Shown here: positions 1 through 64,000 of the stretch, piece after piece | Layout: each line of letters begins with the position of its first letter | Numbering within the stretch: position 1 is the stretch's first letter | Assembly (NCBI RefSeq): GCF_947495925.1 | Contig: NZ_CANMAU010000002.1 | Location: forward strand, 186,001 to 250,000 | Length of the DNA: 64,000 bases | Reading direction: 5' to 3' | From: an uncultured Algibacter sp. | GTDB taxonomy: Bacteria > Bacteroidota > Bacteroidia > Flavobacteriales > Flavobacteriaceae | Made by a program: the position numbers and the translations under genes | Notes under the pieces: generated by a model | Told to the model about the DNA's origin: nothing | Database searches by the model: none | The model's input: the letters and a program-made list of their open reading frames with translations, nothing else

Positions 1-441
1 GCTTTCAAGCTTTTTAAGAATATCAATAAGCAACAAATTTCTGTGCGCCCAGTATGTTTGCAGATTCGTCAAATGATGGATCATGCCTCACGTTTGCAGT
101 TATTACATTTCTTATTTGGTATAGCTAAGGCAGATGGTATTGTTACTGAAGATGAGGTTAAACAAATTTATAGTATATCGGGGTATTTAGGAATAAACCA
201 TAGGGATTACGATAGTATAAAGGCCATGTTTTATAACAGCAGTGATAATGCTTATAAAGTTTTAGAGGTAGATAAAGGAGCATCTGTTAATGATATAAAA
301 AAGGCCTACCGAAAAATGGTTAAAAAGTACCATCCTGATAAATTAGTGCATTTAGGAAAAGAGCATCAAAAAGGAGCTGAGGAGAAGTTTAGACAGGTTC
401 AAGCTGCTTACGAACAGATTCAGAAAGAGCGTGGATTTTAA
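1..441 (+). CDS. TerB/DnaJ-domain co-chaperone-like protein, 5' truncated
   Basis: The frame is open from the first base, so the gene begins before the window; 146 C-terminal residues are visible. The first ~75 residues are helical and fit the end of a TerB-type domain, including the acidic turn [12 protein letters not shown] complete J domain follows at the C-terminus, with the helix DIKKAYRKM and the HPD signature in KKYHPDKL. TerB followed by J is the order of DjlA-like proteins, and J domains stimulate the ATPase of DnaK. No transmembrane segment is visible here; DjlA has an N-terminal one, which would lie outside the window. Domain call is firm, physiological partner unknown. Confidence 0.85.
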
Positions 442-442
442 G

Positions 443-575
443 TCATGCTTTATAGTTTGAGCCAATAAAATCAATGACTTCCTGCTGGATTAAAACAGCA
501 AATTTTTTATAGCGTTCATGGACATCAACAATTTCATCTAAAGCTCATTGAGCAAGTGGTTTGTTTTCCCATGTT
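443..575 (-). pseudogene. Possible degraded 3' end of an unidentified gene
   Basis: Between two convergent genes the minus strand reads as 33 codons with protein-like composition (ending EVIDFIGSNYKA, stop at 443-445). They are preceded in the same frame by an internal TGA and nine more plausible codons (WENKPLAQ). No start codon is available. This looks like the decayed tail of a gene, but it is short and I do not recognise the family; chance is possible. Confidence 0.25.
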
Positions 576-1431
576 AATTAACTTCAAGTTTATAGCCAAC
601 CCCATGAATGTTTACTATGTTAATTGTTGGGTCGTCTTTGAATTTTTTACGGAGTTTTGAGATGAACGTATCTAAACTTCTATCGACAAAAACACCATGG
701 TCTTCCCATATTTCCTTTACCAAAATTTCGCGTTTCACTACCCTATTTTGATTGGTGCTTAAAATTGCAATTAACTCACATTCTTTCTTTGAAAGATTTA
801 TTTCTACGGTATCTGTTATAATTTTGTTTTGTTCTTTGAAAAATTTGTATGCACCAATTTTCAAAAATGGAGATTCTATTTTTTTTGAGTTTTTTAGAAT
901 TCTATGTTTATAAATAAAACCTATTACTAAGCTCAAAACAATTAGTACTAAAGTGAGTAAAATATAGGGAGAATTCGTATAAAAAAATGATTCGTTTTCA
1001 AGGAATAAAACGCTTATTTTGTAGCAATTATTAGGTAAGGTTCGTCCCGAACAAGGAACAATACTTTCTTCTTGAATACCTGAGATTTTAAAACTATAAG
1101 AAACCTCTTTGGTCTTGCAATCTAATACCTCTACCACATAACGTTTAGGGAGTTTTGCGTTCTTTAAAATGGTGCTAATCGTGTTAACTAGACTGTCTGG
1201 TGTGATCTCTAGGGTGTTTTCAAAAGTAATCTCAAATTTATTTTGGTCTATTTGGCTAATAGGTAAAATTAGAGAATGCGAATCATTATTTAACAATAGT
1301 AAATTATGTCCAACATCTCTTAATGCAACTTTTGCCTTTTCTGAGAAATAATCTTGCGAGTGAGTCGTATCACAAGCGTAAAACATGCAAATAATGGTGG
1401 CAAAAATAATATGGATTGCTTTTAGCTTCAT
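574..1431 (-). CDS. Membrane-anchored winged-helix transcriptional regulator (ToxR/CadC-like layout)
   Basis: The protein has about 285 residues. An N-terminal hydrophobic segment (signal or anchor, ending CMFYAC) is followed by a ~130-residue domain that would be periplasmic. A second transmembrane helix (LVLIVLSLVIGFIY) comes next, then a cytoplasmic C-terminal OmpR/PhoB-type winged helix with the run VNIHGVGYKLEVN typical of Trans_reg_C. There is no receiver domain, so signalling must pass through the membrane as in ToxR and CadC. An ATG five codons upstream (1446) is an alternative start; the nearer one gives a cleaner signal. It diverges from the YceI-like gene at 1555, a plausible target. 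A remnant of a second copy lies at 2661-2738. Confidence 0.75.
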   Translation of the reverse strand: MKLKAIHIIFATIICMFYACDTTHSQDYFSEKAKVALRDVGHNLLLLNNDSHSLILPISQIDQNKFEITFENTLEITPDSLVNTISTILKNAKLPKRYVVEVLDCKTKEVSYSFKISGIQEESIVPCSGRTLPNNCYKISVLFLENESFFYTNSPYILLTLVLIVLSLVIGFIYKHRILKNSKKIESPFLKIGAYKFFKEQNKIITDTVEINLSKKECELIAILSTNQNRVVKREILVKEIWEDHGVFVDRSLDTFISKLRKKFKDDPTINIVNIHGVGYKLEVN

Positions 1432-1554
1432 AATAACAGAAAACACAAATAAAATGAATTATCGGTCTTTTTAAATCCGTTTCACATTTGTTTTACACTT
1501 TTTTCACATCAATAGATCATTGCTTTTCTAATTTTAATCAAAACTTTTTACAAC

Positions 1555-2109
1555 ATGAAAAAAATTAAAATACTTTTCGGAATTATGCTTTCTGTGACAT
1601 TTATTGTAAAGTCTCAAAACGCAATAAAAATTAGCACTTCTACTAATGCCCTTAAATGGACAGGTTCTAATATGTTTAAATATAATAAACATTATGAGAC
1701 CTTAGTTTTTTTAGGCGATCAAAAAGTAGAGTCTAATTGTATCTCTCTTGTTGGTCCTTATCAAATTAATTTAAGTAAATCCAACAATAAGAACGTTGAA
1801 CTTACACAAGTGTTAATTTGGAATTTGAAAATCAAAGAACCCACAAATATGTTGCAATCGTCACTAACCAAAATTGAGTTTATTGAATTTAGAGCAACGA
1901 GCGCAAATAGTATTTATGTAAAAGCTAACTTGACTATTAATAACATTGCCAGCCCAATTGAGTTTATGTTAAATCTAGATTCAAATACCAAAAAACAGAT
2001 TTTTTTCTCCAAGATTCATATAAATAAATCAACTTATAACATCATAGATATTACGTCCGACCCTATAGAGTTTGAAGTTATTGTTCATAGTAAGTTAGAT
2101 AATTGCTAG
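1555..2109 (+). CDS. YceI-like secreted protein (divergent)
   Basis: The protein has 184 residues and a cleavable signal peptide ending near VKSQN. The mature part is beta-rich and shows YceI-like landmarks: ALKWTGSNMF, then residues of the type seen in the lipocalin-like barrel, and LTINNIASPIEF, which matches the 'LTIkGvtkPv' strand of the family. YceI proteins bind long isoprenoid or fatty ligands in the periplasm; conservation here is weak, so the ligand is not predictable. It sits 120 bp from the divergent membrane regulator and may be under its control (inference from position only). Confidence 0.55.
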   Translation: MKKIKILFGIMLSVTFIVKSQNAIKISTSTNALKWTGSNMFKYNKHYETLVFLGDQKVESNCISLVGPYQINLSKSNNKNVELTQVLIWNLKIKEPTNMLQSSLTKIEFIEFRATSANSIYVKANLTINNIASPIEFMLNLDSNTKKQIFFSKIHINKSTYNIIDITSDPIEFEVIVHSKLDNC

Positions 2110-2207
2110 CTTATTCTTAGTAGAAGATTAAATTGGTTTTAGAGTCACACCTTACCCATGAAGAACCTAAAATATTTTGTAAATTAGGGCTTTACTAATG
2201 TTTAAGT

Positions 2208-2660
2208 ATGAAAAATATTTTTGACTCAAAAGAAACGGATGCCGTTATAGAAAGGATAAATAAACTTGAATCTACCACAAAGCCATTATGGGGTAAAATG
2301 AGCGTTGATCAAATGTTGGCACATTGTAACGTAACTTATGAAATGGCATATGAAGATAAACATGCTAAGCCAAATAGTTTTACAAAGTTCATGTTGAAGT
2401 TATTTGTGAAACCTACCGTTGTAAATGATAAACTTTATAAAAAGAATAGTAGAACAGCTCCACAGTTTTTGATTACAGATGCTAAGAATTTTGTTGAAGA
2501 AAAAGCAAGATTAACAGATTATTTAAAGAAAACGCAAAGTTTAGGAGCTGATTATTTTGACGGTAGAGCATCGCACTCATTTGGGGATTTAAGCATTAAT
2601 GAATGGAATAATATGTTTTACAAACATTTAGATCATCATTTAAGCCAGTTTGGTGTTTAG
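2208..2660 (+). CDS. DUF1569 (DinB/YfiT fold) protein
   Basis: The protein has 150 residues and no signal peptide. The order fits DUF1569 of the DinB four-helix superfamily: KPLWGKMSVDQMLAHCN with the first helix histidine, a middle helix rich in Lys and Phe, and HLDHHLSQFGV at the C-terminus with the metal-type His cluster. Function of the family is unknown; members resemble thiol-dependent metal enzymes. The stop codon abuts the remnant of a winged-helix gene on the other strand. Confidence 0.8.
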   Translation: MKNIFDSKETDAVIERINKLESTTKPLWGKMSVDQMLAHCNVTYEMAYEDKHAKPNSFTKFMLKLFVKPTVVNDKLYKKNSRTAPQFLITDAKNFVEEKARLTDYLKKTQSLGADYFDGRASHSFGDLSINEWNNMFYKHLDHHLSQFGV

Positions 2661-2738
2661 ATTACTGTCAAGATTATAACCAACTCCGTGAATGTTAACG
2701 ATATTTATTGAATTATCATTTTTAAAATTTTTGCGATA
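2661..2738 (-). pseudogene. Remnant of a second ToxR-like winged-helix regulator
   Basis: Read on the minus strand, 26 codons give YRKNFKNDNSINIVNIHGV then GYNLDSN. This lines up without gaps with the C-terminus of the regulator at 574-1431 (LRKKFKDDPTINIVNIHGV, GYKLEVN), with most positions identical. Upstream of the match the similarity stops and there is no reading frame or start, so this is the last fragment of a duplicated, mostly deleted gene. Its original stop is lost and the frame now runs into the end of the DUF1569 gene. Confidence 0.75.
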
Positions 2739-2823
2739 TCTTCCACATTTTTATTAAGCTCTTTTGTTCTTTACGATTATGACTTAAATTTAGTGAATAG
2801 TAAACTTAAGACGTCTCAAATTG

Positions 2824-2964
2824 ATGTGGATTTTCTATAGGTTTATTCAAATTTTAAGGCTACTTGTTGGAACGCCCTTACTTTCTTGGGTATTTTTAGA
2901 TTGGCAAGGACAAAAAAAAGAAATAAGTAAAAGCTTGGCGTTAGTAAGGGAGTCTTATTACTAA
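2824..2964 (+). CDS. Possible 46-residue membrane peptide
   Basis: In the 346-bp gap before the APC permease, an ATG-started frame encodes a peptide with a hydrophobic N-terminal helix (FIQILRLLVGTPLLSWVFL) and a polar tail ending VRESYY. It could be a real small membrane protein or a fragment of a lost gene, since the gap also holds a pseudogene remnant. No ribosome site or promoter was recognised. Confidence 0.22.
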   Translation: MWIFYRFIQILRLLVGTPLLSWVFLDWQGQKKEISKSLALVRESYY

Positions 2965-3006
2965 TCTTTATTACAAAATCTTGGCTGCCATTAAAAATCA
3001 ACTTAT

Positions 3007-4281
3007 ATGACTAAAAAAATAGGGCTTAAAGAAGCTATGGCCATTGGAATTGGCGGAATGGTTGGTGGCGGAATTTTTGCTGTATTGGGGTTAGCCGTTT
3101 CACTTGCTCAAGGCGGGACGCCAATTGCCTTTTTATTTGCAGGAGTTTTAGCTTTAATTACGTCTTATAGCTATGTGAAACTATCAATAACCTTTCCAGA
3201 CAGAGGGGGAACTGTTAAATTTGTAAACCAAGGATTTGGAAAATCACTTTTTAGTGGAGGGATAAATAATTTACTTTGGATTAGTTATATTATTATGCTC
3301 TCATTATATGCTTCAGCATTTGGTTCTTATGCGCCAAACCTCCTTTCTATGATCGACAAATCAACCGATTTTCATTTTTATGCAAGCTTTATTATCATTT
3401 TAGCTACTGCAATTAATTATTACAGTATAAAGGTTGTGGGTATGATTGAATCTTATGCGGTTATTATTAAGCTTGTTATTCTTCTTTCGTTTATTGTTGT
3501 CGGAATTTATGGATTAATTGGAAACCCAAACCTTTCACAACTTTCAATTGCCAATTGGGAAGCTCCAATAAAACTATTAACAGGAGGGATGGTTATTTTT
3601 GTTGCTTATGAGGGATTCGAGTTAATTGCAAATGCAGCTCCTGATATTGAGAATCCAGCAAAAAATATCCCAAGAGCTTATTACTATTCTGTAATTTTTG
3701 TGATTATGCTTTACATTATTATTGCTACTGTTACTGTTGGCTCTCTACCTTTTAAAGAAATAGCGACAGCCGAAGATTATGTTTTGGCTGAAGCTGCGAA
3801 ACCCATATTAGGAAAAGTTGGATTTACTATTATTACAATAGCTGCGTTAATTTCGACATTCTCAGCTATAAATGCTTCACTTTATGGAGGGAGTAGGGTA
3901 AGTTATGAAATATCTGAAGATGATGAACTCCCTCACCATTTAACGAGTAAATTATGGAATCAACCAATAGGGCTTATGATAACAGCCATAGCTACTTTAA
4001 TCATTGCAAATCTTTTAAAACTTGAAAGTATTTCGACTGCTGGAAGTGTAGGCTTCTTATTGATTTTTGCAATCGTTAACTTAACAGGATTTAAATTAAG
4101 TAATGAAATAAAAGGAAATAAAATTATTTCATTTTTAGGATTTTTGCTTTGTTTGATAGCTCTTGGTATTCTGGTAAGCCAGCAAATGACAACTAATAAA
4201 ACTGGGGTAATTATTGCAATGTCAATCGTTGGACTATGTTTTATAATAGAGTGGATATACAAAAAAAACGGAGACGAATAA
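3007..4281 (+). CDS. APC-family amino acid permease
   Basis: The protein has 424 residues with about 12 hydrophobic helices. The N-terminus carries the APC substrate-binding signature of TM1 (GIGGMVGGGIFAVLG), and TM6 carries VAYEGFELIANAAPDIENP, the unwound helix and following loop typical of the family. It imports or exchanges amino acids or related amines across the inner membrane with a cation gradient; substrate not deducible. It stands alone and converges on ldcA with only 69 bp between stops. Confidence 0.85.
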   Translation: MTKKIGLKEAMAIGIGGMVGGGIFAVLGLAVSLAQGGTPIAFLFAGVLALITSYSYVKLSITFPDRGGTVKFVNQGFGKSLFSGGINNLLWISYIIMLSLYASAFGSYAPNLLSMIDKSTDFHFYASFIIILATAINYYSIKVVGMIESYAVIIKLVILLSFIVVGIYGLIGNPNLSQLSIANWEAPIKLLTGGMVIFVAYEGFELIANAAPDIENPAKNIPRAYYYSVIFVIMLYIIIATVTVGSLPFKEIATAEDYVLAEAAKPILGKVGFTIITIAALISTFSAINASLYGGSRVSYEISEDDELPHHLTSKLWNQPIGLMITAIATLIIANLLKLESISTAGSVGFLLIFAIVNLTGFKLSNEIKGNKIISFLGFLLCLIALGILVSQQMTTNKTGVIIAMSIVGLCFIIEWIYKKNGDE

Positions 4282-4350
4282 TATATATAAAGAATAGGCG
4301 AAAAGCACTAAACACAAAGGTTTGGACTTGTATTTAATATGCTTTAAGCG

Positions 4351-5370
4351 TTAATCAGAAAAATCTAAAGTAGTTTTGTTTTTTTCAACGGTTAACTCAA
4401 CGATTCTTCCTAAAATTAAAGCCCTGTTGTCTTTTTCATGACCTGCGGGCATATTAAAGGCAATAGGAAAATTATACTCCGATAGGGCATCTAAAATAAG
4501 TTGTTCTATGGAAGTTCCCCAAAGTGTTGTGTTTTTTCTAAGTCTTGTCATATCGCCTACAATAACACCATTGCAGTTGTCAAAATAACCAGCACGTTTC
4601 ATACTTTGTAACATACGATCGATATGATATTTGTACTCTCCAATTTCTTCAATAAAAAGAATTTTTCCGTTGGTGTCCATACTAGATTTTGAACCCAACA
4701 TGGTGTGAAGCATAGTTAAGTTTCCCCCAACTAATTGCCCTTCACTATGCCCTGTTCTATTGTAAGTCGAGCCTGTTAAAGTGTATTTGAGTGGTTGCCC
4801 GAAAACAGTGTTTTTGAATGTCGAAATTGTAGTTTCAATATCAGATAAATCTTTTGTTAAACTAACACACATCATAGCATGCAAGCTTTCCACACCTTTA
4901 TTGTGTATCTGGTTGTGGATGGCTGTTATATCAGAATACCCAATCACCCATTTTGGTTTTTTTTTGAATTTTTGCCAATTCAATTTGTCTAAAATCCTCA
5001 CAGAGCCATATCCGCCTCTTGCACACCAAATAGCTTTAATTTTTGGATCATCGAGCATTTTTTGAAAATCTTCGCAACGTTCGTCATCTGTTCCAGCAAA
5101 ATGATTTCCTTGGCTAAATACATGTTTGCCAACAACAGGGAAAAGCCCCCAACTTTTTAAAAGTTTTTTTGCCTGATCTATTTCTCCAGCTTTATTTTTT
5201 AAAATTCCTGAAGGCGCAACTATAGCTACTGTGTCTCCTGCTTTTAAATATGGTGGTTGTTTCAAGGTCTTATGATGTTTTTGAAGCTCTGAATTTTGTG
5301 TGTTAACGTTTTGCTTTCCGAAGAAAAAAAGAACGCTAAATAGGCTTAAAGTTAGTAGTGTTTTTGACAT
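4351..5370 (-). CDS. ldcA: LD-carboxypeptidase (peptidase family S66)
   Basis: The protein has 339 residues. It cuts the L,D-peptide bond of tetrapeptides during murein recycling. All three family S66 catalytic residues are visible: Ser146 in IGYSDIT, Glu241 in LFIEEIGE and His311 in MPAGHEKDN. The N-terminus MSKTLLTLSLFSVLFFF looks like a signal sequence, so this enzyme may act in the periplasm rather than the cytosol as in E. coli. The chosen start is the ATG just before the signal; an ATG five codons upstream is less likely. It diverges from metG. Confidence 0.85.
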   Translation of the reverse strand: MSKTLLTLSLFSVLFFFGKQNVNTQNSELQKHHKTLKQPPYLKAGDTVAIVAPSGILKNKAGEIDQAKKLLKSWGLFPVVGKHVFSQGNHFAGTDDERCEDFQKMLDDPKIKAIWCARGGYGSVRILDKLNWQKFKKKPKWVIGYSDITAIHNQIHNKGVESLHAMMCVSLTKDLSDIETTISTFKNTVFGQPLKYTLTGSTYNRTGHSEGQLVGGNLTMLHTMLGSKSSMDTNGKILFIEEIGEYKYHIDRMLQSMKRAGYFDNCNGVIVGDMTRLRKNTTLWGTSIEQLILDALSEYNFPIAFNMPAGHEKDNRALILGRIVELTVEKNKTTLDFSD

Positions 5371-5450
5371 AAGGTAAATGTACATTTTTTTTCTAAATAG
5401 GATTCAAAATGTGTACTTTTACGACTTTAAAATAAGCGTTATTCAGAGCG

Positions 5451-5511
5451 AAGCACGGAAGCCTGTAAAATTAAGTTGCTATTATTGAGGTTACTGTAGT
5501 CGTGCTTTTTT
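5451..5511 (+). ncRNA. Terminator-like hairpin upstream of metG (possible attenuator or small RNA)
   Basis: On the plus strand AAGCACG (5451-5457) pairs with CGTGCTT (5501-5507), followed by a T run to 5511. Inside, AGCCT can pair with AGGTT, giving a long imperfect stem-loop. It sits 33 bp before the metG ATG in the same orientation and in a divergent intergenic region, so it is not the end of any visible gene. It may be a leader attenuator of metG or the 3' end of a small RNA. No T-box or SAM riboswitch consensus was seen. Confidence 0.4.
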
Positions 5512-5544
5512 CGTAATGAAGTTAAAATACAAAGATAGAATTTG

Positions 5545-7611
5545 ATGAGTAAGCCTAAAAGATATACCATTACAACTGCATTGCCTTATACCAACGGCCC
5601 CATTCATATTGGCCATTTAGCAGGGGTTTATGTACCTGCCGATATTTATGTGCGTTATTTGCGATTAACAGGAAATGATGTGGCCTTTATTGGAGGAAGT
5701 GATGAACACGGTGTACCAATTACTATAAAAGCGAAAAACGAAGGGGTTTCTCCACAAGATATCGTTGATAAATATCATGCTATCATAAAAAAGTCGTTTG
5801 AAGATTTTGGGATTACTTATGACAATTATTCTAGAACAACAGCGCCTATTCATCATGATACAGCTTCTGATTTTTTCAGAACCTTATATGAAAAAGGAGA
5901 GTTTATTGAAGAATCTACAGAGCAGTTGTACGATGCTGAAGCTAATCAGTTTTTAGCTGATCGCTTTGTGGTTGGGGCTTGTCCAAACTGTGGTTATGAA
6001 GAAAGTTATGGCGACCAATGTGAAAATTGCGGAACCAGTCATAACGCCACAGATTTAATAAGTCCAAAATCTGCTATAACAGGAAATGTACCCACTTTAA
6101 AAAAGACTAAGCACTGGTTTTTACCTTTAGATAAGCATGAAGCGTTTTTAAAAGAATGGATATTAGAAGGGCATAAAAAAGATTGGAAACCCAATGTATA
6201 TGGTCAAGTAAAATCTTGGATTGATGATGGTTTGCGTCCACGTGCGGTTACCCGAGATTTAGATTGGGGTATTCCAGTTCCAGTTGAAGGTGGCGAAGGC
6301 AAAGTACTTTATGTTTGGTTTGATGCCCCTATTGGCTATATCTCATCTACTAAAGAATGGGCGGAGCGAGAAGGTAAAGATTGGGAGTTGTACTGGAAAG
6401 ATAAAGACACAAAATTGGTGCATTTTATAGGGAAGGATAATATTGTATTTCATTGTATTATTTTCCCATCGATGCTGAAAGCAGAGGGGTCTTATATTTT
6501 GCCGGAGAATGTACCAGCCAATGAGTTTTTAAACTTAGAAGGGAATAAATTATCAACTTCAAAAAACTGGGCTGTTTGGTTGCCGGAGTATTTGAAGGAT
6601 TTTCCTGGTCAGCAGGATGTTTTACGTTATGTGTTAACAGCAAATGCACCAGAAACTAAGGATAACGATTTTACTTGGAAGGATTTTCAAGCTAGAAACA
6701 ATAATGAGTTGGTAGCCATATTTGGAAACTTTATTAATCGCGTAGTAGTTCTTACCAATAAATACTACGAAGGTATCGTTCCTGCGCCAGGTGCATTTTC
6801 TCAAGAAGATTTAGATGCTTTGGCTGTTGTAAAAGCCTATCCGGATGTTATTGCAAGTTCTATTGAACGTTATAGATTCAGGGAAGCTGGACAAGAACTC
6901 ATGAATTTGGCGCGTTTAGGGAATAAATATTTAGCAGATGCCGAACCTTGGAAAGTAATAAAGGTAGATGAAGATCGTACTAAAACCATTATGTATGTGG
7001 CGCTTCAAATAGCTTCTGCTCTAGCAACCTTGAGTGAACCATTTTTGCCATTCACATCTGCCAAATTGAAAAATATTCTAAAAATATCTTCAAGCGAATT
7101 GGAGACGTCTTGGAATGAGGTTTCAACTAAGAAAGAATTGCTTCCGGCAGAACACCAAATTGGAAAAGCAGAATTATTATTCTCAAAAATTGAAGATGCA
7201 ACAATTCAGACGCAATTAGATAAATTAGAAGCGAGCAAGAAGGCAAACGAAGCTGCTAATAAAGTTACAGAACCTCAAAAAGACACCATAACTTTTGATG
7301 ATTTTACCAAACTAGATTTGCGTGTTGGGACTATTATTGAAGCCGAAAAAATGCCAAAAGCTAAAAAGCTTTTAGTTTTAAAAGTTGATACAGGAATTGA
7401 TGTGAGAACTATTGTTTCTGGAATTGCTGAGAGTTTTAAAGCTGAGGAGGTAGTTGGCAAACGTGTAACGGTTTTGGTAAACTTGGCACCAAGAGCTTTA
7501 CGAGGTGTGGAAAGTGAAGGCATGATTTTAATGACTGAAAGCGCCGATGGCAACTTGGTATTTGTAAACCCTGATGATGCTAATGTGGCGAATGGACTGC
7601 AGATAAGTTAA
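5545..7611 (+). CDS. metG: Methionyl-tRNA synthetase
   Basis: The protein has 688 residues. It charges tRNA-Met in the cytosol. The class I core has HIGH at residues 21-24 ([10 protein letters not shown]), a zinc knuckle with CPNCG and CENCG, and the KMSKS loop as [10 protein letters not shown]-terminal EMAP/OB-fold tRNA-binding domain ([12 protein letters not shown] onward, last ~105 residues) completes the long bacterial form. The ATG is preceded in frame by a TTG (5542), but the ATG gives the standard N-terminus MSKPKRYT. A terminator-like hairpin precedes it. Confidence 0.97.
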
Positions 7612-7825
7612 GGATTTGAGATGTTTTCTCTGGTTTAAATAATTACAATTTGCTTTGGATTAAAGGGTTAGTATAATGAGTTTAATTTTTTATTAAATTC
7701 ATAATCCAGATGCACTTTGCCTTTCGTAAATAAGTTAAAGAATTAACGTACAAAAAGTGACATTTTATTAATGTAAGTGTCATAAGTATGTAGTACATTT
7801 ATCTAACTTAAAAAATCAAATATCC

Positions 7826-8305
7826 ATGAAAAAAATAGTACTGTTAGTATTCACTTTGAGCCTTATGGCTTGCGGTGGATCAAAAGGCGTGAGAACATCT
7901 AAAAAAGTCATGAAAGGAGATTGGACACTTACCAATATTACTTTTAGTGAAGAGGGACCTTATAAATTAACCCTGCTAAATGATGAAAATAAAGAGTGTT
8001 TTGAAGGAAGTACATGGAAGTTTATACCTAACAATAATACAGGGACATATTCTATTAATGGTGTAGGTTGTAGTAGTGGGGATCGCTATTTCATATTTAC
8101 TATTGCTGAGATTGATGAAGCAACAGGTTTATATGATTTTCTTTTAAAGCCAACCGATGCTAAAGGCAAATCTGAAACGAATAAAGGTTTTAGATTAAAA
8201 CTAGCTTCGTTATCTGAATCAGATATGCAATGGCAGCAAACAACATCAGTTGATGGAAAGCCTTTTGTAATTACAATGAATTTTTCTAAAATAAACGTTG
8301 AGTAA
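7826..8305 (+). CDS. Lipocalin-like lipoprotein
   Basis: The protein has 159 residues. It has a signal peptide with a lipobox (SLMACGG), so it is a lipoprotein of the envelope. The mature domain begins with KGDWTLTNITFSE and continues in beta strands, as in the lipocalin-like family common in Flavobacteriaceae. Ligand unknown. It is followed after 37 bp by the OmpA lipoprotein and probably cotranscribed with it. The 215-bp gap upstream contains an imperfect TGACA..TGTCA repeat but no clear -33/-7 pair. Confidence 0.7.
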   Translation: MKKIVLLVFTLSLMACGGSKGVRTSKKVMKGDWTLTNITFSEEGPYKLTLLNDENKECFEGSTWKFIPNNNTGTYSINGVGCSSGDRYFIFTIAEIDEATGLYDFLLKPTDAKGKSETNKGFRLKLASLSESDMQWQQTTSVDGKPFVITMNFSKINVE

Positions 8306-8342
8306 TAAGAACGAATCGTATTTTAAACTTAAAATCATAATA

Positions 8343-9044
8343 ATGAAAACGCATATAAAAAAATCATCAATAATAGTATTTACTCTAATAATGGCCTTAA
8401 GCATGGTAAATTGTAAATCTGTTCAAAATGCAAATAATAAACAAAAAGGAGGTGCTATTGGAGCTGCTGGGGGAGCTCTTTTAGGAGCGATCATTGGAAA
8501 TAATATAGGTGGAGGAAATGCTGCATTAGGTGCTGTAATAGGTGGTGTAATAGGCGGAGGAGCAGGAGTACTTATTGGTGATAAAATGGATAAGCAAGCG
8601 CAACAAATAGAAGAAGAAGTGCCAGGAGCTCAAGTAGAACGTGTTGATCAAGGTATTGTAGTTACTTTTGAAGATGGAAGCGGTGTTTATTTCGCAACAA
8701 ACAAGTACAATATTAACGATCCGTCTCAAACAACCTTGTTAAAACTAGTATCTATTTTTAAAGAAAATGCCGATACTAAAATATTAGTAGTAGGGCATAC
8801 AGATAGTAGCGGAGATGCATCATATAATATGACACTTTCAAAGAATAGGGCTAATTCAGTATCAAGTTTTTTAAAGCAAAACGGGATCAATTCATCCAGA
8901 TTAATAACTAAATGGTACGGAGAAGAGCAACCTATTGCTAATAATGCTACTGAAGCTGGGCGTTCAAAAAATAGACGTGTAAATATTGTTATTTTGCCTA
9001 ACGACGAAATGATTAATGATGCAAAAAAACAAGCGGGAGAATGA
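8343..9044 (+). CDS. OmpA-family lipoprotein with glycine-zipper segment
   Basis: The protein has 233 residues. A lipoprotein signal (SMVNCKS) is followed by a Gly/Ala-rich zipper (GAAGGALLGAIIGNNIGGG and a second repeat), which usually inserts in or packs against a membrane. A C-terminal OmpA peptidoglycan-binding domain follows, with VVGHTDSSGDASYN and SKNRRVNIVI. It probably links the outer membrane to murein. The ATG at 8343 is chosen because it gives the signal peptide; an in-frame TTG at 8298 does not. A terminator follows at 9064-9095. Confidence 0.88.
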   Translation: MKTHIKKSSIIVFTLIMALSMVNCKSVQNANNKQKGGAIGAAGGALLGAIIGNNIGGGNAALGAVIGGVIGGGAGVLIGDKMDKQAQQIEEEVPGAQVERVDQGIVVTFEDGSGVYFATNKYNINDPSQTTLLKLVSIFKENADTKILVVGHTDSSGDASYNMTLSKNRANSVSSFLKQNGINSSRLITKWYGEEQPIANNATEAGRSKNRRVNIVILPNDEMINDAKKQAGE

Positions 9045-9063
9045 CATCTAATTAATAAATAGG

Positions 9064-9095
9064 AAAAAGCCTTGTTTTTAAAACAGGGCTTTTTT
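9064..9095 (+). terminator. Intrinsic terminator after the OmpA lipoprotein
   Basis: AAAAAGCC..TGTTTT pairs with AAAACA..GGCTTTTTT around a short AT loop, ending in a T run. It closes the lipocalin-OmpA unit, 20 bp after its stop. Confidence 0.85.
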
Positions 9096-9154
9096 GTTTT
9101 ATTTAGGGTTAAATAAGTTTGTAATGTTTTTTTAAACCTAAAGACTAACCCCAC

Positions 9155-9994
9155 ATGCAAAAAACATTTACCGAGTTTTCCACCAATGCCATTCTCAAAA
9201 TTGGAGATGAAGAACTTCTTGAGCCCTATAAAACGTCAAAACAACCTGAGTTATATACTTTTATTAGAACCACTAATTCTAGAGCAGAAATTGTAGTTGA
9301 TAGCATGCCATATACTATTGAGCCTCATAGTGTTTTGGCATTAACAGTGGTGCAATATTTTCAATTTATTTTAGGAAAAGATTTAGTGGTGTATCAATTT
9401 AACCGTGAGTTTTATTGTATTAAAGATCATGATCAAGAAGTAAGTTGTGCGGGCTTATTATTCTTTGGAAACGTACATATTCCTATTATTGAATTGAATG
9501 AAAAAGAAAACCGAAAACTACATATTCTTCATGAAGTATTTTTGGACGAACTAGAAACTGAAGATACTATTCAAGCAGAAATGTTACGTATGCTTATGGC
9601 GCGTTTCATTATTATAAGTACACGTTTACTAAAATCTAAAGAAGGTTTTATTGAAACGGTTAAAAACTCAAAAATAGATTTACTTCGGGAGTTTAATATG
9701 TTAGTAGAATCGTATTTTAAGACAGATCATAGCGTATCTTTTTATGCCGATAAACTATTTAAATCTCCTAAAACCTTATCAAATAACTTTGCTAAATTAA
9801 ATACGAGCCCGCTGCAAATTATTCATGAGCGTATTATTCTTGAAGCAAAGCGCTTATTAATTTATACGGATAAAACCGCCAAAGAAATTGCTTATGAGGT
9901 TGGGTTTGAAGATGCCTCTCACTTAAGTAGATTATTCAAAAAACATACGTCATTATCACCTTCAGACTTCAAAAAACAGCTCAAAAAAACATAA
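9155..9994 (+). CDS. AraC-family transcriptional regulator
   Basis: The protein has 279 residues. The N-terminal ~180 residues form a cupin-like sensing domain (PHSVLALTV and similar strands). The C-terminal ~90 residues form the two helix-turn-helix units of AraC, with KTAKEIAYEVGFEDASHLSR then FKKHTSLSPSDFKKQ. It activates or represses nearby genes. Two copies of a 15-bp site follow immediately (9998 and 10267), each at the same distance from a -7 box, so the next two promoters are its likely targets. Confidence 0.9.
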   Translation: MQKTFTEFSTNAILKIGDEELLEPYKTSKQPELYTFIRTTNSRAEIVVDSMPYTIEPHSVLALTVVQYFQFILGKDLVVYQFNREFYCIKDHDQEVSCAGLLFFGNVHIPIIELNEKENRKLHILHEVFLDELETEDTIQAEMLRMLMARFIIISTRLLKSKEGFIETVKNSKIDLLREFNMLVESYFKTDHSVSFYADKLFKSPKTLSNNFAKLNTSPLQIIHERIILEAKRLLIYTDKTAKEIAYEVGFEDASHLSRLFKKHTSLSPSDFKKQLKKT

Positions 9995-9997
9995 TAG

Positions 9998-10062
9998 GGA
10001 AAAATTGACAAGCCCTAAGGCAGTCTTACCATTTTATAGCATCCTTTTCTAATTCATCTTTG
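9998..10062 (+). promoter_or_regulatory. AraC-type promoter 1: 15-bp operator plus -7 box
   Basis: GGAAAAATTGACAAG at 9998-10012 is repeated exactly at 10267. The -7-like CATCTTTG begins at 10055, 57 bp from the start of the operator, the same distance as in promoter 2. No good -33 TTTG is present, which fits dependence on an activator. It drives the small gene at 10089. Confidence 0.65.
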
Positions 10063-10088
10063 CATTGTATAATTAAAACAACAAAGTC

Positions 10089-10265
10089 ATGGATTTAAAA
10101 CACATATCAATATTCAATTTAATTGAAATATTTAGAGGAAAAAGAAAAGAGGTGTTACATACCATTACACCAAAAACACATTGCGAACAAAATCATATTT
10201 CAGATTTCTATTGTGATGCTGAAAGACCATATGTAGCTTCTGATGCGATAGGTTTAAATCAGTAA
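10089..10265 (+). CDS. Unrecognised 58-residue protein under an AraC-type promoter
   Basis: An ATG-started frame 27 bp after the -7 box of promoter 1 encodes 58 residues with no signal peptide. Visible features are an amphipathic start (MDLKHISIFNLIEIFRGK), a middle His/Cys stretch (KTHCEQNHISDFYCD) with two cysteines nine residues apart, and a neutral tail. I do not recognise a family. Its codon use matches its neighbours. Because it has its own copy of the operator found before the CMD gene, it is likely a true gene of the same regulon; the Cys/His residues could bind a metal or take part in thiol chemistry (speculation). Confidence 0.6.
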   Translation: MDLKHISIFNLIEIFRGKRKEVLHTITPKTHCEQNHISDFYCDAERPYVASDAIGLNQ

Positions 10266-10266
10266 A

Positions 10267-10331
10267 GGAAAAATTGACAAGTTAAAAGGAATAAACTACA
10301 TGGTGTAACCATTATAACGGTTGCACCTTTG
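10267..10331 (+). promoter_or_regulatory. AraC-type promoter 2: 15-bp operator plus -7 box
   Basis: GGAAAAATTGACAAG at 10267-10281 is identical to the site at 9998. CACCTTTG begins at 10324, again exactly 57 bp downstream of the operator start. Between them only AAGG, CAT and TA positions agree, so conservation is confined to the site and the -7 box. It drives the CMD-family gene at 10375. Confidence 0.65.
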
Positions 10332-10374
10332 TACCAAGAATTACAAACAATAAAATTCAAAATAAAACAAAATT

Positions 10375-10923
10375 ATGAGCACATTTAATGTACCAACAAG
10401 AGATCAAGTAAGCGAAAATAATCAAGCTATTTTCGATAATTTAAACAAAGCTTTAGGCTTCGTTCCTAACTTATATGCAACGTATGCAAACAGCGATACG
10501 GCTTTAGAGAACTATTTAAATTTCGCGAATGCAAAAACATCTTTGTCAGCTAAAGAGAAAGAAGTAGTGAACTTAGCTGTAAGTCAAGTTAATAACTGTA
10601 TTTACTGCTTGTCTGCACATACAGGTATTGGAAAAATGAATGGTTTTTCTGAAGAGCAAATTTTAGAATTAAGAGCGGGAGAAGCTTCATTTGATAGCAA
10701 ATTGAACGCCTTAGCAAGATTAGCGAAAAACGTTACAGAAAATAGAGGTAGAACGGATGCAGATGTTTTAGAAAACTTTTTTAATGAAGGGTATACAAAA
10801 GGAAGTTTAATAGATGTAATTTCTTTGGTAGGAGATAAAACAATTTCTAACTATATACATAATACAACTCAAGTACCTGTAGATTTTCCGATAGCGCAAC
10901 CATTGGAAGTTGCAACAGTATAA
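10375..10923 (+). CDS. Carboxymuconolactone decarboxylase / AhpD-like peroxidase-related protein
   Basis: The protein has 182 residues and is cytosolic and helical. The AhpD-type active site is present as NNCIYCLSAHTGIG, with two cysteines spaced CxxC and a histidine four residues on. Such proteins act as thiol-disulfide peroxidase partners or alkylhydroperoxidases; true decarboxylases lack the CxxC. It is driven by the second AraC-type promoter and followed after 61 bp by a secreted cupredoxin-like protein, which suggests a joint redox response. Confidence 0.85.
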   Translation: MSTFNVPTRDQVSENNQAIFDNLNKALGFVPNLYATYANSDTALENYLNFANAKTSLSAKEKEVVNLAVSQVNNCIYCLSAHTGIGKMNGFSEEQILELRAGEASFDSKLNALARLAKNVTENRGRTDADVLENFFNEGYTKGSLIDVISLVGDKTISNYIHNTTQVPVDFPIAQPLEVATV

Positions 10924-10984
10924 AAATCAATATATAATAATCAAATCAATAATTCGAGCAAAAAGCTCACAAAAAAGTAAAACA

Positions 10985-11371
10985 ATGAAAAAAGTAATTT
11001 CAATTTTAGTAATCGCATTAGCATTCGTATTAAACTCTAATGCTCAGGATAAAATGACGGACAAAGGTGTAAAAACGATTTCTTTAGAACAAACTAAAGG
11101 AGAATTTGTTCAAAAAGCATTAACAGTAAGTGAAGGTACCTATGTGTTTGAAGTATCAAACAACCATGCAGCTAAAGAAGTTGGTTTAGTATTAGTGCAA
11201 AAAGGTAAAGATGCCAGTAAAGCAGAAAATCATATTAAAACAGCCTATGTTACAGCTGTTGCCAAAGACGGTGAAACGCAAAAATCGAATGCTACAACAT
11301 TAGCAAAAGGCGAGTATGTATATTTCTGTCCATTAAACCCAACGCCACAGTATACCTTAACGGTAGAGTAG
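10985..11371 (+). CDS. Secreted cupredoxin-like protein
   Basis: The protein has 128 residues. It has a signal peptide (ISILVIALAFVLNSNAQ) and a beta-sandwich with EGTYVFEVSNNHAAKEVGLV and a C-terminal EYVYFCPLNPTPQYTL. In cupredoxins the first loop supplies a His ligand and the last loop a Cys; both are here, but the second His and the Met ligand are not in their usual places, so copper binding is uncertain. The start is the ATG giving the signal peptide. It is probably cotranscribed with the CMD gene and ended by a strong terminator. Confidence 0.65.
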   Translation: MKKVISILVIALAFVLNSNAQDKMTDKGVKTISLEQTKGEFVQKALTVSEGTYVFEVSNNHAAKEVGLVLVQKGKDASKAENHIKTAYVTAVAKDGETQKSNATTLAKGEYVYFCPLNPTPQYTLTVE

Positions 11372-11384
11372 TTCGTTTAAGTTG

Positions 11385-11433
11385 TTCAATAAAAAAAGGT
11401 TATTCTATAAAAGAATAACCTTTTTTTATTGAA
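11385..11433. terminator. Long bidirectional terminator
   Basis: TTCAATAAAAAAAGGTTATT pairs with its exact complement ending ATTGAA around a short TATAAAA loop, a stem of about 21 bp with T runs on both strands. It ends the cupredoxin transcript. Confidence 0.9.
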
Positions 11434-11485
11434 CTCCCCCAAAAGATGCTCTGGAAATCTTTAACTTTACAAAAAACAGAATAAT

Positions 11486-12004
11486 ATGTTATCGAAAAAT
11501 ATACAGGACGCACTAAATAGTCAAATAAAAATTGAAGCAGAATCTTCTCAAATATATTTGGCCATGGCATGCTGGGCAGAGGTAAAAGGTTTAGAAGGTG
11601 TTGCAAATTTTATGTATGCGCAAAGCGATGAAGAACGTGAGCACATGCTAAAATTGGTAAAATTTGTTAATGAGCGCGGTGGGCATGCGCAAATTTCAGA
11701 ATTAAAAGCGCCTAATGTTACGTTTAAGTCCTTTAAGGAAATGTTTAAAAAATTGTTTGAGCATGAAGTATTTGTATCACAAAGTATTAATGAATTAGTA
11801 CATATAAGCCTTCAAGAAAAAGATTATGCTACACATAACTTTTTACAGTGGTATGTGGCAGAGCAAATAGAAGAAGAAGCCGTTGCAAGAAACATTTTAG
11901 ATAAGATTAATATGATTGGAGATGACAAAGGCGGATTGTATTTATTTGATCGGGATATTGAAAATCTTACAGTAACAACCGCAGCTACAAACGCTCCAGA
12001 ATAA
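11486..12004 (+). CDS. Ferritin (non-haem iron storage)
   Basis: The protein has 172 residues, matching bacterial ferritins. It is a four-helix bundle with ferroxidase-type residues in IEAESSQIYLAMACWAE, SDEEREHMLKL and QWYVAEQIEEEAVAR. No haem-ligand Met in the bacterioferritin position was recognised. It oxidises Fe(II) and stores iron in a 24-mer in the cytosol. It stands alone; iron-uptake genes (feoAB, metal ABC operon) lie elsewhere in the window. Confidence 0.93.
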   Translation: MLSKNIQDALNSQIKIEAESSQIYLAMACWAEVKGLEGVANFMYAQSDEEREHMLKLVKFVNERGGHAQISELKAPNVTFKSFKEMFKKLFEHEVFVSQSINELVHISLQEKDYATHNFLQWYVAEQIEEEAVARNILDKINMIGDDKGGLYLFDRDIENLTVTTAATNAPE

Positions 12005-12080
12005 TTTTAACATTTAATCTTATTTAGATTTAATAAAAATAATTTATTTTTGTCGACAAATTTGAATATCATAATTTTTT

Positions 12081-12242
12081 GTGGGCAAGAAAAAACAAAA
12101 AAAAGCAATTAAGAAGTTACGAAAGTTAGGAGTTGATCTTCCTGATAAAGTAAAGTCGAGTTGCTGTAAAAAATTTAAAAAAGGAGAAAATAAGCGCTGC
12201 AAAAAATGTCCTTGTTTTGATTTGATTAAGAAGGTGGCATAG
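12081..12242 (+). CDS. Small basic Cys-rich protein (GTG start)
   Basis: In the 355-bp gap between ferritin and tex, a frame of 53 codons opens with GTG and no nearer start; an in-frame stop lies just upstream. The N-terminal half is very basic (GKKKQKKAIKKLRKLGVDLP). The C-terminal half has five cysteines in SSCCKKFKKGENKRCKKCPC, followed by FDLIKKVA. The pattern could bind a metal or nucleic acid. The frame is ended by a hairpin terminator at 12268-12301, supporting a real gene. Function unknown. Confidence 0.65.
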   Translation: MGKKKQKKAIKKLRKLGVDLPDKVKSSCCKKFKKGENKRCKKCPCFDLIKKVA

Positions 12243-12267
12243 TTACTTTCATATATACATAAAATAT

Positions 12268-12301
12268 AGACCTGCTAAGTTTAAACCTAGCAGGTCTTTT
12301 T
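12268..12301 (+). terminator. Intrinsic terminator after the small Cys-rich gene
   Basis: GACCTGCTA (12269-12277) pairs with TAGCAGGTC (12288-12296), followed by TTTTT. It separates the small gene from tex. Confidence 0.88.
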
Positions 12302-12359
12302 AGTTAAAATAAATCTGAAATTAATTAGATTTGGTGAAATTTAGAAGGTCAAAACAAAT

Positions 12360-14477
12360 ATGATTAAATATATAGTTCAGCAAACACAGCTTCCTGAAAA
12401 TTCAATAAAAAGTACCATCCAGCTCCTTAATGAAGATTGCACTATTCCTTTTATATCAAGATATAGAAAAGAGCGGACCGGAAATTTGAATGAAGTTCAA
12501 ATAGGAGATATTGTAAAGTTTAAAGAACGGTTTGAAACTTTAGAAAAACGTAAAAAAGCTATTTTAAAAGCTTTAGAAGAACAAGGTGTTCTCTCTAAAG
12601 AGTTAAAACAAAAAATTGAATCAGCACAAGATTTAACATCGTTAGAAGATATATACTTGCCCTTTAAGAAAAGCCGAAAAACAAAAGCGGAAAAGGCAAG
12701 GCAAGATGGATTAGAGTCTTTGGCTAAAATCATGATGTCTCAAAATGCAAATGATATTGAATCTATTGCCTATACATATGTAAAAGGCCAGATTAATTCT
12801 ATTAACGAAGCTTTGGAAGGCGCTAGACACATTATTGCAGAGTGGATTAATGAGCGTACCGACATTCGGAATAATATTCGTGGTCAATTAGAACGTTTTG
12901 CGAAAATTTCGACCAAAAAAATAAAAACGAAGGTAGATGATGAAAACGCTCAAAAATTTAGAGATTATTTTGATTGGGAAGAATCCCTTAGCAGAATTCC
13001 GTCGCATCGACTTTTGGCTATTTTAAGAGCAGAGAAAGAAGGGTTTATTCGCGTAAAAATTGAAATTGATAACGATAGAGCTTTAGACAATATGGAACGG
13101 CGCATTATTAAAAGCGATAATGCTTGTGCCGAACACATTAAAATAGCAATTAATGATGCTTATAAACGACTTTTACTGCCATCCTTAAGTAATGAAGCTT
13201 TGCATATTGCCAAAAATAAAGCAGACGAATCTGCAATACGTGTTTTTGCAAAAAACCTCAGGCAACTGTTACTAGGTTCTCCTTTAGGTGAAAAATGTGT
13301 TTTAGCTATAGACCCAGGATTTAGAACCGGTTGTAAAGTGGTATGTTTAGATGCTCAAGGGAAATTAAAATATAACGAAACCATTTATCCGCATCCACCA
13401 AAAAATGATAGTGTTGGCGCAATGAAAAAAATAAGTTCTTTAGCCGATGCCTATAAAATTGAGGCTATTGCTATAGGAAACGGAACGGCATCAAGAGAAA
13501 CAGAAGCGCTAATAAGAAAAGTACATTTTAAAAACGACGTTCAGGTTTTTGTGGTAAGCGAAGCGGGAGCAAGTATTTATTCGGCATCAAAAATAGCACG
13601 AGAAGAATTTCCGAATTATGATGTTACAGTTCGTGGTTCAGTATCTATTGGACGACGATTACAAGACCCATTGGCAGAACTCGTAAAAATTAATGCAAAG
13701 TCTATTGGTGTTGGACAGTATCAACATGACGTAGACCAAACAAAACTTCAAAAAGAATTGGATGTGGTAGTAGAAAATTGTGTAAACTCAGTTGGGGTTA
13801 ATATCAATACCGCAAGTAAATCACTTTTAAGTTACGTGTCAGGAATAGGTCCAAAGCTAGCTGAGAATATTTTTAATTACAGAAATGAAAACGGTGTTTT
13901 TACATCGAGAAGAGAAATCAGAAACGTACCACGATTAGGGGGGAAAGCTTTTGAACAGGGTGCTGCATTTTTAAGAATTAAAGAGGCTATAAACCCATTG
14001 GATGATTCGGCTGTTCATCCAGAAAGCTACCCTATCATTACAAAAATGGCAAAAGATTTGGGGAAGTCGGTTGAAGACCTAATAGGAAACAAAGAATTAC
14101 TTCAAAGGCTAAATTTAAAATCGTATTGTACAGATTCAGTTGGATTACTAACGCTTGAGGACATCATAAAAGAACTCGAAAAACCAGGTTTGGACATTCG
14201 AGAACAAGCCAAAGTATTTACATTTAATCAAAACATTAAGACGATTAGCAATTTAAGAGAGGGGCAGCTACTTCCAGGTATAGTTAATAATATTACCAAT
14301 TTTGGTTGTTTTGTGGATATTGGTATTAAAGAAAGCGGATTGGTTCATGTTTCAAATTTATCGGATAATTTCGTGAAAGATGTGAATGAGCATGTACATT
14401 TACATCAGCAAATTATTGTGAAAGTTTTGCAGGTTGATGTTCCGCGAAAGCGTATTCAATTAAAGCTACATAAATGA
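12360..14477 (+). CDS. tex: Tex-family S1 RNA-binding transcription accessory protein
   Basis: The protein has 705 residues, close to the usual Tex length. Order: helical Tex N-terminal domain, YqgF/RNase H-like domain with LAIDPGFRTGCKV near residue 320, helix-hairpin-helix motifs (NINTASKSLLSYVSGIGPKL), a wedge domain, and a C-terminal S1 domain (LPGIVNNITNFGCFVDIG, last ~75 residues). Tex binds RNA and acts around transcription elongation and fitness. It is monocistronic as far as can be seen and converges on the GH35 gene with 24 bp between stops. Confidence 0.95.
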   Translation: MIKYIVQQTQLPENSIKSTIQLLNEDCTIPFISRYRKERTGNLNEVQIGDIVKFKERFETLEKRKKAILKALEEQGVLSKELKQKIESAQDLTSLEDIYLPFKKSRKTKAEKARQDGLESLAKIMMSQNANDIESIAYTYVKGQINSINEALEGARHIIAEWINERTDIRNNIRGQLERFAKISTKKIKTKVDDENAQKFRDYFDWEESLSRIPSHRLLAILRAEKEGFIRVKIEIDNDRALDNMERRIIKSDNACAEHIKIAINDAYKRLLLPSLSNEALHIAKNKADESAIRVFAKNLRQLLLGSPLGEKCVLAIDPGFRTGCKVVCLDAQGKLKYNETIYPHPPKNDSVGAMKKISSLADAYKIEAIAIGNGTASRETEALIRKVHFKNDVQVFVVSEAGASIYSASKIAREEFPNYDVTVRGSVSIGRRLQDPLAELVKINAKSIGVGQYQHDVDQTKLQKELDVVVENCVNSVGVNINTASKSLLSYVSGIGPKLAENIFNYRNENGVFTSRREIRNVPRLGGKAFEQGAAFLRIKEAINPLDDSAVHPESYPIITKMAKDLGKSVEDLIGNKELLQRLNLKSYCTDSVGLLTLEDIIKELEKPGLDIREQAKVFTFNQNIKTISNLREGQLLPGIVNNITNFGCFVDIGIKESGLVHVSNLSDNFVKDVNEHVHLHQQIIVKVLQVDVPRKRIQLKLHK

Positions 14478-14501
14478 GTTTTCAAGAAAAAGAAAACAGT
14501 T

Positions 14502-16220
14502 TTATTTGTAATTATAAACACTAACTTTTTGAATTCCTAAGCCTTCTACGGGAAGAAAAACACCTTGACCTCTATTGGTTTCATCGCCCCCAAGTCTTCT
14601 GCCTTTTTGCCACTTATCGTCTAAACAAATGTATTCATCAACGGGGCCAATTCCAGTTTTAAAATCTGGTGTTTTTGGTCTAAAACTTATAACGGCATTT
14701 CCTCCTAGTATCGTAAATTCATTCGTTCCAGTTTTTAGGATTATACCATGAGCATTATCTACTTTATACTCGCCTCTTCTTTTGTAAAGCGTAGCTTTTA
14801 CGTAATAATTATCCATTTCAAATTCTGTACTAGGTTTATCTCGATCAATTAGAAATGCTCTCATTTTATTTTTGTCACCTTGATACTCCAGAATTTTAGG
14901 AGCTAAAAACTTCACTGCTTTATACATTTCGGATACGGGTTGGTATTCTTCTGGATTTAATCGATCTATTCCAAAAGGTGCAACACCAAGCGTATTATAA
15001 TGGCCAATTGCGTACAACATATAGTTTACATATTTTGGTTTATTCCACCAAGTTTCAGGAATAAATAGCGGATCTCCTTGGCTTGTATACAGATCGCACC
15101 ATTCTGTGAAATTTGTACCATAAATATCTGGACTCATAAAATCAATATCTGGAGCAGCAGCTTTCCAGATATCCATCACCCTAGGAAGCGGACCACCGGT
15201 AGGAAACTCTCCTGGGTTAGGATTACTAGAATATTCTAACCAAGCATTAACAAACATGGGTAAATTATATTCGGTTTTACCTTTTTGGGTTACATGGTTC
15301 ATATAGGTGGCATATTGCCAAGACATAAATAACAGATCAGTCCATGCACTAGAACCAAAAACATCACTCCATGTTCCGTTTTTTTTGTATCCATTAGAAG
15401 ACCACAATGCATCTAGTTGCGGCATAAGTTTACCTTTGTTTTTATCGAGATAGCGCATTAATTGTTCAGGAACATTACTATTAAAAGCAATTTCAGCAAT
15501 TTCCGATCGGTCTCTAGAATCTCCAAGAATACCTACTTCGTTTTCCACTTGAACCATAATTACAGTTCTATAGGCGCTATCAACTTCCTTAATGTGTTTC
15601 ATTAAAGCTGTAAACGCTTTGGCATCTGCCTTGAGGTTGTTTTCACTAAAAGTTGATAAAACTTCAATACTTCCTTCATCCTGTATTTTTGTTCTCGGAA
15701 ATCGTTTGTAATTTTGTTTTACCCACAGAGGAGCATAGCTAGACATCCCGTTTTTCCATGACCCAAACCAAAGCGGTATAAGCTTAATATTTTTTTCTCT
15801 AGCCCCTTTAATCATGGCATCGACCATAGAGAAATCGAATTTACCTTCTTCGGGTTCAATCATTTCCCATGAAATAGCAGCTAAAACTGTATTTACATTT
15901 AAATCAACCATTTGTTGCCATACAGAACCTTTATAATCCATATTCAGACTACTGTCGTTCCCGAGACTCCCATTCAGCATTTTATATTGTTTTCTTGGAA
16001 TTGGATTTTCTCCATTAAGCATATGCATCACACTACCGCTCGCGGAATTTGATAATTCTCCTGCTAACATTAAAAAAGGTTTACCATCTACTATGAATTG
16101 AGTTTTATTGTTGGTTCTTTTAAGGTGAGGTAATGATTGCGCAACCGCTGATAGATTGTAAATAAATATCGAGAAAAAGATGACAAGTTTTAGTAACAAT
16201 CTAGATAGATGCAAGTTCAT
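14502..16220 (-). CDS. GH35-type beta-galactosidase with DUF5597-like C-terminus
   Basis: The protein has 572 residues. After a signal peptide (residues 1-28) comes a TIM barrel of clan GH-A. Glu228 in VQVENEVG is the likely acid/base and Glu389 in FIPETWW the likely nucleophile. The last ~130 residues form a beta domain as in DUF5597-containing GH35 enzymes, whose known relative in Cellvibrio removes galactose from xyloglucan side chains. Substrate here is therefore a galactoside of plant or algal origin, not further defined. It is not in a polysaccharide-utilisation cluster: no SusCD pair is adjacent. Confidence 0.8.
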   Translation of the reverse strand: MNLHLSRLLLKLVIFFSIFIYNLSAVAQSLPHLKRTNNKTQFIVDGKPFLMLAGELSNSASGSVMHMLNGENPIPRKQYKMLNGSLGNDSSLNMDYKGSVWQQMVDLNVNTVLAAISWEMIEPEEGKFDFSMVDAMIKGAREKNIKLIPLWFGSWKNGMSSYAPLWVKQNYKRFPRTKIQDEGSIEVLSTFSENNLKADAKAFTALMKHIKEVDSAYRTVIMVQVENEVGILGDSRDRSEIAEIAFNSNVPEQLMRYLDKNKGKLMPQLDALWSSNGYKKNGTWSDVFGSSAWTDLLFMSWQYATYMNHVTQKGKTEYNLPMFVNAWLEYSSNPNPGEFPTGGPLPRVMDIWKAAAPDIDFMSPDIYGTNFTEWCDLYTSQGDPLFIPETWWNKPKYVNYMLYAIGHYNTLGVAPFGIDRLNPEEYQPVSEMYKAVKFLAPKILEYQGDKNKMRAFLIDRDKPSTEFEMDNYYVKATLYKRRGEYKVDNAHGIILKTGTNEFTILGGNAVISFRPKTPDFKTGIGPVDEYICLDDKWQKGRRLGGDETNRGQGVFLPVEGLGIQKVSVYNYK

Positions 16221-16428
16221 AGCAATTGGAAATTAAAAAGGTTTCGTTAAAATTAATGAACTTTATGGAGTTATAATAATTTGGAACTACTTGGACAGCG
16301 GAAGTTGAAGCGCAACTTTTTAGCAATATTGATCCGAACGTGTTAATGCTTTCTAATTTTAGAGAAGGCAACTTCTTTAGAATAGGCATTTTCAAAGTGT
16401 TTTTAGCTTCATATGCTTTTGCTTATAG

Positions 16429-16436
16429 CAAATTTA
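16429..16436 (-). promoter_or_regulatory. Candidate -7 element for the GH35 gene
   Basis: TAAATTTG on the minus strand matches TAnnTTTG. It would give a 5' untranslated region of about 200 bases before the start at 16220. That leader contains an open frame on each strand, but neither has a convincing product. No -33 TTTG was found at the usual distance. Confidence 0.4.
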
Positions 16437-16465
16437 AAATGTCAAAAAACCTTCTTTTTTTCATA

Positions 16466-16495
16466 AAAAAAGCGTCCAAGAAATTGAACGCTTTG
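16466..16495 (-). terminator. Intrinsic terminator after the TerB gene
   Basis: Read on the minus strand, AAAGCGTTCAA..TTGGACGCTTT forms a stem with a T run (16466-16470). It lies 24 bp after the stop of the TerB-like gene. Confidence 0.8.
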
Positions 16496-16518
16496 AAGCT
16501 TATAGATTTTTAATATTT

Positions 16519-16950
16519 TTATCTATTCATATTCTTTATTTGGTCCACAAAGTCATCCAAATCAGTACCATTACTTACTAATGTTAATGCCTTATCTACA
16601 ATATATTTTACATTTACAGCATGAAAACCAAGTCCAACAGCAATCTTTTTCAAAAGTGATAATTCAGAGTCGTCCTTAATTTTATCAACATGCACCATTC
16701 TTACTAAATCGTATAAACGCTCCAAACGTTTATCATAAGATACTGGCGGGTTAATTGGGTGAGATTTGTAGTCTTTTAAAATCTGTTTATATTTTTCCTC
16801 ACCAATATTTAGATTTTGCGCTAATCGATCTAAAAACGCTTGTTCGTCAGGGGTAATAACTCCATCATCCATAGCTACACGTACAATAGCCGCAAAATGG
16901 CTTTCATTTCGCTTCTTAAAACCTCCATCAAATAATTTCGAAAACGACAT
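16519..16950 (-). CDS. TerB-like domain protein
   Basis: The protein has 143 residues, soluble and helical. It carries the acidic EF-hand-like turn typical of TerB (AMDDGVITPDEQAFLDRLA) and a second, similar turn HVDKIKDDSELSLLKKIA. TerB domains bind divalent metal and occur in tellurite-resistance and envelope-stress complexes; a housekeeping role is unknown. The start MSFSKLFDGG is chosen over an upstream in-frame ATG because it fits the family. The J-domain protein at the window start carries a related TerB segment. Confidence 0.8.
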   Translation of the reverse strand: MSFSKLFDGGFKKRNESHFAAIVRVAMDDGVITPDEQAFLDRLAQNLNIGEEKYKQILKDYKSHPINPPVSYDKRLERLYDLVRMVHVDKIKDDSELSLLKKIAVGLGFHAVNVKYIVDKALTLVSNGTDLDDFVDQIKNMNR

Positions 16951-17038
16951 ATATTTTATCTTTTTATATTGACACAAACGTACATATTTTTTTCATTTTT
17001 TATAGTATTCCACTTATTATTTTTTGGGCAGTACTTTA

Positions 17039-17102
17039 CCTAGTTATGACTAGGCTTTGTGTTATCCTTTTTCTTTGCTGAACTTGTTTCAGAATCTCAT
17101 GA
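17039..17102. repeat. REP-like palindromic remnants
   Basis: The 330-bp gap before mfd holds the perfect hairpin CCTAGT-tatg-ACTAGG (17039-17054), then TGCTGAACTTGTTTCAGAAT followed by CTCAT (from about 17078). The second motif is the imperfect palindrome seen as short interspersed repeats in many marine bacteria. The rest of the gap has no gene-like reading frame. Confidence 0.4.
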
Positions 17103-17251
17103 AGTCAATTGCTTGTACAATGGTTCTTCTTTTAAGAAATGATACGTTTTCACAACGATGGATCTTACTACAAACCTTAAGATAAATTCGCAATAAAAAA
17201 GAATAATTAAGTTCCTAATAAATTAAACTTAAAAATAATCAAATCAAACCT

Positions 17252-17259
17252 TATATTTG
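17252..17259 (+). promoter_or_regulatory. -7 element of mfd
   Basis: TATATTTG matches the Bacteroidota -7 consensus TAnnTTTG and lies 20 bp before the GTG start of mfd. A -33 TTTG is not obvious. Confidence 0.6.
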
Positions 17260-17279
17260 CATTTCAAAAAAAAATTTAG

Positions 17280-20200
17280 GTGAGTACATCTGCCCTCTCT
17301 CAAACCTATAAACAGGCTTTGCAAACGCAAAATCTGCAAAATACTATTGCCAAAACCGAAAGTAAAATCCATTTAAAAGGTTTAGTAGGGTCATCTTTTT
17401 CTTTTATTATTTCGAGTATTTTTAAAGAAGCGAATAAGCCATTTCTTTTAGTTTTTAATGATAAAGAGGAAGCTGCACATTATTTAAACGATTTAGAGCA
17501 GCTGCTTAACGATAAAAATGTTTTATTTTATCCTGGAAGCTATAGGCGTCCGTATGATATTGAAGAAACAGATAATGCTAATGTCTTGCTACGTGCCGAG
17601 GTTTTAAATCGTATAAATTCTCAGAAAAAGCCTGCGGTAATTGTAACGTATCCTGATGCCTTATTTGAAAAGGTAGTGACACGAAAGGAGCTAGAGCGTA
17701 ATACCCTTAAAGTTGGAATTAACGATAATCTATCTATCGATTTTGTAAACGAGGTATTGTTTGAATATCAATTTAAACGTGTAGATTTTGTTACAGAACC
17801 CGGTGAGTTTTCTGTGCGTGGTGGTATAGTAGATGTGTTTTCATTTTCTCACGATGAACCTTATCGGATTGAGTTTTTTGGTGATGAGGTAGATAGTATT
17901 AGAACCTTTGATGTTGAGACACAGTTGTCTGTTGAGCAAATCAAAAAAATCAGTATTATTCCTAATGTGGCCAATAAAATGGTTCAAGAAAGCCGACAAA
18001 GTTTTCTGAAATATATTGCGCAAAAAACGGTCATTTGTTTAAAAAACGCCGATTTTCTTTTTTCAAGAATAGATGGTTTTTATGCTAAAGCTGAAGGCGC
18101 TTTTAAAACACTTTCTTCAGATATTAAGCATGCTGAACCTAATGAATTGTTTTGTAATGCCGAGTTGCTGAAAAAGCAATTACTGGATTTTTCAATTATT
18201 GAATTTGGGGCCTCTCATGTATTTGATACAACTACAAGTATTGAATTTAACACCACGCCTCAGCCATCTTTTAATAAACAATTCAATCTTTTAATAGAAG
18301 ACTTAAACGTCAATCATAATAAAGGTTATATTAACTATATAGCTTGTGTGAGTGAGCAGCAAGCAAAGCGTTTTCACGATATTTTTGATGATGTTGAAGA
18401 GGAGGTATCTTATCAAACCATCGTGCAATCTTTACATCAGGGATTTATAGATCATGATGCTAAAATTTTGTGTTATACAGATCATCAAATTTTTGAGCGA
18501 TACCATAAGTTTCAGTTAAAAAATGGCTATGCCAAAAAGCAAGCGATTACGCTAAAAGAGTTAACCAATTTAGATATTGGAGATTATGTAACGCATATAG
18601 ATCATGGTATTGGGCGTTTTGGAGGGTTACAGAAAATTGATGTAGAAGGGAAGAAGCAAGAAGCTATAAAACTGGTTTACGGTGAGCGTGACGTGTTGTA
18701 CTTAAGTATTCATTCACTGCATAAAATCACCAAGTTTAACAGTAAAGACGGTAAACCTCCTAAAATTTATAAACTAGGAAGCAACGCTTGGAAAACCTTA
18801 AAACAAAAAACAAAGGCACGTGTTAAGCATGTGGCTTTTAATTTAATAAAACTTTACGCTAAGCGTAAAACCGAAAAAGGTTATCAGTATAACCCGGATA
18901 GTTATATGCAACATGAGTTGGAAGCTTCATTTATTTATGAAGATACACCAGATCAGAGTTCGGCAACTGCCGATATTAAAGCCGATATGGAAAGCGAACG
19001 CCCCATGGATCGTTTAGTATGTGGCGATGTTGGTTTTGGTAAAACAGAGGTGGCTATTCGCGCGGCATTTAAAGCTGTTGATAATGGCAAGCAGGTCGCT
19101 GTGTTAGTTCCAACAACCATACTGGCGTATCAACATGCAAGAACGTTTAGGCAGCGTTTAAAAGATTTCCCTGTTACCGTAGATTATGTAAATAGGTTTA
19201 GAACCGCCAAAGAAAAACGTGAAACTCTAGAAGGTTTAGAGCAAGGTAAAGTTGATATTATTATTGGAACGCATCAACTCGTCAATAAAAATGTTAAGTT
19301 TAAAAACTTAGGTCTTTTAATAGTTGATGAGGAGCAAAAATTTGGAGTTGCGGTAAAGGAAAAATTAAAAACGATTAAAGATAATGTTGATGTATTGACG
19401 TTAACCGCTACACCAATTCCTAGAACTTTGCAGTTTAGCTTAATGGCAGCACGAGATTTATCGGTTATAACAACACCGCCGCCTAATCGATATCCAATTG
19501 AAAGCCATGTTATCCGATTTAATGAAGAGTCTATAAGGGATGCTGTAAGTTATGAGATTGAACGTGGCGGGCAAATATTCTTTATTCATAACAGAATTGA
19601 AAACATAAAGGAAGTTGCTGGAATGATTCAAAGGCTGGTGCCTGATGCCAAAATAGGAATTGGCCATGGGCAAATGGATGGAAAGAAGCTAGAGCAACTT
19701 ATGTTGGCTTTTATGGATGGAGCTTTTGATGTTTTGGTAAGTACGACAATTGTAGAAAGTGGTCTAGATGTGCCTAATGCGAATACGATATTTATTAATA
19801 ATGCAAATAACTTTGGATTAAGTGATTTGCATCAAATGAGAGGTCGTGTAGGACGTAGTAACAAAAAAGCATTTTGCTATTTTATTACGCCGGAGTATTC
19901 TGCAATGACAGATGATGCCAGAAAGCGTATTACAGCACTTGAACAGTTTACAGAGTTAGGTAGTGGTTTTAATATCGCTATGAAAGATCTTGAAATTCGA
20001 GGAGCAGGAGATTTGTTAGGTGGTGAACAAAGCGGTTTTATAAATGAAATAGGTTTTGATACGTACCAGAAAATATTGAATGAAGCCATCGAGGAACTTA
20101 AAGAAAACGAGTTTAAAGATCTATATAATGAACCTGAGGAAGATAAGGTTTATGTTAAAGATGTTACTATTGATACTGATTTTGAGCTATTATTCCCAGA

Positions 20201-20618
20201 TGGTTATGTGAATAATATTGCAGAAAGATTGAATCTTTATACGCAACTTAATAATTTAAAATCGGAAGATGAATTACATATCTTTGAAAAAGAATTGATT
20301 GATCGATTTGGGGAGTTGCCAGAGCAAGTGACCGATTTATTAAACAGTGTCCAAATTAAGTGGTTGGCAAGTAAAATTGGGTTTGAAAGAATGATAATGA
20401 AACAAGGTAAGTTAATAGGTTATTTTATTAATGATAAGCAAAGTAGTTTTTATCAAAGCCAAAGTTTTACAAAGGTTTTAAAGTTTGTGCAAACGAATGC
20501 AGCGGTATGTAAAATGAAAGAAAAGCAAACTAGAAACGGCTTAAGGCTGTTATTAACTTTTGAAAATATAAAATCTGTAAAACAAGCCTTAAATGCTTTA
20601 CAGCCTATTGTGGCTTAA
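17280..20618 (+). CDS. mfd: Transcription-repair coupling factor
   Basis: The protein has 1112 residues, typical for Mfd. It removes RNA polymerase stalled at lesions and recruits UvrA. Order: UvrB-like N-terminal domains, the RNA polymerase-interacting domain (DIGDYVTHIDHGIGRFGG, near residue 440), then a RecG-like translocase with Walker A CGDVGFGKTEVA, DEEQKFGV, and TLTATPIPRTL, and the C-terminal D7 domain. The start is GTG, positioned 20 bp after a -7 element and giving MSTSALSQTYK. The next gene begins 19 bp after its stop. Confidence 0.96.
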   Translation: MSTSALSQTYKQALQTQNLQNTIAKTESKIHLKGLVGSSFSFIISSIFKEANKPFLLVFNDKEEAAHYLNDLEQLLNDKNVLFYPGSYRRPYDIEETDNANVLLRAEVLNRINSQKKPAVIVTYPDALFEKVVTRKELERNTLKVGINDNLSIDFVNEVLFEYQFKRVDFVTEPGEFSVRGGIVDVFSFSHDEPYRIEFFGDEVDSIRTFDVETQLSVEQIKKISIIPNVANKMVQESRQSFLKYIAQKTVICLKNADFLFSRIDGFYAKAEGAFKTLSSDIKHAEPNELFCNAELLKKQLLDFSIIEFGASHVFDTTTSIEFNTTPQPSFNKQFNLLIEDLNVNHNKGYINYIACVSEQQAKRFHDIFDDVEEEVSYQTIVQSLHQGFIDHDAKILCYTDHQIFERYHKFQLKNGYAKKQAITLKELTNLDIGDYVTHIDHGIGRFGGLQKIDVEGKKQEAIKLVYGERDVLYLSIHSLHKITKFNSKDGKPPKIYKLGSNAWKTLKQKTKARVKHVAFNLIKLYAKRKTEKGYQYNPDSYMQHELEASFIYEDTPDQSSATADIKADMESERPMDRLVCGDVGFGKTEVAIRAAFKAVDNGKQVAVLVPTTILAYQHARTFRQRLKDFPVTVDYVNRFRTAKEKRETLEGLEQGKVDIIIGTHQLVNKNVKFKNLGLLIVDEEQKFGVAVKEKLKTIKDNVDVLTLTATPIPRTLQFSLMAARDLSVITTPPPNRYPIESHVIRFNEESIRDAVSYEIERGGQIFFIHNRIENIKEVAGMIQRLVPDAKIGIGHGQMDGKKLEQLMLAFMDGAFDVLVSTTIVESGLDVPNANTIFINNANNFGLSDLHQMRGRVGRSNKKAFCYFITPEYSAMTDDARKRITALEQFTELGSGFNIAMKDLEIRGAGDLLGGEQSGFINEIGFDTYQKILNEAIEELKENEFKDLYNEPEEDKVYVKDVTIDTDFELLFPDGYVNNIAERLNLYTQLNNLKSEDELHIFEKELIDRFGELPEQVTDLLNSVQIKWLASKIGFERMIMKQGKLIGYFINDKQSSFYQSQSFTKVLKFVQTNAAVCKMKEKQTRNGLRLLLTFENIKSVKQALNALQPIVA

Positions 20619-20637
20619 TAATTGTTTTGAAAGAAAT

Positions 20638-21972
20638 ATGAAACGTCTAATTTTTATTGTGTTTTTAATTCCTGGACTTCTAATAGCCCAACATACTATT
20701 AAAGGTGTTTTTACTCCTGCTAAGGAATATAATATTGCACTATTATATAAAGTTACGCCAATAATATCTGAATATGTTGCAAATGCTGAAATACAGCCTG
20801 ACGGAAGTTTTGAATTTAAGTTAGACTCAACTATAACAAAAGGAGTGTTCCGATTAGTTTATGCGGTACCTCAGGAAGATTATAATTTTGATATACTTTA
20901 CAATGCAAAAGAGGATATTGAACTAAGTTTTAATTCTGAGACAGGAGTATCGTATAGTCAATCTGTTGAAAATAAGTTATTGAGTTCATATACCACTAGT
21001 ATGTCTATGGTTACGCAAAGTATTGGTAATTATTTTAGGCAGAATAGTGGTGATACACTTGCTTTAAGTTCAATTTTTAAAACTCAAAAAGAAACACAGT
21101 TAAGCTATGAAGAAGCGGCAGAAGGAACTATTGCGCTTGAGTTTATAAAGGCCAATAAACCGTTCACCCCTAAGAAGGCTTTAGATGTGAAAAGTTATGT
21201 AAGTCAATTAAAAAAACACTATTTTGATCATGTAGATTTTAATAATTCAATACTTCAAAGTTCTAGTTTTCTGGATGAAAAAATGTTGAATTATGTTTTT
21301 GGAATGACAACCAAATCATTGGACGATACGGAGAATTATAAGGCCAATATTGATGTTGTTTGTAATGAAATGAAAGATGCACCAAATGAAGTTAAGCGTA
21401 TTTTGTTATATGACTTATGGCAACAAATGGTGGATTTGAAAATAGAATCAGTAGCTAATTATATTTCAGAAAAATACTTAATGGATATTGCTGTGGCATT
21501 GAATGATCAAGAGCTTTTACATACTTTAATTCTTTACAAAGATCTTTCAAATGGTAGCGAAGCACCAGATTTTGCTTTAGGGCATCAGGAACAGAAGAAT
21601 ATAGATGGGAAGAATTTACTAGATATAAATTTAGCTAAAACTTACGTGCTTGTATTTTGGAGTACTGGATGCTCACATTGTTTAGATGAAGTGCCTCAAC
21701 TTCAGGAATTCATGAAATCAAAAAATGAAATAAAAGTTATAGCTGTTGCCTTGGAAGATGAACCTAGTAAGTGGAACGAATTAAGTGAAACATACTCTGA
21801 GTTTATTCATGTTTATGGTGAAGGTAAATGGGACAATAAAATTGGGGATGACTATGGTATTACTTCCACGCCAACCTATTTCGTTTTAAATAAAAACAAA
21901 GAGATTATTGCTAAACCCGAAAATTTTGAAGGGGTTCAGGCATTTTTTGAGGATAGCAAAAAAGAAGAATAG
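20638..21972 (+). CDS. TlpA-like thioredoxin-fold lipid/periplasmic protein with DUF4369-type N-terminus
   Basis: The protein has 444 residues. A signal peptide (IFIVFLIPGLLIAQ) is followed by a ~280-residue N-terminal region that begins like DUF4369 (IKGVF.., EIQPDGSFEFKL). A C-terminal thioredoxin fold with the redox pair CSHC in FWSTGCSHCLDEV and the cis-proline loop STPTYF completes the protein. It likely reduces or oxidises protein thiols in the periplasm. The ATG at 20638 gives the signal; it is 19 bp after mfd and may be cotranscribed. It converges on yraN with 5 bp between stops. Confidence 0.82.
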   Translation: MKRLIFIVFLIPGLLIAQHTIKGVFTPAKEYNIALLYKVTPIISEYVANAEIQPDGSFEFKLDSTITKGVFRLVYAVPQEDYNFDILYNAKEDIELSFNSETGVSYSQSVENKLLSSYTTSMSMVTQSIGNYFRQNSGDTLALSSIFKTQKETQLSYEEAAEGTIALEFIKANKPFTPKKALDVKSYVSQLKKHYFDHVDFNNSILQSSSFLDEKMLNYVFGMTTKSLDDTENYKANIDVVCNEMKDAPNEVKRILLYDLWQQMVDLKIESVANYISEKYLMDIAVALNDQELLHTLILYKDLSNGSEAPDFALGHQEQKNIDGKNLLDINLAKTYVLVFWSTGCSHCLDEVPQLQEFMKSKNEIKVIAVALEDEPSKWNELSETYSEFIHVYGEGKWDNKIGDDYGITSTPTYFVLNKNKEIIAKPENFEGVQAFFEDSKKEE

Positions 21973-21977
21973 ATATG

Positions 21978-22337
21978 TTAGAAGTGATAAAAGGCGTTTT
22001 TTAAATGCTCAATATTAAAATCATTTCCCTCTTTTACAATAGCAACAATATCAAAGCGTACTTCAACATCTAAATTATTCTCAGTAATATATTTATCTAC
22101 AGCTTTCACTAAGTTTTTTATTTGTTTTGGTTTTACAAAATCTTGTGGATTTCCAAAATCAGCTGTGGAACGGGTTTTTACTTCAATTATGGCTAGAATC
22201 TCATCTTTTTTAGCAATAATATCAACTTCAGCTTTATCAAAGCGATAATTTTGCTCAATAATAATGTAGTTGTTTTTAAGAAGAAAATCTACTGCAAGCT
22301 GTTCTCCTTTTTTGCCTAGTTCGTTGTGTTGTGCCAT
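21978..22337 (-). CDS. yraN: YraN/UPF0102 family endonuclease-like protein
   Basis: The protein has 119 residues, the usual length. It has a restriction-endonuclease-like fold, with NELGKKGEQLAVDFL at the N-terminus, then the core AEVDIIAKKDEILAIIEVKT (D, E and K of the PD-ExK motif). Molecular role uncertain. It is the last gene of the metal-transport operon, starting 2 bp after the preceding stop. Confidence 0.9.
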   Translation of the reverse strand: MAQHNELGKKGEQLAVDFLLKNNYIIIEQNYRFDKAEVDIIAKKDEILAIIEVKTRSTADFGNPQDFVKPKQIKNLVKAVDKYITENNLDVEVRFDIVAIVKEGNDFNIEHLKNAFYHF

Positions 22338-22339
22338 AA

Positions 22340-23503
22340 TTACCCTCTAAACAAAAAGAAATCATCCTTCATATGTTCTATTTTACCGTCTTCGTTAGTG
22401 ATAATATAGTCAATGGCTTGAGTGGTGAAATCTTCACCTTTTTCTGTTAACGAGACAATGTTCTTATCAAATTGAATCATATTGTTTTTAAGAGCTAAAT
22501 CTAAAATGGTTTTAGAACGCACCTTTTGCCAATTTATATGTTCATTAAGATGGTTTACATGGCGTTCGCTTTCTTCAGAATGATTTTTTAGGTGTAACAA
22601 AAAGGTCAGGAGCGACACTTCAGTACGTTGTTGTTTCTCTCTATATAAAACAGCAATAACTCCTTTGTTATGAGCAAATAAATAAACAAATAAGAATACT
22701 ATCCCCAACATGGTGGTAATCGATCCAGCAATAGAGGCGTCTAAACCATGTGCTAGCCAGTATCCTGAAATCGCGCAAAACACACCAAAGCCTATGGCGT
22801 AAAGTAACATGCGTTTTAAATTATTGGTTAATAAATAAGCGGTTGCTGCTGGAGCAATCATTAAGGCAACTACAAGTATGGCACCTACTGCATCAAAAGC
22901 TCCAACGGTTGTGATTGACGATACTGACATGAGTCCGTAATGAATTACTGCTGGAGAAAACCCTAATGAAGCTGCTAAACCCGCATCAAAAGTACTCACT
23001 TTTAATTCTTTAAAAAAGGCAATAAGGAGGCCTATGGTAACTATTAATATAATGCCAATAACCCATAGCGATTTTGGTCCAACATCCACTCCAGAAATAA
23101 TAAGTCTGTCAAAAGGGGCGAAGGCTAATTCTCCTAATAATACGGCATCGACATCTAAATGCACATCGTTGGCGTTTTTGGCAATTAAAATTACTCCAAT
23201 ACTAAACAAAATAGGGAAAACTAAACCAATGGCGGTATCTTCTTTAACGAGCCCTGTTTTCTGAATGTATTCTACCAAAACCACCGTTAGAATTCCGGTA
23301 AGCGCTGCTAGTAATATTAATAAGGGTGAATTTAGATCTTGAGTTATAAAAAAACCAATAACAATACCAGGTAATATGGAATGACTAATGGCGTCACTAA
23401 TCATCGCCATTTTTCGGAGAACTAAAAAGGTGCCTGGAATAGCGCAGGCAATGGCAACCAAACTGGCGATAAGTTGTATTTCAAATTGGGCGCTACTCAT
23501 CAT
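22340..23503 (-). CDS. Metal ABC transporter permease fused to a winged-helix domain (TroD-like)
   Basis: The protein has 387 residues. The first ~285 form the ABC-3 family permease of Zn/Mn/Fe transporters (about nine helices, with MMISDAISHSILPGIVIGF near the N-terminus). The extra ~100 residues are soluble and end in a DtxR-like winged helix: RSKTILDLALKNNMIQF and VSLTEKGEDFT. The preceding permease has a similar tail, so the transporter carries two cytoplasmic winged helices. It overlaps the preceding gene by 11 bp. Confidence 0.85.
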   Translation of the reverse strand: MMSSAQFEIQLIASLVAIACAIPGTFLVLRKMAMISDAISHSILPGIVIGFFITQDLNSPLLILLAALTGILTVVLVEYIQKTGLVKEDTAIGLVFPILFSIGVILIAKNANDVHLDVDAVLLGELAFAPFDRLIISGVDVGPKSLWVIGIILIVTIGLLIAFFKELKVSTFDAGLAASLGFSPAVIHYGLMSVSSITTVGAFDAVGAILVVALMIAPAATAYLLTNNLKRMLLYAIGFGVFCAISGYWLAHGLDASIAGSITTMLGIVFLFVYLFAHNKGVIAVLYREKQQRTEVSLLTFLLHLKNHSEESERHVNHLNEHINWQKVRSKTILDLALKNNMIQFDKNIVSLTEKGEDFTTQAIDYIITNEDGKIEHMKDDFFLFRG

Positions 23504-24620
23504 TCGAATTTTGTTGGTTATATAAGTTTGTTGCGGTTTTAAAGCCTTCTTCAGTTAAACTCCACATATTGCCATCTAGTTTAACATAATTTTTTCTAAC
23601 TAATTTTTGAAGTGTTCTTTTAGTAAAACCCTGGAAATTGTTTAATATTTTAACGGTGTGCGGATGACTAATATTCTCATGCGTTTCAGCAATTCTAAAC
23701 ATGAACGTAAGTGTTTTGTGTAATTGAAGATCACGACGGTTTTTAATAAAACGTATCTGTTTAAAAAGTAATCCTCGACTTGGTGAAAAAATAAATGAAA
23801 ACAACACAAATATTCCTGCTATAATGACAATTACGGGGCCTGTTGAAAGGTTGTTTTGAGTGGCGCTGATTGCTGTTCCAAAAACCCCTGAAAGAGCTCC
23901 GAAAATAGCGGCTAAAAATACCATCATACCAAGGCTATTGGTCCATTGTCTCGCTGCTGCCGCAGGAGCTAATAGCATGGCACTCATTAAAACAACACCT
24001 ACGGTTTGTAGGCCTAATACTGTAGCTAGTACGATAAAGGTTGTTATTAGTATGTCTATAAATTTTGTGTTGAATCCTAAGGTTTTGGTATAATCTGCAT
24101 CGAAGAGGAGTATTTTGAATTCTTTCCAAAATAATAAAAGGACTAGTAGGCAGGCACCAGTTACTATGGTCATCATCCAAACATCACTTTCTACTAAAGT
24201 GGCTGCTTGGCCAAATAAATATTTATCAAGCCCAGCTTGATTGGCGTTAGGTTGTTTTTGTATGAAGGTAAGTAAGAGCATTCCAAACCCAAAAAATAAG
24301 GAAAGAATGAGGCCTAGCGCTGTATCTGATTTTAAATGTGTTTTACTAATTATGCCCCGAATCCAAAAAGTTCCAATAAGGCCACTAACTAAAGCCCCTA
24401 ATAATAAAATATTACTGTCCTTAGCACCTGTAATTAAAAAGGCAATGGCAATGCCAGGAAGCGCTGCATGTGAAATAGCATCACCCAAAAGACTTTGTTT
24501 TCGCAAGACTGCAAAACTACCTAGCATACCTGTTACCGCTCCTAAAATGGCGGTTCCAAGGGTAATGGTTCTTAAGGTATAGTCTGAAAAGACAAGTCTT
24601 ATGTATTCTGCTATGTCCAT
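23493..24620 (-). CDS. Metal ABC transporter permease fused to a winged-helix domain (TroC-like)
   Basis: The protein has 375 residues. The ABC-3 permease core has the conserved LLGDAISHAALPGIAIAF. A C-terminal extension of about 90 residues has a winged-helix pattern: KILNNFQGFTKRTLQKLVRK then KLDGNMWSLTEEGFKTATN. It pairs with the next permease to form the channel of a zinc, manganese or iron importer. It starts 3 bp after the ATPase stop. Confidence 0.85.
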   Translation of the reverse strand: MDIAEYIRLVFSDYTLRTITLGTAILGAVTGMLGSFAVLRKQSLLGDAISHAALPGIAIAFLITGAKDSNILLLGALVSGLIGTFWIRGIISKTHLKSDTALGLILSLFFGFGMLLLTFIQKQPNANQAGLDKYLFGQAATLVESDVWMMTIVTGACLLVLLLFWKEFKILLFDADYTKTLGFNTKFIDILITTFIVLATVLGLQTVGVVLMSAMLLAPAAAARQWTNSLGMMVFLAAIFGALSGVFGTAISATQNNLSTGPVIVIIAGIFVLFSFIFSPSRGLLFKQIRFIKNRRDLQLHKTLTFMFRIAETHENISHPHTVKILNNFQGFTKRTLQKLVRKNYVKLDGNMWSLTEEGFKTATNLYNQQNSNDE

Positions 24621-24623
24621 GAA

Positions 24624-25361
24624 TTATTCCTGAATACTTACTTTATAATTTATTCCATAGGTTTTTGTGAGGTTATCATCATTGAAGATGTCTTTTACAG
24701 GTCCCGTTGCTATTTTCTTAACATTTAAAAAGGTGACCCAATCAAAGTATTCGGGAACCGTTTGTAAGTCATGATGAACTACAATAACCGTTTTTCCTGC
24801 TTTTCGGAGTTCTTTTAAAATGTTGATGATTGCAATTTCTGTTGTAGCGTCAACCCCTTGAAACGGTTCATCCATGAAATAGATTGACGCGTTTTGCACT
24901 AAAGCGCGGGCTAGGAATATACGCTGTTGTTGTCCGCCTGAAAGCTGACTAATTTGCCGGTTTTTAAAAGCCAACATGCCTACTTTTTCTAAAGCTTCTA
25001 AAGCTTCTTTTTTTTCTTTTTGCCCTGGACGTTTTATCCAACCTAAACTCCCGTAGGTACCCATCATTACCACATCAAGAGCAGTGGTTGGAAAATCCCA
25101 GTCAACACTTCCTTTTTGCGGTACATAAGCGACCAAATGGCGTTGTTTAGCATAGCTCATTCCAAAAATTTCAACACTTCCTGCTATGGGTTTTAAAATG
25201 CCTAAAATAGATTTTATAAGTGTAGATTTGCCGGCACCATTTGGGCCAACAATAGCCATAAGCACGCCTTCTGGTATTTCTAAGTCAATATCCCATAATA
25301 CTGGTTTGTAGTTATAAGCTACTGTTAAATCATCAACTTTTACGGCTATATTTTTACTCAT
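24624..25361 (-). CDS. Metal ABC transporter ATP-binding protein
   Basis: The protein has 245 residues. Walker A is [10 protein letters not shown], the ABC signature LSGGQQQR, Walker B IYFMDEP and the switch His in VVHHDLQ. It powers uptake through the two permeases encoded just downstream. The start at 25361 ([13 protein letters not shown]) is preferred over an in-frame ATG 11 codons upstream because the upstream residues do not fit the family. Confidence 0.93.
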
Positions 25362-25453
25362 AAAATTTTGTTTTAGCCCTGATAGAAGCGGCATCCTTTT
25401 TTGAGGTACGAGAAAAAGATACAGCCGATAGCAGGAAAAAGCTTCAAATATTT

Positions 25454-26359
25454 TTACTTTAAAGCATTGACTATTGTATTTACGTTATAACTAAACATGC
25501 CAATATAAGTGCCTTCAATGGTTCCTGAATTACCTAAAGCATCAGAATATAAAGATCCTCCAATTGTAACGTTATGTCCCTTTGAATTTACGGCAGCTTG
25601 CAAAGCTTCTATAGTACGCTTTGGCACCGAACTTTCAATAAATATGGCCTTTACATGGTTCTCAATTATAAAATTTGATAGTTTTTGAACGTCTTGAACT
25701 CCGGCTTCTGTAGCTGTTGATAATCCTTGCAGACCAACAACTTCAAATCCATATGCTTTTCCAAAATAGTTAAAGGCGTCATGTGCTGTTACTAAAATAC
25801 GTTTTTCTTTAGGAAGTGTGCTAACCGCAGTTTGTATCTCCAATTTTAAAGCTTCCAATTGTTTTATGTATTTGGCACCATTTGCTTTGAAAACCTGTTC
25901 TTGCTCCGGAATAGCTTCAGCTAGCTTCTGTACAACAAACTGTGTTGCTTGAATCCAATAATCTGTATTAAACCATATGTGCGGATCATAATTGGAGGCA
26001 AAGTATTCTGAACCAATCAATGTGCTTTTATCTAAGGCATCAGAAATGGCAATGGTTTTTATCTGTTTCATTTTCTCGAAAACCTCGACTAATTTCCCTT
26101 CTAGGTGAAGGCCATTGTAAAAAATGATATCTGCATTCGCTAATTTTGTGACATCGCCTTCACTGGCTTTATATAAGTGCGGATCTACACCACTGCCCAT
26201 TAAACCTTGAAGGTTAGTGTGGTCTCCTGCAATGTTTTTTACTAAATCAGTAATCATTGAGGTAGTCGTAACAACATTAAGTTTTCCATTGGCATTTTTT
26301 TCGTTTTTACAATTGAAAAAGGCTAGCGGAAGAATTAATAAGAAGAGAATATGTTTCAT
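25454..26359 (-). CDS. TroA-like metal-binding lipoprotein of the ABC importer
   Basis: The protein has 301 residues. The lipobox is AFFNCKN. The cluster-9 ligands are visible: His in GVDPHLYK, His in YDPHIWF, His in [10 protein letters not shown] and Asp in SLYSDALG. A third ligand His rather than Glu is the zinc-type/TroA arrangement, so zinc or manganese is likely. It hands the metal from the periplasm to the ABC permeases. It lies between the TonB receptor and the ATPase in one operon. Confidence 0.92.
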
Positions 26360-26368
26360 GTGTTATAG

Positions 26369-28678
26369 TTAATTTAATGTAAATCTTAATCCGAAAAATA
26401 GGCGTCTGCCCTGGTTTGGAGCATAAACATATGAGGGGTCAAAGGTTAAAGCATATGGGTTGTTATCAGTTGGTAGTACACCACCTGGTTGTACAATTAT
26501 GGTTTGTCCGGTAGCCGGGCTAGTGGCTGAGACAGGTTGGTCTGTTTCATTAAAATCTACTTCTTTATCAAAAGGGTCTTCTGATCGCGCAATAATAAAA
26601 GGATTCCCTTCATTTGGCGTCCAATTAAGTAGGTTTTTTATCCCAGCATATATTTCAAAATTATTAAAGCCATTGTAGGTAAATTGAATATTTTGAATAC
26701 TCCAAGTGGGTGAGTATTCTTGACGTGGATCTAATTCGCCTAATAGTGGTAAACGCATGGGCCCATAAAGATTTCCCGTATAGTCTACCGTTATGTTAGT
26801 AGGGTAGTGTCTATATGATAAGGACCAAACAGCGGAATAACTTTCGGTTAGTATTTGTTTGGTTTTTATACCATCTTCTTCCTTAGAAACGTCTTGTATT
26901 GTCCCGCCTATAGATCCTCTAATACCACTGCCAAAAACAGCGTCAATATTAACGCTAATACCTTTTGTAGTTGAAAAACCATCTAGGTTTCTGTAAAATA
27001 TTTTATTTGGGTCGGTGTCATAATCTGGGATTATGGCATTCGTGAAATAGGTATAGAATGCAGAGGCATCAAAGGTAAACAACATGCCGTTTTTAATATA
27101 AAGCTTCTTGAGGTAATTGAGGGTAACATTATAAGATTGCTCAGGTTCTAATTCGCCTTCAATAATAACATCTCTGGCGCCCGTTAATGCGGCGTGTTCT
27201 TCAGTAAATAGATTAACCACTCTAAATCCCGTACCGGCATTAAGTCTTATAATATCATCTTCAGTTGGTTTAAATCTATAGGCTATACGTGGTGTGAAAA
27301 TGGAACCATGTCTGCTATCATAATCATATCGCGTTCCCAAAAGTAGCCGCTGTTTTGGGCTCAGGGTGATTTCATCTTGAGCAAAAAGAGAAGGGATAAC
27401 AACTTCATCAGCATTTACTGTAGCGGGAGTATTATCATCGTAATAATTATATCTTCCAGCCATACCAAAAAGAAAGTCGTGGTGTTTTAGTGGTTTATCC
27501 CAAATGAGTTGACCGAAACCAATACGTTGTTTTGCTAAATAAGGTGTGTCACCATATACAGAATTCTGATCGTGATCTGAATATGAAAATTGGAAGATCA
27601 TATTTTCTTCAACGGGTAGTTGGTAATTACCAATAAGCTCATAGCGGGAGGTGTAAATGCTTTCTCCATAAACGGCGTCACCACCTCTAAAACTTTTATT
27701 CCATTGCATTTCTCCGCCCCATCTGTCTTCATAAAAATAGCGACCTGCCAGAGAGAATAGTTTGTTGCTTTTACGTTTAAAACTCCATTTCTGAAAAATT
27801 GAAATACGATCTTGCAAGGTGACATCAGTGAAGTTGTCCTGGTTGTTGTCAATGGGATTAGAATAATTGAAATAATTTACTCCCATGAGTAAATTAGCCT
27901 TTTTCCCAACATTAGCTTTAAAACCTAAGTCCACATTTAACTCGCCCCAACCGCTAATAAACGTGTCTCCAAAGAACATGGGTGCGTGTTCAGGTAGTTT
28001 AGTGATAATATTAATTAATCCTCCAACCGCTTCACTGCCATAAAGCGAGGATGCTGGACCTTTTACAATTTCCACTTGATCTATAAGAGAATTTGGAATT
28101 CCAGATAAACCGTATACGGTAGATAACCCACTAACAATAGGCATACCGTCAATTAAAACAAGGGTGTAAGGCCCCTCAAGGCCATTGATATGAATGTCGC
28201 CCGTATTACAGACATTGCAATTAAGTTGAGGTCTAACGCCGTTAACATTTTGTAAGGCTTCAAAAATATTTGGCGTGGGATTTTTTTTGAAAAAGGCAGG
28301 GGTATATACCTCTACAGGTACAGGACTTTCAAGGCGAGACACGGCTTTTAATGTCCCTGTCACTATTACTTCATTTAGACTTTCTGATTCTTGAAGTTCA
28401 AAATTTACCGTATTGGTTTTTCCAGCTGCTATTGAAATTTGTTTTTCAACATTTTTGAAACCAGTGAAAGAGGCAACTATAGTATAAGAACCATTTGGCA
28501 CATTTGTTATGCTGAAGTTCCCGTTGTCATTACTTGAACTGCCTTTGGTTGTATTCTTAAGAAATATATTGACATAAGGCAGCGGCATACCATCAGATGT
28601 TGTTCTACCTTTAATTGTCTGGCCATGCAAACCACATGACACCATTAAAAAACAAAGGGTGTTTTTAATTATTTTCAT
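26369..28678 (-). CDS. TonB-dependent receptor of the metal-uptake operon
   Basis: The protein has 769 residues. A signal peptide is followed by a carboxypeptidase-like domain (DGMPLPYVNIFLKNTTKGSS). The plug comes next (IVTGTLKAV, then NGLEGPYTLVLIDGMPIVSG), then a 22-strand barrel with the usual aromatic end RRLFFGLRFTLN. The plug contains CNVCNTGDIHING, a Cys pair common in receptors for metals. It imports a metal complex across the outer membrane for the TroA-like protein encoded next. Its start overlaps the end of the regulator gene; 28684 is an alternative ATG. Confidence 0.9.
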   Translation of the reverse strand: MKIIKNTLCFLMVSCGLHGQTIKGRTTSDGMPLPYVNIFLKNTTKGSSSNDNGNFSITNVPNGSYTIVASFTGFKNVEKQISIAAGKTNTVNFELQESESLNEVIVTGTLKAVSRLESPVPVEVYTPAFFKKNPTPNIFEALQNVNGVRPQLNCNVCNTGDIHINGLEGPYTLVLIDGMPIVSGLSTVYGLSGIPNSLIDQVEIVKGPASSLYGSEAVGGLINIITKLPEHAPMFFGDTFISGWGELNVDLGFKANVGKKANLLMGVNYFNYSNPIDNNQDNFTDVTLQDRISIFQKWSFKRKSNKLFSLAGRYFYEDRWGGEMQWNKSFRGGDAVYGESIYTSRYELIGNYQLPVEENMIFQFSYSDHDQNSVYGDTPYLAKQRIGFGQLIWDKPLKHHDFLFGMAGRYNYYDDNTPATVNADEVVIPSLFAQDEITLSPKQRLLLGTRYDYDSRHGSIFTPRIAYRFKPTEDDIIRLNAGTGFRVVNLFTEEHAALTGARDVIIEGELEPEQSYNVTLNYLKKLYIKNGMLFTFDASAFYTYFTNAIIPDYDTDPNKIFYRNLDGFSTTKGISVNIDAVFGSGIRGSIGGTIQDVSKEEDGIKTKQILTESYSAVWSLSYRHYPTNITVDYTGNLYGPMRLPLLGELDPRQEYSPTWSIQNIQFTYNGFNNFEIYAGIKNLLNWTPNEGNPFIIARSEDPFDKEVDFNETDQPVSATSPATGQTIIVQPGGVLPTDNNPYALTFDPSYVYAPNQGRRLFFGLRFTLN

Positions 28679-29324
28679 TAACATAGATTATAGAACTGAA
28701 ATCTTGATTTAGTAAAATGGTATTGTTTTTTACTAAAATCTGGGTCATTTTATTATTACTGAATTGTTTGGATACAAAAACAGTATTGCTATACTTAAGT
28801 TCATTGAGTGCGCAGAACTCGAAAAACTCTTTATCGTCGCTCATTAAGCGCGAAATAATGTAAGTCTTGCCTTCTTCAGCTTGTGATAATGCTATAGACG
28901 TATCAATCGTTGTGATTTCACCATGTTCATTAGGAATAGGGTCACCATGCGGGTCAAATTTAGGATGACCTAAATAGGCACTGATTTTATTGGCTAATAA
29001 ATCTGATGTTTGGTGTTCAAGAAGTTCGGCCTCCTTATGGATATCATGTAATGATAAATCAAATAATTTGAAAAGTAAGGCTTCCCATAAACGATGCTTT
29101 CGTACAACATTAAGGGCCATTTTAGTGCCCTTATCAGTTAATTTAAGTTCTTGGTATTTCTTGTAATGTAATAAGTCTTTGGCAGAAAGTTTTTTTGCCA
29201 TATCCGTGGCAGCGGCATTTGAAATACCGAGTTCCTTGGCTATATTACCCGGTTTGGTGTCGTTATTATCTCTTTTGCCATTTTTGTAAATGGCCTTAAC
29301 AAAGTTTTCAATTGCAGTTGACAT
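28665..29324 (-). CDS. DtxR/MntR-family metal-dependent repressor
   Basis: The protein has 219 residues. The N-terminal winged helix reads KPGNIAKELGISNAAATDM and LTDKGTKMALNVV. The dimerisation and metal-binding helices follow (KHRLWEALLF, ELLEHQTSDLLANKI), then a C-terminal SH3-like FeoA domain (~75 residues). It senses Mn or Fe and represses its own operon, the role TroR plays for TroABCD. A perfect palindrome lies directly in front of it at 29341-29364. It overlaps the TonB receptor by 14 bp. Confidence 0.93.
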   Translation of the reverse strand: MSTAIENFVKAIYKNGKRDNNDTKPGNIAKELGISNAAATDMAKKLSAKDLLHYKKYQELKLTDKGTKMALNVVRKHRLWEALLFKLFDLSLHDIHKEAELLEHQTSDLLANKISAYLGHPKFDPHGDPIPNEHGEITTIDTSIALSQAEEGKTYIISRLMSDDKEFFEFCALNELKYSNTVFVSKQFSNNKMTQILVKNNTILLNQDFSSIIYVNENN

Positions 29325-29340
29325 TCGTTTCGCTTTAATT

Positions 29341-29364
29341 AATATTTAAGCTTGCTTAAATATT
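29341..29364 (-). promoter_or_regulatory. Operator palindrome of the metal operon
   Basis: AATATTTAAGC-TT-GCTTAAATATT has perfect 11-bp arms. It lies 17 bp before the repressor start. A minus-strand TTTG (29368-29371) sits 19 bp from TAAATATT, so the palindrome fills the -33/-7 spacer and overlaps the -7 region, as expected for repression by a DtxR dimer pair. Confidence 0.75.
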
Positions 29365-29386
29365 TTACAAATGTAACTAAAAAAAT

Positions 29387-29423
29387 AAAGGTTCTGCTTT
29401 TTTTTATAAAAAACAGAACCTTT
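29387..29423 (-). terminator. Intrinsic terminator after the DUF1080 gene
   Basis: AAAGGTTCTG and CAGAACCTTT pair around an AT-rich loop; on the minus strand a T run follows. It lies 24 bp after the DUF1080 stop and also insulates the metal operon. Confidence 0.85.
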
Positions 29424-29446
29424 AAAAAGATTTATTTTAAAATGAA

Positions 29447-30337
29447 TTAAAGTTTAAACTTAACGTCTTCGCGTATAAACTTGGGGAATTTGGTTATCGG
29501 TGTTAGTGTCATATTTTTATAATAGCACTCGGCAGCTTCCGATTGAATTTGTATTTGTCCTTCGGTTAGCGGTTTTTTCGTTTCCGGGTTAATCGCATTT
29601 TCAACAACCATGACTACTTTGCCGTTAACGACATGTACAGCATTATTGCCAACAACATAAAGCTCTAAATGATTCCAGTTTCCATGAGGTGTTTGAGGTT
29701 CCAGATAGGCGTGTATATACCCTTTACCCTCAAAATAAGTATCAAAATTTGGGTCGTACTGCTTTTTTTCAGAATTGGTGTTCCCTCTAATTTGAACTAT
29801 TGGGCCCCCAGGGTTTGGTTTAATTGAATTCGCAGGTAATGAAATAAAATCTCCTAGATCTGTTTCCTGAACCTGAAACTCTAAACAGGTTTTCCATGTA
29901 TTCCAGAACCTGCCATGATCGCCATAACTATGATATAAAATACCAGAGTCTTTTTTTTGTTTAAGCCTTGGTTCCCATTTTTTGTTACCCCATTTAAACA
30001 TCGTGCTAAAATGATAATTACTATAGTTGTCTTTAGTAGTAATGCATCCATATATTTCTCCACTAATATTGAGAATAGTTTCTCCGTGAATATTGGTGGT
30101 TGTGAAAACGTTTTTTAAGTCATTATTGATTCCTAGAGGAACACCTTTAGTTACATCTTCTGATTTTGGTGTGTCTTTGGAAAGCCCTATAACCGTTTCA
30201 TGCGGAACACCTATAAATTTTTCAAAATGACTGAGATTAGCATCTAATAAATTAATAGTAGTTGCTTTTTTTTGAGCAACAACAGAGGTCATAACCAGTG
30301 AAAAAAGTATAATTAAGGGTTTAGGATATAGTATCAT
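29447..30337 (-). CDS. DUF1080 (3-keto-disaccharide hydrolase-like) secreted protein
   Basis: The protein has 296 residues. After a signal peptide (LIILFSLVMTSVVAQ) comes a concanavalin-like beta sandwich with the features of DUF1080: LLDANLSHFEKFIG at the start, NYHFSTMFKWG, GNWNHLELYVVGNNAVHVVNG and GQIQIQSEAAECYYKNM at the end. Family members cleave 3-keto sugars or bind glycans in the envelope. No sugar operon surrounds it. Confidence 0.85.
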   Translation of the reverse strand: MILYPKPLIILFSLVMTSVVAQKKATTINLLDANLSHFEKFIGVPHETVIGLSKDTPKSEDVTKGVPLGINNDLKNVFTTTNIHGETILNISGEIYGCITTKDNYSNYHFSTMFKWGNKKWEPRLKQKKDSGILYHSYGDHGRFWNTWKTCLEFQVQETDLGDFISLPANSIKPNPGGPIVQIRGNTNSEKKQYDPNFDTYFEGKGYIHAYLEPQTPHGNWNHLELYVVGNNAVHVVNGKVVMVVENAINPETKKPLTEGQIQIQSEAAECYYKNMTLTPITKFPKFIREDVKFKL

Positions 30338-30420
30338 TAGTTCATTTTTTTATGAATACTTCCAAATTTAACTGAAAAAATTGTAAGTTTAAGTAAGTTT
30401 ATCTCTTAATAAAAACAATT

Positions 30421-30957
30421 ATGGTAATGAAGACATTTAAAAGTGAAATCCTTTGTTTAAAGACAGTTGTATTGTTGATTATGGTGGGACTACTATCTTA
30501 TAATGGGTTTGCTCAAGAGTTGACTAAAAAAGAATTGAAACAGCAAAAGAAAGTTGAACAGGAAAAGGAGTTTTCAGCTTTAGTAGAAAGTAAAACCTTT
30601 GTGTTTGTTGGACGTAGAGCTATATCGAGCAGAGGTAGGTCAATAGATCTTACTACGAATCAAAATTATTTAAAGTTTAGTCCTGAACTCGTGGATAGTA
30701 GTATGCCCTTTTTTGGTGAATCTACTGGGGCAGGACACTATGGGAGTGCTGATGTTGGATTAACATTCAAAGGCAAGCCCGAAAAATACAATATTGATAA
30801 AACAAAAGGTAAATATAAAATACAGGTTGTGGTTAAAGATAGTAATGATACTTATGAAATTAATATAACCGGAACAGCAGGGAATTCAACCTTAACCATA
30901 ATGAGTAACAGAAAGAGTTTAATGACCTATAATGGAGATATATCCAAGGGTTTATAA
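30421..30957 (+). CDS. DUF4251 domain secreted protein
   Basis: The protein has 178 residues. It has a signal peptide (VVLLIMVGLLSYNGFAQ), a short Lys-rich linker (TKKELKQQKKVEQEKEF) and the DUF4251 beta domain with the conserved LTTNQNYLKFSPELVDSSMP and FFGESTGAGHYG. Function unknown; the family is frequent in Bacteroidota envelopes. A second ATG two codons in (30427) is an equal start. It diverges from the DUF1080 gene. Confidence 0.85.
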   Translation: MVMKTFKSEILCLKTVVLLIMVGLLSYNGFAQELTKKELKQQKKVEQEKEFSALVESKTFVFVGRRAISSRGRSIDLTTNQNYLKFSPELVDSSMPFFGESTGAGHYGSADVGLTFKGKPEKYNIDKTKGKYKIQVVVKDSNDTYEINITGTAGNSTLTIMSNRKSLMTYNGDISKGL

Positions 30958-30993
30958 ATTTTTGCTGTTTATTTTAAAGCCTATCACTGCCCA

Positions 30994-31128
30994 TTAATGA
31001 CATCCACAGTCATCTTTACCACAAGCTTTTTTAGCAGTGCTTTTTTTCCATATAAATTTTTTCATCAGAAAAGCGATAGCAGCAGCTATAGCTGCGAAGA
31101 CAAGTATGTTTTGAATTATAGTATTCAT
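30994..31128 (-). CDS. FeoB-associated Cys-rich membrane protein
   Basis: A 44-residue frame: one transmembrane helix (ILVFAAIAAAIAFLMKKF) and a short cytoplasmic tail with three cysteines and a final histidine (KKACGKDDCGCH). This is the pattern of the FeoB-associated Cys-rich membrane proteins. It begins 27 bp after the feoB stop on the same strand and is probably the last gene of the feo operon. It may bind iron or protect the pore exit. Confidence 0.9.
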   Translation of the reverse strand: MNTIIQNILVFAAIAAAIAFLMKKFIWKKSTAKKACGKDDCGCH

Positions 31129-31155
31129 AGGCACTTAGTCTGATATTAATAATAC

Positions 31156-33255
31156 TTATTTTAAAAACTGAAACGCTATCAGTGCTACAATATAAGCAAA
31201 AACTGTCATTATAATTAATTGTAAAACAGGCCATTTCCAGCTATTTGTCTCTCTTTTAACAATAGCTAGAGTACTCATACATTGCATGGCGAATGCATAA
31301 AATAACAAAAGCGAGATACCCGAAGCAAATGTGAATAGCGGTCCTCCTAAGGTGGGGTTTGTTTCTGCGGCCATTCTATTCTTTATTGTCTCTTCATCAT
31401 CATTTCCAACACTGTATATGGTTGCTAAAGTACCTACAAATACCTCGCGTGCTGCAAATGAACTTACAATCGCAATGCCTATTTTCCAATCATAACCCAA
31501 GGGTCTAATGGAAGGCTCAATAGCTCGCCCAGTAATACCAATATAAGAATGTTCTAATTTGTGAGATGCAATTTTCTTTTGTATTTCAGCCTCTTCTAAG
31601 TGTTCTGAAGCGTATTCAGTCCTAATTATTTCTTCTGCATTATTAAACGCTTCCCCTGGGCCATAAGAAGCCAAAAACCAAAGAATTATTGAAATTGCTA
31701 AAATGATTTTACCAGCACCAAAAACAAAGGCCTTAGTCTTTTCAATGACTGTTAACGCTACATTTTTGAATAAGGGAAGTTTGTAATTAGGCATTTCAAT
31801 AACAAAGAAGGACTTGCTTTTAATTTTAAGGACTTTGTTTAGGACATAAGCCGATAATACGGCTGTTCCAAACCCTAGCAAATACAAGAGCATTAGGGTT
31901 AATGCCTGATACCCTAATCCAAAAAATCGGCCCTCAGGAATTACTAATGAAATAATAATTAAATAAACAGGTAACCTTGCGGAACATGTGGTAAAAGGCG
32001 TGACTAAAATAGTAATTAAACGTTCTTTCCAACTTTCAATATTTCGTGTGGCCATAATGGCTGGTATAGCGCATGCGGTTCCAGATATAAGGGGTACAAC
32101 ACTTTTTCCGCTTAAGCCAAATCGGCGCATGATTCTATCCATTAAGAAAACGACGCGACTCATATAGCCACTTTCTTCTAGCACTGCTATAAACAAAAAT
32201 AGAAAGGCTATCTGTGGAATAAAAATAACAATCCCACCAAGCCCAGGGATAATACCTTCAGAAATCAAATTTGTAAACGCTCCTGGCGGTAACATATTTT
32301 TAGTCCATTCACTCAGCGAGGCAAATGCACTATCAATCAAATCCATTGGTACGTTAGCCCAATCATAAATCGCTTGAAATATGGTGAGTAAAATAAAAAA
32401 GAATATAACATATCCCCAGAACTTATGCGTTAAAACCCGATCTAGTTTTGATCTTAAATCTTTGGCTTTCGATGCGTCAATAGTTTGTCCAGCTTTGAGA
32501 ACATTATTAATATACTGATAGCGTTTTATGGTTTCTTTTTGCTGTAAACGCTTTAAATCTGTGGAACTTTTAGTTTTAAAATCGGATACCGCATCAAATT
32601 CATTCCTGCTGGTTTTTCCAAAATTTACATCTTGGGTAATTACTAGCCAAAGTTTGTATAGTAGTTGGTTAGGAAAGGCTTTATGCAGGTTTTCAAAATA
32701 GTTAGTGTCAATGGATTTTATGTCTAAACACGCTTTTACAGAAATATCCTTATAATTTGTAATTAGCTGTTTTAACTTGTCAATACCCTCGTTCTTTCGT
32801 GTGCTTATCAAAGCTATTTTGGTATGTAGCTGTTCCTCTAAGTGTTCAATATCTAGTGAAATGCCTTTGTAGCTCATGCGGTCAGCCATGTTAATGACTA
32901 ACAGTGTTGGGATTTGTAAATCTTTTATCTGTGTAAAAAGAAGTAAGTTTCGTTTTAAGTTTTCTACGTCAGTGATAACCACAGCAATATCTGGGAAGTC
33001 TTTGTCATTTTGATTTAATAATAATTCGATGACAACATTTTCATCTAGCGAAGAGGCATTTAAACTGTAGGTTCCTGGTAAATCAATAATATGAGCTTTA
33101 ACGCCCCTAGGTAATTTACAAACACCTTCTTTTTTTTCAACGGTTATCCCTGGGTAGTTCCCTACTTTTTGGTTTAACCCAGTAAGTGCATTAAAGACTG
33201 AGGTTTTTCCTGTATTGGGATTCCCAATAAGCGCTACATTGATCTGTTTACTCAT
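31156..33255 (-). CDS. feoB: Ferrous iron transporter FeoB
   Basis: The protein has 699 residues. The N-terminal G domain has the P-loop GNPNTGKTS (residues 11-19), IDLPGTYSL and NMAD. A helical linker follows, then the membrane part with two Gate motifs (SGTACAIPAIMATRN, TPFTTCSARLPVY). It imports Fe(II) across the inner membrane with FeoA. It overlaps feoA by 8 bp and is followed by the Cys-rich membrane peptide. Confidence 0.96.
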   Translation of the reverse strand: MSKQINVALIGNPNTGKTSVFNALTGLNQKVGNYPGITVEKKEGVCKLPRGVKAHIIDLPGTYSLNASSLDENVVIELLLNQNDKDFPDIAVVITDVENLKRNLLLFTQIKDLQIPTLLVINMADRMSYKGISLDIEHLEEQLHTKIALISTRKNEGIDKLKQLITNYKDISVKACLDIKSIDTNYFENLHKAFPNQLLYKLWLVITQDVNFGKTSRNEFDAVSDFKTKSSTDLKRLQQKETIKRYQYINNVLKAGQTIDASKAKDLRSKLDRVLTHKFWGYVIFFFILLTIFQAIYDWANVPMDLIDSAFASLSEWTKNMLPPGAFTNLISEGIIPGLGGIVIFIPQIAFLFLFIAVLEESGYMSRVVFLMDRIMRRFGLSGKSVVPLISGTACAIPAIMATRNIESWKERLITILVTPFTTCSARLPVYLIIISLVIPEGRFFGLGYQALTLMLLYLLGFGTAVLSAYVLNKVLKIKSKSFFVIEMPNYKLPLFKNVALTVIEKTKAFVFGAGKIILAISIILWFLASYGPGEAFNNAEEIIRTEYASEHLEEAEIQKKIASHKLEHSYIGITGRAIEPSIRPLGYDWKIGIAIVSSFAAREVFVGTLATIYSVGNDDEETIKNRMAAETNPTLGGPLFTFASGISLLLFYAFAMQCMSTLAIVKRETNSWKWPVLQLIIMTVFAYIVALIAFQFLK

Positions 33256-33484
33256 TAGTTACTTTTTCAATTAATATGTGAGCAGCGGTTTCTTTTCTGA
33301 TTGCTAAATGAGACCCATTAATATTTAAGTACATGGGGTCTTGAAAAGGTGCCAATTGAACAAGTTTTACTGGGGTGCCAGGTAAACAACCCATTTCTAG
33401 GAGTTTTAATGGGATATGAAAAGAAGAAACATCAGTAATTATAGCCTTTTCTCCCCGTTTTAATTCTGCTAAAGTATCCTGCAA
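33248..33484 (-). CDS. feoA: FeoA small SH3-like protein
   Basis: The protein has 78 residues with the FeoA fold: TLAELKRGEKAIITDV, LLEMGCLPGTPVKLVQLAP, and AIRKETAAHILIEKV. It associates with FeoB in the cytosol. The only usable start is TTG at 33484: an in-frame stop lies 9 bp upstream and the first ATG is far inside the domain. Non-ATG initiation may keep its level low. Confidence 0.9.
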   Translation of the reverse strand: MQDTLAELKRGEKAIITDVSSFHIPLKLLEMGCLPGTPVKLVQLAPFQDPMYLNINGSHLAIRKETAAHILIEKVTNE

Positions 33485-33489
33485 GCTTA

Positions 33490-33518
33490 TTTAGATTGAT
33501 TTTAAAGAACCAAAAATA
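33490..33518 (-). promoter_or_regulatory. Candidate feo promoter and metal-repressor site
   Basis: On the minus strand TATTTTTG (33511-33518) matches TAnnTTTG, 27 bp before the feoA TTG. Just downstream, at the expected transcription start, is the imperfect dyad TTTAGATTGATTTTAAA (33490-33506), loosely like the palindrome before the DtxR operon. Position suits a repressor; the match is weak. Confidence 0.35.
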
Positions 33519-33556
33519 ATATAAAAAATATCCCTAAAAAAATAGTTCAGACAAAA

Positions 33557-34231
33557 CTATTTTTTGTACTCGCGTTTTAGGATTTTAATATCATCTAATA
33601 AGCGGCCTATTTCCTCAGGATTAGTGCCATCATAAAAGCCTCTAATTTGTCTTTTTTTATCAATAAGCATAAAATTTTCAGTATGAATCATATCAAAAGA
33701 GCCACCGTCACCATTGTCTTTTACCGCTAAATAGCTTTTTCTTGCAAGCTTGTAAATTTCTTTTTTGTCTCCAGTAACCAAGTTCCATTTTTTGTCATTT
33801 ACTCCTTTTTTTAAAGCATAACGTTTTAGTTGATCTACGGAATCAATTTCAGGAGTTACAGAATGTGAAAGTAAAAGGATATCATCATCGCTAATTATTT
33901 CTTTCTGAATTATGGCCATGTGATTCGTCATAATAGGACAAATGGTTTGGCAGGTTGTAAAAAAGAAATCGGCGATATAGATTTTATCTTGGTAGTCCTT
34001 TTGCGTTATGGTCTGGCCATTTTGATTTACTAATGAGAAATCGGCTATTTTATGATATTTTTTTTGATGTTGAATGGTACTATCTACTAATTCCGTACTT
34101 ACCATAGCAGGTTGGTATATAGGAAGTGGCTTGTAAACATTTAGAGTGCTATAAATAAGGCAGATAATTATTATAGAAATAACTCCAAAAACAATGGCGA
34201 AAATCTTGTAATCCTTGAAAAATGAAAGCAT
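33557..34231 (-). CDS. SCO1/SenC-family copper chaperone or thiol reductase
   Basis: The protein has 224 residues. An N-terminal anchor helix (FAIVFGVISIIIICLIYS) is followed by a thioredoxin fold facing the periplasm. It has the CxxxC copper motif in TTCQTICPIM and the copper-ligand His in DMIHTENFMLI, so it is competent to deliver copper to the CuA site of cytochrome oxidase. No oxidase gene is adjacent. It diverges from rseP. Confidence 0.9.
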   Translation of the reverse strand: MLSFFKDYKIFAIVFGVISIIIICLIYSTLNVYKPLPIYQPAMVSTELVDSTIQHQKKYHKIADFSLVNQNGQTITQKDYQDKIYIADFFFTTCQTICPIMTNHMAIIQKEIISDDDILLLSHSVTPEIDSVDQLKRYALKKGVNDKKWNLVTGDKKEIYKLARKSYLAVKDNGDGGSFDMIHTENFMLIDKKRQIRGFYDGTNPEEIGRLLDDIKILKREYKK

Positions 34232-34365
34232 ATCGTGGTTTTCTTAAAAAGAATTTAGTGCAAAAATACAATGAATATTAGACTTGAATATTGATATTGA
34301 AGCTTAAAAAGATGTTAAATCTTAGTGCATTGGTTATTTGTTTTCCCCAAGTTGGTTTAAAACCT

Positions 34366-34373
34366 TACTTTTG
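34366..34373 (+). promoter_or_regulatory. -7 element of rseP
   Basis: TACTTTTG fits TAnnTTTG and lies 28 bp before the rseP ATG. A TTTG at 34337-34340 is 25 bp upstream, longer than the usual spacer, so the -33 assignment is unsure. Confidence 0.5.
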
Positions 34374-34401
34374 TGCGATTACAAAAAAGATTCTTTCATT
34401 T

Positions 34402-35748
34402 ATGGAGTTTGTTATAAAAATATCTCAGTTTCTATTAAGCCTGTCGTTGCTAATTATTTTACATGAATTAGGACATTTTATTCCGGCAAAGGCATTTAAA
34501 ACTAGAGTAGAAAAGTTTTACTTATTTTTTGATGTTAAGTTTTCCTTATTTAAAAAGAAAATTGGAGATACTGTGTACGGAATTGGATGGCTGCCTTTAG
34601 GTGGTTACGTTAAGATTTCAGGTATGATTGATGAAAGCATGGATACAGAGCAAATGGCGCAAGAGCCTCAACCATGGGAATTTAGGTCGAAACCAGCATG
34701 GCAACGTTTAATTATAATGCTTGGTGGCGTTACCGTGAACTTTGTACTTGCTATCTTAATTTATATTGGGATGAGCTACTTTTATGGTGACACATTTTTA
34801 CCAAATGAAAATATTAAGGATGGACTTTTAGTTGAAAGTGCAGTGGCAAATAAGGCTGGGTTATTAACTGGAGATAAGATATTAGCTGTTGATGGTGACA
34901 AAATTAAAACGTTTTCTGAAATATCTGAGAAAGTATTATTTGGAAAAGAAATATTAATTGAAAGAGATGGCAGTCAATCTAAAATTAATATGCCTGAGGA
35001 TTTTTTATCGCAATTAATGGATTCGAAAGAAAAAGGTTTTATTAAACTTAGAGAACCTTTTATAGTTGTGGAAGTGCCAGATAGTTCGCATAATAAAGCA
35101 AGTGGTATTAAGAAAGGAGATATTATTGTAGGCTTGAATGATTTTAGAGGCAAATATGCTGATGAAATAAAACTTGGTTTAGAAAAATTTAAGGGGCAGA
35201 ATGTTTCTGCAACAGTTTTAAGGGATGAACAAGAAAAAACCTTGCCTTTACAAATTAGCGATAATGGCAAATTAGGTTTGGTATATGCAGCGAGTTCTAC
35301 GTCGAAAACTTTAGAAGCACTAGGGTATTATAATTTTGATGTAAGGGAATATGGGTTTTTTGAATCAATCCCGGTTGGATTGACCAAAGCAAAAGATAAA
35401 TTATCTTCATATTGGGACCAATTGGGTGCTATTTTCAGTCCGAGTACTGGGGCATACAAGGGAGTAGGAGGCTTTAAAGCTATTTATGATATTTTTCCAA
35501 GTACATGGAGTTGGCAAGTATTCTGGAGTATAACAGCCTTCTTGTCTATCATGCTTGGGGTTTTAAACTTGCTACCTATTCCTGCTCTAGATGGTGGACA
35601 TGTTATGTTTCTGTTATATGAAATGATATCTGGAAGAAAGCCAGGAGACAAGTTTATGGAGTATGCACAAATGGTAGGAGTCTTTATTTTATTAGCCTTG
35701 GTTTTATTTGCAAATGGAAATGATATTTATAAAGCGATTTTTGAGTAA
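34402..35748 (+). CDS. rseP: RseP site-2 intramembrane zinc protease
   Basis: The protein has 448 residues. The catalytic HELGH is at residues 21-25 in the first transmembrane helix and the third zinc ligand lies in LLPIPALDGGHVM near the C-terminus. PDZ domains lie between them (VANKAGLLTGDKILAVDGD and a second, weaker one). It cleaves membrane-bound anti-sigma factors and signal-peptide remnants. The ATG at 34402 is chosen because upstream in-frame codons are not family-like and precede the -7 box. Confidence 0.94.
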   Translation: MEFVIKISQFLLSLSLLIILHELGHFIPAKAFKTRVEKFYLFFDVKFSLFKKKIGDTVYGIGWLPLGGYVKISGMIDESMDTEQMAQEPQPWEFRSKPAWQRLIIMLGGVTVNFVLAILIYIGMSYFYGDTFLPNENIKDGLLVESAVANKAGLLTGDKILAVDGDKIKTFSEISEKVLFGKEILIERDGSQSKINMPEDFLSQLMDSKEKGFIKLREPFIVVEVPDSSHNKASGIKKGDIIVGLNDFRGKYADEIKLGLEKFKGQNVSATVLRDEQEKTLPLQISDNGKLGLVYAASSTSKTLEALGYYNFDVREYGFFESIPVGLTKAKDKLSSYWDQLGAIFSPSTGAYKGVGGFKAIYDIFPSTWSWQVFWSITAFLSIMLGVLNLLPIPALDGGHVMFLLYEMISGRKPGDKFMEYAQMVGVFILLALVLFANGNDIYKAIFE

Positions 35749-35765
35749 AATTTTTAAGAAAAATA

Positions 35766-35796
35766 TTTGTATAAAGTAAAAAACAATATATATTTG
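35766..35796 (+). promoter_or_regulatory. Promoter of tRNA-Asn
   Basis: TTTG (35766-35769), 19 bases, then TATATTTG (35789-35796): an exact match to the Bacteroidota housekeeping promoter. It is the best canonical promoter in the window and supports the host assignment. Confidence 0.85.
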
Positions 35797-35819
35797 CACT
35801 CGCTAAGTGAAAAGCACAC

Positions 35820-35893
35820 TCCTTCTTAGCTCAGTTGGTTAGAGCATCTGACTGTTAATCAGAGGGTCCTAGGTTCGAGCCCTAGAGAAGGAG
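35820..35893 (+). tRNA. tRNA-Asn (GTT)
   Basis: A 74-base cloverleaf. Acceptor stem TCCTTCT/AGAAGGA, D arm AGCTCAGTTGGTTAGAGC, anticodon stem TCTGA/TCAGA around loop CTGTTAA with anticodon GTT, and T arm with GGTTCGAGCC. The 3' CCA is not encoded. It has its own promoter and terminator. Confidence 0.97.
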
Positions 35894-35903
35894 CACAATT
35901 AGA

Positions 35904-35935
35904 AAAGTCATTCAAGAAATTGAATGGCTTTTTTT
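35904..35935 (+). terminator. Terminator of tRNA-Asn
   Basis: AAAGTCATTCAA and TTGAATGGCTTT pair around GAAA, followed by a T run; 10 bp after the tRNA. Confidence 0.88.
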
Positions 35936-35982
35936 ATTTAATCGCTTCAGTTTTGTTTAATTCGATATTGTTATAAATAAAG

Positions 35983-36186
35983 CTATTTTTTAATAGCCTT
36001 TTTAAACAATAACAATGTGCTTATTTTGTTAAGAATATCCATTCCTGATTGCATCCAATTGGGAAGTTTTAAGCAGTCTTCATAATCATGCTTTAAATGT
36101 TTAATCTCTTCTAAAGCTATTTTACGCTCTAAATTCAAAATTTTAAGGTCACGTTCAATACTTTCAAAGTTTTTATATGTTTTCAT
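35983..36186 (-). CDS. Small coiled-coil protein of the YtxH-holin cluster (DUF6327-like)
   Basis: The protein has 67 residues. Residues 5-40 are charged and heptad-like (FESIERDLKILNLERKIAL), the C-terminal half is more hydrophobic (GMDILNKISTLLLFKKAIKK). Small proteins of this kind follow holin-like and YtxH genes in many Flavobacteriaceae. It overlaps the holin-like gene by 14 bp, so all three are one operon. Function unknown. Confidence 0.7.
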   Translation of the reverse strand: MKTYKNFESIERDLKILNLERKIALEEIKHLKHDYEDCLKLPNWMQSGMDILNKISTLLLFKKAIKK

Positions 36187-36535
36187 CTTGGCTGAAAAAA
36201 GGCTTAGAGAGTGATTTAATAATGAAGTTGTTTATGTGTTTTCTCAAAAGAAAAACGATAAGAGATATTAGGAGGTATACTACTCCAATTATTAAGAATC
36301 CAATAGTATTGCTATGCGTGATGTCACTTATTTTAAATGCTGCGGCTATAGAGAGAAAAGTTAGGCCAATAAATATGATACCTCCAATAGCGAAAATTTT
36401 AAAAACCATGCTCACAGAAATAGTAATTTGCTGAAAGATTTTTAGTTTATAATAGTCATAAGATTTATTTAAAAACTTTTCGCCAACTTCAGCAGCTTTT
36501 CTATTGGTTTCGTTTATTGAATCTATTACTCCCAT
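36173..36535 (-). CDS. Phage-holin-family-like membrane protein
   Basis: The protein has 120 residues. An amphipathic N-terminal helix (NRKAAEVGEKFLNKSYDYYK) is followed by two transmembrane helices separated by a short loop, as in the Holin_X / holin 3-6 group, and a basic tail. Despite the name these are chromosomal envelope proteins often found next to YtxH; no phage genes are present. Its start overlaps the YtxH stop by 1 bp. Confidence 0.8.
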   Translation of the reverse strand: MGVIDSINETNRKAAEVGEKFLNKSYDYYKLKIFQQITISVSMVFKIFAIGGIIFIGLTFLSIAAAFKISDITHSNTIGFLIIGVVYLLISLIVFLLRKHINNFIIKSLSKPFFSQDENI

Positions 36536-36903
36536 TAACCTACAGGTTCTTCATTAATTGTTTTGTTTTCTATTGTTTCTTTTTGGAATTCCTTATTTCG
36601 TTCTTTTAGCAACGCCAGTTTTTTTTCTAAGCTTGAAATAATATCATCGGCTTTATAGCTAGCATTAGTCAGAATAGAGCCAAATTGTTCCTCCAGAGTT
36701 TCTTTTTTAAAATGAGTTTCAGATTCTATTTTATCCTTTAGTTCGTTTACTGTTTCAGAAAGTTTTTGTTTAGCCAAAAGAGCTTCATCCAAAACTTTCT
36801 TTCGCGTATTACTTCCTTTATCAGGAGCAAATAATAATCCTAATGCGGCACCAATAGCTCCGCCAGCCAATAATCCTAAAATAGTACCTCCATTATTGCT
36901 CAT
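36535..36903 (-). CDS. YtxH domain protein
   Basis: The protein has 122 residues. The N-terminus has the YtxH signature: a Gly/Ala-rich helix GLLAGGAIGAALGLLFAPDK ending with the Ala-Pro-Asp-Lys turn. A long coiled coil follows (KLSETVNELKDKIESETHFK). YtxH proteins respond to general stress in Bacillus; role here unknown. First gene of a three-gene operon. Confidence 0.88.
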   Translation of the reverse strand: MSNNGGTILGLLAGGAIGAALGLLFAPDKGSNTRKKVLDEALLAKQKLSETVNELKDKIESETHFKKETLEEQFGSILTNASYKADDIISSLEKKLALLKERNKEFQKETIENKTINEEPVG

Positions 36904-36980
36904 AATATATAATTAATCCTTTTTTTGTTTTAAATTTACTTAAAATATTTGAGTTTTTGTCAGTGGCCAACTGTAAAATA

Positions 36981-37367
36981 TTATAAGGGGTTCGAATTAA
37001 TTTTAGAAATCTTTTTTTCAATTAGTACAGCTCTGAGAGCTTCAATCGTTTTTTTTGAGTTACCTATAAAAATTTTATCCTCAATAATTACAACAGGTCT
37101 ACTTAAAAAAGTATAATGTTCTAAAATATAATGTTTGTAATCACGTTCTTCCAGTTTTTGATTTTTTAAATCCATTTCTTTATAAAGCTTAGCGCGTTTA
37201 CTAAATAGTACTTCATAGCTTCCAGCTATAGTTTTTAATCCTTCTAATTGATCAACAGTTATTGGTTCAGACTTTATCTCTTGAAAGATAAAATCTGAGC
37301 TTATATTTAGTTCCTTAATAATTCTTGAACAAGTATTGCATGTTTTTAGATAATATATTTTTTTCAT
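36981..37367 (-). CDS. ArsC/Spx-like thioredoxin-fold protein
   Basis: The protein has 128 residues. N-terminal YYLKTCNTCSRIIKEL carries the CxxC of the ArsC/Spx family, and LSRPVVIIEDKIFIGN is the conserved C-terminal strand that in arsenate reductases holds the substrate Arg (SRP). It may be a glutathione- or thioredoxin-dependent reductase; no arsenic genes are near. It diverges from the DinB-family gene with a 58-bp gap. Confidence 0.85.
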   Translation of the reverse strand: MKKIYYLKTCNTCSRIIKELNISSDFIFQEIKSEPITVDQLEGLKTIAGSYEVLFSKRAKLYKEMDLKNQKLEERDYKHYILEHYTFLSRPVVIIEDKIFIGNSKKTIEALRAVLIEKKISKINSNPL

Positions 37368-37425
37368 AATAAATATGGTTTGGAAAAAACAAATTAAAAC
37401 TATATTTAGCGAAAAATATATTAAA

Positions 37426-37890
37426 ATGGATTTTACATTTCAAGTATTAAAAAATATTAGAGGAATTTTTAATAGAATTATTGAAGAGAACTCTTCTGAA
37501 GTTCTGAATAAAATACCATCAGGGTTTAATAATAACATAATATGGAATATTGGTCATGTTGTTGTTTCAGAACAGTTACTGGCGTATAAGTTATCTGGCT
37601 TAGAAACAAATCTTTCTGAAACGATGATTAATAAATATAAAAAAGACTCTAAACCTGAAGGGATTGTTTCTGAAGAAGAAGTGCATGAAATTAAATCATT
37701 ATTATTAGCTACCGTTGAAAGAACAAAACAAGACTATGAAAAAGGTGTTTTTAAGAGTTATAACACATATACCGTTTCTACAACAGGTAATACCTTAAAT
37801 AATATTGATGAGGCTTTGCATTTTATACTTGCGCATGAAGGTATTCATTACGGTTATGTTTTAGCCTTATTAAAGGCCATTAAAAACTAA
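37426..37890 (+). CDS. DinB-family protein (DinB_2)
   Basis: The protein has 154 residues forming a four-helix bundle. The three metal-ligand histidines of DinB/YfiT proteins are visible: NIGHVVVSEQ in helix 2 and ILAHEGIHYG (two) in the last helix. Probably a metal- and thiol-dependent enzyme; substrate unknown. The ATG at 37426 (MDFTFQVLKN) starts the first helix; upstream in-frame codons are Lys-rich and unlikely. Confidence 0.85.
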   Translation: MDFTFQVLKNIRGIFNRIIEENSSEVLNKIPSGFNNNIIWNIGHVVVSEQLLAYKLSGLETNLSETMINKYKKDSKPEGIVSEEEVHEIKSLLLATVERTKQDYEKGVFKSYNTYTVSTTGNTLNNIDEALHFILAHEGIHYGYVLALLKAIKN

Positions 37891-38097
37891 ATTCGATTTT
37901 ATTTTTTAGGAGTAGTAAATTATCAATTAAAGGAAATTTGAAATTCCAAAGAGAATAAATAAAAATATGCTGTAAAGGACTATAGTTTCCTATTTCATTA
38001 ATAATTTAGAATGGAGACTCCCAAACTTAATTAACAAGTTTAAAATCTACTTATCAAATAAGGTTTTTATAATAAGGTAATGTTAGTAAAGTAATGC

Positions 38098-38901
38098 CTA
38101 ATCTAAATAGTGAACGTATCCAATATTAATCCAAACTAGCCAATCATTATTTTTATTACTCGGTAATTGGTGATTTAATCCATCAACCCAATCATTAAAG
38201 TAGTATTGAAATCTGAAGTCGAGCATTAAATCAGAAACTCTTGTAAGCTTGTAGCTTATTCCAGCACTGGTAACCATTGACCATGAATTAGACTTAGATA
38301 CATCTACAGATCCTGCTTCCCATCCTGAATAAAAATTACTTGGGTCATTTACGTCACCAATTGCTTGCGAATTAGGATTTTGATATGTAGTCGCTACACT
38401 GGCAGATGAAAAAGTGTAATGTAAACCTAAACTAATAAATGGTGAAAATTTGTGCCCATATCCTTGAAACTCACTTAAGTTTAGAGGAGAAAATTCAAGT
38501 TGAGCACCAATATCAAGGTTGTTAGCTTTTCCAGTATGACCTCTTAGTCTTTTAGCGTCTTCACTTGTTTTTGAAGGATCGACCCATTCACCAAAATGCT
38601 CCAATTTGCTCGTATTATATGATAGTTCACTTCTTACTTTAAAGTGATCATTAAAATACGTATTAGTAAAGGAAGAGATATTGGAATCTGCATATGTAAA
38701 GTTTAAATAATGAATAATACCAACACCAAAACCAGAATTACCAAAATTAGTTTTGGAGTCGTTACTTTGTCCGTAATCTGATCTAAACTGTACCGGACCT
38801 GCTATTACTCCAATTTCGTGATATAAACCAAACTGTGCATTGGAAATCTGCGTAAATATTAACAAGCAAAAACCAAGTACTAAGTGTTTAAGTTTTAGCA
38901 T
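38098..38901 (-). CDS. Outer-membrane beta-barrel protein (THC0290_0291 type)
   Basis: The protein has 267 residues. It has a signal peptide (LVLGFCLLIFTQISNAQ), then GLYHEIGVIAGPVQFRSDYG at the mature N-terminus, alternating beta strands and a terminal strand WLVWINIGYVHYLD ending near an aromatic. This matches the flavobacterial THC0290_0291 group of outer-membrane proteins. Function unknown. It diverges from gdhA, a neighbourhood I believe is common in the family. Confidence 0.72.
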   Translation of the reverse strand: MLKLKHLVLGFCLLIFTQISNAQFGLYHEIGVIAGPVQFRSDYGQSNDSKTNFGNSGFGVGIIHYLNFTYADSNISSFTNTYFNDHFKVRSELSYNTSKLEHFGEWVDPSKTSEDAKRLRGHTGKANNLDIGAQLEFSPLNLSEFQGYGHKFSPFISLGLHYTFSSASVATTYQNPNSQAIGDVNDPSNFYSGWEAGSVDVSKSNSWSMVTSAGISYKLTRVSDLMLDFRFQYYFNDWVDGLNHQLPSNKNNDWLVWINIGYVHYLD

Positions 38902-39047
38902 AAAAAGGTGTTTTTTTTGGAGGCATTAATTACGAACAAATATATAAAAACTGACATTAGAAACAAATATTAAAATATTAATGGAATTTCTAAATAATAT
39001 TTAATTATGAAATTGGGAAAAAAACACGTATTATTTTGAAGATAATG

Positions 39048-39055
39048 TATATTTG
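39048..39055 (+). promoter_or_regulatory. -7 element of gdhA
   Basis: TATATTTG matches TAnnTTTG, 48 bp before the gdhA ATG. No -33 TTTG at 19-21 bp, suggesting help from an activator. Confidence 0.5.
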
Positions 39056-39103
39056 CATCAATAAATTACGTATTCAATAAATAATAATGTAATATTTATA
39101 TGT

Positions 39104-40447
39104 ATGAAAAATAATATTGAAGCATTTTTAGATCTCGTAAAGGGAAGAAATGGTCAAGAACCAGAATTTTTGCAAGCTGTTCAGGAAGTTGCAGAGACAG
39201 TAATACCTTATATAGTAAATAATGATATTTACTACGGTAAAAATATTTTATTAAGAATGGTCGAGCCTGAACGTGTTATATCCTTTAGAGTTTGCTGGGT
39301 AGATGATGAGGGGGAAATTCAAGTTAATAGAGGTTATCGAGTACAAATGAATTCTGCAATAGGTCCTTATAAAGGAGGGCTTAGGTTTCACCCGACAGTG
39401 AACCTTAGTATACTGAAATTTTTAGCTTTTGAGCAAGTATTTAAAAATAGTCTTACTACGTTGCCCATGGGAGGTGGTAAAGGAGGTAGCGATTTTGATC
39501 CTAAAGGGAAAAGCGATAATGAGATTATGAGATTCTGTCATGCATTTATGGGAGAATTATTTAGGCATATTGGGCATAACACAGATGTACCCGCTGGTGA
39601 TATTGGTGTTGGTGCACGTGAAATCGGCTTTCTGTTTGGAATGTATAAAAAGATAAGCAATGGATTTACCGGTGTTTTGACTGGTAAAGGGATGTCTTGG
39701 GGAGGTTCTTTAATTAGACCTGAAGCTACTGGTTATGGCAATGTGTATTTCGCGCAAAAGATGTTGGAAACAAAAGAAGATTCGATTCAAGGCAAAAATG
39801 TTGTTATATCGGGTTCAGGAAATGTAGCTCAATATGCAGCCGAAAAAACCTTACAGTTAGGAGGAAAAGTTTTAACGTTATCTGACTCTTCTGGGTATAT
39901 TTATGATGAAGAAGGTATAGATGAGGAGAAGTTGGCTTTTGTCATGGAACTTAAAAATGTAAAAAGAGGTAGAATTAGAGCGTATTTAAATACATATCCT
40001 AATGCGAAATTTGTAAAAGGCAAAACACCTTGGGAAGTGAAATGCGATGTTGCATTTCCTTGCGCCACTCAGAATGAACTTAAAAAAGATGATGCCGAAG
40101 TACTTATAAAAAACGGATGTATATGTGTTAGCGAAGGTGCTAATATGCCATCTACTATTGGAGCAATCAATGCTTTTCAAAAAGCTAAGATATTATTTGC
40201 TCCAGGAAAAGCATCAAATGCTGGTGGTGTTGCAACATCAGGCTTAGAAATGACTCAAAATTCTTTAAGATTTAAATGGTCAAGAGAGGAAGTCGACAAT
40301 AAATTAAAAGATATCATGTCCGATATACATAAGTCATGTCTTGAATATGGTAAAGATGAAGATGGTTATGTAGATTATGTAAAGGGGGCAAATATTGCTG
40401 GTTTCGTTAAAGTTGCCGATGCGATGCTAGCGCAAGGTATTGTCTAA
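39104..40447 (+). CDS. gdhA: Glutamate dehydrogenase (NADP-type)
   Basis: The protein has 447 residues, the hexameric bacterial length. It interconverts 2-oxoglutarate plus ammonia and glutamate. The substrate site is in GPYKGGLRFHP and LPMGGGKGGSDFDPKGKS (catalytic Lys and Asp of PAGDIGVG). The Rossmann fold has VVISGSGNVAQYAAEK. Residues after the second beta strand (LSDSSGYIYD) suit NADP. Monocistronic, ended by a strong terminator. Confidence 0.96.
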   Translation: MKNNIEAFLDLVKGRNGQEPEFLQAVQEVAETVIPYIVNNDIYYGKNILLRMVEPERVISFRVCWVDDEGEIQVNRGYRVQMNSAIGPYKGGLRFHPTVNLSILKFLAFEQVFKNSLTTLPMGGGKGGSDFDPKGKSDNEIMRFCHAFMGELFRHIGHNTDVPAGDIGVGAREIGFLFGMYKKISNGFTGVLTGKGMSWGGSLIRPEATGYGNVYFAQKMLETKEDSIQGKNVVISGSGNVAQYAAEKTLQLGGKVLTLSDSSGYIYDEEGIDEEKLAFVMELKNVKRGRIRAYLNTYPNAKFVKGKTPWEVKCDVAFPCATQNELKKDDAEVLIKNGCICVSEGANMPSTIGAINAFQKAKILFAPGKASNAGGVATSGLEMTQNSLRFKWSREEVDNKLKDIMSDIHKSCLEYGKDEDGYVDYVKGANIAGFVKVADAMLAQGIV

Positions 40448-40472
40448 AATGTTCAGTTTAAATATGGCTAAT

Positions 40473-40506
40473 AAAAAAGCTTCTCAAATTTTGAGAAGCT
40501 TTTTTT
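40473..40506. terminator. Bidirectional terminator between gdhA and OmpA gene
   Basis: AAAAAAGCTTCTCAAA pairs with TTTGAGAAGCTTTTTT. It lies between convergent stops and has T runs on both strands. Confidence 0.9.
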
Positions 40507-40528
40507 ATTAAAACTAAATATATTATTT

Positions 40529-41356
40529 TTAATTTTCAGATGCCATTAACGCAAAGAACTTGTCAATATTTGGAAGAATTATAATTCTAGTTCTTCTGTT
40601 TTTTGCTCTATTTTCTTTAGTGTCATTATCAGCTAGGGGTTGGTAACTACTTCTACCAGCGGCAATCAATTTCTCAGGAGCTACGTTATATTTACTTTGT
40701 AGTTTACGTACTACCGAAGTCGCTCTTAAAACACTTAAATCCCAGTTGTCTGCAATAAATTCAGTGTTAATAGTTCTTGCATCTGTATGCCCTTCAACCA
40801 TAACATCTAAACTTTCTTCTGAATTAATTACATCTGCTAATTTTTGCAATAATGGGTCAGCTTTAGAGCTTAATCTGTAGCTGCCTGTATTAAATAACAT
40901 GTTGTCTGCAATTGAAATCATAACAACAGTCTCGTTAATATTTACTGCAAAATCTTCATCCTCATTAATGTTACTTTCACTTATGGTCTTTTCAAGATTA
41001 TAAGCTACGGCTAAATTCATAGAATCTTTTAAAGTTTTGGCTTGACTAAGTTTTGCTGGGTCAACATTTTTCAATGTTTCACGCATTTTTACCTTAGTGT
41101 TGTTTGAAATAACAGCACCATCTTTAGATTCTAACTTAGCGTCACCTTCTTGTTTAAGAGAGCTTATTTTTGCATTGTAAGCGTCAACACGCTTTTCTAT
41201 CTCAGCAAATTTAGCTTCTAAGTCTTCTTTTTCAACTTGTGTTTTTTGTAACTCACTTTTAATCTCTCCATTTTCTTGTTCTAATGCCATATATTTCTTT
41301 TTTGAAACACATGAAAACACAAGAACTGATAGCAATAAGATTGAAATTTTTTTCAT
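40529..41356 (-). CDS. OmpA-family lipoprotein with coiled coil
   Basis: The protein has 275 residues. The lipobox is LVFSCVS. A periplasmic coiled coil follows (residues ~25-70, e.g. KSELQKTQVEKEDLEAKFAE), then an OmpA domain with LDVMVEGHTDARTINT and ENRAKNRRTRIIIL that binds murein. Two to three inserted residues in the domain are normal for Bacteroidota members. It anchors the outer membrane to the wall. Confidence 0.88.
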   Translation of the reverse strand: MKKISILLLSVLVFSCVSKKKYMALEQENGEIKSELQKTQVEKEDLEAKFAEIEKRVDAYNAKISSLKQEGDAKLESKDGAVISNNTKVKMRETLKNVDPAKLSQAKTLKDSMNLAVAYNLEKTISESNINEDEDFAVNINETVVMISIADNMLFNTGSYRLSSKADPLLQKLADVINSEESLDVMVEGHTDARTINTEFIADNWDLSVLRATSVVRKLQSKYNVAPEKLIAAGRSSYQPLADNDTKENRAKNRRTRIIILPNIDKFFALMASEN

Positions 41357-41441
41357 AATTAATAACTTTAGGTTTAAACCATTTACGTAAAAAAGGAGTA
41401 GATAGATTTTGGGAGGCTTTTTTTTTATGAAATATCTGTCA

Positions 41442-41723
41442 TTATTTATATTGACACAAATAAGCTGTCTGTATTGAGACTTTTACTTGAAACTTTTCAT
41501 TTGCATTAATTTCATAAGATTCTCCTAGTCCAAAAGTCTTCCATTCAGAATTTCCAGGCAGTTTAACAGTCATTTCGCCTTCTATTACCTGCATGGTTTC
41601 ATGTGTTGAAGTTCCAAATTCATAAGTTCCTGGTTCCATAACACCGATTGTAGATTTTCCTTTAGCAGAAGTGTAACCTAAAGATTTTACATGGCCTTCA
41701 AAATATTCGTTCGTTGATATCAT
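41442..41723 (-). CDS. ppnP: Pyrimidine/purine nucleoside phosphorylase
   Basis: The protein has 93 residues, a single cupin (DUF1255 family). Conserved STIGVMEPGTYEFGT, MQVIEGEMTVKLPG and the final strand SIQTAYLCQYK match PpnP, which phosphorolyses several nucleosides to ribose-1-phosphate and free base. Monocistronic as seen. Confidence 0.93.
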   Translation of the reverse strand: MISTNEYFEGHVKSLGYTSAKGKSTIGVMEPGTYEFGTSTHETMQVIEGEMTVKLPGNSEWKTFGLGESYEINANEKFQVKVSIQTAYLCQYK

Positions 41724-41792
41724 AAATTTTAAATTTTGTTTATAAGGTTGTATGTCTAAGCGTTTAATTTTAGTTTAACGGTTATGTGAAAT

Positions 41793-41832
41793 AAAAAAGC
41801 TTATAGCTTTTATTAAAAACTATAAGCTTTTT
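41793..41832 (-). terminator. Terminator of the porin-PiT operon
   Basis: AAAAAGCTTATAG and CTATAAGCTTTTTT pair on the minus strand around an AT loop with T runs; 20 bp after the PiT stop. Confidence 0.88.
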
Positions 41833-41851
41833 AAAGTATATATAAACTTTG

Positions 41852-44191
41852 TTATTCCTCTTTTTTGATTTGCGAGTTTTCTTGCCCTGTTGTTGGTTCT
41901 ATAACTTCAATTGTCGCAGGTTTTACCGAACTATCATGAGCTTCATGGTATTCTTCTAATAAGTTCATAGTAGCATTCAATAAATCTTTCGTTTCTAACA
42001 GAACTCCAAAATAAAGTGTAGTGTTTTTAGGACTGGATTCTTCAGTCCGTGTTCGTTCCACTTGTTTTTGAATTTTTTCTGTAACTAAGCTAAAAAGCTT
42101 ATCCTTGCTTCCCAAAATACTACCTATTTGTTCGAAAGACTGCGTATCGAAAGATTCTTTAGTCCCATTGAATAATTTCTCAAGAGCATCGTCAACTTCC
42201 TTTAATTCTTTTATTTGATTGAATTTAAGTTTCTTGTGGTTGTTGTTGACGTGTTTGTGACTTACTTTAGAAATATACTCTAAGGATTGTGTCATATCCT
42301 GTAAGTAGCCTAAAATATTAATATAAAAATTACTTGCGCCTACACTTGAGTCGTCTAAGTTTTTTATGAAATAGAAAATATTATCTCTTAAATCTTCAAC
42401 TTCTTGAGATAACTTTACAATTTGCTTATTATTCTTTTTGAGTAGAGCTAAATCTTGTTTAGCAAGACCGTTGATGGAGTTCGTATATATTTTGTTTCCT
42501 CGTTTAACCACATTAGCAATATTACCTGCACTTTCAACAATAACTCCTTGAATTGAGCTGCTTTCAGCTTTTTTGAGACTATCACTAGCTCTAACTTCCT
42601 TAGATTTTTTGTTATGAACTATAGTACTTCTTACTAATAAGGCGAAAGCTATAGCTAATAGGATGGGAAACATCACGTGGATGTTTAAATTAAGTAAATA
42701 GGCCACTAAAGCTGCTGCTGAGAAAGCACTTATAGCAGTAAAAAACCACCCTCCTATAACATTTATTACTCCAGCAACTCTATATACAGCACTTTCTGCT
42801 CCCCAAGCTCGATCTGCTAATGATGTTCCCATGGCAACCATAAAAGTCACATAAGTTGTTGAAAGTGGAAGTTTGTAAGATGTTGCAATTGAAATTAAAA
42901 CAGCGGCTACCATTAAATTTACCGCAGCTCTCACCATGTCAAATGCGGGTAGTTCAATTTTCTTGGTTGCAGTTATAGCTATCGCAGGAGTTTCAAATTG
43001 TCTATCAATTTTTTTCTGCCAAGAATCAGGTAACATAAAACTCGTCATTTGAGACATTAACATAGCAGATCTTACGAAACCTCTAGATAGAAAGTTAGGT
43101 TGAAATCTTTCTTTTGTTTCCCCTTGACTTGAAAGATCTAATGATGTTTTAACAACGTTTTTTGCTTTTGTAGAAAACCAAAGTGTTAAGACCATAATCA
43201 TACCTGCGGCCAATAATAACCAATTGTTAGTAGGGACCTTTTTTGCTAAGACTTCCATTGAAAATTCAGTTGCAGGTAGCCCAGAAGCAGTCCACTCTAA
43301 AAAGGCGTTATATGCAGCGACAGGAACTCCAATAAAGTTCACTAAATCATTACCTGAAAAAGCCAGAGCTAATGCGAAGGTTCCAACAATTATAATTAGT
43401 TTATAAATATTGGTCTTTGCAAAAGCTATTAAAATATAAGATAATAGTGACCAAAATAAAGAACACACTACAACAATAGAGAGTACCTGGCTTTCCAAAA
43501 AGTCCTTCATGGTGCCACCTCCAAGAATATCAAAAGATTCTTTGGCGTAAGATGTCCCCTTTAAGCCTTTCATAAAAATGAAATAGGTTATAGCAGTCAA
43601 AGCAAAACCACCAAATAGGGCTCCTACCCAATGTGCTTTCTTTTCAAAATTGTAAGATAAAAGTACTCTTGAAATCCATTGAACAATTGCTCCTATAGAG
43701 AATGCGACGACTACAGATAGCAATATGCCAAATATAATTTGAGAAGCTTTGGATGTATTTATATAATTAATAACATCACTAAAATCCCCACTATTATGTC
43801 CTATTTTTATTAAAGCCATAGCCACTGCGGCTCCTAATAATTCGAAAACTATTGATACTGTTGTAGATGTTGGCATACCTACTGAATTAAAGAAATCTAA
43901 TAGCAGAATATCTGTAATCATAACCGCCATGAAAATTATCATGATTTCATTAAACATGAATTCTCCAGGGTTGAAAATTCCTTTTCTAGCAACTTCCATC
44001 ATGCCACTAGAAAATACTGCGCCAACAGCAACTCCGATACTTGCAACAATCATTATGGTTTTAAATGATATTGCCTTTGATCCTATAGCTGAATTCAAAA
44101 AGTTAACAGCGTCATTACTAACACCAACAACCAAATCAGCAATAGCTAAAATGGCCAAGGCAATAATCATATACAAATAGATGTTATCCAT
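41852..44191 (-). CDS. PiT-family phosphate transporter with C-terminal helical domain
   Basis: The protein has 779 residues, far longer than simple PiT carriers (~500). Two inverted PHO4 repeats are seen: GVSNDAVNFLNSAIGS near the N-terminus and FSGNDLVNFIGVPVAAYN in the middle, each with the GxNDxxN phosphate-site signature. The last ~230 residues are cytoplasmic, coiled and PhoU/DUF47-like (QEVEDLRDNIFYFIKNLDDS). It imports phosphate by cation symport. The ATG at 44191 (MDNIYLYMII) is chosen; the upstream frame is not membrane-compatible. It lies 71 bp after the porin in the same operon. Confidence 0.9.
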   Translation of the reverse strand: MDNIYLYMIIALAILAIADLVVGVSNDAVNFLNSAIGSKAISFKTIMIVASIGVAVGAVFSSGMMEVARKGIFNPGEFMFNEIMIIFMAVMITDILLLDFFNSVGMPTSTTVSIVFELLGAAVAMALIKIGHNSGDFSDVINYINTSKASQIIFGILLSVVVAFSIGAIVQWISRVLLSYNFEKKAHWVGALFGGFALTAITYFIFMKGLKGTSYAKESFDILGGGTMKDFLESQVLSIVVVCSLFWSLLSYILIAFAKTNIYKLIIIVGTFALALAFSGNDLVNFIGVPVAAYNAFLEWTASGLPATEFSMEVLAKKVPTNNWLLLAAGMIMVLTLWFSTKAKNVVKTSLDLSSQGETKERFQPNFLSRGFVRSAMLMSQMTSFMLPDSWQKKIDRQFETPAIAITATKKIELPAFDMVRAAVNLMVAAVLISIATSYKLPLSTTYVTFMVAMGTSLADRAWGAESAVYRVAGVINVIGGWFFTAISAFSAAALVAYLLNLNIHVMFPILLAIAFALLVRSTIVHNKKSKEVRASDSLKKAESSSIQGVIVESAGNIANVVKRGNKIYTNSINGLAKQDLALLKKNNKQIVKLSQEVEDLRDNIFYFIKNLDDSSVGASNFYINILGYLQDMTQSLEYISKVSHKHVNNNHKKLKFNQIKELKEVDDALEKLFNGTKESFDTQSFEQIGSILGSKDKLFSLVTEKIQKQVERTRTEESSPKNTTLYFGVLLETKDLLNATMNLLEEYHEAHDSSVKPATIEVIEPTTGQENSQIKKEE

Positions 44192-44262
44192 AGTGTTTAA
44201 TTGAAATAAGTTTGCAAATATCCTAAGCATAATTCAGTATTGTGTTATGTAATTGTTATTTT

Positions 44263-45465
44263 TTAGAAATGTATGTCCATTTGTAGTCTAACCATAATAT
44301 TATCACTGTTAGGTGAAATATCTAAATAACTGACATCAGATTGTATTTTTAGTTTATGTCCAACAATAAACCTTGATACACCTAAGGTATACATGTCTGT
44401 GGTGTTATGGGCATTAGCTAAAATAGGGAACTCCATATAGGTGTTAGTATAACGTCCCGCAATTTCCCAATTAGAAGGGAATAAATGTCCCGCTTGAAGG
44501 TTAATTGAATGTCCAATGCGAACGTACTGACCAGTTTCTGTTCCGTCAGAATTTTTAACTATAGGGTCATCGGCTGTCCTATTTGCGTATTCAAACATGA
44601 AAGAATTACCTTTATATTTTAACATGCCATCTACAAAAACAGTATTAATGTCAGTTTGATAAAGCCCTTGTTCATCATCAATAAGCATGTAGGCACCAAG
44701 ATTGCTTCTAGCTCTTACCGCATTATTATTATGGTCATAAGTAGCTCCAATAGATAATTTTGGTTTTTGCTCTCGTTTTAGGTCAGATCCTTTGTAATCT
44801 CCCTTACTTGCAAAGTTTCCAAAAGGTAATAACTCTAATCTACCTGTGTATTGAAGGCCTCCTAAATTACCCACAGTTTGATTTCTTCCCTCACCCTGAC
44901 TTAGAGAGAAGATTTCTCTTACAATAAATGAATCTGTTAGGTTGAAGTGATGTCTTAATTGAAACCCTATATCTCTGTCAATGTTAAAGTTGGCATTTAA
45001 TAAGGATCTATTCACTAATTGAAGATCTCCAGAAGATACTACACGTTCTCTATTTCCTGGTAGTTTTCCTTGTCCTACCCATAGTTCAAAATTTCTGTAG
45101 AAATTCCATTTAATTTGGGCATCCATAATATATCTAGGGGTGTTCCTATTGTATACCGAGAGTCCTGAGATATCTCTGTTAGAAAGGCCAAGTTCAAATT
45201 TGTACCTTAGTTTAGGATTTAGAACAAAGCCGTCAAATTTTAACCTAGAACGTCTTACCAAAAAATTAGTATTAGTTTCGCCACTTTCGTTAAAATTAGC
45301 CACTCCTAAAAGTTGAAACCTAAATCCCACTTTCATAGTAAAAGAACTGTCTTTCCCTTTAATGTTTAGAAGGCCTTTGCCAAATTTACCCGATTTAATC
45401 TCTTGCCCTTGAGTAGTAATCATGGCAAGTAAAAACATCCCAAGAAGGGCAGTTTTAGTATTCAT
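44263..45465 (-). CDS. Phosphate-selective-type porin (Porin_O_P family)
   Basis: The protein has 400 residues. It has a signal peptide (LLGMFLLAMITTQGQ). The barrel start has KVGFRFQLLGVANFNES and the hallmark VRRSRLKFDGFVLNPKLRYK, a basic strand that fits the OprO/OprP group; last strand VRLQMDIHF ends in Phe. It should let phosphate or polyphosphate through the outer membrane. It is followed by the PiT transporter, so the operon covers both membranes. Its promoter has an 11-bp-repeat array (45512-45533). Confidence 0.88.
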   Translation of the reverse strand: MNTKTALLGMFLLAMITTQGQEIKSGKFGKGLLNIKGKDSSFTMKVGFRFQLLGVANFNESGETNTNFLVRRSRLKFDGFVLNPKLRYKFELGLSNRDISGLSVYNRNTPRYIMDAQIKWNFYRNFELWVGQGKLPGNRERVVSSGDLQLVNRSLLNANFNIDRDIGFQLRHHFNLTDSFIVREIFSLSQGEGRNQTVGNLGGLQYTGRLELLPFGNFASKGDYKGSDLKREQKPKLSIGATYDHNNNAVRARSNLGAYMLIDDEQGLYQTDINTVFVDGMLKYKGNSFMFEYANRTADDPIVKNSDGTETGQYVRIGHSINLQAGHLFPSNWEIAGRYTNTYMEFPILANAHNTTDMYTLGVSRFIVGHKLKIQSDVSYLDISPNSDNIMVRLQMDIHF

Positions 45466-45487
45466 TATGTTATTAGTTTTTGTCGCT

Positions 45488-45533
45488 GCAAAGAACTAAT
45501 AATAATTTTAAGCTAATGTTTCCTTAATGTTAA
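45488..45533 (-). promoter_or_regulatory. 11-bp repeat promoter of the porin-PiT operon
   Basis: Plus-strand view: -7 element GCAAAGAAC (45488-45496; coding GTTCTTTGC), 15 bases, then two contiguous 11-mers GCTAATG-TTT-C (45512) and CTTAATG-TTA-A (45523). On the coding strand this is TTAACATTAAG-GAAACATTAGC. The spacing from -7 to the first unit equals that of three other promoters in the region. The -7 is 23 bp from the porin start. Confidence 0.7.
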
Positions 45534-45548
45534 ATATGGAGAATCTAA

Positions 45549-45651
45549 AAGACTGCCTCGGCCAAAGGCAGTCTTGATTAGAAATCATGATAATGTAGTC
45601 GACAAAAACTAATAGATTATATGAAATACTAATTGTTTGTCTTAAGACATT
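45549..45651 (-). ncRNA. Possible small RNA upstream of the porin gene
   Basis: A minus-strand promoter-like site at 45652-45708 would start a transcript near 45645. A perfect 10-bp hairpin (AAGACTGCCT, loop TTGGCCG, AGGCAGTCTT; 45549-45575) followed by TT/AG on the minus strand could end it after about 100 bases, before the porin's own promoter. No open frame is present. It may instead be a long leader; expression is unproven. Confidence 0.35.
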
Positions 45652-45708
45652 ACAAATGTCGCGGTTTAGTTTAAGGTGAATGTAATCTTAATATTAACTA
45701 ATTATTAA
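45652..45708 (-). promoter_or_regulatory. Second minus-strand 11-bp repeat promoter-like site
   Basis: -7-like ACAAATGTC (45652-45660; coding GACATTTGT), then 15 bases, then units GTGAATG-TAA-T (45676), CTTAATA-TTA-A (45687) and CTAATTA-TTA-A (45698). The register to the -7 is the same 16 bp as in the four gene promoters, but the units are less exact. Confidence 0.4.
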
Positions 45709-45765
45709 TATTTCAATGTTAAATCTTTAATTTTAAGAAATTAAAAATCAGATGATTATGATTCC

Positions 45766-45822
45766 AATGTTAATTTAATGTTATCTAAATGTTGTTTGAA
45801 AGTTAACTAATATGTATATTTG
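45766..45822 (+). promoter_or_regulatory. Reversed four-unit 11-bp array and -7 of the MORN-like gene
   Basis: Four adjacent 11-mers: AATGTTAATTT, AATGTTATCTA, AATGTTGTTTG and AAAGTTAACTA (45766-45809). The canonical TATATTTG (45815-45822) follows after 5 bases. The TAACATT core is on the minus strand, that is reversed relative to the gene it precedes, unlike the other promoters in the region. Confidence 0.6.
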
Positions 45823-45849
45823 TTTTATAATGTTAAAACACCCATAATT

Positions 45850-46167
45850 ATGAAGAAATCAGTTTTATTAATTTTTGCTTTTTTAATTGCTGTGGTTTCT
45901 TTTGCTCAACAAAAGAGAGAATTAAAACATAACCCAGACACTAATTTAATAGATGTTGTTTATTATCATGACAATGGTGTTGTAAGTCAAACAGGTTCTT
46001 ACACAGCAGATGGTAAATTACAAGGCGTTTGGTTAAGTTTTGACACAGAAGGCAATAAAATCGTTTCTGCAAATTATGATAATGGAAAAAAAGTCGGCAA
46101 ATGGATTCACTGGATTGATGGTGAAAAGAAGGTCGTAGATTATGCTAATAATGTGGCATCGCTGTAA
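45850..46167 (+). CDS. MORN/YwqK-like secreted protein
   Basis: The protein has 105 residues. It has a signal peptide (SVLLIFAFLIAVVSFAQQ) and three MORN-like repeats: DVVYYHDNGVVSQTGSYTAD, GKLQGVWLSFDTEGN and GKKVGKWIHWIDGEK. Such repeats occur in YwqK-type proteins and may contact membranes or partners; function unknown. The ATG at 45850 gives the signal; upstream TTG/ATG codons fall at the transcription start. It shares the intergenic region with the porin operon. Confidence 0.78.
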   Translation: MKKSVLLIFAFLIAVVSFAQQKRELKHNPDTNLIDVVYYHDNGVVSQTGSYTADGKLQGVWLSFDTEGNKIVSANYDNGKKVGKWIHWIDGEKKVVDYANNVASL

Positions 46168-46179
46168 AGCCTATGTCAT

Positions 46180-46232
46180 TTGAAATACAATAAAAAAGCA
46201 TCCCATTGGGATGCTTTTTTATTGTATTTCAA
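46180..46232. terminator. Bidirectional terminator
   Basis: TTGAAATACAATAAAAAAGC continues into ATCCC and pairs with its exact complement around a 3-base loop (25-bp stem), with T runs both ways. It separates the convergent MORN-like and beta-helix genes. Confidence 0.92.
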
Positions 46233-46241
46233 TATATCATT

Positions 46242-48281
46242 CTAAAGGCTCGCGTCTTTCCAAGCCCATCCTGAGATGTCTAAAGGGGCAGCATCTTTAC
46301 CAGAGTTAAGCTCGTATTTAGTAGTCTCTCCAGAAAGTAAAGTTGCATCAGCAGTAGCTCCATTTATTTGCACGTTTGCTAAATCACCACCATCTTTCAT
46401 ATCTAAATCTACACCATATCCATCTAAATGAAGTCCAGTTATAGTTCCACCAGATTGCTTTTTAAACTGTAAAGCAATACCTTCTACTGTAGATATCGCA
46501 GTGATGTTGTTGAATTTAGGGTTTCCATTGTCCTTATCACCTTCAAAAACAGTAGAGAATCCGGGTACGGTATGAGAAATATAAGCATTGCTTACTGTAC
46601 CGTTCCATCCTTCAGTCCAATCAATTGAATCATCAGAGTTATTTTCTAAGTATAAGTTAGATGCAGAAACCGTTCCGCCAAAGAACTCAACCCCGTCATC
46701 ATCACCATTAATTACAGAAACATAATCTATTTCTGTTTCAGAACCTACAGCATATAATGATAATCCATTGTATTGAGACTCAGAATTAATTTGAGCTCCA
46801 GTACCTTTTAAAACTAAATATTTAATTGATCCTGAATTGTCAGTATCATTGGTACCACCGTAAATAAAACCACCAACTTCAGCAGTAGCATCAACACCAG
46901 CAGTAGTTGTAGCGTCTCCGCAAATGGTTAAACCACCCCAGTCTCCAGGACTAGCAGAAGCCGAAGCAATTACAACAGGGTTAGTTGAAGTACCTTGAAT
47001 ATCAATTTCACCACCTTTTAATACCGCGATGTAAACACCAGTACCACCATCTCTGGCAGTAATTTTAGTTCCAGCAGGAATTATTAACTTACCACCATCT
47101 TGAACAATATAAGATGAATTCAATAAATAGTCAACAGAAGCATCTAAAGTTACAGTTCCAGTAACGGCACCTTGAAGCATGCTAGTTTCAAAAGATAAAT
47201 CAGAACTTACCCAATCAAAATCAGCTATATCAACCGTAGGAACTACAGGAGCATTAAGGGCATAAAAATATTTGCCTTCAGTTTCAGGGTCTGTTGGATC
47301 AGTGATAGCAACAGGCACTAACCCGTCATTAAAGATAATATTAGCAGTATCTCCACCATCTTTCATGTCTAAATCAACATCGTATCCACTTAGAGATAAG
47401 TTAGTGATTGTCCCACCAGATTGTTTTTTGAACTGTAAAGCTGTTCCACCTACTGTAGAAACAGAAGTGATATTTACGAATTTAGGGTTACCATTATCTT
47501 TATCTCCCTCAAAAGCTGTGGAGAAACCAGCAACAGTATGAGAGATATAAGCGTTTGTTACTGTTCCATTCCAGCCTTCTGTCCAATCAATAGCATCATC
47601 ACTACTGTTTTCTAAGTACAAGTTAGATACAGAAACTGTTCCACCAAAAAACTCTACACCGTCATCATCACCATTAATAACTGCAATGTTATCTACAAAT
47701 GTATCAGATCCAACTGCATAAAAAGACACCCCATTGTATTGAGATTCTGAGTTAATCTGAGCTCCTGTTCCATTAATTTGTAAGTATCTAATGCTACCAG
47801 AGTTATCAGTATCATCAGTACCACCATAAATAAAACCACCAACTTCAGCAGTAGCATCTACACCGGCAGTAGTTGTAGCATTTCCACAAATAGTTAAGCC
47901 ACCCCAATCACCAGGCTCTCCATTTAAAGAAGACATGATTACTGGATTAGATGCAGTACCATTAATATTAATTTTTCCACCTTTTAAAACAGCAAGATAA
48001 ACATCAGTACCTCCTTCATCAGCAAGAATTTTTGTTCCGGCAGGAATATTTAAAGTAGCACCTTCGGCAATTATAAATTGTCCTGTTAGGTTATAGTTTA
48101 CTGAGGCATCAAGGGTATAATCTTCTTCTAAAGTCCCTTTCATAGTGCCAGCTTCTAAGTCAATAATTACTTGATCTTCTCCAGGAACAATTGGAGCTGG
48201 ATCATCAGAACTACAACTTGTTAGATTCATTGCTGCTATCACAGCAACTAAACCAAATAATTTTACAGTTAGTTTTTTCAT
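46242..48281 (-). CDS. Beta-helix surface lipoprotein with a tandem duplication
   Basis: The protein has 679 residues. The signal peptide has Cys23 after NLTS (NLTSCSSDD), a surface-lipoprotein type start. Two repeats of about 250 residues (roughly 56-305 and 378-627, offset 322) are near-identical in their centre, e.g. GDWGGLTIC, AEVGGFIYGGT, NGDDDGVEFFGG, IDWTEGWNGTV. The Gly/Asp-rich ladder and hydrophobic repeats indicate a right-handed beta helix; the Asp clusters may bind calcium. No peptidase or lyase residues were recognised. It lies between the porin and a TonB receptor and has a promoter like theirs, so it may bind a substrate for the receptor. Confidence 0.75.
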   Translation of the reverse strand: MKKLTVKLFGLVAVIAAMNLTSCSSDDPAPIVPGEDQVIIDLEAGTMKGTLEEDYTLDASVNYNLTGQFIIAEGATLNIPAGTKILADEGGTDVYLAVLKGGKININGTASNPVIMSSLNGEPGDWGGLTICGNATTTAGVDATAEVGGFIYGGTDDTDNSGSIRYLQINGTGAQINSESQYNGVSFYAVGSDTFVDNIAVINGDDDGVEFFGGTVSVSNLYLENSSDDAIDWTEGWNGTVTNAYISHTVAGFSTAFEGDKDNGNPKFVNITSVSTVGGTALQFKKQSGGTITNLSLSGYDVDLDMKDGGDTANIIFNDGLVPVAITDPTDPETEGKYFYALNAPVVPTVDIADFDWVSSDLSFETSMLQGAVTGTVTLDASVDYLLNSSYIVQDGGKLIIPAGTKITARDGGTGVYIAVLKGGEIDIQGTSTNPVVIASASASPGDWGGLTICGDATTTAGVDATAEVGGFIYGGTNDTDNSGSIKYLVLKGTGAQINSESQYNGLSLYAVGSETEIDYVSVINGDDDGVEFFGGTVSASNLYLENNSDDSIDWTEGWNGTVSNAYISHTVPGFSTVFEGDKDNGNPKFNNITAISTVEGIALQFKKQSGGTITGLHLDGYGVDLDMKDGGDLANVQINGATADATLLSGETTKYELNSGKDAAPLDISGWAWKDASL
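46401..47150 (-). repeat. Internal gene duplication, copy 2
   Basis: DNA and protein repeat of copy 1 (47367-48116) with an offset of 966 bp (322 codons, no net frameshift). The central ~100 bp blocks are almost the same at DNA level, the edges more diverged, as if homogenised by recombination. Confidence 0.8.
47367..48116 (-). repeat. Internal gene duplication, copy 1
   Basis: N-terminal copy of the ~250-residue beta-helix unit of the lipoprotein gene; partner of 46401-47150. Limits are approximate, set by the TLDASV strand at the start and the DLDMKDGGD strand near the end. Confidence 0.8.
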
Positions 48282-48317
48282 TTTTAATTTTATTGTTTTT
48301 GAACATTTAATTCTCCT

Positions 48318-48374
48318 GCAAAGAACAAGATTTTCCTTTGCTTCATCTTTAAGAGAATATTAAACGTAGGTTAC
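48318..48374 (-). promoter_or_regulatory. 11-bp repeat promoter of the beta-helix gene
   Basis: -7 element GCAAAGAAC (48318-48326), 15 bases, then TTCATCT-TTA-A (48342), GAGAATA-TTA-A (48353) and ACGTAGG-TTA-C (48364). It is 37 bp from the start codon. A separate pair in phase, GTTATTG-TTA-C and TAAAAGG-TTA-A, lies at 48395-48416. The perfect palindrome TAAACGTA-GGT-TACGTTTA (48361-48379) overlaps units 2-3. Confidence 0.65.
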
Positions 48375-48464
48375 GTTTATTTGGAAATATAAGGGTTATT
48401 GTTACTAAAAGGTTAACAAGCGAATTAAAGCTTTTAAGGATAAGGTTTACGTTTTAAATCGTCA

Positions 48465-48500
48465 TAAAAAAAGCCCAAGAATAGAGTTTTCTTGGGCTTA
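48465..48500 (-). terminator. Terminator of the TonB receptor gene
   Basis: AAGCCCAAGA and TCTTGGGCTT pair; on the minus strand a T run follows. It is 31 bp after the receptor stop and insulates the beta-helix promoter. Confidence 0.9.
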
Positions 48501-48530
48501 GATTATTATTTGGAATTATATGAATACTTC

Positions 48531-51314
48531 TTAGAATGCGTATTTCAAACTTAAACTTAGCACGCTTCCACTTTTATATGAACTCACAAGCTCATCTGTT
48601 TCTGTACCATCAACAAGACTTTGTACTTTTTGAGTTTGTTGTATATCAGGATTTAACAGGTTTCTGCCTATAAATTTTAAAAGCAATCTGTCTGTTAATT
48701 GTTTGCTCAATACTAAATCTAAAGTAACAAATCCTTTTTCTATGATTTCATCGTTATAAAGTACATCACTGCTCGCAAAATCTTCAGGGGCACCTAATGC
48801 AAATATTTTATCAGAAGCATAGTTGCCTGTAATTGTAGCTATGAATGGTCTTTCCGATTGGTTGTTGTAGCTTAAAGATCCGTTAATTATTAAATCTGAA
48901 GCACCTTGTAATTCAGATTCAGTCAGGTTTTTATATTGGAATTCTTCTAATAAATCTTGGTTAAACCACATTTTAGTTAGGTTCACATTAAAATCAAGAA
49001 TAGATTCTTCTTCTTCATTTTCGATTAAATTTAAGCGTGTTTCGATTTCAACTCCAAAAACATCGGCTTGTTCTCCAGTATTTCTGTATTGAAAAATACC
49101 AGCAGACCCTCTTGCTAAAGCTAAGTTGATTGGATTTTTAATTTGCTTATAAAATGTTGTTGCAGACAATAATTCTCCTGCTTTAGGGAAGAATTCCCAT
49201 TTTAAATCAACATTAAAAACATCGGACTTTTCAAGGTTGGGATCACCTTTTGTTACACGGCCAGTAGGTGATACGTATTCAAACGGAGATAATTCTTTAA
49301 ACTCTGGAAGTACTTGCGTTAAACTTGAAGCAAAACGTAAAAAGTGTTTGTCTGTTAATGCATATTTAAGATTTGCGCTAGGATAAAACTCGTTATATTC
49401 TTTTTTAACAGAACCCACACGACCAACAAAGTTAGCTACATCCCAAAGTACATTTATTTCATCTCTTTCATATCTAACACCTAAATTACCAGAAAATCGC
49501 TTATTAAGGCCAAAGTCTACGTTGGCATATCCACCCATTGCTGTGAAATCTGCATCATACCTGTCTGGATCAGGTTCCCTTAAAACCAAGCCGTTTTCAA
49601 AGTTTTCTTCTGTGAACGTATCTGAAAAATCATCTATACTCGGTGCACGAAAATCTCTCGCTCTCACCCCGATAAATTGAGAGCTAAATACCCTTTCCTT
49701 TTTACGATAATTTGCACCAACATTAAGGCGATAATTTCTATTATCATCTTCGTCTAATTGCCCAAAATCTATTTGATCTTTTATCAAACCATTGAATTCT
49801 CTATCTTCAATTTTCTGGCTTGATTTTCTTTGTTGAAAGTCACCAACGTGCGCATATTGGGCTTCCTCGTTGTCCTCAAAATAAATATTAGCTTCGTTTC
49901 TTACTCTGTTAGGCTCTTCTGCTAAAACATAGTTGTAACCACCAGACCATTCAAGTCTGTTATTCTCATTAATTTGGTGCGTTCCATTAATTTGATTAAC
50001 AAGTAAAATAGTTTGTTTAAAGTTCTGGTCTCTTACAAAAGCCTCCGTTTCTTTTGGATCTTGATCAAAGACATACCCTCTTCCATCTCTACCTTGCTCA
50101 TAAACATTATCCTCACTTCTATTAACAGATAAACTACTAATTTTAATTCTATTATCATTGTTAATTTTATAACCTAAGTTGATGTATCCAGTAGAACGCG
50201 TATTAGTAATATATTCTTCAACGCTAGGGGTATTAACTATTTTTTCGGCATCGAAAAAACGTGGGAATCCGTTATCTAGGACGTTAGATCTAAAGGTTCT
50301 AAAAATACCTTCTCTATATTCAAACGATTTTGAATGTGATCCTGCAACATAAAATGACAGGTCTTTTCCAAATAACTGAAATTTATAGCCACCACCTAAA
50401 GCTAAGCTGTAGTTAGCTGTGTTGCTTTGCGTTAATGGATCCCAAGGTTGTCTTGTTATTAAATCGACCGTAGCATATTGTTTTTTATGGAAACCGAAAG
50501 TCACATCCTCAGAGGCAATACTTCTTTTAAAATCACCATCCATTCCTAAAACATTGGTGTTATAACCCGAACGAAGACGTGCTGAAAATTCTTTTTTAGA
50601 ATATATTTTAGAGGAGATATCAACGTTTCCTGAAGTTTGATCAGCATATCCGTCTGTATTATAGGTTTTGCTAATACCAACGTTTTCTATCATTTGTGTT
50701 GAAAATAAATCAAGATTAATATTTTTATTATCAACGTCATCTGAAGGAATAGGAAGCCCATTCATAGTTGTAGATAAATATCTATCTCCTAGACCTCTAA
50801 TATAGATCTCTCCAGAACCTTCACTCTGCGTAACCCCTGAAATTTTGGTAGTTGCTGCTGCTGCATCTGAAACACCAATTTTGGATAGTCTTGCTGCTCC
50901 AATACTTTCTTTTATTACAACCGCCTTTTTTTGTTCTAATAATAAAGCGGTTTCACTTTCTCTTTTTGTAGTGGTTGTGATAACTACCTCATCCAAAGAA
51001 GCTGCACTGGCTCCCATTGGTACATTAACTTCGGTTACTTTTCCTGCTACAATGGTTACAACAATTTCTTGAGTTTCATAGCCAACAAAGCTATATACCA
51101 AGGTATAGTCTCCGACTTCCAAATCATTGAAGGCGTATAAACCATCAAAGTCTGAAGTGGTTCCAGTAGTCGTTCCTTTTATTAATACATTAGCGAAGGC
51201 TAACGGTTCATTGTTATATTCCTTATCTGTAAGTTTTCCAACTACAGAGCCCGTATTTTGGGCGTAAGTAAATACTGTTGTTAAAAGTATAAACAGAAAT
51301 GTGATTTTTTTCAT
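48531..51314 (-). CDS. Large TonB-dependent receptor (carboxypeptidase-like N-domain)
   Basis: The protein has 927 residues. Order: signal peptide (FLFILLTTVFTYAQ), carboxypeptidase-like domain (NTGSVVGKLTDKEYNNEPLA), TonB-box-like region SLDEVVITTTTKRE, plug with EIYIRGLGDRYLSTTMNGLP, then a barrel ending VLSLSLKYAF. No SusD gene is adjacent; the beta-helix lipoprotein downstream may take that place. Substrate unknown, but the promoter matches the phosphate-porin promoter, so a phosphorus source is a reasonable guess. The start at 51314 gives the signal. Confidence 0.9.
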   Translation of the reverse strand: MKKITFLFILLTTVFTYAQNTGSVVGKLTDKEYNNEPLAFANVLIKGTTTGTTSDFDGLYAFNDLEVGDYTLVYSFVGYETQEIVVTIVAGKVTEVNVPMGASAASLDEVVITTTTKRESETALLLEQKKAVVIKESIGAARLSKIGVSDAAAATTKISGVTQSEGSGEIYIRGLGDRYLSTTMNGLPIPSDDVDNKNINLDLFSTQMIENVGISKTYNTDGYADQTSGNVDISSKIYSKKEFSARLRSGYNTNVLGMDGDFKRSIASEDVTFGFHKKQYATVDLITRQPWDPLTQSNTANYSLALGGGYKFQLFGKDLSFYVAGSHSKSFEYREGIFRTFRSNVLDNGFPRFFDAEKIVNTPSVEEYITNTRSTGYINLGYKINNDNRIKISSLSVNRSEDNVYEQGRDGRGYVFDQDPKETEAFVRDQNFKQTILLVNQINGTHQINENNRLEWSGGYNYVLAEEPNRVRNEANIYFEDNEEAQYAHVGDFQQRKSSQKIEDREFNGLIKDQIDFGQLDEDDNRNYRLNVGANYRKKERVFSSQFIGVRARDFRAPSIDDFSDTFTEENFENGLVLREPDPDRYDADFTAMGGYANVDFGLNKRFSGNLGVRYERDEINVLWDVANFVGRVGSVKKEYNEFYPSANLKYALTDKHFLRFASSLTQVLPEFKELSPFEYVSPTGRVTKGDPNLEKSDVFNVDLKWEFFPKAGELLSATTFYKQIKNPINLALARGSAGIFQYRNTGEQADVFGVEIETRLNLIENEEEESILDFNVNLTKMWFNQDLLEEFQYKNLTESELQGASDLIINGSLSYNNQSERPFIATITGNYASDKIFALGAPEDFASSDVLYNDEIIEKGFVTLDLVLSKQLTDRLLLKFIGRNLLNPDIQQTQKVQSLVDGTETDELVSSYKSGSVLSLSLKYAF

Positions 51315-51337
51315 TTTTTTATCTATGATTTCTAGCC

Positions 51338-51416
51338 GCAAAGAAACCAAGATATTGTGAACACATCGTTACCTATGGGTTAAAGAACAGTAACAAAAGC
51401 GTTAGCTAAACGTTAT
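51338..51416 (-). promoter_or_regulatory. Five-unit 11-bp repeat promoter of the TonB receptor
   Basis: -7 element GCAAAGAAA (51338-51346), 15 bases, then CACATCG-TTA-C, CTATGGG-TTA-A, AGAACAG-TAA-C, AAAAGCG-TTA-G and CTAAACG-TTA-T from 51362 to 51416 without gaps. The -7 is 24 bp from the ATG. Further out, GGTTACG-TTA-A with TTTAACA-TTA-A (51443-51464) and the palindrome TTTAACG-TAA-CGTTAAA (51534-51550) look related; otherwise the gap to 51576 is empty. Confidence 0.75.
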
Positions 51417-51575
51417 GTAATTAGAAAAATAATGCTTTATTTGGTTACGTTAATTTAACATTAAAATCATAACACTTTGATTTGCATATAGTGATGTATT
51501 TGAATTTTGTTTTATTTTAAAACAGGAAGTAATTTTAACGTAACGTTAAACTAGTAGTAATGACTGTAAACAAAT

Positions 51576-51604
51576 AAGCGATTTTTATTAAATAAAAATC
51601 GCTT
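51576..51604 (-). terminator. Terminator of the free NTD gene
   Basis: AAGCGATTTTTAT and ATAAAAATCGCTT pair with a 3-base loop; 56 bp after the stop of the small gene on the minus strand. T run weak. Confidence 0.7.
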
Positions 51605-51659
51605 TAAATTATATTTTGAAATCCTTTTTTAGAAGGTTCTCGATTGGTTGAAGTTTTTT

Positions 51660-52016
51660 CTAATCAGTACTTGCAATAGTCGTCATTAAATCATCTAATG
51701 ATATCGTACTCGCTGCAAGATTAAAAGTAATAGTTGTTGAAGTATTTGAAGTGACTTCAATTTTTATTTCTTGAGTTTCATAACCAGTAAAACTTCCCAC
51801 TAAAGTATAAGTGCCCTCTTCTAAATTTCCGAATTTAAATAATCCGTTCTCATCCGACAAAACCTTAGACCCGGTTTCTTTAATTAGAATCCTACCATAT
51901 AATAACGGCGCGTTGTTAGACTCTATATCTAACAATTGACCATTAATGGTACCTGATTCTTGTGCAAAGGTAGTTGCTGTTATTAAAAAGAGTATCGTAT
52001 ATATAAAACCTTTCAT
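51660..52016 (-). CDS. Free-standing carboxypeptidase-like domain (receptor NTD paralogue)
   Basis: The protein has 118 residues. Signal peptide (YTILFLITATTFAQE) plus one domain aligned along its full length with the N-terminus of the TonB receptor downstream: SGTINGQLLDIESNNAPL versus TGSVVGKLTDKEYNNEPL, and GTYTLVGSFTGYETQEI versus DYTLVYSFVGYETQEI. It stops at SLDDLMTT, where the receptor continues into its TonB box and plug. It has its own promoter with the longest array, so it is a maintained gene rather than debris. It could modulate TonB or the receptor. Confidence 0.8.
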   Translation of the reverse strand: MKGFIYTILFLITATTFAQESGTINGQLLDIESNNAPLLYGRILIKETGSKVLSDENGLFKFGNLEEGTYTLVGSFTGYETQEIKIEVTSNTSTTITFNLAASTISLDDLMTTIASTD

Positions 52017-52037
52017 TTGCTATTTCTTTAATGAAAT

Positions 52038-52116
52038 GCAAATTAAACGTATAAACATGACTAGAATGTTACTTAAAGTTTAAACATACATAATTAAAAT
52101 GTTACCTTAATGTTAA
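52038..52116 (-). promoter_or_regulatory. Five-unit 11-bp repeat promoter of the free NTD gene
   Basis: -7-like GCAAATTAA (52038-52046; coding TTAATTTGC), 15 bases, then TAGAATG-TTA-C (52062), TTAAAGT-TTA-A, ACATACA-TAA-T, TAAAATG-TTA-C and CTTAATG-TTA-A ending at 52116. Spacing and phase equal those of the other three promoters; 22 bp from the ATG. Confidence 0.75.
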
Positions 52117-52280
52117 CAAATAAAGACTGTGATTGTGATTCTGACTTAATATTGTTTGTCACCCTTTTTTAATGCGTTTCATCGGAAATAAGTGAAGATT
52201 ATGACTGAAAATATATTTGAAAACGAACATGTGTTTTCAAACAAATTCTTTGTTATCTTGCCTCAGTTTAAAATTTAACC

Positions 52281-53621
52281 ATGATCTGGGAACAACTCCT
52301 CTCTTTAAAGCGCTACGGCGATACTAATAAAAGACTAAGAAAAGAACAAGACGAAACGCGACTAGGCTTCGAGGTAGATTATGATCGTATTATTTTTTCA
52401 TCTGAATTTAGAAGTCTGCAAGATAAAACTCAAGTTATACCCTTATCAAAAACCGATTTTGTGCATACACGTTTAACGCACAGTTTAGAAGTTAGTGTAG
52501 TTGGGCGATCTTTGGGGCGACAAGTGGGGCAGAAGTTACTTAAAAAACACCCGCATTTACAGAGCATTCATGGTTATCAGGCTAATGATTTTGGCGCTAT
52601 TGTAGCTACAGCAGCTTTAGCGCATGATATTGGGAATCCGCCATTTGGTCACTCAGGGGAAAAATCAATTGGAGAGTTTTTTAAGTCGGGAATAGGGAAA
52701 CAATATCAATCTCAATTAACCGATAAAGAATATCAAGACCTATGTGATTTTGAGGGCAATGCGAACGGATTTAAAATTTTAACCCAAAGCAGAGCAGGAC
52801 GAGAAGGCGGGCTTCGTTTAAGCTACGCCACACTTGGTGCTTTTACAAAATATCCAAAAGAGTCCCTGCCAAAGAAACCCACAAACCATATCGTTGATAA
52901 AAAATATGGGTTTTTCCAAAGTGAAAAAGAAGCCTTTCAAGATGTAGCAAATGAATTAGGCCTAAGTAAACGAAGTAATAAAGCTCTTAGTTACGACCGC
53001 CATCCATTAGCATATTTAGTAGAAGCAGCAGACGACATTTGCTACACTATTATCGATTTTGAAGACGGCATTAATCTTGGTCTTATTCAAGAAGAATATG
53101 CCCTAGAATTCCTTTCAAAAGTTATTCGCGATAATATTATTCCAGAGAATTATTACGCACTAAGCAATAAAGAAGACCGGGTAGGTTACCTCCGTGCCTT
53201 AGCAATTGGCGCTTTAATCAATGATGCTGTGAATATTTTCATGACTCATGAAGAAGCTATTTTAAATGGCACCTTTGATTGTGCATTACTAGATAAAAGT
53301 AAATTTGAAGCTCAAATAAACGATATTATTAAAATAAGTATCGAAAATATCTACCAGTCGGAAGAAGTGGTCGATAAGGAAATAGCAGGCTACCAAATTA
53401 TCAATAAACTACTCAGCGTATACACCGCCGCAGTAAACCACAGTTTTAACGGCACTGCTTCAAACTATGATAAACTTATTCTTAAGCGTTTACCTGAAAC
53501 TATCAATTTTAAAAGCGATACCTTATACGAACGTTTACTGGCAGTTTGCCATTACGTATCCTTGTTAAGCGATAGTAAAGCCATTCAGAATTTTAAGAAA
53601 ATAGAAGGTGTTACTTTTTAA
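52281..53621 (+). CDS. dgt: Deoxyguanosinetriphosphate triphosphohydrolase (dGTPase)
   Basis: The protein has 446 residues, HD superfamily. Metal ligands in VHTRLTHSLEVS and AAALAHDIGNPPFGHSGE; the helix DRHPLAYLVEAADDICYTI supplies the last Asp. It cuts dGTP to deoxyguanosine and triphosphate and so controls dNTP pools. It stands alone on the plus strand after the phosphate-type region; the 164 bp before it outside the NTD array show no clear promoter. Confidence 0.93.
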   Translation: MIWEQLLSLKRYGDTNKRLRKEQDETRLGFEVDYDRIIFSSEFRSLQDKTQVIPLSKTDFVHTRLTHSLEVSVVGRSLGRQVGQKLLKKHPHLQSIHGYQANDFGAIVATAALAHDIGNPPFGHSGEKSIGEFFKSGIGKQYQSQLTDKEYQDLCDFEGNANGFKILTQSRAGREGGLRLSYATLGAFTKYPKESLPKKPTNHIVDKKYGFFQSEKEAFQDVANELGLSKRSNKALSYDRHPLAYLVEAADDICYTIIDFEDGINLGLIQEEYALEFLSKVIRDNIIPENYYALSNKEDRVGYLRALAIGALINDAVNIFMTHEEAILNGTFDCALLDKSKFEAQINDIIKISIENIYQSEEVVDKEIAGYQIINKLLSVYTAAVNHSFNGTASNYDKLILKRLPETINFKSDTLYERLLAVCHYVSLLSDSKAIQNFKKIEGVTF

Positions 53622-53681
53622 ATATTGCAAGTGAAGCGTTGCAATTTGTAACTTGTTAGAGACTATAGTATAAATAAAGAT

Positions 53682-55436
53682 TTAAAGAAGGTTATTGATA
53701 AATTGCTGTAGGCTAATTGGATCTATACCGATTATTTGCTGCAACTCATTAATGCTACCATGTTCTATAAATCCATCGGGAATTCCTAAAACTTTAATTG
53801 AGTTTTTATAATTATGTGTGGCAGAAAATTCTAAAATGGCAGAACCAAAACCACTTTTAATCACATTGTCTTCAATGGTTATAATGGTATCGTGAGTTTT
53901 AAAAATAGAATGTAATAATGTTTCATCCAAAGGTTTTACAAAACGCATATCGTAATGAGAAACCTCTAAGTTAGCAATAGCTTCAGTTACATTTTTGGCA
54001 ATAGTACCAATACTCAAAACCGCTAGTTGTTTCCCTTTTTTTAATTGTGCGGCTTTGCCAATTTCTATTTTGGTAAAAGGCCGTTTCCAATTTAAAATAG
54101 CACCTCTTCCACGAGGATAACGAATTGCAATAGGTCCGTCTAAGCCTAATTGTGCGGTATACATGATATTTCGCAATTCCATTTCGTTTCGTGGCGCAAA
54201 AATAATTAGGTTAGGGATACAATTTAAATAAGAGATATCAAAAACGCCGTGGTGTGTTGCACCATCTTCACCTACTAAACCCGCACGGTCTAAACAAAAA
54301 ATAACAGGCAGGTTTTGTAAGGCAACATCATGAATAATTTGATCAAAAGCCCGTTGTAAGAACGTGGAATAGATATTACAAAACGGTATCAACCCTTGGG
54401 TGGCCATACCTGCCGCTAAGGTTACGGCGTGTTGCTCGGCAATTCCAACATCAAAAGCCCGTTCAGGAATTTCATCCATCATGTATTTAAGAGAACTTCC
54501 TGTAGGCATTGCAGGGGTAATACCAATAATTTTTTCATTTTGTTTGGCAAGTTCTACTATAGTATGTCCAAAAACATCTTGGTATTTTGGAGGTAATTTA
54601 GAGGTCGATTTAGCAACAAGTTCTCCAGTAACCGAATTAAATTTTCCTGGAGCGTGATACTTCACTTGGTCGGCTTCAGCCTGTTTTAATCCTTTACCTT
54701 TAGTGGTGACAATATGCAATAATTTTGGACCCTTAAGAGTTTTTAAGCGCTCCAACTCAGAAATCATTTTGTTCAAATCATGCCCATCAATAGGGCCAGA
54801 ATAATCAAAATTTAAAGCTTCAATTATATTGTTACGCTTTTGGGTGCCCTTTTTAACGTTGGTTAAATATTGTTTAAGCGCTCCAACACTTGGGTCAATA
54901 CCAATAGCGTTGTCGTTTAAAATAACTAGAAGATTGGCATCAGTAACACCAGCATGATTCAGGCCTTCAAATGCCATTCCGCTAGCAATAGATGCATCGC
55001 CAATTACAGCAATATGATGCTTATTTTCTCCTTTTAATCTAGAGGCAATCGCCATACCTAAAGCTGCTGAAATAGAAGTAGATGAATGCCCCACGCCAAA
55101 AGTGTCAAATTCACTTTCACTACGTTTTGGAAAACCACTTATGCCGCCTAACTGTCTATTAGTATGAAAAACGTCTTTTCTTCCTGTTAATATTTTATGC
55201 CCATAAGCCTGATGGCCAACATCCCAAATTAATAGGTCTTCAGGCGTATTAAAAACATAATGTAATGCAATGGTAAGTTCTACAACACCAAGACTTGCAC
55301 CTAAATGACCTTCTTTGGTAGCGACTATATTAATTATAAATTCACGTAATTCTTTTGCAAGATGAGGTAGGTCTTCAGAATTTAAAAGGCGAAGATCTTG
55401 AGGCAAGTTAATATTTTCTAATATACTTTTTTGCAC
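53682..55436 (-). CDS. dxs: 1-deoxy-D-xylulose-5-phosphate synthase
   Basis: The protein has 584 residues. It condenses pyruvate and glyceraldehyde 3-phosphate, the first step of the MEP isoprenoid route. TPP-binding parts DVGHQAYGHKILTGR and GDASIASGMAFEGLNHAG, pyrimidine domain with FDVGIAEQHAVTLAAGMA, and a C-terminal transketolase domain. The start is the GTG at 55434-55436 (coding MQKSILENINLPQ), matching the family; the in-frame extension upstream is not coding. Four bases separate the -7 box from this GTG, so the mRNA may be leaderless. Confidence 0.94.
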   Translation of the reverse strand: MQKSILENINLPQDLRLLNSEDLPHLAKELREFIINIVATKEGHLGASLGVVELTIALHYVFNTPEDLLIWDVGHQAYGHKILTGRKDVFHTNRQLGGISGFPKRSESEFDTFGVGHSSTSISAALGMAIASRLKGENKHHIAVIGDASIASGMAFEGLNHAGVTDANLLVILNDNAIGIDPSVGALKQYLTNVKKGTQKRNNIIEALNFDYSGPIDGHDLNKMISELERLKTLKGPKLLHIVTTKGKGLKQAEADQVKYHAPGKFNSVTGELVAKSTSKLPPKYQDVFGHTIVELAKQNEKIIGITPAMPTGSSLKYMMDEIPERAFDVGIAEQHAVTLAAGMATQGLIPFCNIYSTFLQRAFDQIIHDVALQNLPVIFCLDRAGLVGEDGATHHGVFDISYLNCIPNLIIFAPRNEMELRNIMYTAQLGLDGPIAIRYPRGRGAILNWKRPFTKIEIGKAAQLKKGKQLAVLSIGTIAKNVTEAIANLEVSHYDMRFVKPLDETLLHSIFKTHDTIITIEDNVIKSGFGSAILEFSATHNYKNSIKVLGIPDGFIEHGSINELQQIIGIDPISLQQFINNLL

Positions 55437-55440
55437 AAGA

Positions 55441-55448
55441 CAAAAGTA
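55441..55448 (-). promoter_or_regulatory. -7 element of dxs (leaderless type)
   Basis: Minus-strand TACTTTTG fits TAnnTTTG. Its last G is only 4 bases from the GTG start, placing the transcription start at or next to the start codon. Confidence 0.55.
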
Positions 55449-55462
55449 CAAGAATGAAATTG

Positions 55463-55470
55463 TATTTTTG
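55463..55470 (+). promoter_or_regulatory. -7 element of tadA (leaderless type)
   Basis: TATTTTTG fits TAnnTTTG, 5 bases before the tadA ATG. It lies 14 bp from the divergent dxs -7, so the two promoters face away from each other with overlapping upstream regions. Confidence 0.55.
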
Positions 55471-55475
55471 CTATC

Positions 55476-55925
55476 ATGATAGAACCTTTTGATGATATCT
55501 ACTTTATGAAAAGAGCGCTTCAAGAAGCTGAAGTGGCTTATGAAAAAGGTGAAATTCCTGTGGGGGCGGTTATTGTTATAGATGGTAAAGTTATAGCAAG
55601 AGGGCATAACTTGACTGAAACATTAAATGATGTGACAGCACATGCCGAAATGCAAGCTATTACTGCAGCAGCTAATTTTCTTGGTGGTAAATATTTAAAA
55701 GGATGTACACTTTATGTTACTTTGGAGCCATGTCAAATGTGTGCAGGCGCTTTATATTGGAGTCAAGTTTCTAAAATTGTTTATGGTGCTAGAGATTTAG
55801 AACGTGGTTGTATTAATTTAAAAACCAAGTTACATCCCAAAACAGAAATGTTAGGTGGTATTTTAGAAGAAGAAGGAGCGTCTTTGTTGAAACGTTTTTT
55901 TGCTGGAAAACGTAATTTGAATTAA
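55476..55925 (+). CDS. tadA: tRNA adenosine(34) deaminase
   Basis: The protein has 149 residues, cytidine-deaminase fold. Zinc and catalytic residues are His56-Ala-Glu58 (TAHAEMQAI) and Cys86/Cys89 (LEPCQMCAGAL). The downstream GARDLERGCINL also fits TadA. It converts A34 to inosine in tRNA-Arg; a free-nucleobase deaminase of the same fold is the alternative. Divergent from dxs. Confidence 0.88.
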   Translation: MIEPFDDIYFMKRALQEAEVAYEKGEIPVGAVIVIDGKVIARGHNLTETLNDVTAHAEMQAITAAANFLGGKYLKGCTLYVTLEPCQMCAGALYWSQVSKIVYGARDLERGCINLKTKLHPKTEMLGGILEEEGASLLKRFFAGKRNLN

Positions 55926-55979
55926 TTGTTGTAATTCTGCAATTTACATGTTACTATCATGCCATTGATACTGAAAAGT

Positions 55980-56216
55980 TTAATGTTTCTTTTCTTTTTG
56001 ACTATCCCTCATTTTATCTAAATTCTCCTTGGTTAGCATGTAATCTTTTGGATCTTTTCCTTTCCAATGGTGGTATGAGAACAGAGGGAAAACAACTAAA
56101 AATAACCCAGTAACACCGAAGCCTATAAGCTTTTCTGAATAGGTGACGTCTAAGGTAAAACCTAAAATGATACTTGTGAATGCGGCAATAGTTAACGTAG
56201 TAATAAGGTATTTCAT
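55980..56216 (-). CDS. Small two-helix membrane protein
   Basis: The protein has 78 residues: two transmembrane segments (LITTLTIAAFTSIILGF and GFGVTGLFLVVFPLFSY) and a basic/acidic tail with KDYMLTKENLDKM. It begins 17 bp after the ClC gene and is probably cotranscribed. Family not recognised. Confidence 0.72.
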   Translation of the reverse strand: MKYLITTLTIAAFTSIILGFTLDVTYSEKLIGFGVTGLFLVVFPLFSYHHWKGKDPKDYMLTKENLDKMRDSQKEKKH

Positions 56217-56232
56217 GTAAGATTTAAGATGA

Positions 56233-58020
56233 CTATTTAGTGAAGTTTATGAGTTGTTGCCTGTATGCTGTGAGGAGTTTTGATTTTGAAATATATCCAT
56301 AATATTTACCGCCTTTTACCACTGGTAAATTCCATGCGCCACTTGTTTTAAATCTATTCATGATATCGTTCATAGAATCATCATCATAATTTATAATGCC
56401 ATGATCGGCATGCATTAGGCTAGAGGCTTTTACCTTGTCATAGAGGTCGGCATCAAACATCATATGCCGTATATCATCTAACCGAATTACTCCAAGAAAT
56501 TCATGGTCGTCATTAACTACAGGGAAATGGTTTCTTGATGATTTGGCAACGGCCTTGGTAAGAATGTCTCCAAGTAACATTTCTGGTTTCAATATGATGA
56601 AATTAGTTTCTATAACCTTATCAATATCTAAAACCATAAGCACGTTTTGATCTTTATCGTGAGTCATTAACTCACCACGTTCAGCTAGTTTTAAGGTGTA
56701 TATAGAATGCGAAATGTAATATTTAGTAACAGCAAATGATATGGCAGAAACAATCATTAGTGGTACAAATAATTCATATCCACCCGTTATTTCAGCAATT
56801 AAGAAAATAGCAGTAAGTGGTGCGTGTAATACACCTGCCATTAAACCTGTCATTCCTATTAGTGTAAAATTAGATTCTGAAACATGAAAATCAAGCCCCA
56901 TGTTATTGATTATTTTTGCAAAAGCATTACCAATGGCGCTTCCCATAACTAAGGTTGGAATAAATACACCACCTACACCTCCTGCTCCAAAGGTAGTAGT
57001 CATCGCAATGGCTTTAAAAACGGCAATCCCTAATAGTAAACCAATAACGACCCAAATATTTGAAAGTTCCATGTTAAAAGGAGTGCTGCCAATAGCAGCT
57101 AAGTGATCTCCTTTTAAGAGGTTATTCATAATACCATAACCTTCACCGTAAAGAGGTGGGATAACATAAAGCATGGTACCAATGGCTAAGCCTCCAATAA
57201 GAAGTCGTTTCGCTCTACTTTCAAATTGTTTGAAAAAATTAGTAATGGCAAAAAATACTTTTGAAAAATATACTGATGCAAATGCAGTTACTAGACCAAG
57301 CAATGCGTAAAAAGCGATGTCGTTAACTTCAAATTTATCAGTCAATTCAAACCTTAATAATACATCTGTACCAGAAAAAAGATATGAGGTCACAACTGCC
57401 GAAACGGAGGCGAGTAGCAAGGGTACAAGTGAGGTAAATGCAATATCTAAACTAAATATTTCAACCGCAAAAATAATAGCAGCAATAGGGGCTTTAAACA
57501 TAGACGCCATAGCACCTGCAGCAGCGCATCCTATTAAGAGCATTCTCGTTTTTACGTTCATATGAAACAATCGTGCAGCATTCGATCCTAAGGCTGAACC
57601 AACGCTTACAGCGGGACCTTGCAGTCCTACCGATCCACCAAAACCAGCAGTAAGTGGTGCTGTTATTAGTGCGGCATAGATATTATATCTTGGAATGATA
57701 CCGTTTAGTTTGGAAATGGCGTATAGGGTGGATGAAATACCATGTCCAATATGTTTCTTTAACCAAGTTTGTTTAATAATATAAACAAGCAGTAGACCTA
57801 TAATAGGAAGAATAAAGTATAGTGTGCTTTGATAGTCGTGAAAGATATATAAACTAAAAAAGTGCCTGATGTAATAGGTAAGGTTTTTGAGAACTACCGT
57901 GCCCATACCTGCTAAAAAACCAACTAAAATACTAAGTATATAAATAAACTGACGTTCAGAAATATGCTTGTATTTCCAGATTAGAAATTTACGTAATAGG
58001 CTTTTAGTAGTAAAAGGCAT
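56233..58020 (-). CDS. ClC-family chloride channel/transporter with CBS pair
   Basis: The protein has 595 residues. ClC core with filter segments GGSVGLQGPAVSVG (residues 128-141) and GGVGGVFIPTLVMG. In the first, the usual gating Glu of GxEGP is Gln134, which in studied ClC proteins abolishes proton coupling and locks the gate open. The last ~140 residues form two CBS domains (SRNHFPVVNDDHEFLGVI, AWNLPVVKGGKYYGYI), which usually bind adenine nucleotides. The Gln form is seen in some other Bacteroidota. Confidence 0.92.
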   Translation of the reverse strand: MPFTTKSLLRKFLIWKYKHISERQFIYILSILVGFLAGMGTVVLKNLTYYIRHFFSLYIFHDYQSTLYFILPIIGLLLVYIIKQTWLKKHIGHGISSTLYAISKLNGIIPRYNIYAALITAPLTAGFGGSVGLQGPAVSVGSALGSNAARLFHMNVKTRMLLIGCAAAGAMASMFKAPIAAIIFAVEIFSLDIAFTSLVPLLLASVSAVVTSYLFSGTDVLLRFELTDKFEVNDIAFYALLGLVTAFASVYFSKVFFAITNFFKQFESRAKRLLIGGLAIGTMLYVIPPLYGEGYGIMNNLLKGDHLAAIGSTPFNMELSNIWVVIGLLLGIAVFKAIAMTTTFGAGGVGGVFIPTLVMGSAIGNAFAKIINNMGLDFHVSESNFTLIGMTGLMAGVLHAPLTAIFLIAEITGGYELFVPLMIVSAISFAVTKYYISHSIYTLKLAERGELMTHDKDQNVLMVLDIDKVIETNFIILKPEMLLGDILTKAVAKSSRNHFPVVNDDHEFLGVIRLDDIRHMMFDADLYDKVKASSLMHADHGIINYDDDSMNDIMNRFKTSGAWNLPVVKGGKYYGYISKSKLLTAYRQQLINFTK

Positions 58021-58263
58021 GTTTAAAATTAAGAAAATATCCCAAAATGGTGGGGTTTTATATCTACGATTTTAATTAAGTTTTAACCGTAGCTCTTTTT
58101 TATGTTTTTAATCATCAATATGGAACTGAATTATGGCTAAAACCTCTAAATTTAATTTCCGATTTACTCGATATTATTTAAAATAAACTATCTGCTTTAT
58201 GCTTACGGTTAAATCTTTTACGTGTTTGCAGTACTAAGTAGTAGAAAAGAATCTTTTACGATT

Positions 58264-59586
58264 CTACTTTAGTTTTTTGTCAAAACGATATATATACATC
58301 CAACCTTTTGGTCCTGCATTCCACATTAATTTATGCCCCATTCCCCATGATACCCCTGCGTGAGGGTCTGTGTCTGATTTTTCTGTTCTGTACAAACCTG
58401 CCGCCTCAGGAAAACCAGTTACTTTACCTTTGATATTGAAATTGACCCCGTCATCAGAGTATTGTATGGATAGTGCTTCTGGTCCGTCTTGATGTTGAAG
58501 AATTGCAACACCATCGGCATAAGGCCAAACCATTACTTCATGCCCTGTGTTTGTTATTGGGTTGAATTCCGATTTAACATATGGTCCTGTTGGTGAATTA
58601 GCAATAGCAACACCCCATTTTACCTGTTTTCTCATTCCACATAAAGGGTTACACCATGTAACACAATCTTCAGTATCCATGCATCCACATTCGCCTTTGT
58701 AATACAAATAAAATTTATCATCATAAGAAATTATGCATGGGTCGTGAGCCGATTTATTATCAAAAACCAAGTTTTTAGTATACGTAGGGGTTAATACTGG
58801 AGTGTCAAGTTTAGTCCATGGCCCATTAGGTGTTTCTGCCCAGGCCATACCCACAGTGTTTCTTCCAAATACTCCTTCTTGGTCAGCTGCTGCTTGATAA
58901 ACCAAGTAGTATTTGCCATTATCAACAAGTACTTCAGTCGTAAATACTGAGCGTGCATCATAACTACCTGCTTCTCCTCTTCCAACAGCTATTCCTTTTT
59001 CTTCCCAAGTAATGCCATCTGTAGAAGTTGCATAGTATAGATCATTAAAATCCCAAGGAGCTGTTTTAGTTTTGTCAAAAGTAAGGCTGTAAGAATACCA
59101 TACGTAATATAAATCATCAACCTTAATTACAGCACTTGGGTCTCGTCTTGTATACTTTTTATCTGGTGCCAAATCTCCTTTTAGGGTTGTTATTTCAAAA
59201 TCAATATTCCATTTTGGGTCATCTGGAATATTTACAGTATTGCACCCGTTTTTTAAGTAACCCTCTTCACGTAATGAGGCTAGACTTTTTTGCGATTTTC
59301 TGAGTGTAGTATGAATTTTTGTTGATGGTGTTTGTCCATTTATTTGTTCATATGTATAACCGTCTTTATGAAAAATGAATGTTTTAATCTTTTCTTCAGA
59401 TGATGAATAAGTCCAGTGGCCTTCAGAATTAGTTTGAGTATATGTATCATCTTCTACAACATATATTTGGACATTAGATACAACCTTTCCTTGCTGATCT
59501 TTAACTTTTCCTGCAAAAGTCTGAGCAGTTAAAGTTTGAACCATAGCAAACATTATAAAAACGATTCGGATACTTTGTTTAATCAT
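58264..59586 (-). CDS. GH117-like five-bladed beta-propeller glycosidase with N-terminal carboxypeptidase-like domain
   Basis: The protein has 440 residues. A signal peptide is followed by a carboxypeptidase-like domain (GKVKDQQGKVVSNVQIYVVE, to ~95), then a five-bladed propeller of the GH43/GH117 type. Candidate active-site residues: Asp in YTRRDPSAVIKVD, Asp in SAHDPCIISYD, and His-Glu in NTGHEVMVWPY, which fit the general acid His of GH117 neoagarobiose hydrolases. A Cys-rich insert (GECGCMDTEDCVTWCNPLCG) lies in one blade. It may remove 3,6-anhydro-L-galactose or a related sugar from algal glycans. No polysaccharide cluster is adjacent. An imperfect hairpin at about 58236-58262 may end it. 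Confidence 0.65.
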   Translation of the reverse strand: MIKQSIRIVFIMFAMVQTLTAQTFAGKVKDQQGKVVSNVQIYVVEDDTYTQTNSEGHWTYSSSEEKIKTFIFHKDGYTYEQINGQTPSTKIHTTLRKSQKSLASLREEGYLKNGCNTVNIPDDPKWNIDFEITTLKGDLAPDKKYTRRDPSAVIKVDDLYYVWYSYSLTFDKTKTAPWDFNDLYYATSTDGITWEEKGIAVGRGEAGSYDARSVFTTEVLVDNGKYYLVYQAAADQEGVFGRNTVGMAWAETPNGPWTKLDTPVLTPTYTKNLVFDNKSAHDPCIISYDDKFYLYYKGECGCMDTEDCVTWCNPLCGMRKQVKWGVAIANSPTGPYVKSEFNPITNTGHEVMVWPYADGVAILQHQDGPEALSIQYSDDGVNFNIKGKVTGFPEAAGLYRTEKSDTDPHAGVSWGMGHKLMWNAGPKGWMYIYRFDKKLK

Positions 59587-59601
59587 TTGAAGTTAGTTTA
59601 G

Positions 59602-61359
59602 TTATTCATTTTTTAAATTAAGTTTTAGACTTAATTCATTTAATTGTTCATTATCAATCGGAGCAGGAGCATCTATCATCACATCTCGTCCCGAATTGTT
59701 TTTAGGGAAGGCTATAAAATCTCTAATAGTTTCTTGTCCGCCTAAAATGGCAACTAGTCTATCCAGTCCAAAAGCTAAACCACCATGAGGAGGAGCGCCA
59801 TATTGGAAAGCATCCATTAGGAAACCAAACTGTGCTTTTGCTTCTTCAGGGGTAAACCCTAAATAGTCAAACATTAAAGATTGTGTTTCTTTATCATGAA
59901 TTCTTATAGAACCACCACCAATTTCATTACCATTTAATACTAAATCGTAAGCATTGGCTTTCACTGATCCTGGATCTGTTTTTAGTAATTCCAGTTGACC
60001 TGCCTTTGGAGATGTAAAAGGGTGGTGCATGGCGTGGTAACGTTCTGTGTCTTCATCCCATTCTAATAGAGGAAAATCTAGAACCCATAACGGTGCAAAT
60101 TCATCAGGTTTACGTAAGCCTAAACGTTCTGCTAGTTCCATACGTAAAGCACTTAGTTGTGCACGTACTTTGTTTTTATCACCTGAAAGCACACAAACTA
60201 AATCTCCAGGTTTTGCTCCTGTAACTTCCGCCCATTTTGCCAAATCTTCTTGGTCGTAGAATTTATCTACTGAAGATTTATAAGTTCCGTCATCGTTGCA
60301 ACGTGAATAAACCATGCCTAAAGCCCCAACTTGAGGACGTTTTATCCAAGAAATTAGTTTGTCAATTTCTTTTCGCGTATAACTATTACCTCCTGGAACA
60401 GCAATTCCAACAACTAATTCAGCATTGTTAAAAACATCAAAATCTTTGTGTTGTGCAACCTCATTAAGTTCTCCAAACTCCATTCCAAATCTAATATCTG
60501 GTTTGTCATTTCCGTATAAACGGATGGCATCGTTGTACTGAATTCTTGGAAATTTGTCGACTTCAACACCATTTACTTCTTTTAGTAAATGACGTGTTAA
60601 GCCTTCAAAAGCGTTTAGTATGTCTTCTTGCTCGATGAACGCCATTTCACAATCAATTTGAGTGAATTCTGGTTGTCTATCTGCACGTAAATCTTCGTCT
60701 CTAAAACATTTTACAATTTGGAAATATTTATCCATGCCTCCAACCATAAGCAATTGCTTAAAAGTTTGGGGTGATTGAGGTAGCGCATAAAACTGCCCTT
60801 CATTCATTCTTGATGGAACAACAAAATCACGAGCACCCTCTGGAGTAGATTTTATTAAATAAGGTGTTTCAACTTCAATAAAACCATCGTTAGACAGATA
60901 ATTTCTCACTTCTTGAGTGACTTTATGTCTAAAAATAAGACTTTCTTTTACGGGATTACGGCGAATATCTAAATAGCGATATTTCATTCTTAAATCTTCA
61001 CCACCGTCAGTTTTATCCTCAATAGTAAATGGAGGTAATTCCGCTTCGTTAAGAATATTTAATTCTGAAACTAAAATTTCAATATCTCCTGTTGGAATAT
61101 TTGGATTTTTTGAAGCGCGTTCAATTACTTTACCTTTTACTTGAACAACAAATTCTCTGCCTAACTTTTGCGCTTGTTCAATTAATTCTTTAGAAGTACG
61201 TTCTTCATCAAAAACCAATTGCGTAATACCGTAACGGTCTCGCAAATCTACCCAAACAATAAAACCTTTATCTCTAGATTTTTGAACCCAACCGGCTAGA
61301 GTTGCCTCTGTATTAATATGTGCAGCTCTTAATTCGCCGCAATTATGACTCCTGTACAT
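59602..61359 (-). CDS. aspS: Aspartyl-tRNA synthetase
   Basis: The protein has 585 residues, bacterial type. OB-fold anticodon domain at the N-terminus ([20 protein letters not shown]), class II core with motif 2 [17 protein letters not shown], the GAD insert, and motif 3 [15 protein letters not shown] near the end. It charges tRNA-Asp. The ATG at 61359 ([10 protein letters not shown]) is chosen because upstream residues are not conserved and follow a -7 element TAAATTTG at 61378-61385. Confidence 0.96.
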
Positions 61360-61377
61360 AGATGTAAAATTGAGGTG

Positions 61378-61385
61378 CAAATTTA
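61378..61385 (-). promoter_or_regulatory. -7 element of aspS
   Basis: Minus-strand TAAATTTG fits TAnnTTTG and lies 18 bp before the aspS ATG. Confidence 0.55.
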
Positions 61386-61410
61386 CATAAGTTAAATGAT
61401 TATATAAATG

Positions 61411-61442
61411 AAAAAGCTTCAATAATTAAATTGAAGCTTTTT
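61411..61442 (-). terminator. Terminator of the RND efflux gene
   Basis: AAAAAGCTTCAAT and ATTGAAGCTTTTT pair around a 6-base loop; T runs on both strands. It lies 51 bp after the efflux gene stop. Confidence 0.88.
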
Positions 61443-61492
61443 CGCTATTAATCGAGTTAGTCAAAAACAATTAATCAAAATAGGAATGTTTT

Positions 61493-64000
61493 TTATGAGG
61501 CTATTTTATCATCATAAACAGCTACACGATCTTTGTATAACCACATTTTAAATTTTGTTACCAAGTAAAATAAAATAGGCACAACTATTAGGGTTAAAAA
61601 GGTTGCTATAAAAAGTCCGTAAATAACAGTCCAAGCTAGTGGCCCCCAAAAAATCACATTATCACCACCCATGTAAATATGTGGGTTAAACTCACTGAAC
61701 AATGTAAAAAAGTTAATGTTTAAACCTGTGGCCAATGGTATTAAACCTAAAATGGTTGTTATAGCCGTTAAAAGTACAGGACGTAAACGTGCTTTTCCTC
61801 CTTTTACAATAGCTTCTAGTAACTCATTGTTTTCTATATATTGGTCATCCTCTACATCATGTTCTACCTTCTTACGGTCTATAAGAAGCTGCGTGTAATC
61901 TAAAAGAACCACACCATTATTTACCACAATTCCGGCTAATGAAATGATACCCATCATAGTCATCATGATTACAAATGAACTACCTGTAGCAACAATACCA
62001 CCAAATACACCAATTAAACTTAAAAAGATAGCTAACATAATGATTCCAGGTTTTGAAACTGAGTTGAATTGGAATATTAGGATAAAGAAAATTAAACCTA
62101 AACCAGTGAAAAAAGCACCCATTAAGAAGGCCATTTGTTTATTTTGTTCTTCTATTTGACCGGTATAATCAATCTTAACAGCGTCTGGTTTTTGAGTAAA
62201 ACTTTGCATTTCATTTTGAATCTGTGAAACTATTGCTCCTGCATCTGTATACCCTGGAGCGAGTGCAGAATATAAAGTTACTACACGCTTTACATCTTTG
62301 TGCTTAATTGCGCTAAAACCAGAAGAGTTATTTTGCTTAGCTACAGCAGATACAGGGACTTCTTTAATTTGTCCACTGGCCATATCTCTAAACGTGATTT
62401 TCTGATTGAATATGGCGCTCGTATTGTATCTAGTTTCTTCATTAAATCGAACATAAATATCGTAATCTTCACCGTCTTCCTTATAGATGCCCGCTTTAGC
62501 TCCAAAAATGGCATTACGTAATTGCTGACCTACTTGACCTGATGTTACACCGAGTTCTCCAGCTTTTTTTCTGTCAACCTCTACTTGCATTGATGGTTTC
62601 GATTTGTTTACGTCAATTTTTAACTCATCAATACCTTGAATATTCTTTGAGTTGATAAAATCACGCATCAATTCGGCAGTAGCAATTAATTCGGAATAAT
62701 TTTCACCTTCTAATTCAACATTTATAGGATATCCGGCAGGAGGACCAACAGCATCTTTTTCAACCGAAATAGCCACCCCAGGATACACATCTTTTAAATC
62801 TTCTTGAACTTTTTTGAGTAAAATATTACTGTCTGCACCATCTCTAAATTTATATTCTCGCATGGTCGCAGTAATTTTTCCACGATGTGGCATTTCTGCC
62901 GCTGAACCACCGTCTGTTTGTGGATTACCTGCACCTTCCCCAACTTGCGATACTGCACTTTCTGTTAAGAAATTAAAATCACCATGCATATAAGATTCTT
63001 CATTTATAATCTTATAAACGCGTTGCTCAATATCTTTAGTGATGGCATTTGTTTTTTTAATATCAGTCCCTTCAGGATATTCTATATAAACAATAATTTG
63101 ATTAGGTGTGTTGTCTGGAAAAAACTCAACTTTAGTACGTTGACTTCCAACAGAAGCTCCAAACCCCATAAAAGCAACAAATAATAGAATTACCGTACCT
63201 ATGGATATAACTTGAGGCATTTTTCCACTTAAGGCAAAGCGTAATGTTCTCTCATAAAAACGCTCCCATCTAGGTAGTATATTGTTTTGGAATCCGTTTG
63301 CCCATTTTCTTAAAAACAGTCTATACATCCATAATAAGCCAACCGTAACAATCATTAAAGTACCTAAGCCTCTGTAGCTACCACCTGCAACTAAAATAAG
63401 TAAACCAATACCACCAACAATAGCCGATATTTTTATAATTTGTTTTAAGGGCATATCCTTGTCTTCAGTTGTCATAAACTGAGAAACCATTACAGAATTA
63501 AAGAAAATGGCAACGAATAAGGATGATCCTAATACCACCGATAGTGTAATTGGAAAATATATCATGAACTGCCCCATAACCCCAGGCCATAACCCTAGAG
63601 GGATAAATGCTGCTACGGTTGTTGCTGTAGAGATAATAATAGGAAATGCAATTTCTCCAATACCTTTTTTGGCTGCTTCAACCCGGGTCATTCCTTCAGA
63701 CATCAATCGGTACACATTTTCAACAACTACAATGCCGTTATCAACCAACATACCCAGACCCATAATAAGTCCGAATAAAATCATGGTATTCATGGTGTAT
63801 CCTAGATAGTTTAATATCATGAGCGACATAAACATGGACATAGGAATTGCGAACCCAACAAACAGGGCGTTCTTAAACCCTAAGAAAAACATCAATACGG
63901 TTACTACTAGAATGATTCCGAAAATAATATTGTTAACCAAATCATCCACTTGACCAATAGTTTTTGATGACTGATCGTTAGCAACAGTTACTTCCAAATC
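61493..64000 (-). CDS. RND efflux transporter, inner-membrane subunit (N-terminus outside window)
   Basis: The frame runs off the right edge; about 835 C-terminal residues are visible of a protein usually near 1,100-1,200. The proton-relay helix TM4 reads GLGMLVDNGIVVVENVYR, with one relay Asp kept and the next replaced by Asn, as in many HAE-type pumps. The second half repeats the pattern (SLAGIVVNNGVVLLDYTQLL). Large periplasmic loops lie between. It exports drugs, lipids or other compounds together with a membrane-fusion protein and TolC, which would be encoded upstream, outside the window. Confidence 0.9.
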   Translation of the reverse strand, partial: DLEVTVANDQSSKTIGQVDDLVNNIIFGIILVVTVLMFFLGFKNALFVGFAIPMSMFMSLMILNYLGYTMNTMILFGLIMGLGMLVDNGIVVVENVYRLMSEGMTRVEAAKKGIGEIAFPIIISTATTVAAFIPLGLWPGVMGQFMIYFPITLSVVLGSSLFVAIFFNSVMVSQFMTTEDKDMPLKQIIKISAIVGGIGLLILVAGGSYRGLGTLMIVTVGLLWMYRLFLRKWANGFQNNILPRWERFYERTLRFALSGKMPQVISIGTVILLFVAFMGFGASVGSQRTKVEFFPDNTPNQIIVYIEYPEGTDIKKTNAITKDIEQRVYKIINEESYMHGDFNFLTESAVSQVGEGAGNPQTDGGSAAEMPHRGKITATMREYKFRDGADSNILLKKVQEDLKDVYPGVAISVEKDAVGPPAGYPINVELEGENYSELIATAELMRDFINSKNIQGIDELKIDVNKSKPSMQVEVDRKKAGELGVTSGQVGQQLRNAIFGAKAGIYKEDGEDYDIYVRFNEETRYNTSAIFNQKITFRDMASGQIKEVPVSAVAKQNNSSGFSAIKHKDVKRVVTLYSALAPGYTDAGAIVSQIQNEMQSFTQKPDAVKIDYTGQIEEQNKQMAFLMGAFFTGLGLIFFILIFQFNSVSKPGIIMLAIFLSLIGVFGGIVATGSSFVIMMTMMGIISLAGIVVNNGVVLLDYTQLLIDRKKVEHDVEDDQYIENNELLEAIVKGGKARLRPVLLTAITTILGLIPLATGLNINFFTLFSEFNPHIYMGGDNVIFWGPLAWTVIYGLFIATFLTLIVVPILFYLVTKFKMWLYKDRVAVYDDKIAS

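Follow-up and report, generated by a model that had tools for sequence, protein, structure and literature searches.

Tandem 11-bp repeats at a flavobacterial receptor, porin and PiT locus: a probable landing site for PhoB, and a predicted small RNA complementary to the porin mRNA leader

The Pho box of Bacillus reads TTAACA and that of cyanobacteria YTTAAYYW. The corresponding units are CTGTCAT in E. coli and GTTCACC in Streptomyces (PMC4415409; here and below, statements on published systems refer to the available parts of the cited papers). Among the Bacteroidota, whose low-phosphate responses are of ecological interest (PMC8115612), PhoB of B. fragilis binds promoter DNA of pstC by EMSA (PMC3547664, in the available part of which no motif was found). 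In F. johnsoniae the cluster Fjoh_0541-0549, which holds PhoBR, a receptor and the beta-helix lipoprotein FII, shows strong induction at low Pi (PMC8115612, whose main text does not contain the word 'promoter'). The open-licence literature searched yielded no description of a Bacteroidota Pho box sequence, nor of the small RNA reported below.

The locus described here lies in a window of 64,000 nt from an uncultured Algibacter sp. (contig NZ_CANMAU010000002.1, positions 186,001-250,000). Like the PhoB/PhoP Pho boxes, its promoters carry tandem 11-nt direct repeats, several to a promoter, close to where the upstream promoter element lies. Unlike them, the unit is of the TAACATT type, up to six units occur, the array is tied to the TTTG -7 element of the Bacteroidota sigma-A, and the setting is a receptor, beta-helix, porin and PiT locus, the 30 pst and 30 PhoX loci examined being without the box; in this last respect the locus also differs from the pstC case of B. 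fragilis. The Algibacter receptor set resembles the F. johnsoniae cluster, but it lies with the porin and PiT genes and a small RNA, away from phoBR.

On the minus strand the locus comprises a protein consisting of a free CarboxypepD_reg-like N-terminal domain (NTD; 51660..52016) and a TonB-dependent receptor (TBDT) with a CarboxypepD_reg N-terminal domain (48531..51314), both assigned by domain search. These are followed by a beta-helix lipoprotein (46242..48281; 41% identity over 330 aligned positions to a F. aquidurense protein) akin to the lipoprotein that follows the phoBR-linked receptor in Flavobacterium, a Porin O/P family outer-membrane protein (44263..45465; PF07396) and a PiT-type phosphate transporter (PHO4) with a long C-terminal part (41852..44194, ATG at 44194; PF01384). 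A small MORN-repeat-like protein, whose match lies under the Pfam cut-off, is encoded divergently (45850..46167, plus strand), and between its gene and the porin sits the predicted small RNA of about 102 nt (45547..45648, minus strand), recognized by a hairpin, a seed, a terminator and a box of its own.

The original prediction held that four promoters have 11-bp units at a constant register from TTTGC, and direct reading of all four bore this out. All on the minus strand, they are the porin promoter (45488..45544; score 43.5), with 11-bp units and the -7 element GTTCTTTGC; the TonB receptor promoter (51338..51415; 38.6), with five full units, the TCAC start of a sixth, and TTTCTTTGC; the free NTD promoter (52038..52115; 19.5), with units and TTAATTTGC; and the beta-helix promoter (48318..48373; 11.1), with weak units and again GTTCTTTGC. 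Three boxes, also on the minus strand, come in addition to those first noted: that of the PiT gene, within the 3' end of the porin gene (44214..44270; 15.6), its TTTGC about 20 nt ahead of the PiT ATG; that of the predicted small RNA, in the register of the other boxes (45653..45708; 20.5); and a further array, TAACTTTCAAA CAACATTTAGA TAACATTAAAT TAACATTGGAA, between the small RNA and the MORN gene (45751..45806; 8.0).

The matrix used to scan the window was built from 54 orthologue promoters outside the Algibacter genome, and 30 block-shuffled windows gave the chance level (maximum 12.6, mean 7.3). Over both strands of the 64-kb window the six top sites were those of the porin, the TonB receptor, the small RNA, the NTD, the PiT gene and the beta-helix lipoprotein. 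The expectation that a matrix would set the boxes apart from chance held for the porin, TonB receptor and NTD, three of the four promoters first noted, each of which beat the shuffled-window maximum. It failed for the beta-helix box, which is correctly placed despite its low score but falls inside the shuffled-window range and alone is not beyond chance. Sites scoring above 17 stand directly downstream of the receptor gene in four relatives (L033, L035, L036 and L039). The array by the MORN gene likewise scores inside the shuffled-window range, and its TAACATTn4TAACATT core is kept in 17 of 30 loci. The array is oriented like the small RNA, some 100 bp ahead of it, and adjoins TATATTTG, a -7-like element of the divergent MORN gene; it may act at a distance or repress that gene.

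Family-wide conservation was surveyed in 249 genomes, with TBDT matches in 233 and porin matches in 159, and the promoters of the best 30 of each, the Algibacter genome included, were read. Scored with a matrix trained on these same promoters, a box above 17 was present in 26 of 30 TBDT and 30 of 30 porin promoters, in keeping with the claim that orthologous promoters would retain the register. Boxes above 14 occurred at 67 of 76 named TBDT loci, and a PiT-type box above 15 in the corresponding region of 16 of 30 porin loci. As a control on circularity we used cross-training. With the TBDT-trained matrix 25 of 30 porin promoters outscored every one of 219,282 coding positions, and with the porin-trained matrix 69 of 76 named TBDT promoters and 15 of 30 family TBDT promoters did; that the latter matrix recovers just half of the family set counts against the explanation we favour.

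For the register itself, promoters were anchored on TTTGC only and offsets counted to the end of TTTG, so that in the phase used here units open with T[AT]A at 22, 33, 44, (55), 66 and 77 nt before that point. Units of the form T[AT]A[ACT] stood at 22, 33, 44, 66 and 77 nt in 94-98% of the 67 named TBDT promoters that could be anchored (9 of 76 could not), the mean over all offsets being 13% and the unit at 55 degenerate (23%). The same five positions were occupied in 68, 96, 100, 100 and 96% of 29 family TBDT promoters. Porin promoters (24 of 30 anchored) have units at 22 (87%) and 44 (95%), and at offset 33 a sequence such as GAAAC replaces the unit. A strict pattern run over 149 genomes gave 234 matches against 53 for reversed-pattern controls, with a match in 112 genomes; by eye, many among the matches listed were at TBDT or porin genes. 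In three Sphingobacterium loci (L305, L306 and L351) the register is visible and weak (8.2-8.6). The repeats are real and deeply conserved in flavobacteria, and the proposed arrangement of tandem head-to-tail 11-bp repeats over the -33 region, at fixed spacing to the -7 element, stands.

The whole Algibacter genome was also searched. A sequence model of the box, R1, was built after 7 of 60 promoter windows with scores below 25 had been omitted. The porin (E 2.8e-10) and the TBDT (1e-7) stood out with it, the MORN-side array came next (0.0015), and all other matches, including the NTD at 0.08, were inseparable from noise. A stringent one-mismatch pattern gave 15 matches against 24 for reversed-pattern controls, and was convincing at this locus only. 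A bare triple TAAC pattern showed no enrichment, with 42 matches against 47 for its reversed control; this, together with a beta-helix box that alone lies within the shuffled scores, is what a chance periodicity of AT-rich gaps might produce. Such an origin nevertheless seems hardly credible given the cross-gene matrices, the register and the conservation, and we rejected it on the cross-training, the register and the performance of a matrix free of Algibacter promoters.

Which protein the repeats serve is a separate question, and the phosphate regulator PhoB probably lands on them. The Algibacter genome encodes three proteins whose Trans_reg_C match passes the cut-off, one PhoB-like, one RprY-like and one with a membrane segment by eye. 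The first (L005:749-1429, minus strand) has PhoB TIGR02154 as its best NCBIfam match, at 219.8 bits under the equivalog cut-off of 296.2, and scores 208 against NF053854, below the cut-off of 270; we call it PhoB because of this best match and its synteny with Flavobacterium phoB. Its gene is followed by that of a histidine kinase, in a gene order shared with F. aquidurense and F. hibernum that includes glycosyltransferase-like and tyrosyl-tRNA synthetase-like genes (names by sequence reading). In Flavobacterium the box-bearing TonB receptor and the beta-helix lipoprotein adjoin phoB; in Algibacter both are at the porin-PiT locus. Across the 76 named loci, PhoB is divergent within 3 kb of the receptor in 51, with a box above 14 in 50 of these 51, and the PhoB proteins so placed are 64-82% identical to that of Algibacter. 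In a second set of 20 loci PhoB was near the receptor in six, of which F. limi also belongs to the 76.

Expression data from F. johnsoniae bear on the same point. In the low-Pi table (FC column, read as log2) the receptor Fjoh_0545 stands at 8.02, the lipoprotein Fjoh_0546 at 9.91, PhoB (Fjoh_0544) at 3.06 and Fjoh_0541 at 5.42, and the OprP Fjoh_0542 is not induced (-1.3, not significant) (PMC8115612). OprP is the family of the lead gene here, and the F. aquidurense counterpart of Fjoh_0542 has a box-like site (11.4) in front of it. Domain content, gene order and similarity, read in closely related species of Flavobacterium, suggest that these F. johnsoniae genes correspond to those of the window. 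The suggested link of the repeats to PhoB and phosphate gains support from both sides, with phoB beside the box-bearing receptor and the F. johnsoniae counterparts induced (PMC8115612).

The repeats could instead be bound by another OmpR-family regulator, such as the RprY-like protein that the Algibacter genome encodes, or by a non-OmpR activator, the phosphate link then resting on gene content only. The PhoX and pst loci without a box would suit such a binder. We consider it unlikely in view of the divergent phoB genes and their boxes described above, and tandem 11-nt units are moreover the described arrangement for PhoB (PMC4415409). Three F. johnsoniae TonB-dependent receptors are induced under Pi-depletion only, and Fjoh_0545 is among the low-Pi receptors tabulated (PMC8115612). 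PhoB is retained below as the candidate regulator.

No site above 4 reads towards the Algibacter phoB gene. A weak TAAC-unit array (4.8; L398:11408-11463) lies between phoB and a small T9SS-type gene and reads away from phoB. Flavobacterium has the TonB receptor where this array stands, and the array may have been left behind when the receptor set moved elsewhere.

The wider proposal, of a phosphate regulon across the phylum, was not supported. No box above 12 was present within flanks of up to 1.5 kb at 30 PhoX loci (59 genomes with matches) or at 30 pst loci (205 genomes with matches), a search that a farther operon promoter would escape. The 17-kb MauG-PhoX region of F. limi had no site above 4. 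The F. johnsoniae OprP, as noted, is not induced, and PhoX is the highest-induced phosphomonoesterase in the table for that species (PMC8115612). The Algibacter genome has no PhoX or PstC match, and PhoX was matched in only 1 of 10 Flavobacterium genomes picked for it. The box is well supported for one Flavobacteriaceae locus, as a locus-level Pho box and not as the mark of a phylum-wide regulon. Matches in four Flavobacterium genomes were close overall to the control (137 versus 108); recurring extra matches before glycosidase-like, acyltransferase-like and TonB-type receptor genes were not adopted. The glycosidase-like and acyltransferase-like genes are not known Pho genes, which counts against our explanation. 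In F. hibernum and F. oncorhynchi (L394 and L395), three TTAAC units at 11-bp spacing precede a TonB-type receptor gene, with a poor -7 element.

The predicted small RNA upstream of the porin consists of a 5' GTC-UUAA-GAC hairpin at its inferred +1, a conserved linker carrying the seed TATTAGTTTTTGTCGAC, and an intrinsic terminator whose hairpin is followed by T. Of 30 porin loci, 26 retain this seed-bearing stretch of about 100 nt, the mean column identity being 80% in 25 aligned, and RNAalifold gave 15 pairs, 7 of them with double-sided changes (five in the terminator, two in the 5' hairpin). A third RNAalifold helix, short, invariant and without double-sided changes, overlaps the seed and would compete with the leader pairing described below. 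The small-RNA box was not in the training set; of 70 related regions, 40 have a best site there that beats 11.05, the highest coding score, and 56 have one above 5. Model R2 of the RNA matched 115 of 249 genomes and 99 of 202 genera at E <= 0.01, although the weakest matches may be chance. Among the 76 named loci it was present in 11: eight Polaribacter, two MAGs (Bacteroidia, Flavobacteriaceae) and, weakly, Flavobacterium microcysteis. In silico, then, the RNA has its own promoter and terminator and is conserved across genera.

Rfam at gathering score left the small RNA unmatched, the matches in the window being one tRNA and a Flavo-1 RNA (25371-25442, plus strand). Like the Flavobacterium sRNA Rfp18, it is a conserved flavobacterial small RNA, but Rfp18 is strongly structured and has protease targets (PMC9723704), whereas most of the Algibacter RNA lacks structure, its promoter carries a box and its link is to the porin leader. 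Rfp18 as its identity was set aside on this published description, not on sequence (PMC9723704).

The -7 box of F. psychrophilum spans -12 to -5 (PMC9723704). By analogy, this spacing would put the start of the small RNA on or beside the palindrome and that of the porin mRNA at GACAAAAAC. The porin -7 element, GTTCTTTG, is without the TA of TAnnTTTG, while the small-RNA promoter keeps the A (GATATTTG in many relatives, GACATTTG here), and for this reason the small RNA may depend less on the activator than the porin does.

The linker of the small RNA is complementary to the leader CGACAAAAACTAATAACATA (45466..45485, minus strand), with which the porin mRNA would begin. We examined 89 loci, made up of the 30 best porin matches, 39 of 40 loci with an R2 match (L406, which has no porin match, was omitted) and 20 without one. 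By regular expression 69 had both seed and leader, 17 neither, two the leader only and one the seed only (Fisher p 4e-15, uncorrected for relatedness). The seed-only case is spurious, and the 'seed' of L067 is a chance match. Cognate duplexes averaged -20.5 kcal/mol, against -17.3 kcal/mol with swapped leaders, and 0 of 20,000 permutations were as low. In the 69 pairs (60 distinct), 986 of 1104 cells were paired, against a mean of 936.4 and a maximum of 963 in 5000 shuffles, and double-sided changes occurred at several positions, for example in L412 and L414, L420, L410, L441, L453 and L455. Such counts are inflated by relatedness, yet without pairing it would be difficult to account for the separate double changes. 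Among 159 Algibacter start regions (duplicates from overlapping loci counted; mean -10.4 kcal/mol), the porin leader was the best partner of the small RNA (-22.3 kcal/mol), the next distinct one reaching -20.5 kcal/mol.

This covariation supports pairing of the small RNA with the porin leader, and is also compatible with an intramolecular stem, as would form around the terminator between seed and leader if the RNA were the leader or attenuator of a longer porin transcript. The two lie on the same strand, with about 60 nt from the terminator to the inferred porin +1. We think this improbable, since the RNA ends in a terminator that shows compensatory changes, a promoter stronger than that of the RNA (45.3 versus 22.0) serves the porin from a point beyond this terminator, and the complementary stretch begins at the inferred porin +1. 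A separate small RNA acting on the porin message is the reading carried forward here.

As to what the pairing would do, a block on initiation or faster decay is likeliest, since these bacteria initiate without a Shine-Dalgarno sequence and the pairing extends from the inferred +1 in the direction of the AUG. Protection or activation of the message is a doubtful though not far-fetched alternative: the pairing spans the inferred extreme 5' end, and both RNAs would be co-induced, but in some relatives (e.g. L428 and L438) the predicted pairing nears the start codon.

Taking repression as the preferred outcome, we consider it likely that arrays for a PhoB-type activator drive the locus together with a small RNA that brakes the porin-PiT message. 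PhoB~P would bind the 11-bp units head to tail, the last unit beginning 22 nt before the end of the weak sigma-A -7 element GTTCTTTG, so that the array would substitute for a -33 element. Scarce phosphate would then switch on the NTD, TonB receptor, beta-helix, porin and PiT genes and the small RNA. Made directly upstream of the porin gene, the small RNA would pair with the first 15-25 nt or so of the porin mRNA and act as an incoherent feed-forward brake on the porin-PiT uptake route.

For the Flavobacteriaceae at large we lean, by a small measure, towards a widespread PhoB-driven small RNA that pairs from the first nucleotide of the phosphate-porin mRNA, the array family and the RNA brake together setting the stoichiometry of receptor, porin and PiT in a route that can replace Pst. 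The box offers a way to tell which uncharacterised outer-membrane proteins take part in phosphate uptake. The small RNA provides an example, from a lineage that does not use Shine-Dalgarno initiation, in which covariation over many genera documents the pairing with the target.

In one group of genomes (L428, L430, L431, L434, L436 and L438) a second stretch of the porin leader (ACGATTT or a variant) is complementary to the small RNA; it reaches near the start codon, and a bulge separates the two helices.
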